Below are positions 1 through 22,210 of a stretch of 22,210 bases of DNA, in pieces. The position numbers and the translations under genes were made by a program. The notes beneath the pieces were generated by a model, which saw only the letters and a list, made by a program, of their open reading frames with translations, did no database searches and was not told the origin of the DNA. How positions within the stretch are numbered: the first letter of the stretch is position 1; every line of letters begins with the position of its first letter. Source of the DNA: a virus; IMG/VR virus record IMGVR_UViG_3300017763_000228, positions 1 through 22,210 of that record, one strand, 5' to 3'.

Positions 1-60
1 ATTACTTTACAATTTATCGCAACCAGAACTGGTGTCAGTTTTGATGAAGTTGCAGGTTAA
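1..60 (+). CDS. gp18: Tail sheath protein gp18, C-terminal end only
   Basis: The window opens inside a reading frame that ends with TAA at 58-60. The last 19 residues include FIATRTGVSFDEVAG, the kind of C-terminus I know from tail sheath proteins (gp18) of marine T4-like phages. gp18 polymerises around the tail tube and contracts during infection. The gene directly precedes the tail tube gene, as in T4, which supports the call. Only the extreme C-terminus is visible, so nothing can be said about the rest. Confidence 0.75.
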   Translation: MTLQFIATRTGVSFDEVAG

Positions 61-74
61 GGGGAGAATAAAAA

Positions 75-602
75 ATGGCAAACATTAATGACTTCAAAGC
101 TAAACTTGCAGGCGGTGGCGCTAGAGCCAATCAGTTTAAGGTTACAATGCCTTTTCCTGGTTACGCACAAGTTGGTGGCGAAATAGAAGACCTTGCTTTT
201 TTATGCAGAGCTACATCATTACCAGGTATGACTGTACCTAGTTTTAATGTTCCTTTTAGAGGAAGAGCTGTTAAAATTGCAGGTGATAGAACAATCGAAG
301 ACTGGAACATTACTGTACTAAACGATACAAACTTCAAAATCAGAAATGCTTTTGAAAGATGGTCGAATGGTATCAATAACATGACAGATAACGAAGGCTT
401 AACTAATCCAGCGGATTATCAAGTTGACGCATTTGTTGACCAGTTAGATAGAAACGGTGCAACTATTAAGTCATACACTTTAAGAGGTGTATTTCCTACT
501 ACAATTGCTCCGATTGAGTTGACATATGACGAAGCGACGGCTATTGAAGAATTTGCCGTTACCTTTGCGTATCAATACTTTGAAACAAATACGACTACCT
601 AG
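75..602 (+). CDS. gp19: Tail tube protein gp19
   Basis: This 175-residue protein is the subunit of the inner tail tube through which phage DNA passes; T4 gp19 is about 163 residues. Seen in the sequence are the early CRATSLPGMTVPSF segment, a central FRGRAVKIAGDRTIEDWNI region and a C-terminal EFAVTFAYQYFE strand, all typical of the T4 gp19 family. The start at 75 has a good ribosome site, AAGGGGAG, just upstream. It sits 14 nt after the sheath gene and before the portal, the standard T4-like order. A second tail-tube-like gene lies at 6712. No separate late promoter is visible in the short gap, so it is probably co-transcribed with the sheath gene. Confidence 0.93.
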   Translation: MANINDFKAKLAGGGARANQFKVTMPFPGYAQVGGEIEDLAFLCRATSLPGMTVPSFNVPFRGRAVKIAGDRTIEDWNITVLNDTNFKIRNAFERWSNGINNMTDNEGLTNPADYQVDAFVDQLDRNGATIKSYTLRGVFPTTIAPIELTYDEATAIEEFAVTFAYQYFETNTTT

Positions 603-609
603 TTAGTTG

Positions 610-617
610 TATAAATA
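610..617 (+). promoter_or_regulatory. T4-type late promoter upstream of gp20
   Basis: An exact TATAAATA box lies in the 40-nt gap before the portal gene. T4-like late promoters consist of this single box, read by the gp55 sigma factor, with transcription starting about 6 nt downstream. That would give a start near 623 and a leader of about 20 nt that keeps the AGAGGTAA ribosome site of gp20. A gp55 gene is present at 10488, so the matching factor is encoded nearby. Confidence 0.85.
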
Positions 618-642
618 TAATAAAAGTAGAGGTAATTAAATT

Positions 643-2151
643 ATGGCTGATTTATTTGGATTTTCTATTACACGGAAAAAGCAACAAGCGGATCCAAAAC
701 AAGGCTTTACACAACCACAGGCGGATGATGGTACACAAACTATCGCCGCCGGTGGTTACTTTGGTCAGTATCTTGATATGGAAGGTACTGCTAAGAACGA
801 AGCAGATTTAATTCGTAGATACAGAGAAATCTCACTCCATCCAGAGTGTGATATGGCAATCGAAGATATTATCAACGAAGCCGTTGTAGCTAACGAAATT
901 AAAGAAGCAGTAAAGTTGAATTTGGACAACCTGCCTTATGGCAAAGATGTAAGAAGAAAAATAGAAAACGAGTTTAGTGAAGTATTAAGGTTATTAAACT
1001 TTGGTACAAAAGGTCACGATATCTTTAGAAGATGGTATGTTGACGGAAGAGTTTACTATCATAAAGTAATTGATAGAGAACAGACGGCAAGAGGTATTAC
1101 CGAATTAAGATACATTGACCCACGAAAAATTAAGAAGATTAGAGAAGTAAGAAAGAAACGACCAGATGTTTCTACTCCTCATGGTCTAACAGTTGTAGAT
1201 GAGTTTGAAGAATACTTCATGTACAATGAAAAAGGTGTCACTAATACGACATCTGGTGGTATTAAGATTGCCGTTGACGCAATCGCATTTGTACCATCAG
1301 GATTAATTGACCAAAATAAGAACCAAGTATTATCTTATTTACATAAGGCAATTAAACCAACCAATCAATTAAGAATGATTGAGGACTCGGCAGTTATTTA
1401 CAGAATTGCTAGAGCACCTGAAAGAAGAATATTTAAGATTGATGTAGGTAATTTACCAAAAGTTAAAGCTGAACAATATCTACGAGATGTTATGGCAAGG
1501 TATAGAAATAAACTTGTCTATGACGCTAATACAGGTGAAATCAGAGACGACAGAAACTATATGTCTATGTTAGAAGATTTCTGGTTACCAAGTAGAGAGG
1601 GTGGTAGAGGTACAGATATATCTACACTACCAGGCGGACAAAACTTAGGTGAGATTGCAGACATTGAATACTTTAGAGCAAAACTTTATAGAAGTTTAAA
1701 TGTACCAGTAAGTAGATTAGAAGGAAGTCAAGGTTTTAATCTTGGTCGTTCTACTGAAATTACAAGAGATGAACTTAAATTTACAAAGTTTGTTCAAAGA
1801 TTAAGAAAGAAATTTACAGAATTATTTAACGACATACTAAAAACTCAATTGGTATTGAAGAAAATTATTGCTGAGGAAGATTGGCATAATGTCAAAGAAA
1901 ACCTTAACTATGATTTTTTACAAGATGGTCACTTTGCAGAATTAAAAGATAGTGAATTATTATTGGAAAGATTGAGATTGGCAAATGAAATGCGTGATTA
2001 TGTTGGTAAATATTTTTCTGTGGAATATGTACGAAAAAATGTACTAAAACAAAACGAGAGAGAAATAGAAGACATTGACAATCAAATTAAAAAAGAGATT
2101 GATGATGGTATTATTTCTGCTCCAACAGACGACTTAAATAATAAAATCTAG
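643..2151 (+). CDS. gp20: Portal vertex protein gp20
   Basis: This 502-residue protein is the head portal, the dodecameric ring that nucleates prohead assembly and through which terminase packages DNA; T4 gp20 is 524 residues. Diagnostic stretches are the N-terminal LIRRYREISLHPECDMAIEDIINEAVV region, LRYIDPRKIKKIREV, the central IYRIARAPERRIFKIDVGNLPK block, and the SMLEDFWLPSREGGRGTDISTLPGG block with SRLEGSQGFNLGRSTEITRDE after it. These are among the most conserved segments of T4-like portals and are used as an environmental marker. It has its own late promoter and ends 9 nt before the next gene, with an AGGAGG-like site between them. Confidence 0.97.
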   Translation: MADLFGFSITRKKQQADPKQGFTQPQADDGTQTIAAGGYFGQYLDMEGTAKNEADLIRRYREISLHPECDMAIEDIINEAVVANEIKEAVKLNLDNLPYGKDVRRKIENEFSEVLRLLNFGTKGHDIFRRWYVDGRVYYHKVIDREQTARGITELRYIDPRKIKKIREVRKKRPDVSTPHGLTVVDEFEEYFMYNEKGVTNTTSGGIKIAVDAIAFVPSGLIDQNKNQVLSYLHKAIKPTNQLRMIEDSAVIYRIARAPERRIFKIDVGNLPKVKAEQYLRDVMARYRNKLVYDANTGEIRDDRNYMSMLEDFWLPSREGGRGTDISTLPGGQNLGEIADIEYFRAKLYRSLNVPVSRLEGSQGFNLGRSTEITRDELKFTKFVQRLRKKFTELFNDILKTQLVLKKIIAEEDWHNVKENLNYDFLQDGHFAELKDSELLLERLRLANEMRDYVGKYFSVEYVRKNVLKQNEREIEDIDNQIKKEIDDGIISAPTDDLNNKI

Positions 2152-2160
2152 GAGGATTAG

Positions 2161-2454
2161 ATGAGTGACGGTACTAATAAATTTATTGACGCTTTAGCAA
2201 CTGGAGACAATGTTGCTGCTGGCGAGGCATTTAAGGACGCTTTAAGAAGTAAAGTGGCTGACAGTCTTGACGCTAAAAGACAAGAGATGGCAGGACACAT
2301 TTTCAATCAAAACCCGGAAGTAAATAATGGTGCAACTGAATTTTCAGACGCTAAACCAAATGTTGCTGACCCGGCAGATGAGACAAGTAAGATGATTGAT
2401 ACTGACGGACACGAAATAGAGTTTACACCTAATGAGCCAAGTCAAGACCAATAA
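2161..2454 (+). CDS. gp67: Prohead core protein, gp67-like
   Basis: This 97-residue acidic protein lies directly after the portal gene, where T4 has gene 67, a small prohead core (scaffold) protein. Its N-terminal part, with IDALATGDNVAAGEAFKDAL followed by RSKVADSLDAKRQEMA, has the same pattern as T4 gp67, a short helix followed by the start of a second helix. The C-terminal half is rich in Asp, Glu, Asn and Pro and looks disordered, like the acidic tail of gp67. A strong ribosome site (GGAGG at 2151-2155) precedes the ATG. The assignment rests on position, size and weak similarity. Confidence 0.72.
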   Translation: MSDGTNKFIDALATGDNVAAGEAFKDALRSKVADSLDAKRQEMAGHIFNQNPEVNNGATEFSDAKPNVADPADETSKMIDTDGHEIEFTPNEPSQDQ

Positions 2455-2662
2455 TTATCTATCTAAAGGTATCGACACAGATACCTTTAGAGGGTTACCA
2501 CCTTTACATAAAGAGGTGGTAAAGGACTTCTTCAAGACAGTTGAAGAAGAGAGTGGTGGTATTATTGATAGAGTTGAAGGAGCTATTGAGTTAGTTTCTG
2601 ATAAACACAATGTCAATACAAGTATATTATATAATTACATAGAAAACGAGGTAGGAGCATAA
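2432..2662 (+). CDS. Small head-module protein in the gp68 position
   Basis: This 76-residue protein starts inside the end of the gp67-like gene, overlapping it by 23 nt in another frame. The ATG at 2432 has no clear ribosome site of its own, so translation is probably coupled to the upstream gene. The sequence looks mostly helical (LHKEVVKDFFKTVEE, IDRVEGAIELVSDKH, ILYNYIENEV) with no catalytic motif. Between gp67 and gp21 T4 carries gene 68, another prohead core protein, but that is about 141 residues and I see no convincing similarity. A role in prohead assembly is a positional inference; similar short ORFs occur in this slot in marine T4-like phages. Confidence 0.65.
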   Translation: MSQVKTNNYLSKGIDTDTFRGLPPLHKEVVKDFFKTVEEESGGIIDRVEGAIELVSDKHNVNTSILYNYIENEVGA

Positions 2663-2664
2663 AC

Positions 2665-2901
2665 ATGGCATGGGTCACAGTACCAAATTCTAATAGTATA
2701 TGGCAATATGAAAATACTGCTACGGCAGCCAATACATATGCAGACGCCCCAGGTACATATTCAGGTGGTATTAGAACTTATACTACTCCTGGAACAGGAC
2801 AAGTAAATAAAGTTTATGCAAGAACTAGAAAGACCGGCGAAACTATTGAGCGTGGTGAACTTTCTAAAGATTTTCTTGACGCAACACACATAGGATTTTA
2901 A
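2665..2901 (+). CDS. Conserved small probable virion protein
   Basis: This 78-residue protein begins MAWVTVPNSNSIWQYENT and continues with Thr/Ala/Gly-rich sequence (TYADAPGTYSGGIRTYTTPG) before a short charged C-terminus. The same type of small protein occurs near gp20/gp21 in marine T4-like myoviruses, to my recollection, without known function. It has no membrane segment or catalytic motif, and its small beta-prone composition suggests a virion or decoration protein. It begins 2 nt after the preceding gene (GTAGGAGC ribosome site) and its TAA abuts the next ATG, so it belongs to one late transcription unit. Function is inference. Confidence 0.75.
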   Translation: MAWVTVPNSNSIWQYENTATAANTYADAPGTYSGGIRTYTTPGTGQVNKVYARTRKTGETIERGELSKDFLDATHIGF

Positions 2902-3297
2902 ATGGCTGATTTAATTACAACACAAACAATAGCAGATACATCTGGTGTTAAGTATGTTACCAAGATGACAAATTTTTCAGACGGCACAGGCGAGAGTTTA
3001 GTCACAAAGGTAGACGCAAGTACAACTACATTTATGAGTGAAGATGGTGAGAGAAAAATCAGTAAGATATGGTATTCAATTAACACTACCAATCAAAAGA
3101 GTGCGGTAGAGTTATTGTGGGCAGGAACTGGAGAGAACCAAACAGCAGTAATATTAAGTGGGAACGGCTATTGGGACTTTAGAGAAGCAGGTGATGAAGT
3201 AAAAAACAATGCTACTAGTGCGACTGGAGATTTACTCTTATCGACTAGGAACTTTGCTAACGGAGACAATTATACGATTATTGTAGAGTTTAGGTAA
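2902..3297 (+). CDS. Conserved probable virion structural protein
   Basis: This 131-residue protein starts immediately after the stop codon of the upstream gene. It is rich in Thr, Ser, Asn and alternating hydrophobic residues (SGVKYVTKMTNF, KISKIWYSINTTNQ, SAVELLWAG, NYTIIVEFR), a pattern expected of a beta-sandwich. No enzyme motif, signal peptide or membrane segment is visible. Placement between prohead core and protease genes, and tight coupling to the 78-residue neighbour, suggest the two are a functional pair in the virion, perhaps capsid decoration or fibre-like proteins. I recall similar unnamed proteins in marine T4-like phages, but the function is unknown. Confidence 0.72.
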   Translation: MADLITTQTIADTSGVKYVTKMTNFSDGTGESLVTKVDASTTTFMSEDGERKISKIWYSINTTNQKSAVELLWAGTGENQTAVILSGNGYWDFREAGDEVKNNATSATGDLLLSTRNFANGDNYTIIVEFR

Positions 3298-3304
3298 TAA
3301 ACCT

Positions 3305-3312
3305 TATAAATA
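3305..3312 (+). promoter_or_regulatory. T4-type late promoter upstream of gp21
   Basis: An exact TATAAATA box in the 35-nt gap before the protease gene. The predicted start near 3318 leaves a leader of only about 15 nt that still carries the GAGAGAG ribosome site. It allows gp21 to be expressed independently of the portal transcript. Confidence 0.83.
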
Positions 3313-3332
3313 GTACAATAGAGAGAGCAATA

Positions 3333-3977
3333 ATGAAGTTAATATCAGAAGAAATATTAGACGCCGAAACTCTTACAGAAGAGAAAAACGGTAAGAAAGA
3401 ACACAAAATTAAGGGTGTATTCCTACAATCGGAATTAAAAAACCGTAATGGTCGAGTGTACCCTAAAGCGATTTTAGAGAGAGAAGTAAATCGTTATAAC
3501 AGAGAATTTATCAATAAGAGTAGAGCATTTGGTGAGTTAGGACATCCTGACGGACCAACTGTAAATCTTGAAAGAGTTTCACATATGATTACGAAACTCT
3601 ATCCAGATGGTAATAATTTTATTGGTGAAGCAAAAATTATGGATACTCCTTACGGTAAGATTGTAAAAAGTCTTATAGATGAGGGCGCTCAATTGGGCGT
3701 TTCAAGTCGAGGTATGGGTTCCGTAATACAAAAGTCCACTGGAAACTATGTAAAGGACGATTTTTACCTAGCAACAGCGGCCGACATTGTGGCGGACCCT
3801 AGTGCTCCAGACGCTTTCGTAGAAGGCATTATGGAGAGTAAAGAGTGGGTTTGGGACAATGGCGTATTAGTAGAAAAGGATATTGAAGCATGGAAGAGAG
3901 AGATTGAGACTGCCAAAAGAGGGGCAATCGCAGAGGCTAAGGCGTCTGTGTTTAAAAAGTTTCTTCAAAATCTTTAA
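3333..3977 (+). CDS. gp21: Prohead core protease gp21
   Basis: This 214-residue protein matches T4 gp21 (212 residues), the serine protease inside the prohead that cleaves the scaffold and trims the capsid protein before DNA packaging. Conserved blocks visible are LKNRNGRVYPKAILEREV near residues 35-52, AFGELGHPDGPTVNLERVSHMI with candidate catalytic His71 and His84, and GVSSRGMGS with candidate nucleophiles Ser124 or Ser125. ATAADIVADPSAPDAFV (about 148-163) supplies conserved Asp residues. These are hallmarks of the herpesvirus-like prohead protease fold. It stands between small head proteins and its scaffold substrate gp22, and has its own late promoter. Confidence 0.95.
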   Translation: MKLISEEILDAETLTEEKNGKKEHKIKGVFLQSELKNRNGRVYPKAILEREVNRYNREFINKSRAFGELGHPDGPTVNLERVSHMITKLYPDGNNFIGEAKIMDTPYGKIVKSLIDEGAQLGVSSRGMGSVIQKSTGNYVKDDFYLATAADIVADPSAPDAFVEGIMESKEWVWDNGVLVEKDIEAWKREIETAKRGAIAEAKASVFKKFLQNL

Positions 3978-3980
3978 TGT

Positions 3981-3988
3981 TATAAATA
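3981..3988 (+). promoter_or_regulatory. T4-type late promoter upstream of gp22
   Basis: An exact TATAAATA box 58 nt before the scaffold start. Predicted transcription starts near 3994, leaving a leader of about 50 nt. No separate box is seen before gp23, so this promoter probably drives gp22 and gp23 together, ending at the terminator at 6648-6681. Confidence 0.85.
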
Positions 3989-4045
3989 TCTATTGAAAAA
4001 CAAAAATAAAACATATGTTTTTAATTTTAAAAGGGAGAATTCTCA

Positions 4046-5251
4046 ATGGCCGATACAGAAACAAAAATTGAGGCGTTAGAACAAGAAGCGGTAGCTGAGG
4101 CAAATGCTCAAGCGGACGCTCCCAAGAAGAATGCTGTAGCGGCTGAAACTTCTCACATTGCTAAAATGAACAATGCTGAAGATTTAGGTCCAGCGGTAGT
4201 TAAACCTACTGACAGTAATCCTGACGCAACTAAAAAATCAAAGAAAGTTTCTGACGAAATTAGTGCAACGGCTGATAAGGGCGGTTCACCAGACACAGCA
4301 GGTAATCCAGATACGGATGCCGGTGTGACTAAGGTGGCTCATCCAGGTCAAAGTGCTAAAGTCGAAGAAACTAGCTCAGAGGATAAAGACGCTGTAAACG
4401 AAGGCGAAATGCCAGCTGGATTGAAAAAATATCTTGACAAAAAAGATGACAAGAAATCTGCTGACGAAGACAAGAAAGAAGACGAAAAGGAAGGATACAA
4501 AATGAAGAAAGAAACTTTAGATGTATCTGACCATGTTGAAGCTCTTGTTGCCGGCGAAGCTGATTTATCGGAAGAGTTTAAAACAAAAGCTGCAACTGTT
4601 TTTGAAGCTGCTTTGAAATCAAAAATCAAAGAAATTGCTGAAGAAATGGAAACAGACTATAACACTAAATTTGAAGACGAGAGCGCTAAAGTTAAAGCCG
4701 AACTAGTTGAAAAAGTGGATTCATACTTGAACTATGTAGTTGAAGAGTGGATGAAAGACAACGAAGTTGCTTTAGAAAGAGGAATCAAAGGCGAGATTGC
4801 TGAAGATTTCATCTCTGGTCTAAAAAAACTATTCGAAGACCACTACATTGATGTACCGGACGACAAGTACAATGTACTTGAAGACCAAGCTTCTAAAATT
4901 GAAGAATTAGAGAAGAAACTCAATGAAGAGGTAGAGAAGAATGTTAATTTGTCAAAAGACAATGGCGAACAAACTAGAAAATCTATTGTTGCTGAAACAG
5001 CAGATAGTTTGACAGATGTTCAAAAGGAAAAGTTTGCTAAGTTAACCGAAGAAATTGAGTATTCAAATGCTGAAGACTTTAAAACAAAGGTAGAAACTGT
5101 TAAGGAATCTTACTTTGCTGACAAGGCGAAAGCAGATGAACAATTAGATAATGTGGCGGCTGCAGGTGAGACTTCTAACGAAGACTTATCGAATGCTATG
5201 GCTGCTTACGCTGCCGCTATAAGCAAAACAAAAGATATTAAGATATCTTAG
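4046..5251 (+). CDS. gp22: Prohead scaffold protein gp22
   Basis: This 401-residue, highly charged protein is the main internal scaffold around which the capsid assembles; it is later digested by gp21. Residues from about 153 onward (LDVSDHVEALVAGEADLSEEFKTKAATVFEAA) match gp22 proteins of marine T4-like phages and are followed by long helical, coiled-coil-like sequence (about 285-325) and an Ala-rich end. The first 150 or so residues are an Ala/Asp/Glu/Lys-rich, low-complexity extension, making it much longer than T4 gp22 (269 residues). The start at 4046 follows an AAAAGGGAG ribosome site. A second in-frame ATG at 4502 with its own strong site could yield a 249-residue form of near T4 length. 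Confidence 0.9.
   Translation: MADTETKIEALEQEAVAEANAQADAPKKNAVAAETSHIAKMNNAEDLGPAVVKPTDSNPDATKKSKKVSDEISATADKGGSPDTAGNPDTDAGVTKVAHPGQSAKVEETSSEDKDAVNEGEMPAGLKKYLDKKDDKKSADEDKKEDEKEGYKMKKETLDVSDHVEALVAGEADLSEEFKTKAATVFEAALKSKIKEIAEEMETDYNTKFEDESAKVKAELVEKVDSYLNYVVEEWMKDNEVALERGIKGEIAEDFISGLKKLFEDHYIDVPDDKYNVLEDQASKIEELEKKLNEEVEKNVNLSKDNGEQTRKSIVAETADSLTDVQKEKFAKLTEEIEYSNAEDFKTKVETVKESYFADKAKADEQLDNVAAAGETSNEDLSNAMAAYAAAISKTKDIKIS
4488..4504 (+). promoter_or_regulatory. Possible internal translation start in gp22
   Basis: AAGGAAGGA lies 6 nt before an in-frame ATG (codon 153 of gp22), exactly where the low-complexity extension gives way to the conserved scaffold domain. The spacing and purine run are those of a strong ribosome site. 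The local sequence also codes for Lys/Glu/Gly, which produces such runs by chance, so this is only a candidate. Confidence 0.4.
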
Positions 5252-5278
5252 GTTTAAACAATAAAGGGAGAAAAAAAC

Positions 5279-6619
5279 ATGTATCTTTCAGAAACACATG
5301 AAAAAAAATGGCAGCCTGTACTGGAGCATCCAGATTTACCAGAAATCAAGGATTCTTACAGACGAGCCGTCACATCAGTTATCTTGGAAAACCAGGAAGC
5401 TGCTTTAAAAGAAGACGCTAGTTTTCTTAACGAAGCTGCTCCAACCAACTCAACTGGTTCTGGTGTTGCTAATTGGGATCCAATCCTAATTTCTTTAGTT
5501 AGAAGAGCAATGCCAAATCTTATTGCATACGATATCGCAGGTGTACAACCTATGACTGGTCCAACTGGACTTATCTTTGCAATGAGAAGTAGATATACTT
5601 CACAAACAGGCGCAGAAGCTATGTTTGACGAAGCAGACACAGACTTTTCAGGTCGAAACGCTGCTGGTTCAAGCACAGATGGTTTCTCTGCTACTGCTAA
5701 TTCAGGTACTAACCCAGCTGTCTTAAATGACGGTTCACCAGGAACTTATACAACTGGTGGAGCAATGACTACAGCTGCTGCTGAAGCATTGGGTGATGAT
5801 AGCGGAAACCAATTTGCTGAAATGGCATTCTCAATCGAGAAATCGACTGTGACTGCTAAATCAAGAGCTCTTAAAGCTGAGTACACAATGGAACTCGCTC
5901 AAGACCTTAAAGCAATCCATGGTTTGGACGCTGAAACTGAACTTGCAAATATCTTATCTGCTGAAATCCTTGCGGAAATCAACAGAGAAGTTGTAAGAAC
6001 AATCTACACAAACGCTGAAAAAGGCGCACAAACTGGTAATGTCACAACTGCTGGTATCTTTGATTTAGATACTGATTCCAACGGTCGTTGGTCGGTTGAG
6101 AGATTTAAAGGTTTGATGTTCCAAGTAGAGAGAGACGCTAACAGAATTGCACAAAGAACAAGAAGAGGAAAAGGTAACATTATTATCTGTTCTTCAGATG
6201 TTGCTAGTGCGCTTCAAATGGCTGGTGTTCTTGACTACACTCCGGCGTTAAACAATAATCTTAATGTTGATGACACAGGCAATACTTTCGCAGGTGTTCT
6301 TAACGGCAGATACAAAGTATACATTGACCCGTATAGTGCAAACAGCTCAGCTAAACAATACTACATTGTTGGTTACAAAGGTACTTCACCTTATGACGCT
6401 GGTATGTTCTATTGCCCATATGTTCCACTACAAATGGTGAGAGCAGTTGGTCAAGATACTTTCCAACCAAAAATTGGTTTCAAGACTAGATATGGTCTTG
6501 TTGCTAACCCATTTGCTGAAACTGGTGCCGCTTCAGGCGCAGTCACTCCAGTAAACGGTGCTGGTTCTGCTAATGCTAACAGATACTACCAAAGAGTGCA
6601 AATCGCAAACTTAATGTAA
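5279..6619 (+). CDS. gp23: Major capsid protein gp23
   Basis: This 446-residue protein forms the hexamers of the capsid shell; T4 gp23 is 521 residues and marine relatives are shorter. Recognised blocks are the N-terminal KKWQPVLEHPDLPEI, ISLVRRAMPNLIAYDIAGVQPMTGPTGLIFAMRS, ALKAEYTMELAQDLKAIHGLDAETELANILS, ILAEINREVVRTI, and the C-terminal KIGFKTRYGLVANPFA. A probable gp21 cleavage site, LNE/A after Glu52, fits the (L/I)xE rule of T4 proheads and would release a 52-residue propeptide. The start has a good AAGGGAG site in a 27-nt gap after gp22, and a strong terminator follows. T4-like gp23 is a standard diversity marker. Confidence 0.97.
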   Translation: MYLSETHEKKWQPVLEHPDLPEIKDSYRRAVTSVILENQEAALKEDASFLNEAAPTNSTGSGVANWDPILISLVRRAMPNLIAYDIAGVQPMTGPTGLIFAMRSRYTSQTGAEAMFDEADTDFSGRNAAGSSTDGFSATANSGTNPAVLNDGSPGTYTTGGAMTTAAAEALGDDSGNQFAEMAFSIEKSTVTAKSRALKAEYTMELAQDLKAIHGLDAETELANILSAEILAEINREVVRTIYTNAEKGAQTGNVTTAGIFDLDTDSNGRWSVERFKGLMFQVERDANRIAQRTRRGKGNIIICSSDVASALQMAGVLDYTPALNNNLNVDDTGNTFAGVLNGRYKVYIDPYSANSSAKQYYIVGYKGTSPYDAGMFYCPYVPLQMVRAVGQDTFQPKIGFKTRYGLVANPFAETGAASGAVTPVNGAGSANANRYYQRVQIANLM

Positions 6620-6626
6620 TATCAGT

Positions 6627-6641
6627 TTGGTATTATACCAA
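6627..6641 (+). repeat. Perfect 15-nt palindrome after gp23
   Basis: TTGGTAT-T-ATACCAA is a perfect inverted repeat 7 nt beyond the gp23 stop codon and just before the terminator hairpin. As RNA it could fold as a 5-bp stem with a 5-nt loop. It may protect the 3' end of the capsid mRNA or be a DNA-binding site; no function is shown. Confidence 0.5.
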
Positions 6642-6647
6642 CATTTG

Positions 6648-6681
6648 AAAAGGGCGGCCGTAAAAAGTCGCCCTTTTTTTT
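6648..6681 (+). terminator. Intrinsic terminator after gp23
   Basis: A perfect 9-bp stem, AAAAGGGCG paired with CGCCCTTTT, encloses a 12-nt loop and runs into an eight-T tract at 6674-6681. This is a textbook rho-independent terminator, ending the gp22-gp23 late transcript before the next gene. Confidence 0.93.
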
Positions 6682-6698
6682 GGCCTTCCTCCAGGATG

Positions 6699-6706
6699 GA
6701 TAAATA
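6699..6706 (+). promoter_or_regulatory. Late-promoter-like GATAAATA box
   Basis: GATAAATA differs from the exact late box at the first base only and lies directly after the gp23 terminator, before the second tail-tube-like gene. With T4 geometry the transcript would start at about 6712, the A of the start codon, so the mRNA would be leaderless. Position supports a real promoter; the geometry makes it uncertain. Confidence 0.5.
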
Positions 6707-6711
6707 ATAGT

Positions 6712-7101
6712 ATGAGTACAACAAACGCATACGACAGACAACCAACTAAAACAGATTACGCTGACCCTACCAAGTTTAAGTTTAGTATTCTTAAACTACC
6801 AAAGGTCGAGTATTTTTGCACGGCTGTAAATATACCAGGTATTGCAGTTGCAACAAAAGTACAACAGTCACCATTGGCAGACATACCTCTACCAGGTGAA
6901 AAGGTTAACTTTTCTGATTTAGAGATGACCTTTATGGTTGATGAGAATTTAGAAAACTATAAAGAAATTCATGGTTGGTTAATGGGTATTGGTTTCCCAA
7001 AAGATTACAACCAATCAAGAGAGGCCTTAGGAGCAGGAGCTGATAGATTTCCTACTTCTACTGGTGCAAATTTAACAAGTGACGGAGGCAAAACACCATA
7101 A
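6712..7101 (+). CDS. Tail-tube-like virion protein, N-terminal part (interrupted)
   Basis: The 129 residues encoded here (DRQPTKTDYADPTKFKFSILKLPKVEYF, then VNIPGIAV, then LEMTFMVDENLENYKEIHGWLMGIGFPKD) match a gp19-superfamily tail protein found after gp23 in marine T4-like phages. The family continues for another 75 or so residues, which here lie in the same frame after a TAA at 7099-7101. The start is fixed by the conserved N-terminus, although the best ribosome site (AGGATGG) is rather far upstream. Without readthrough the product lacks the C-terminal strands expected to close the tail-tube fold. It could be a nonsense mutation, a sequence error, or a read-through stop. Confidence 0.75.
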   Translation: MSTTNAYDRQPTKTDYADPTKFKFSILKLPKVEYFCTAVNIPGIAVATKVQQSPLADIPLPGEKVNFSDLEMTFMVDENLENYKEIHGWLMGIGFPKDYNQSREALGAGADRFPTSTGANLTSDGGKTP

Positions 7102-7338
7102 GGACCAACATCAATAGGTGCTTTGTTTTCAGACGCAACACTAACTATATTATCAAGTAAAAACAACGCCGTTCAAGAAGTTAGATTTTCAGATATGTTT
7201 CCTACATCTCTGACAGGTCTGTCATATAATCAACAAGCGACAGATGTACAATATCTAACAGCAAGTGTTGTTTTCTCATATAAAATTTACGAGTTTGCTA
7301 ATGTAAACTCATCAGCCACAACGATAGTTTCTTCTTAA
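7102..7338 (+). pseudogene. Tail-tube-like virion protein, C-terminal part after the stop
   Basis: This stretch continues the frame of the gene starting at 6712 and begins right after its TAA. It encodes GPTSIGALFSDATLTILSSKNN, VRFSDMFPTSLTGLSYNQQATDVQYLTASVVFSYKIYEF, the normal C-terminal half of the family. Alone it could begin only at the TTG at 7123, which has a poorly spaced AGG 4 nt upstream, giving a 71-residue fragment. Frame and sequence remain intact beyond the stop, so the lesion is recent, artefactual or suppressed. I annotate it as part of one interrupted gene, 6712-7338, of about 208 codons. Confidence 0.72.
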
Positions 7339-7354
7339 AAACTTCGTTAAAAGC

Positions 7355-7383
7355 TTTACATTTTAAGGGTTTTATGATATATT
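7355..7383 (+). promoter_or_regulatory. Sigma70-type promoter for the UvsY-UvsW operon
   Basis: TTTACA at 7355-7360 and TATATT at 7378-7383, separated by 17 nt, each match the bacterial consensus at five of six bases. The predicted start is near 7390, about 15 nt before the UvsY ATG, leaving the TGGAGA ribosome site in a short leader. It suggests early or middle transcription by host polymerase, unlike the late head genes. Confidence 0.75.
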
Positions 7384-7404
7384 ATTACTACAACTGGAGA
7401 TATT

Positions 7405-7833
7405 ATGACATTAGAAGAACTACAAGAAAAGATTGAGAAAGACATAAAACTAAATGATACTGAACTAGACCTGGAATCATTAAAGACACCTCAATTACAT
7501 AACAAATACATGAAAGAACTTAATAACTTTAAACTGTTATTGAGTAGAGCGGAGGCCGACTTGGCAACTGTAAAAAGAGACAAGTGGGAATACTACACAG
7601 GTAAATCTGACCCACAAGTATATATTGACAAACCATTTAACTTAAAAATTCTTAAGCAAGATGTTGACCAATACATACACGCAGATGAAGACTATATAAA
7701 AGCAAAACAAAAAGTCGATTATCTAGGAACAATAACAGATTATCTTGACAAAATAATAAGACAGATTTCAAATAGGACATTCACTATAAAAAATGCCATA
7801 GATTGGCGAAAGTTTACTAGTGGAGCTATTTAA
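7405..7833 (+). CDS. uvsY: UvsY recombination mediator
   Basis: This 142-residue protein matches UvsY (T4: 137 residues), which loads the UvsX recombinase onto single-stranded DNA coated with gp32 and so supports recombination-dependent replication and repair. Visible family features are the N-terminal TPQLHNKYMKELNNFKLLLSRAEADLATVKRDKWEYYTG region, a central KVDYLGTITDYLDKIIRQI helix, and the strongly conserved end NRTFTIKNAIDWRKFTSG. It is the first gene after a sigma70-type promoter, and its TAA overlaps the ATG of the oxygenase gene (TAATG), so the two are probably translationally coupled. UvsW, its functional partner, is two genes on. Confidence 0.93.
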   Translation: MTLEELQEKIEKDIKLNDTELDLESLKTPQLHNKYMKELNNFKLLLSRAEADLATVKRDKWEYYTGKSDPQVYIDKPFNLKILKQDVDQYIHADEDYIKAKQKVDYLGTITDYLDKIIRQISNRTFTIKNAIDWRKFTSGAI

Positions 7834-8435
7834 TGAGATATGATAATTTATTTCCTACCTTAATACAAATCACAGATAATATTGTTGATGTGTCCTGGAG
7901 AGGTCATATGATTAATGATATTAATAGTAAAAGAATATCTAGTCCTAAAAAGAATTGGCAATCAGAGCCTAATCTAAATGAACAAGATGTTTACTCAAAA
8001 TTGATTGATAAGATTGCAACACACACAGCTCAATATCTTGAAGAGATGAAATACAAGTATGAAGGATTTAAAATTACTGGCATGTGGGCAAATGTATTAG
8101 ATAGAAATGAGTTTCACAGACCACATAATCATTCAAACAATATGTTAAGTGGTGTTTATTATTTGAAATCAAGAAAAGAACATCCAGGTATTGTTTTTCA
8201 AGACCCACGAACACAGGTAGATATACTAGTACCTGAAATAAGAGAATACAATAAAACTAATTCTTCAATATGGTCATATGATTGTATAGAAGATAGAATG
8301 ATAATATTTCCAGCATGGCTAAAACATTATGTACCAGTAAACGAAACAGATGACGAGAGAGTAAGTATCTCTTGGAATATTATGTTTGATGGTAAACTTG
8401 GCTGTTCGGAAGACCTTTCTTCAGCGAGATTTTAA
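7833..8435 (+). CDS. 2OG-Fe(II) oxygenase, first of four
   Basis: This 200-residue protein resembles the phage and bacterial 2-oxoglutarate/Fe(II) dioxygenase group of Pfam type 2OG-FeII_Oxy_5. The metal region FHRPHNHSNNMLSGVYYLK supplies His98 and His100, followed by GIVFQDPR; the distal His165 lies in IIFPAWLKHYVPVN, and Arg176 in ERVSISWNI is placed to bind 2-oxoglutarate. Such enzymes hydroxylate or demethylate proteins or nucleic acids; the substrate cannot be read from sequence. It is inserted between uvsY and uvsW, overlapping the former by 1 nt and abutting the latter. Its divergence from the other three oxygenases here suggests a separate acquisition rather than tandem duplication. 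Confidence 0.88.
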   Translation: MRYDNLFPTLIQITDNIVDVSWRGHMINDINSKRISSPKKNWQSEPNLNEQDVYSKLIDKIATHTAQYLEEMKYKYEGFKITGMWANVLDRNEFHRPHNHSNNMLSGVYYLKSRKEHPGIVFQDPRTQVDILVPEIREYNKTNSSIWSYDCIEDRMIIFPAWLKHYVPVNETDDERVSISWNIMFDGKLGCSEDLSSARF

Positions 8436-9926
8436 ATGAGTTTAACAAGATACATTGTCATAGACAAAAAAGATGATGTCTATTTAAAGATAGAAGCAGA
8501 TGATGACATAAGAAGAGAACTAGGAGAATACTTTACATTTGAAGTGCCTGGTTTTAAGTTTATGCCACAATATAGAAACAGAGTATGGGACGGTAAGATA
8601 AGATTATATTCATATCAGACTGGCCAAATATATGTTGGTCTATATCCATACATTTGTGATTGGTGCGAAAAGAATGATGTACATATAGTTGATGGCACAA
8701 AGATTAAAGATACAAAGATTGATGAAAAACAATTAGATGGTTTCGTAAAGGCATTAAAGATACCTTTCGAAGTGAGAGACTACCAACTAGAGGCTTTTAA
8801 ACATGGTATTAAAAGAAATAGATGTTTATTATTATCTCCAACTGCCTCTGGTAAATCTCTCATTGTTTATATGTTGGTACGATTTTTCTCTATTAAGTTA
8901 AAAGAGGCAAAAAATAACAAAATTTTGATAATCGTACCGACTACCTCATTGGTTGAACAGTTAACAAAAGACTTCAAAGACTATGGGTGGAATATCAATA
9001 ATGTTCATAAGATATATCAAGGTCACGATAAAGAAACAAATAAAAAAGTTGTTATATCTACATGGCAATCAATCTATAATCTACCTAAAAAATGGTTTGC
9101 ACAGTTTGGTTGTGTAATAGGTGATGAAGCACACTTATTTAAAGCAGTATCATTAACTAAAATTATGAGTAAATTAGTTAAGTGTCCTCATAGAATAGGT
9201 CTTACAGGTACATTAGATGGTACTAAAACACACAAGTTAGTATTAGAAGGACTTTTTGGTTCTGTAAACAAGGTAGTATCTACAACTGAACTACAAGAAA
9301 AGAAACAGTTGGCCGCCTTACAAATATTCTGTCTTGTATTAAAACATGGTAAAGATGAAAGGCAACATTGTCATGGTATGAGTTATCAAGAAGAGATGGA
9401 TTACATAGTACAAAGTGACAAAAGAAATAAATATATAAGAAACTTATGTGCTAATTTAAATGGCAACTCGTTATGTTTGTTTCAGTATGTAGAAAAACAT
9501 GGTAATGAGTTATATGAAATGATAAAGAAAAAGGCACCAGAGAAACAGGTGTTTTATGTACACGGAGGAGTAAACACGGATGAAAGAGAACAAATTAGGG
9601 AAATTACCGAAAAAGGTGACAACGCTATTATCGTTGCGTCTTACGGAACTTTCTCAACAGGTATTAATATTCGAAACTTACATAATATTGTCTTTGCTAG
9701 TCCTAGTAAAAGTAGGATAAGAAATCTACAATCTATTGGTAGAGGATTAAGACTTAAAGATAACAATAGTCATGCTACTTTGTATGACATATCAGACGAT
9801 TTAACTTATAACGAAAAAGAGAATTATACTCTAGCCCATTTCCGAGAAAGAATAAATATATACAATGAAGAACAATTTGATTATCAAATCCATAATGTGG
9901 AGTTAAATAACCATGCACATAAATAA
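8436..9926 (+). CDS. uvsW: UvsW RNA-DNA/DNA helicase
   Basis: This 496-residue superfamily 2 helicase matches T4 UvsW (503 residues), which unwinds R-loops and branched recombination intermediates and helps switch replication from origin-dependent to recombination-dependent initiation. The N-terminal small domain includes FEVPGFKFMPQYRNRVWDGKIRLY. Helicase motifs follow in order: the Q-like FEVRDYQLEA (111-120), Walker A SPTASGKS (134-141), DEAH (230-233), LTGTL (256-260), and QSIGRGLR (432-439). The start abuts the stop of the oxygenase gene with no clear ribosome site, so expression probably depends on coupling. It overlaps the next gene by 14 nt. Confidence 0.95.
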   Translation: MSLTRYIVIDKKDDVYLKIEADDDIRRELGEYFTFEVPGFKFMPQYRNRVWDGKIRLYSYQTGQIYVGLYPYICDWCEKNDVHIVDGTKIKDTKIDEKQLDGFVKALKIPFEVRDYQLEAFKHGIKRNRCLLLSPTASGKSLIVYMLVRFFSIKLKEAKNNKILIIVPTTSLVEQLTKDFKDYGWNINNVHKIYQGHDKETNKKVVISTWQSIYNLPKKWFAQFGCVIGDEAHLFKAVSLTKIMSKLVKCPHRIGLTGTLDGTKTHKLVLEGLFGSVNKVVSTTELQEKKQLAALQIFCLVLKHGKDERQHCHGMSYQEEMDYIVQSDKRNKYIRNLCANLNGNSLCLFQYVEKHGNELYEMIKKKAPEKQVFYVHGGVNTDEREQIREITEKGDNAIIVASYGTFSTGINIRNLHNIVFASPSKSRIRNLQSIGRGLRLKDNNSHATLYDISDDLTYNEKENYTLAHFRERINIYNEEQFDYQIHNVELNNHAHK

Positions 9927-10347
9927 AGACGAAATAAAGATTGTAAAGTTGGTGTCTGGTGAAGATGTTATCTGTAAAATAACTAAAGGTAAATCACAGT
10001 TGCCAGATAATGCTCCCCTAATAAGATTAGAGAAACCACTATTAATTAAATATGTACCTCAAATCTCACCATACGGTATAAAAGACTATGTTGCTTTAAC
10101 AAAGTGGACTGCTTACACACCGGATAAAATTATTACTATCCCTAAAGATAAGATAATGACCATTACAAATGCAAGTGATGAGATGACGGCCTCTTATTGG
10201 AAATTGGCGAGTGCCTACGATAACGCTCCTGCCGAGATTCCTCCGTCAATAAAAATGAAAGAAGATATTGAAAGAATGACCGAAGAAGATAATGAAGAAT
10301 TCAATGAATTATTTGATGAACATAACGATAAGAGAACTATACACTAG
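9913..10347 (+). CDS. Conserved phage protein of unknown function, possible Sm-like fold
   Basis: This 144-residue protein begins with DEIKIVKLVSGEDVICKIT, a pattern I recall in short proteins of marine T4-like phages; strand-rich N-terminus, GED turn and later KDKIMTITNASDEMTASYW suggest an Sm-like small beta barrel. The C-terminal 40 residues are acidic and probably disordered (MTEEDNEEFNELFDEHND). No catalytic residues stand out. The start lies 14 nt inside uvsW, and no terminator follows. Association with UvsW and gp55 suggests a nucleic-acid-related role, but that is inference. A consensus promoter on the opposite strand at 10383-10410 points into this gene. Confidence 0.8.
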   Translation: MHINKDEIKIVKLVSGEDVICKITKGKSQLPDNAPLIRLEKPLLIKYVPQISPYGIKDYVALTKWTAYTPDKIITIPKDKIMTITNASDEMTASYWKLASAYDNAPAEIPPSIKMKEDIERMTEEDNEEFNELFDEHNDKRTIH

Positions 10348-10382
10348 CTTAAAGGTATATCTCTTAAAACGCTACACCGCTT

Positions 10383-10410
10383 ATTATACGCAAAAAAATA
10401 TTATTGTCAA
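10383..10410 (-). promoter_or_regulatory. Consensus sigma70 promoter on the minus strand
   Basis: Read on the minus strand, TTGACA (10410-10405) is followed after 16 nt by TATAAT (10388-10383), both hexamers perfect. Transcription would start near 10376 and run leftward, antisense to the 144-residue protein gene and uvsW. I see no minus-strand gene downstream, so the product would be a non-coding or antisense RNA, or the promoter may be a by-product of the inverted repeat. Confidence 0.6.
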
Positions 10411-10444
10411 GCGTAGGATTAGCTTAAATTGGCATTGACAATAA
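10401..10444. repeat. Inverted repeat carrying both -35 boxes
   Basis: TTATTGTCAA at 10401-10410 and TTGACAATAA at 10435-10444 form a perfect 10-bp inverted repeat with a 24-nt centre. Each arm contains the -35 hexamer of one of two outward-facing promoters. A regulator binding the symmetrical arms could control both directions. The rest of the 140-nt gap (10348-10487) contains no gene and no clear terminator. Confidence 0.7.
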
Positions 10445-10463
10445 AACATTATTAATATATAAT
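10435..10463 (+). promoter_or_regulatory. Consensus sigma70 promoter for the gp55 operon
   Basis: TTGACA (10435-10440), a 17-nt spacer and TATAAT (10458-10463) form a perfect bacterial promoter, the strongest in the window. Predicted start near 10470, about 18 nt before the gp55 ATG, leaving the GAGG ribosome site at 10479-10482. It would let host polymerase express the late sigma factor before late transcription begins. Confidence 0.88.
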
Positions 10464-10487
10464 GATAACTAATTAAATGAGGATATT

Positions 10488-11000
10488 ATGGCTGCAAAAA
10501 AAGAGCATTATGTCAACAACAAAGAATTCTTGGCCGCAATGGTTGAGTACAAAAAAGGTGTTGACAAGGCAAAGAAAAACAATCTAACAAAACCACCGGT
10601 TACGGACTATATTGGAGAGTGCTTTCTAAAGATAGCAAACCATCTATCATATAGACCTAACTTTATAAACTACACATACAGAGATGATATGATATCAGAT
10701 GGTATTGAGAACTGTTTACAGTATCTTGATAACTTTGATGGTGAAAAATCAAACAATCCATTTGCTTATTTTACACAAATCATTTACTATGCATTTGTAA
10801 GAAGAATTCAAAAAGAAAAGAAACAAACTGTTATTAAACAAAGAATGATTGCAGAGGCCAACTATGATGATATGACCTTGCAACCAGGTGAAGACAGAGA
10901 TTTTAAGAACCAGTTTACTGAATTCTTACAAAAAAACTTACCTTTAGAAGAAGATAAGTTGCCAGTTAAAAAGAAAAAGAAAGCGGCAAAAAAGAAATGA
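10488..11000 (+). CDS. gp55: Late-promoter sigma factor gp55
   Basis: This 170-residue protein matches T4 gp55 (185 residues), a minimal sigma factor that directs host RNA polymerase to TATAAATA late promoters together with the gp45 clamp and gp33. Seen here are YVNNKEFLAAMVEYK at the N-terminus and the conserved sigma region 2-like core YRDDMISDGIENCLQYLDNF, then NPFAYFTQIIYYAFVRRIQKEKKQ. The C-terminus is Lys-rich (VKKKKKAAKKK); in T4 the gp55 tail contacts the sliding clamp, but I see no clear clamp motif. Its own consensus promoter and the exact TATAAATA boxes earlier in the window support the assignment. Its TGA overlaps the next ATG (ATGA). Confidence 0.95.
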   Translation: MAAKKEHYVNNKEFLAAMVEYKKGVDKAKKNNLTKPPVTDYIGECFLKIANHLSYRPNFINYTYRDDMISDGIENCLQYLDNFDGEKSNNPFAYFTQIIYYAFVRRIQKEKKQTVIKQRMIAEANYDDMTLQPGEDRDFKNQFTEFLQKNLPLEEDKLPVKKKKKAAKKK

Positions 11001-11494
11001 TGATGACCCATGAAGTAATAGACAACTTCTTGGATGAATCCGAGTTTAAACCTTTACAAAGCCTTCTTATGAGTAAGAGTTTTGCATGGCATTATGAGAA
11101 AAAGGTAGTTGCAGTTAATTCCAGCATTGACAATCATAACATTTACATGTATCATATCATGTATGAAGACTTAAATCAAAACAGTCCTCATTTTAATTTA
11201 TTAAGGCCAATCTTTCATAAGTTGAGATTAAAGGCATTATGTAGGGTAAAATGTAATTTTTATCCAGGCACATCTACACAAGTAGAACATGGTATGCATA
11301 AAGACTTTAACTTTCCTCACTATGGTGCATTGTTATCCATTAACACAAATAATGGTTACACAAAGTTAGAAGATGGAACTAAAGTAGATAGTGTGGCGAA
11401 TAGAATGTTGTTGTTCGATTCCAGTAAACCACATACTTCAGCAACATGCACAGACCAACCAACAAGGATTAATATAAACATTAATTATTTTTAA
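10997..11494 (+). CDS. 2OG-Fe(II) oxygenase, second of four
   Basis: This 165-residue protein has the prolyl-hydroxylase-like double-stranded beta helix pattern of small phage 2OG oxygenases. A helical N-terminus (HEVIDNFLDESEFKPLQSLL) is followed by CNFYPGTSTQVEHGMHKDF with His101-x-Asp103, then LLFDSSKPHTS with distal His146, and RINININYF with Arg157 for 2-oxoglutarate. All four expected residues are present, so activity is likely; the substrate is unknown. Three consecutive ATGs open the frame; the first overlaps the gp55 stop as ATGA, so coupling is likely and the exact start may be 10997, 11000 or 11003. It lies between gp55 and gp47. Confidence 0.87.
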   Translation: MMMTHEVIDNFLDESEFKPLQSLLMSKSFAWHYEKKVVAVNSSIDNHNIYMYHIMYEDLNQNSPHFNLLRPIFHKLRLKALCRVKCNFYPGTSTQVEHGMHKDFNFPHYGALLSINTNNGYTKLEDGTKVDSVANRMLLFDSSKPHTSATCTDQPTRINININYF

Positions 11495-11495
11495 T

Positions 11496-12542
11496 ATGAA
11501 GATAGCTTTATTGAATGACACTCACTTTGGGGCAAGGAACGACAGTCCTGCCTTTATGGAATATCAGAATAGATTTTACGACAATCTATTTTTTCCATAC
11601 CTTATAGAAAACAATATAAAAACACTTATTCATTTAGGTGATGTTGTTGATAGAAGAAAATTTATCAACCACAAAACAGCATATAACTTTAAAAACAAAT
11701 TTTGGGATAGACTAGAAGAACTAGGTATTGAAACACATATCATACTAGGCAACCATGACACATACTATAAGAATACAAATGAAATAAATGCAATACAAAA
11801 TTTAAACATTACAAAAGACGCTAAAGTATATACAAAGGCAACAGATGTTAATATTGGTGGACTAGATATCTTATTCTTACCATGGATTTGTGATGATAAT
11901 TATGATGACAGTATTCATGCTATAGATACTACCAATTCACAAATATGTATGGGGCATTTAGAAGTAAAAGGTTTTGAAATGCACAAAGGACATTTTAATG
12001 ACCATGGTTTAGAAGGCAATCAATTCAAAAGATTTGAAAGAGTAATGTCTGGTCACTTTCACAAGAAGTCAGATGATGGTCGTATCTACTACCTAGGTAC
12101 ACAGTATGAAATGACATGGTCAGACTTTGGTTGTCCAAAAGGATTTCATATATTCGATACATCTAATAGAGAACTAGAACATATAAGAAACAAAGATGTT
12201 ATATTTAAAAAAATTATATATGATGATACAAAAGAAGATTATCTATTTAAAGAAATAACAGAGTATGATAGTTGTTTTGTAAAACTATTTGTATCTCAAA
12301 AGACAAAGACCGATATGTACGATAGATTTATAGAAAGATTATATAATCAAATCAATCTACATGAACTACAAATTGTTGAAGATATGTCAGATATAAACTC
12401 CTCTGTAAGAGAAGATATACTTGACCAAGGAGAAGATACATTGACATTTTTAGGCAATTATATTGACCAAGTAGAAACAGATGTTGACAAACAAAAATTA
12501 AAAGCTTTTGCAAAAGAATTATATGTGGAGGCCAATGAATGA
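11496..12542 (+). CDS. gp47: Recombination endonuclease subunit gp47 (Mre11-like)
   Basis: This 348-residue metallophosphoesterase matches T4 gp47 (339 residues), the nuclease partner of gp46 that resects DNA ends to give 3' overhangs for UvsX. The five-part Mre11 metal site is visible: NDTHFG with Asp8 and His10, LGDVVDRR with Asp49, LGNHD with Asn86 and His87, MGHLE around His154, and SGHFHKK with His187 and His189. The C-terminal third is variable, as usual. It begins one base after the oxygenase stop and ends in an ATGA overlap with another oxygenase that separates it from gp46. Confidence 0.95.
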   Translation: MKIALLNDTHFGARNDSPAFMEYQNRFYDNLFFPYLIENNIKTLIHLGDVVDRRKFINHKTAYNFKNKFWDRLEELGIETHIILGNHDTYYKNTNEINAIQNLNITKDAKVYTKATDVNIGGLDILFLPWICDDNYDDSIHAIDTTNSQICMGHLEVKGFEMHKGHFNDHGLEGNQFKRFERVMSGHFHKKSDDGRIYYLGTQYEMTWSDFGCPKGFHIFDTSNRELEHIRNKDVIFKKIIYDDTKEDYLFKEITEYDSCFVKLFVSQKTKTDMYDRFIERLYNQINLHELQIVEDMSDINSSVREDILDQGEDTLTFLGNYIDQVETDVDKQKLKAFAKELYVEANE

Positions 12543-13147
12543 TAGGTGAATATCCAGATAAACAAGTATTGAACTTTGGTCCTATTCTCTTTAAAACCAG
12601 AATAGAACAACACATACTAGAAAGATTAAGAAAAGAAGGTGACGAGATGGTTGCCGATAATGTTAGAAACTATGAAAAGAATTTGGCAGGCCATATAAAG
12701 AACCAACATAGATTTAGTGAAGAAACAATACAATGGTTTTTTCATAACACCATGCCTTACTTTAGAGATTATCAAACAGCATTTGAAAAGCATTGTGATA
12801 ACATTAAAAGAGGTCAGTATTATTATAAAGCTTTATGGATTAACTATATGAAAGCCGGTGAATTTAATCCAGCACATGTACATACCGGCGATTTATCTTT
12901 TGCAATTTTTATAGATGTACCTGAAGCCATACATAAAGAATCCGTAAATCATAAAGCTGATAGTGCCAATCCTGGTCACATATCATTCTTTCATGGAGAA
13001 GATAATGATTATTCAATTAGTAGTATGGCGTTTGCACCTGTGACAGGTGACATGTTTATTTTTCCTGCTAAGTTAAGACATTTTGTGGCACCATTTAAAA
13101 GTGATGTGACTAGAATATCAGTAAGTGGTAACCTGGAGTTTAAATGA
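12539..13147 (+). CDS. 2OG-Fe(II) oxygenase, third of four
   Basis: This 202-residue protein is a phage-type 2OG-Fe(II) dioxygenase. The metal region WINYMKAGEFNPAHVHTGDLSFAIFID offers His113, His115 and Asp118; the distal His181 sits in FIFPAKLRHFVAPF and Arg192 in TRISVSGNLEF is the likely 2-oxoglutarate anchor. The final FIFPAKLxHxVxPF pattern is shared with the oxygenase at 7833, so these two are nearer to each other than to the others. It is wedged between gp47 and gp46, overlapping each by 4 nt (ATGA both times), so it must be co-translated with the nuclease subunits. The substrate is unknown. Confidence 0.88.
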   Translation: MIGEYPDKQVLNFGPILFKTRIEQHILERLRKEGDEMVADNVRNYEKNLAGHIKNQHRFSEETIQWFFHNTMPYFRDYQTAFEKHCDNIKRGQYYYKALWINYMKAGEFNPAHVHTGDLSFAIFIDVPEAIHKESVNHKADSANPGHISFFHGEDNDYSISSMAFAPVTGDMFIFPAKLRHFVAPFKSDVTRISVSGNLEFK

Positions 13148-14859
13148 TTGTATTCAAGAAAATTAAATATCAAAACTTTTTATCAAGTGGTAATATACCA
13201 ATTGAAATAGAACTAGACAAAGCTTCTACCACATTAATTGTAGGAACAAATGGTAGTGGTAAGTCAACATTACTAGACGCCTTGTGTTTTGCATTATTCA
13301 ATAAACCATTTAGAATAATTAAGAAAGAACAAATGGTAAATACAATTAATAATTCAGAGGCCATAGTAGAAGTAGAATTCATGGTTGGTACAAAGAACTA
13401 TATTGTACGAAGAGGTATTAAACCAAACATTTTTGAAATTATGTGTGATGGTGAACAACTAAATCAAGACGCTAGTACAATAGATTATCAAAAATACCTA
13501 GAACAAAACATAATGAAACTGAATTACAGGTCATTTATTCAGGTGGTTATTTTAGGTTCTTCCTCATACGAACCGTTTATGAAGATGAAACCAAGATATC
13601 GAAGAGAAGTTGTTGAAGAGATACTTGATATTAGAGTTTTTGGCCTTATGGACCTAATTTTGCGTTCCCAACAGAGTGATTTACAAAAAAAGTTGACGGA
13701 GGTGAGGCACCAATGCGAGTTAATAAAGTCCAAGTATGAAACTGAAGCAAAGTATCTAAAGTCTATGGAACAGGCAGGTAATGACAACCAGACGGTAGCG
13801 CTAAAAAAGATAGAAGAAAATGAACAGAATAGACTAGATTATGAACAAAAACTACAAAAACTGAATGAAGAGATAGCCGTTAGTCAAAATGAACTAAAAG
13901 GTAAAGATGACACAGCCTCCAAACTAAAAGAATTAGAAAAACTTGAAACAAAAATAGAACAAAATGTATCTACTCACAAGAAAACTTTAGACTTCTTTAA
14001 AGAGAATGATAATTGTCCTGTATGTACACAGAAAATAGATGAACATTTTAAAGGTGAAAAATGCGAAAGCGAACAAAATACAATTTCGAAGCTAGAAGGC
14101 GGACTACAACAGCTCGTAGAAGAAATCTCCAAACACGAACAAAAAGTATTTGCTTTCGACAAGGTTTCAAACAAGATATCCAATATGAACCTGGAGATTG
14201 CCAAAATAGGCTCATCGCTAGAGGCGTTGAAAAGTCATAGTGACCAAATACAATTAGATATATCAAATGCTTCTAAAAAGAATACAGACATTGAGGGTAT
14301 CAAAAGAGACCTAGATGACCTATCTGCTGAACTTGGTGTTGCAGACGGACATTTGACAGATGTACAAGAAGAAAAAGATTATGTAGATGTGTTAAGAACA
14401 ATACTTAATGACAAAGGTGCTAAAGCACAAATCATTCGTAAGTATGTTCCTATTATGAACAAACTTATTAACAAATATCTACAACAAATGGATTTCTTTG
14501 TATCATTTCATTTAGATGAAGAGTTTAATGAAACAGTAAAATCAAGATTTAGAGATACCTTTAACTATAATAATTTTAGTGAGGGTGAAAAGATGAGAAT
14601 TGACCTTGCTTTACTATTTACTTGGCGTGATATTGCTAGAATGAAGAACAGTACAAACACCAATCTATTAATACTTGATGAAATATTTGATAGTAGTTTA
14701 GATGGCCAAGGTACAGATGACTTCTTTAAAATTATCAAAAGTTTAGAAAGAGAAAACATCTTTATTATATCTCACAAAGGTGATATTATGTTTGATAAGT
14801 TTTCTAACATTGTTAGATATGAAAAATATAAGAACTTTACGAGGTTGGTAAATGCTTAA
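13144..14859 (+). CDS. gp46: Recombination endonuclease subunit gp46 (Rad50-like)
   Basis: This 571-residue SMC-like ATPase matches T4 gp46 (560 residues) and drives the gp47 nuclease in DNA end resection and recombination-dependent replication. Features in order: Walker A GTNGSGKST (34-42), a long coiled coil from about 175 to 410, the CPVC zinc hook at 291-294 near its middle, the ABC signature FSEGEKMR (478-485), and Walker B LLILDEIFD (508-516), followed by the D-loop and the switch His in FIISHKGD. The hook motif is intact, so dimer bridging is expected. The start overlaps the stop of the oxygenase gene as ATGA. Confidence 0.96.
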   Translation: MIVFKKIKYQNFLSSGNIPIEIELDKASTTLIVGTNGSGKSTLLDALCFALFNKPFRIIKKEQMVNTINNSEAIVEVEFMVGTKNYIVRRGIKPNIFEIMCDGEQLNQDASTIDYQKYLEQNIMKLNYRSFIQVVILGSSSYEPFMKMKPRYRREVVEEILDIRVFGLMDLILRSQQSDLQKKLTEVRHQCELIKSKYETEAKYLKSMEQAGNDNQTVALKKIEENEQNRLDYEQKLQKLNEEIAVSQNELKGKDDTASKLKELEKLETKIEQNVSTHKKTLDFFKENDNCPVCTQKIDEHFKGEKCESEQNTISKLEGGLQQLVEEISKHEQKVFAFDKVSNKISNMNLEIAKIGSSLEALKSHSDQIQLDISNASKKNTDIEGIKRDLDDLSAELGVADGHLTDVQEEKDYVDVLRTILNDKGAKAQIIRKYVPIMNKLINKYLQQMDFFVSFHLDEEFNETVKSRFRDTFNYNNFSEGEKMRIDLALLFTWRDIARMKNSTNTNLLILDEIFDSSLDGQGTDDFFKIIKSLERENIFIISHKGDIMFDKFSNIVRYEKYKNFTRLVNA

Positions 14860-14873
14860 TTATAGGAGAATAT

Positions 14874-15440
14874 ATGACTGACACAATACCTGAACTCAAA
14901 TTAGTACCACCTAGTGACCCTAGAGTACAATCAGCAATAGCACCTTATACAGATGAGGCATTGAAACAAGCTGGATTTGAAAGTAGAAAACAATTATCAG
15001 AGGCAATGTTTTTTGCAATGAGTAAATATGGTGGCATTGGCTTATCAGCAAATCAAGTAGGGTTACCTTTTAACATGTTTGTTTTTGGTGACCACCCACA
15101 ATTAAATGATGGTATCAGAATGACTTGTTTCAATCCTACTATTATTAAATCAAGTGAAGAAACTATAATGATGAAAGAGGGTTGTTTAACTTATCCTTAT
15201 TTGTTTTTAAATATTAAAAGACCAAGAAAAATTCTAGCAAAATATGAAGATGAGAATGGAGACACAAAAGAGGCTTCATTAGACGGAATGTTAAGTAGAA
15301 TATATCAACATGAATATGACCACATGTTAGGCAGAAATTTTACAGAGTTAGTATCTAAATTTAAACTAGATATGGCTAGAAAAAAAGGTGCTAAACTTGT
15401 AAAGAGAGCGACACAGTATGCAAAAATTAAGAACGCTTAA
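14874..15440 (+). CDS. def: Peptide deformylase
   Basis: This 188-residue enzyme removes the N-terminal formyl group from new proteins. All three family motifs are present: GIGLSANQVG (54-63), EGCLTYP with metal ligand Cys104 (102-108), and QHEYDHMLG with His146, catalytic Glu147 and His150 (145-153). Deformylases are common in marine T4-like phages, where they are thought to keep fast-turnover proteins such as phage-encoded or host photosystem subunits maturing during infection; here the relevant client is unknown. A TAGGAGA ribosome site precedes the ATG in a 14-nt gap after gp46. The last 23 nt overlap a small downstream gene. Confidence 0.95.
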   Translation: MTDTIPELKLVPPSDPRVQSAIAPYTDEALKQAGFESRKQLSEAMFFAMSKYGGIGLSANQVGLPFNMFVFGDHPQLNDGIRMTCFNPTIIKSSEETIMMKEGCLTYPYLFLNIKRPRKILAKYEDENGDTKEASLDGMLSRIYQHEYDHMLGRNFTELVSKFKLDMARKKGAKLVKRATQYAKIKNA

Positions 15441-15594
15441 AGATGGTAGAAAAGTACCTGAATTGAAAAAGGTAACCGAATTAAAAATCATTACTAAATG
15501 TCCAGAGAAGTGGTCTATTATAGATAACGAAACAGGCCAAGTGTATAATGCAACAGGTGACACCACACTATATAAACAATGGAAAATAAAATGA
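15418..15594 (+). CDS. Small conserved-looking protein of 58 residues
   Basis: An open frame starts inside the deformylase gene and runs to a TGA that overlaps the next gene as ATGA. The ATG at 15418 has an AGAGAG ribosome site about 9 nt upstream. The product starts MQKLRTLKDGRKVPELKKV and contains ITKCPEKWSIIDNETGQVYNATG, which reads like a compact beta-strand protein and recalls short unnamed phage proteins that carry a WxxxDxETGxVY pattern. It fills a 138-nt stretch that would otherwise be empty in a region with almost no gaps. No function can be assigned. Confidence 0.72.
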   Translation: MQKLRTLKDGRKVPELKKVTELKIITKCPEKWSIIDNETGQVYNATGDTTLYKQWKIK

Positions 15595-16178
15595 AGTATA
15601 AAGTAATAGATAACTTCCTACCAAAAGGGTATCACAATCATTTATTATCTTTGATGAATACAAATGAGGGTGCGTTTACTTGGAATGCAAAACAAAACAT
15701 ATCAATACAAGATATGCCAAGTGATAGTTTATATGACTTTGGTTTTAATCATGTGTTAGATAACAATTCTCCATTTCATATGTTGTTTTATCCTATGTTA
15801 TTATCAGCATTAGATGTAGCAAAAAGTATGAATGAAAAGATAACTCACATAAAAAGAGCAAGAGCTGACATGACAACCTATACAGGTGGTAAAGAACATA
15901 CACACCCAGCACATGTTGATTTTTTTGATTTAGAACACATTAGTTGTGTGTACTATGTAAATGATAGTGATGGTGACACAATACTATACAATGAATTATT
16001 TGATTTGACATTTCGTGGTGAAGACGCATATAACAAACGAGTAGCAAATCTAACAGAATTATATAGATGTTCGCCGAAGGCAAATAGAGCCTTCTTTTTT
16101 AATGGTTTAAATATGCATACAGGACAATCTCCTAGTAAAAATAAGACAAGAACCATAATAAATTCAAACTACGCTTGA
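15591..16178 (+). CDS. 2OG-Fe(II) oxygenase, fourth of four
   Basis: This 195-residue protein begins KYKVIDNFLPKGYHNHLLSLM, as many phage 2OG-Fe(II) oxygenases do. Metal ligands are visible as His108 and Asp110 in HPAHVDFFD and His176 in FFFNGLNMHTGQSP, with Arg187 in KTRTIINSNY for 2-oxoglutarate. The intact set suggests an active hydroxylase of unknown substrate. I prefer the start at 15591 to an in-frame ATG at 15579 (four residues longer): it overlaps the upstream stop as ATGA, like its neighbours, and has a TGGAA ribosome site 7 nt away. It is the last gene before a new promoter at 16175. Confidence 0.85.
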   Translation: MKYKVIDNFLPKGYHNHLLSLMNTNEGAFTWNAKQNISIQDMPSDSLYDFGFNHVLDNNSPFHMLFYPMLLSALDVAKSMNEKITHIKRARADMTTYTGGKEHTHPAHVDFFDLEHISCVYYVNDSDGDTILYNELFDLTFRGEDAYNKRVANLTELYRCSPKANRAFFFNGLNMHTGQSPSKNKTRTIINSNYA

Positions 16179-16203
16179 CAATTAAATAACTTTAGTATAG
16201 GAT
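16175..16203 (+). promoter_or_regulatory. Sigma70-type promoter for the DruA-like gene
   Basis: A perfect TTGACA at 16175-16180, overlapping the oxygenase stop codon, is followed after 17 nt by TAGGAT (four of six matches). Predicted start is near 16210, almost at the ATG at 16211, so the leader would be very short or absent. The same -10 variant TAGGAT occurs at 18785. Confidence 0.6.
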
Positions 16204-16210
16204 ATACATT

Positions 16211-17509
16211 ATGACTTATTCGTGGAAGAAAGGCATGTCTATTGAAGACCAATGGCAAAGTTGGCAAGATAACAATCCTTTAGATAAAATAGAAGCACCT
16301 GATACAGATACATTAAGAGACGCTGTTGTAAAAGACTTATCTTATGTATCATCTATGGATGTAAAAGAATATACTTTGTATCAAAAATGGTGTGAAGTAC
16401 ATGACAAGTTTCCAACAGTAGAAGTAAATAGTTTCTTTGATGATAAACCTACTTTAAAAGACCAAAAGCAAGGTGCATTGTTAGAAGAGATTAAAAATAA
16501 TTTCTGGTTGCCTACTGACCCCGAAGAATATATCGCATTACAACCCGAACTGTTATGGACTAACGGTGATGATTTAACATCTATCACAGGTGCAAATGGT
16601 CCAGCAATATGGAATGGTATGAGAACATTCTTATCTACCATGAAGAACAATAGTAATATTGGTAGAAATCTAAATTTTTTAATCAGAGATAAAGTTACCA
16701 AGAAATATCTTGGTGTCACATGTATGAGTAGTGACTTTTTAGACCTTACACCTAGAGATAATTATATTGGTTGGGATAGAATTAGAAAGACAAAAAAGAT
16801 GATTAATCATACTTGTATTGGTAGTACGATTGTACCTATACAACCTCTTGGTTATAACCTAGTGGGTGGTAAACTTCTAGCATTATTATGTTTATCTGAT
16901 ACAGTAGAAAAAACATGGGAACACCAATACAAAGATAAGTTAGTAGGTGTGACAACTACAAGTCTATATGGTAAGACAAAAGTAATACCATTGTCACAAT
17001 ATGATAGACTAAAAAACTGGAAGAAAATGGGTTGGACTGCTGGTTCAGTATCATATGAACCATTATTACCAACTAGAAAAATGATACAAGCATGGTTAAT
17101 GAAAAACCACACATACAAATACTTTGAGTGGTATGTTGCAAAGAAAGATACAGGTCAACCACACAAAAGAGACCATAGAAATAGAAGTCACACATTTACA
17201 TACAACCAATTAGGTATAGATAAGAAACTTATTAAGTCAGACCATGCCAGAGGCATATACTTTAGTGAGTTATTTACTAATACAAGAGAATTTTTACGAG
17301 AAGAACATACAGAGGTTGCATTAACTAGAAAATTTGACAATTCAGTAGAGGCATTGACTGAATTATGGAAGAACAAGTATGCCAAAAAGCGATTAGCTTC
17401 ATTGAAGAAGCAAGATAGAGTTTCTACCGATACACATTTTTATGATGATATCATTTACATGAATTGGGAAGAAACAAAATCCAAATACCTTGAACAAGTA
17501 GGGAGATAA
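16211..17509 (+). CDS. DruA/DUF4338-like protein
   Basis: This 432-residue protein resembles the DUF4338 family that includes DruA of the Druantia anti-phage system. The resemblance is in residues 150-285: NLNFLIRDKVTKKYLGVT, then IGWD at 186-189, a conserved Asn-His area, and then STIVPIQPLGYNLVGGKL, LLCLSDTVEKTWEHQY, LVGVTTTSLYG and WKKMGWTAG. The order and spacing match what I remember of the family. About 150 residues on either side are unlike DruA as I know it, and the last 100 are highly charged. No nuclease or helicase motif is evident. It has its own promoter and is followed 2 nt later by mazG. In a phage it is as likely to have a DNA role as a defence role. Confidence 0.65.
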   Translation: MTYSWKKGMSIEDQWQSWQDNNPLDKIEAPDTDTLRDAVVKDLSYVSSMDVKEYTLYQKWCEVHDKFPTVEVNSFFDDKPTLKDQKQGALLEEIKNNFWLPTDPEEYIALQPELLWTNGDDLTSITGANGPAIWNGMRTFLSTMKNNSNIGRNLNFLIRDKVTKKYLGVTCMSSDFLDLTPRDNYIGWDRIRKTKKMINHTCIGSTIVPIQPLGYNLVGGKLLALLCLSDTVEKTWEHQYKDKLVGVTTTSLYGKTKVIPLSQYDRLKNWKKMGWTAGSVSYEPLLPTRKMIQAWLMKNHTYKYFEWYVAKKDTGQPHKRDHRNRSHTFTYNQLGIDKKLIKSDHARGIYFSELFTNTREFLREEHTEVALTRKFDNSVEALTELWKNKYAKKRLASLKKQDRVSTDTHFYDDIIYMNWEETKSKYLEQVGR

Positions 17510-17511
17510 CC

Positions 17512-17904
17512 ATGATAGGGCAATTAGAATTCGAGCTTGGTGCTCAAACAAACGAAAGTAATAAATACAAACGAGTAAGCGACCTGGATATGTATCAAAA
17601 GGTAGCAAAAACAACGGCAATATATCCGAGAGAACAGGCCATTATCTATCCGACATTAGGATTGACCGGTGAAGCAGGTGAAGTAGCCAACAAAGTAAAG
17701 AAGATAATAAGAGATGGCACAGATAAGAATAATGAGGATATGGTTCAAGAGATATCCGCTGAGATTGGCGATTGCCTTTGGTATATCGCTGTATTGGCTG
17801 ATGATATTGGTTTTAAGTTATCCGACATTGCAAACTCTAATTTAATTAAGTTAGAAAATCGTAAACAAAAAGGGACAATCCATGGTTCTGGCGACAACAG
17901 ATGA
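17512..17904 (+). CDS. mazG: MazG-like nucleotide pyrophosphohydrolase
   Basis: This 130-residue all-alpha enzyme belongs to the MazG superfamily, which hydrolyses (d)NTPs to monophosphates. The metal-binding helices are seen as LTGEAGEVANKVKK with Glu54 and Glu57 and as EISAEIGDCLWYIAVLADD with Glu84 and Asp87, the EXXE-EXXD signature. The end NLIKLENRKQKGTIHGSGDNR is typical of phage and bacterial single-domain members. Phage MazG proteins have been proposed to adjust nucleotide or ppGpp pools, though tested cyanophage enzymes prefer dGTP/dCTP. The start at 17512 has an excellent AGGGAGA site. The ATGA overlap joins it to the next gene. Confidence 0.93.
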   Translation: MIGQLEFELGAQTNESNKYKRVSDLDMYQKVAKTTAIYPREQAIIYPTLGLTGEAGEVANKVKKIIRDGTDKNNEDMVQEISAEIGDCLWYIAVLADDIGFKLSDIANSNLIKLENRKQKGTIHGSGDNR

Positions 17905-18665
17905 GAGTTGTACTAGTCACAGGTGGTTTTGACCCTATTCATTCAGGACATATAGAATACCTAAAATGCGCCAAAGCATTAGGTGATATATTAATTGTAG
18001 GTTTAAATTCAGATAATTGGTTGGCAAGAAAGAAAGGAAAAGCTTTCTTACCAATCTATGAAAGAGAACAGATACTACAAAACATAAATTGTGTTGATAA
18101 TGTGATATACTTTAATGATAATGACGACACAGCCATTGACGCCATCAAAAAAGTGCGAAGAATATGGCCTAAACCTCAAATCATATTTGCAAATGGTGGT
18201 GACCGTACCGAAGATAATATACCTGAACACGAAGCATTTAAAGATGACATTACAGTAAACTTTGAATACGGTGTTGGTGGTAATAAAACTAATTCATCAA
18301 GTACAATACTCAAAAAATGGTCTACCAATCACACGGAGAGACCATGGGGTTATTATAATGTACTACACAATGAGTTAGGTGTTGTAAAAACAAAAGAACT
18401 GGTAGTTATGCCTGGTGAAAGATTGTCTATGCAAAGACATGAAAATAGGTCAGAGCATTGGTTTATAGTATCAGGAGTTGCCACCGTCTATACATTAGAT
18501 AGCTCGTCTGATATAGAGTTAAATGGTGAGTATAAAAAGTTTGATAGATTGCATATTGAACGAGGAGAATGGCACCAATTATGTAATGAAGAACATGTAC
18601 CACTCAAAATTATCGAAATCCAGTATGGAACCAGCTGTATTGAAGACGATATTGAGAGAAAATAA
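17901..18665 (+). CDS. Nucleotidyltransferase-cupin fusion (sugar-nucleotide type)
   Basis: Two domains are fused in 254 residues. Residues 1-140 are a cytidylyltransferase-like fold: VTGGFDPIHSGHIEYL with the HxGH motif at 14-17, GLNSDNWLARKKG, and a late SSSTILKKW matching the SSTxx motif, as in the RfaE C-domain and glycerol-3-phosphate cytidylyltransferases. Residues 145-250 are a cupin of the mannose-6-phosphate isomerase type II group: ERPWGYYNVL, PGERLSMQRHENRSEHWFIVSG with His180, Glu185 and His186, and ERGEWHQL with His225. Together they suggest synthesis of an activated sugar or polyol, perhaps to modify cell envelope or virion glycans. Substrates are unknown. Its TAA lies within a terminator hairpin. 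Confidence 0.85.
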   Translation: MRVVLVTGGFDPIHSGHIEYLKCAKALGDILIVGLNSDNWLARKKGKAFLPIYEREQILQNINCVDNVIYFNDNDDTAIDAIKKVRRIWPKPQIIFANGGDRTEDNIPEHEAFKDDITVNFEYGVGGNKTNSSSTILKKWSTNHTERPWGYYNVLHNELGVVKTKELVVMPGERLSMQRHENRSEHWFIVSGVATVYTLDSSSDIELNGEYKKFDRLHIERGEWHQLCNEEHVPLKIIEIQYGTSCIEDDIERK

Positions 18666-18687
18666 GAAATTATTTTCAACTTTTTTT
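18658..18687 (+). terminator. Intrinsic terminator after the fusion gene
   Basis: GAAAATAA (18658-18665) pairs perfectly with TTATTTTC (18670-18677) across a GAAA tetraloop, followed by AAC and seven Ts, then a second seven-T run. The stem is AT-rich but the tetraloop and T tracts fit an intrinsic terminator. It overlaps the stop codon of the preceding gene. Confidence 0.7.
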
Positions 18688-18708
18688 AACTTTTTTTGCG
18701 AAAACGCC

Positions 18709-18726
18709 GGTAACCCTTACCTGGTA
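18709..18726. promoter_or_regulatory. Operator-like element A upstream of the VWA gene
   Basis: GGTAA, CCC, then TTACCTGGTA gives three possible half-sites (GGTAA, TTACC, GGTA). The last ten bases are identical to the core of element B at 21101-21119, and both cores end exactly 35 nt before the -35 box of the promoter they precede. An A-rich tract fills the gap, as an UP-like or bent region might. Confidence 0.6.
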
Positions 18727-18761
18727 TAGAAAAAAAAATTAAAAAAAAAGCGCTAAAACGC

Positions 18762-18790
18762 TTGCCTTTTATGAAAAAGACCTGTAGGAT
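18762..18790 (+). promoter_or_regulatory. Sigma70-type promoter of the VWA gene
   Basis: TTGCCT (18762-18767) and TAGGAT (18785-18790) are 17 nt apart. Alone it is a moderate match, but it aligns with the much better promoter at 21150-21178, including the CCTGTA around the -10 and the upstream TTACCTGGTA. Transcription would start near 18797. Confidence 0.6.
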
Positions 18791-18822
18791 GGTCACATAG
18801 AATGAAAAAGGACACTAACACT

Positions 18823-21069
18823 ATGATAAATCTTGATGTAAAATCTAATCTAGCAAAACTAATTGCTACCGAAAACATTTCAATCCAACATAACAAAGTA
18901 CAGACTGCTTCTTTTGATGTAAAGAACAGAGTGCTTACTTTACCTATCTTTAAAGAAAAGTCTGGTGATGTATATGATATGTTAATCGCCCACGAATGTG
19001 CTCATGCATTATTCACACCTTATAAAGAATGGGAAAACATTGACAATGCCGAGTTAAGGTCTTATGTTAATGTGTTAGAAGATACAAGAATTGATTTACT
19101 TATTCAAGATAAGTTTCCTGGTGTTGTTAGAAACTATGAAAATGGTTTCGATATATTAGAAAAAAAAGATTTCTTTGGTCTGTGGGGTAAAGACTTAAAC
19201 AAAGACCTTATGATTATTGACAAGATTAATTTGAGGTCAAAATCATTACAAAGATTACCAATAGAATTTGACGCTGAAGGACAAGAATGGTTGACTAAAG
19301 TTGACGCTCTTAAAACCTTTGATGATGTTGTTGCTCTTGCTCAAGAGATGTTAGATTGGCAGAAAGAACAAGTTGAGCAAATGAAAAAATTGCCTGACTT
19401 CCATAAATTACCAATGGCACAAAATTATAATCAAGTTGATGAAGATGACTTTGATGATGAAGATGATAATGTTGGTTATGGTGCTGATGAGAATTCAGAT
19501 GAACAAGATGAAAAAAATGACTTCAATAATTTTGGTGACCAAAAAGCAGATGATGAGAAAGATACTCAACAATCTGGTCCTACTGAACAATCAGATGAGA
19601 AAAAAGAAGAAGAAAAAGACCAAGGTGCTCCTACTCAACACAGTAAAGGTGCTGACGGTGGTGTAAAATCAGATACACCTTTGAAAGCAATTACAGATGA
19701 GAGTTTCAAAGAAAAATCTCACGAACTATTAGATGAAAAATCTCATGGTTATATCTATGGTAATATGCCAGAACCAAATCTAAAATCTATTATCACTCAC
19801 AAAGAATTTCTTGATGACATGAAAAAATGTGCTAATGGTGGTAGTGAAAAGTATAATGAATGGTTAAAACAACATTTCAATAAATTCAAGAATGAAAACA
19901 AAAAAACTGTTTCATACCTTGTTAAAGAATTTGAGATGAAAAAAGCTGCAACTTCTTATGCTAGAGCAAGTCAAGACAAAACTGGTGTTATTGACCCATT
20001 AAAATTACCTAACTACAAATTTAGTGAAGACATATTTAAAAGAATGACAATCATACCTGATGGTAAGAACCACGGTTTTATTATGTTGCTTGATTGGTCT
20101 GGATCCATGAGTGATTGTCTAAAAAATACAATCGAACAATTATTAAATCTTGTTGAGTTTGTTAGAAAGGTAAACATACCTTTTGAAGTTTACTTCTTTA
20201 CTAGTGAAAGAAGACATTTTGACGATAATCAAGGTGAACCATCATTTAATCATAAGAGTGGTGATTGGATGTTTGATAACTTTAATCTAGTAAACTGTAT
20301 GTCACATAGACAAACAAAAAAACAATTAGATGAGACTATGATGTACATGTACCACATGGCAGAATATTACAATAGTAATTATGTTTATCATAGAGATTGG
20401 AATGATGATTTACAAATGGCTAGATATGATAGTTGGGGTATTCCTAGACAATACAATCTTGGTAATACACCACTTAATGAAGCATTAATATTTGCTGACA
20501 AGTTAGTACCAATGTTTATCAAAAAGTATGGTATTGAGAAGTTTACTTTTATTACACTTACAGATGGTGGTGCCAACTCTACAAGAGGTAAAATTAAAGG
20601 TCTTGAAAATGCCGATATGTATTCAGATGAGAATTACAGAAAGACACCTATCTACAAAATGGGTAAAAAGTCTCTTATCGGTAGTAGTTATAATCTAACA
20701 CCAAAAATACTAACTGCTATAAAACAAAAATACAATGCCAATGTTATTGGTTTCTATATTATCAAAAGAGTTAGAAAGTGGGATATCGAAAAGTATATTG
20801 ACGCTAAAGACTATTATGATAGAGAAAGAAAATATGTGGCTGCTAGAAAGCAGATGACTAAAGATAAAGCATTGGCTGTTAATGCTGATGGTTACAACAA
20901 GTTTTTTATCCTAGATGGTAAAAAAATGAAAGTTGAGAACTTTGATATGTCTGAAGCGAGTGTCAAGAAAGGTACTCCGTCAGAATTCAAAAGAATATTT
21001 GGTAAAGCAATGCAAGATAGATTGGTTTCCAGAGTTGTTCTTAACAAATTTATCGAAGAGGTTGCATAA
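18823..21069 (+). CDS. CobT-like VWA protein with N-terminal HExxH metallopeptidase motif
   Basis: This 748-residue protein has an N-terminal AHECAHALF motif (His57, Glu58, His61), a zinc-metallopeptidase signature, followed by LEDTRID (85-91), which could supply a third ligand. A strongly acidic low-complexity linker (about 205-275) leads to a C-terminal VWA domain with MIDAS sequence DWSGSMSD (424-431) and TLTDGG around Asp581. Acidic linker plus VWA is the layout of CobT, partner of the CobS AAA+ ATPase encoded next. The HExxH part suggests a protease or structural metal site rather than simple cobalt chelation. An in-frame ATG at 18802 exists, but AAAAAGGAC before the ATG at 18823 favours the latter; the next gene has the same arrangement. 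Confidence 0.85.
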   Translation: MINLDVKSNLAKLIATENISIQHNKVQTASFDVKNRVLTLPIFKEKSGDVYDMLIAHECAHALFTPYKEWENIDNAELRSYVNVLEDTRIDLLIQDKFPGVVRNYENGFDILEKKDFFGLWGKDLNKDLMIIDKINLRSKSLQRLPIEFDAEGQEWLTKVDALKTFDDVVALAQEMLDWQKEQVEQMKKLPDFHKLPMAQNYNQVDEDDFDDEDDNVGYGADENSDEQDEKNDFNNFGDQKADDEKDTQQSGPTEQSDEKKEEEKDQGAPTQHSKGADGGVKSDTPLKAITDESFKEKSHELLDEKSHGYIYGNMPEPNLKSIITHKEFLDDMKKCANGGSEKYNEWLKQHFNKFKNENKKTVSYLVKEFEMKKAATSYARASQDKTGVIDPLKLPNYKFSEDIFKRMTIIPDGKNHGFIMLLDWSGSMSDCLKNTIEQLLNLVEFVRKVNIPFEVYFFTSERRHFDDNQGEPSFNHKSGDWMFDNFNLVNCMSHRQTKKQLDETMMYMYHMAEYYNSNYVYHRDWNDDLQMARYDSWGIPRQYNLGNTPLNEALIFADKLVPMFIKKYGIEKFTFITLTDGGANSTRGKIKGLENADMYSDENYRKTPIYKMGKKSLIGSSYNLTPKILTAIKQKYNANVIGFYIIKRVRKWDIEKYIDAKDYYDRERKYVAARKQMTKDKALAVNADGYNKFFILDGKKMKVENFDMSEASVKKGTPSEFKRIFGKAMQDRLVSRVVLNKFIEEVA

Positions 21070-21100
21070 AAATGCCAATTAATTTGATAAAAAGTGGGAA

Positions 21101-21119
21101 TCCGTTACCTGGTAACGGA
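21101..21119. promoter_or_regulatory. Palindromic operator-like element B upstream of the CobS-like gene
   Basis: TCCGTTACCTGGTAACGGA is a perfect inverted repeat with 9-nt arms around a single central T. Its core TTACCTGGTA also occurs in element A at the same 35-nt distance from a -35 box. No T tract follows, so it is unlike a terminator; a dimeric DNA-binding protein site is the simplest reading. No other feature is seen in 21070-21215 apart from the promoter and leader. Confidence 0.68.
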
Positions 21120-21149
21120 AATAAATGTGAAAAAAAGTGTATTATATGG

Positions 21150-21178
21150 TTGCCAAATGCAAAAAACACCTGTATAAT
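21150..21178 (+). promoter_or_regulatory. Strong sigma70-type promoter of the CobS-like gene
   Basis: TTGCCA (21150-21155), 17 nt, and a perfect TATAAT (21173-21178). Transcription would start near 21185, giving a leader of about 30 nt to the preferred ATG. It makes the ATPase gene separately transcribed from the VWA gene despite their partnership. Confidence 0.85.
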
Positions 21179-21215
21179 ATACCTATATTAAATAATGAAA
21201 AAGGACAAAAACACT

Positions 21216-22210
21216 ATGCTAAATACAAAACAAAAAGAATTCATTAACTATGCCGTTAAAAAGTTTGGTTCAAATGAATTATCGACTTCTCAATTAAAAG
21301 AAGCAAATGCCAATTTTGGTTGCAAGTATGCGCCACAATGGTTAATCAAGAACTCTGACTACAAAGTTGGTAAGTCAATGTTCAAACTACCTACTGAAAA
21401 CGAAGTTGTGTCCGGTGAGGCTGAAAAGATTTTGCCTGCCGTTGAACCAGAAAAGACTAATACTGAAGCCGCTTATGTTGTTTCATCATTAGTTGGTAAC
21501 ATTATCCCTAAAAAGGATCCTGTGTTCGTTTCATTTGGTAACTATCCAGATTTAAAATCAATTGTTAAATCTAATATGTTCTATCCTGTATTCATTACAG
21601 GTCTGTCTGGTAACGGTAAGACTATGGGTGTGACCCAAGCATGTGCCGAGGCAAAGAAAGAAATGATTAGGGTTAACATTACAATCGAAACAGATGAAGA
21701 TGACCTTTTAGGTGGTTACAGACTTAAAGATGGTCAAACTGTTTGGCAAAATGGTCCTGTTATTGAGGCGATGGAGAGAGGTGCTATGTTGCTTCTTGAC
21801 GAAATCGACCTTGCTTCTAACAAGATTATGTGTTTACAACCGATACTTGAAGGTTCAGGTGTCTATGTTAAAAAGATTAACAAGTTTGTAAAACCTGCCA
21901 ATGGTTTCAATGTTGTTGCTACTGCCAATACAAAAGGTCAAGGTAGTGATGACGGTAAATTTATTGGTACCAATGTTCTTAACGAGGCGTTCCTTGAAAG
22001 GTTCCCTATTACTTTTGAACAGAAATATCCTACTGCTACTATTGAGGAGAAAATCCTTATCAATACACTAGGTGCTTCTACAAAAGATGATAAAGAATTT
22101 TGTAAGAAGTTGGTAACATGGGCTGATGTAATCAGAAAAACCTACTTTGACGGTGGTGTTGATGAGATTATATCAACTAGAAGATTAGTCCACATCATTC
22201 AGGCGTTCAA
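21216..22210 (+). CDS. cobS: CobS-like AAA+ ATPase, N-terminal 331 residues
   Basis: The frame runs off the window end, so the C-terminus is missing. It encodes a MoxR/CobS-type AAA+ ATPase: a 100-residue N-terminal region with no clear motif, then Walker A GLSGNGKT (129-136), a DDLLGGYRL segment (162-170), Walker B MLLLDEID (191-198), sensor 1 VVATANT (233-239) and an arginine-finger-like FLERFP (259-264). Bacterial CobS works with CobT in aerobic cobalt insertion for B12, and cobS-like genes are well known in marine T4-like phages. The neighbouring VWA protein is the likely partner. The ATG at 21216 follows AAAAAGGAC; an in-frame ATG at 21195 would add seven residues. Confidence 0.9.
   Translation, partial: MLNTKQKEFINYAVKKFGSNELSTSQLKEANANFGCKYAPQWLIKNSDYKVGKSMFKLPTENEVVSGEAEKILPAVEPEKTNTEAAYVVSSLVGNIIPKKDPVFVSFGNYPDLKSIVKSNMFYPVFITGLSGNGKTMGVTQACAEAKKEMIRVNITIETDEDDLLGGYRLKDGQTVWQNGPVIEAMERGAMLLLDEIDLASNKIMCLQPILEGSGVYVKKINKFVKPANGFNVVATANTKGQGSDDGKFIGTNVLNEAFLERFPITFEQKYPTATIEEKILINTLGASTKDDKEFCKKLVTWADVIRKTYFDGGVDEIISTRRLVHIIQAF

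What the first reader, a model, noticed from the sequence alone, without database searches (positions are those of the whole stretch)
18709..21218. Two genes share a duplicated control region with an identically spaced palindromic element
TTACCTGGTA occurs at 18717-18726 and 21105-21114. In both places exactly 35 nt separate it from a TTGCC(T/A) -35 box, followed by a 17-nt spacer, a CCTGTA that runs into the -10 box, and a leader with ATGAAAAAGGAC. At the second site the element is the centre of a perfect 19-nt palindrome. Equal spacing on two genes whose products probably interact argues for a dedicated regulator acting from about -70, either phage- or host-encoded. I know of no described motif of this kind in T4-like phages.
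Basis: partly seen in the sequence, partly recalled or inferred. Interest (0 to 1): 0.66.

Follow-up and report, generated by a model that had tools for sequence, protein, structure and literature searches.

The report
Phased upstream activator site in pelagiphages
A short, partly palindromic DNA element sits in front of a few promoters of T4-like phages related to SAR11 phages, always one, two or three helical turns further upstream, which marks it as the landing site of an unknown, probably phage-made, gene activator.

Summary
In detail: TTACCTGGTA occurs exactly twice in the window, each 35 nt before a TTGCC(T/A)-N17-TA(GG/TA)AT promoter, ahead of the phage cobT-like (vWA 'peptidase') and cobS (MoxR AAA+) genes. 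In relatives the element (AACCSTTACCWGGYAACG) is kept at both genes, but the spacing is not fixed at 35. Among 42 distinct sequences it is 15/16 (13), 24-26 (6) or 34/35 (23) and nothing else, i.e. steps of about one helical turn. The CobS tree shows about nine independent spacing changes, all in phase (0 of 20,000 simulations as tight; 0.7% if only five changes count). An unbiased scan finds a third phased copy in Pelagibacter phage Mosig and one in HTVC008M, both before small-gene clusters. Presumed host genomes carry the motif only by chance, nearly always inside genes. IHF, terminator and RNA-hairpin readings fit poorly. Best explanation: a binding site for an unidentified, probably phage-encoded class-I-type activator acting on sigma70 RNA polymerase from about -55/-65/-75. 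The regulator and the direction of control are inferred, not shown. Side finding: a host LexA-type box (GAACN7GAAC) lies just upstream of the same cobT promoter in most relatives, though not in the window.

The parts
18712..18729 (+). Element, site 1: AACCCTTACCTGGTATAG (core TTACCTGGTA 18717-18726)
   Evidence: Sequence; PWM score 32.5; conserved upstream of the cobT-like gene in relatives
18727..18761 (+). 35-nt A-rich spacer between element and -35, UP-element-like
   Evidence: length class 34/35
18762..18767 (+). -35 hexamer TTGCCT
18785..18790 (+). -10 hexamer TAGGAT (17-nt spacer; CCTG immediately upstream)
18823..21069 (+). cobT-like vWA 'peptidase' gene (phrog_459); the ORF caller's ATG at 18802 lies in the Shine-Dalgarno leader
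   Evidence: start inferred from conservation
21101..21119 (+). Element, site 2: 19-nt palindrome TCCGTTACCTGGTAACGGA (core TTACCTGGTA 21105-21114)
   Evidence: Sequence; PWM score 29.5; conserved upstream of cobS in relatives
21115..21149 (+). 35-nt spacer between element and -35
21150..21155 (+). -35 hexamer TTGCCA
21173..21178 (+). -10 hexamer TATAAT (17-nt spacer)
21216..22210 (+). cobS (MoxR-type AAA+ ATPase, phrog_249, Pfam AAA_5), cut by the window end; complete in near-identical contig L004

Best explanation
The element is the binding site of a sequence-specific DNA-binding protein that acts on sigma70-type promoters of a small regulon in a clade of T4-like phages related to pelagiphage Mosig: cobT, cobS and, in Mosig, a small-gene cluster. 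Its centre lies at about -55, -65 or -75 from the predicted start, always on the same face of the helix as the promoter and separated from it by A-rich, UP-element-like DNA. The most likely mechanism is class-I-type activation: the bound protein contacts RNA polymerase, probably the alpha C-terminal domain, and raises initiation at weak promoters (TTGCC -35, TAGGAT -10). The protein is most likely phage-encoded and would provide a regulated early or middle class in phages that lack motA/asiA. Shown: element, conservation, phase constraint, extra sites, absence of regulatory copies in presumed hosts. Inferred: protein binding, activation rather than repression, phage origin of the regulator.
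For: Conserved at both genes in relatives. Motif hits in those loci are 67 intergenic in 89 kb against 8 genic in 717 kb. Spacing in 42 distinct element+promoter sequences is 15/16 (13), 24-26 (6), 34/35 (23), none elsewhere although promoters were sought 0-90 nt away (first seen). The tree shows about nine independent class changes (at least five at S2, four at S1), e.g. sister contigs L141 (15) and L142 (34). 0 of 20,000 simulations were as phased for nine changes, 148 of 20,000 for five, with the period fitted. A gap-blind PWM scan of complete Mosig found S2 33.9, S1 28.9 and a third site 21.7 with gap 34 at 124785; the best other hit was 13.3 and the best shuffle 12.1. The top HTVC008M hit (23.9 at 133451) also has gap 34. 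In promoters without the CCWGG core the right half YAACG occurs 13 times, all in phase, against 0.9 in phase expected from shuffles. No non-coding host copies at promoters. Pelagimyophages lack motA, asiA, alt, modA and modB, and promoter prediction there failed (PMC7029224).
Against: No regulator gene identified: Pfam scans of 30 kb of the Mosig minus strand (107.7-137.7 kb) found no helix-turn-helix or Ogr-type protein, and the rest of the genome was not scanned. No transcript starts or binding data, so the promoters are predictions. The element is missing or degenerate at S1 in several close relatives (L135, L137-139, L144, L145, L155) and at S2 in L138 and L144. The sites are related by descent, so the statistics depend on the number of independent indels and on a post hoc phase. 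The fitted period (9.6-9.7 bp) is shorter than 10.5.
Confidence: 0.62

Rival explanations
1. The same site is bound by a host transcription factor or nucleoid protein that the phage borrows, as phage lambda and Mu borrow IHF; the phasing reflects a bend or contact made by the host protein.
For: The phage promoters are host sigma70-type. Phased upstream sites of host proteins are common in phages (own knowledge). No HU/IHF-family protein was found in Mosig, HTVC008M or ten contigs, so a bending protein would have to be the host's. Some lineages without the core match the IHF consensus WATCAAN4TTR.
Against: IHF consensus is not enriched around the promoters: CCWGG class 2 of 27 at one mismatch or fewer, with about 14% expected; other class 10 of 56, with about 17% expected. 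In 297 genomes of the presumed host order, of the 20 inspected matches 19 lie in long open frames (mostly a GltD-like 'LPGNDL' stretch) and one abuts an rRNA gene. There is no overall excess in 289 alphaproteobacteria against the reversed-pattern control, and the clustered cases inspected are coding or contig-end repeats.
Confidence: 0.2
2. The site is an operator for a repressor (phage or host) that shuts off cobT, cobS and the small-gene cluster by looping or by blocking UP-element contact.
For: The palindromic half sites suit a dimeric repressor as well as an activator. The promoters look usable without help (TATAAT or TAGGAT with 17-nt spacer).
Against: The element never overlaps the core promoter; its centre is at -55 to -75. 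Repressor operators usually overlap -35/-10 or come in pairs (own knowledge); only one copy per promoter is seen.
Confidence: 0.12
3. The palindrome acts as RNA: a terminator or 3'-end hairpin of the upstream gene.
For: It lies just after the stop codon of the upstream gene. One lineage (L146/L147, S1) has a textbook terminator at this spot.
Against: No U-tract follows it, and the terminator scan does not find it. S1 folds no better than shuffles (z 0.18) and S2 only weakly better (z -1.65). A terminator has no reason to keep helical phase with the next promoter.
Confidence: 0.05
4. Descent only: the spacing classes are a few ancestral states of a neutral duplicated region, and the phasing is a coincidence of few indels.
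For: Sequences are related; the five-change count gives a chance fraction of 0.7%.
Against: The tree shows about nine switches. The third sites in Mosig and HTVC008M lie in unrelated gene contexts and still have gap 34. Half-site remnants in the non-core lineages are all in phase.
Confidence: 0.06

Closest known systems
Class I activation by CRP and similar activators (sites at -61.5, -71.5, -82.5)
   Same: One symmetric site upstream of an intact sigma70 promoter, interchangeable positions one helical turn apart, single copy per promoter
   Different: The centre here is about -55/-65/-75, roughly half a turn off CRP's face; sequence unrelated to TGTGA-N6-TCACA; protein unknown (CRP positions from own knowledge)
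P2 Ogr / P4 Delta late-promoter activation
   Same: Phage-encoded activator binding a dyad centred near -55, acting through the alpha subunit (own knowledge)
   Different: Different site (TGT-N12-ACA), late genes of temperate phages; no Ogr-type domain found in the 30 kb of Mosig scanned
T4 MotA/AsiA middle promoters
   Same: Phage-directed control of a class of replication-module genes in a T4-like phage
   Different: The MotA box replaces the -35 at about -30, whereas here the -35 is kept and the element is 15-35 nt further upstream; motA and asiA are reported absent from pelagimyophages (PMC7029224)
IHF-assisted phage promoters (lambda pL, Mu Pe)
   Same: Phased upstream DNA site with A-rich DNA between it and the promoter
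   Different: IHF consensus not enriched here

Membership tests
Class-I-type upstream activator site | Site upstream of and not overlapping the -35, single copy per promoter | tested here: met
   Gap 15-35 nt in 42 of 42 distinct sequences
Class-I-type upstream activator site | Allowed positions differ by whole helical turns | tested here: met
   15/16, 24-26, 34/35 only; simulation test, tree
Class-I-type upstream activator site | Bound protein activates transcription through RNA polymerase alpha | not testable with these tools
   No expression or binding data available
IHF site | WATCAAN4TTR consensus at the element | tested here: not met
   No enrichment over shuffles
T4 MotA middle promoter | motA/asiA genes present and MotA box at about -30 in place of a -35 | tested here: not met
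   An intact -35 is present and the element lies further upstream; genes reported absent in the literature (PMC7029224), not searched here
P2 Ogr / P4 Delta activator system | Ogr/Delta zinc-finger protein encoded by the phage | tested here: inconclusive
   None in 30 kb of the Mosig minus strand; the rest not scanned
Intrinsic terminator | G+C-rich hairpin followed by a U-tract | tested here: not met
   only L146/L147 S1 has one at this place

The most novel reading that the evidence does not exclude
Some marine T4-like phages have replaced the missing MotA/AsiA middle system with a new phage-encoded activator that works from helically phased sites, and in most relatives combine it with a host LexA operator on the same promoter, so that the phage's cobT promoter reads the host's DNA-damage state.
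Probability: 0.2. Interest if true: 0.8.

Novelty: new member of a known kind. Interest (0 to 1): 0.55.

Why it matters
How T4-like phages of SAR11 time their early and middle genes is not known: they lack motA/asiA, and published promoter predictions failed on them (PMC7029224). A defined element with three allowed spacings, present in two cultured phages (Mosig and HTVC008M on HTCC1062), gives a direct handle: it predicts promoters, predicts what half-turn and full-turn insertions should do, and provides DNA bait for fishing out the regulator.

Tried and rejected
IHF consensus at the element: not enriched. HU/IHF-family protein in the phages: none. RNA structure and intrinsic terminator: weak folds, no U-tract; no Rfam match at the sites (gathering thresholds). 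Small ORF across site 2 (annotated in Mosig as Mosig_00019): the motif is read in different frames in different phages, so it is not a coding constraint. Host regulon: a class-level scan found clusters in G195/G291 and G234, but these were coding repeats or contig-end repeats; two first guesses at the host order were small groups; the third, large order gave coding matches and one next to an rRNA gene. A full-text search for the palindrome returned six papers on unrelated subjects. Helix-turn-helix search in the Mosig early region: none.

Full report
What is there. The window is a 22.2-kb virus record whose closest cultured relative is Pelagibacter phage Mosig EXVC030M. TTACCTGGTA stands at 18717-18726 and 21105-21114, each 35 nt before a sigma70-type promoter (TTGCCT-N17-TAGGAT and TTGCCA-N17-TATAAT), followed by an AAAGGA leader. 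The genes behind them are the phage 'peptidase' with a vWA domain (phrog_459; the cobT-like partner) and cobS (MoxR-type AAA+, phrog_249). The vWA assignment rests on my reading of the sequence and on the family names; Pfam gave no hit for this protein. The ATG of ATGAAAAAGGAC probably belongs to the ribosome-binding leader; the likely starts are 18823 and 21216.

Conservation. Loci for cobT and cobS were drawn from viral contigs and cultured phages. A clade of relatives carries the same element upstream of both genes. The consensus is GGAAACC(G/C)TTACC(T/A)GG(T/C)AACGAAAAAAA, with CC and GG nearly invariant. In these loci the motif is concentrated between genes: 67 intergenic hits in 89 kb against 8 genic hits in 717 kb. 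The cyanophages examined (P-SSM4, P-TIM40, Syn19) show no such element upstream of the same genes.

Spacing. Across relatives the gap from element to -35 takes only the values 15, 16, 24, 25, 26, 34 and 35: 13, 6 and 23 of 42 distinct sequences fall in the three groups, although the promoter was searched for anywhere from 0 to 90 nt downstream (first seen with 23 sequences). On a tree of 97 CobS proteins the classes switch repeatedly. At site 2 there are separate 26, 16 and 15 groups, the sister pair L141/L142 has 15 against 34, and L278/L298 have 35/34. At site 1 there are 24 (L150/L151), 25 (L133/L134), 15 (L132) and 25 (L321). Counting nine changes, none of 20,000 simulations with uniform gaps was as tightly phased even with the period fitted; counting only five, 148 of 20,000 were. 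These figures rest on my count of independent changes and on a phase chosen after seeing the data. A constraint in whole helical turns is what a protein bound to DNA and touching the polymerase or its upstream DNA imposes.

Other copies. A weight matrix that knows nothing of the gap, run over the complete Mosig genome, ranks site 2 (33.9) and site 1 (28.9) first and then a third place at 124785 on the minus strand (21.7), again 34 nt before a TTGCTT-N17-TATATT promoter ahead of a cluster of small genes; the next hit scores 13.3 and shuffles reach 12.1. In HTVC008M, whose cobT-like protein is only 33% identical to the window's, the single strong hit (23.9) is also 34 nt before a promoter of a small-gene cluster. 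In 50 distinct promoters of relatives without the CCWGG core, the right half YAACG occurs 13 times and every time in phase; shuffles give 0.9 in phase and at most 4. Many of those 13 are related by descent.

Who binds it. No IHF/HU-family protein is encoded by Mosig, HTVC008M or ten contigs, and the IHF consensus is not enriched. A 297-genome sample of a large order of small, A+T-rich alphaproteobacteria with rhodopsin, presumably Pelagibacterales (names are withheld by the tool), has 29 matches. Of the 20 that could be inspected, 19 lie in long open frames, mostly one GltD-like stretch, and one abuts an rRNA gene. A class-wide sample shows no overall excess over the reversed pattern, and the clusters inspected are coding or contig-end repeats. 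A host operator is therefore unlikely, though a host factor whose own sites differ cannot be excluded. Pfam scans of 30 kb of the Mosig minus strand found no obvious DNA-binding regulator.

How it most likely works. A protein, most likely phage-encoded, binds the element at about -55, -65 or -75 and activates sigma70 RNA polymerase from one face of the helix across an A-rich UP-like spacer. Activation rather than repression is inferred from the position outside the core promoter. The phages lack motA, asiA, alt, modA and modB, and published attempts to predict their middle and late promoters failed (PMC7029224); for cyanophages middle control is likewise unresolved (PMC2984593). The element may be part of what replaces it.

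Side finding. A GAACN7GAAC box lies between the upstream stop codon and the cobT promoter in most relatives, in either orientation, and in HTVC008M and Mosig also at other promoters. The presumed host order encodes LexA (49 of 58 genomes above cut-off), and four of four lexA genes examined carry GAACTT(A/T)(A/T)ATAGAAC directly upstream. The Caulobacter SOS box is GTTCN7GTTC (PMC9578287). The window itself lacks the box. A published transcriptome reports lexA and recA induction in HTCC1062 by another pelagiphage, HTVC027P (PMC12753301).

Novelty. Phased upstream activator sites are a known kind; this element, its regulon and its presence in T4-like phages appear new in the library searched.

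Noticed in passing
L155:2519-2533 (+), L162:2539 (-), L133:2523, Mosig (MT647606) 13971, 90683, 117858; HTVC008M (KC465899) 87259, 133406, 134997: LexA-type boxes GAACN7GAAC upstream of the cobT promoter of most pelagimyophage relatives, in either orientation, and at further phage promoters; presumed hosts encode LexA and 4 of 4 lexA genes examined carry the same box. Absent from the window. Suggests phage promoters tied to the host SOS response.
   Followed up: partly
Upstream of site 1 in Mosig, HTVC008M, L142, L146; also Mosig third site 124785 (-): A recurring imperfect inverted repeat GCTGTGCGA-NN-TGACGCAGC between the upstream stop codon and the element.
   Followed up: no
L146/L147 site 1; L189 site 1: In these lineages a textbook intrinsic terminator (AAACCCTTGTCCTATAAGGGTTTTTTG in L146) occupies the place of the element before the cobT promoter.
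   Followed up: no
L004:13906-14356; L005:13947-14331; HTVC008M between S21 and the heat-shock gene: A roughly 450-nt non-coding stretch between the S21 and IbpA-like genes with strongly conserved blocks (TTATTCGGGCTCATTGGTCTTCGTAG...GATAAGTTAGTATAATGAGG in L004 and L005); no Rfam match at gathering threshold. Possible structured RNA.
   Followed up: no
HTVC008M sites 1 and 2 (L210); Mosig 90683 region: An asymmetric relative of the element appears in the reverse orientation (CGTTGAAATATAAAGG, CGTTGAAAAATAAGGG = reverse of AACCCTTATTTTTCAACG) upstream of sigma70 promoters.
   Followed up: partly
window 17901-18665: A fused cytidylyltransferase-like plus cupin-like gene sits between mazG and the cobT promoter here; in Mosig mazG directly precedes that promoter.
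   Followed up: no
Mosig_00019 (MT647606 11427-11540): Annotated 37-aa 'hypothetical protein' lies across the cobS control region and is probably not a gene.
   Followed up: partly
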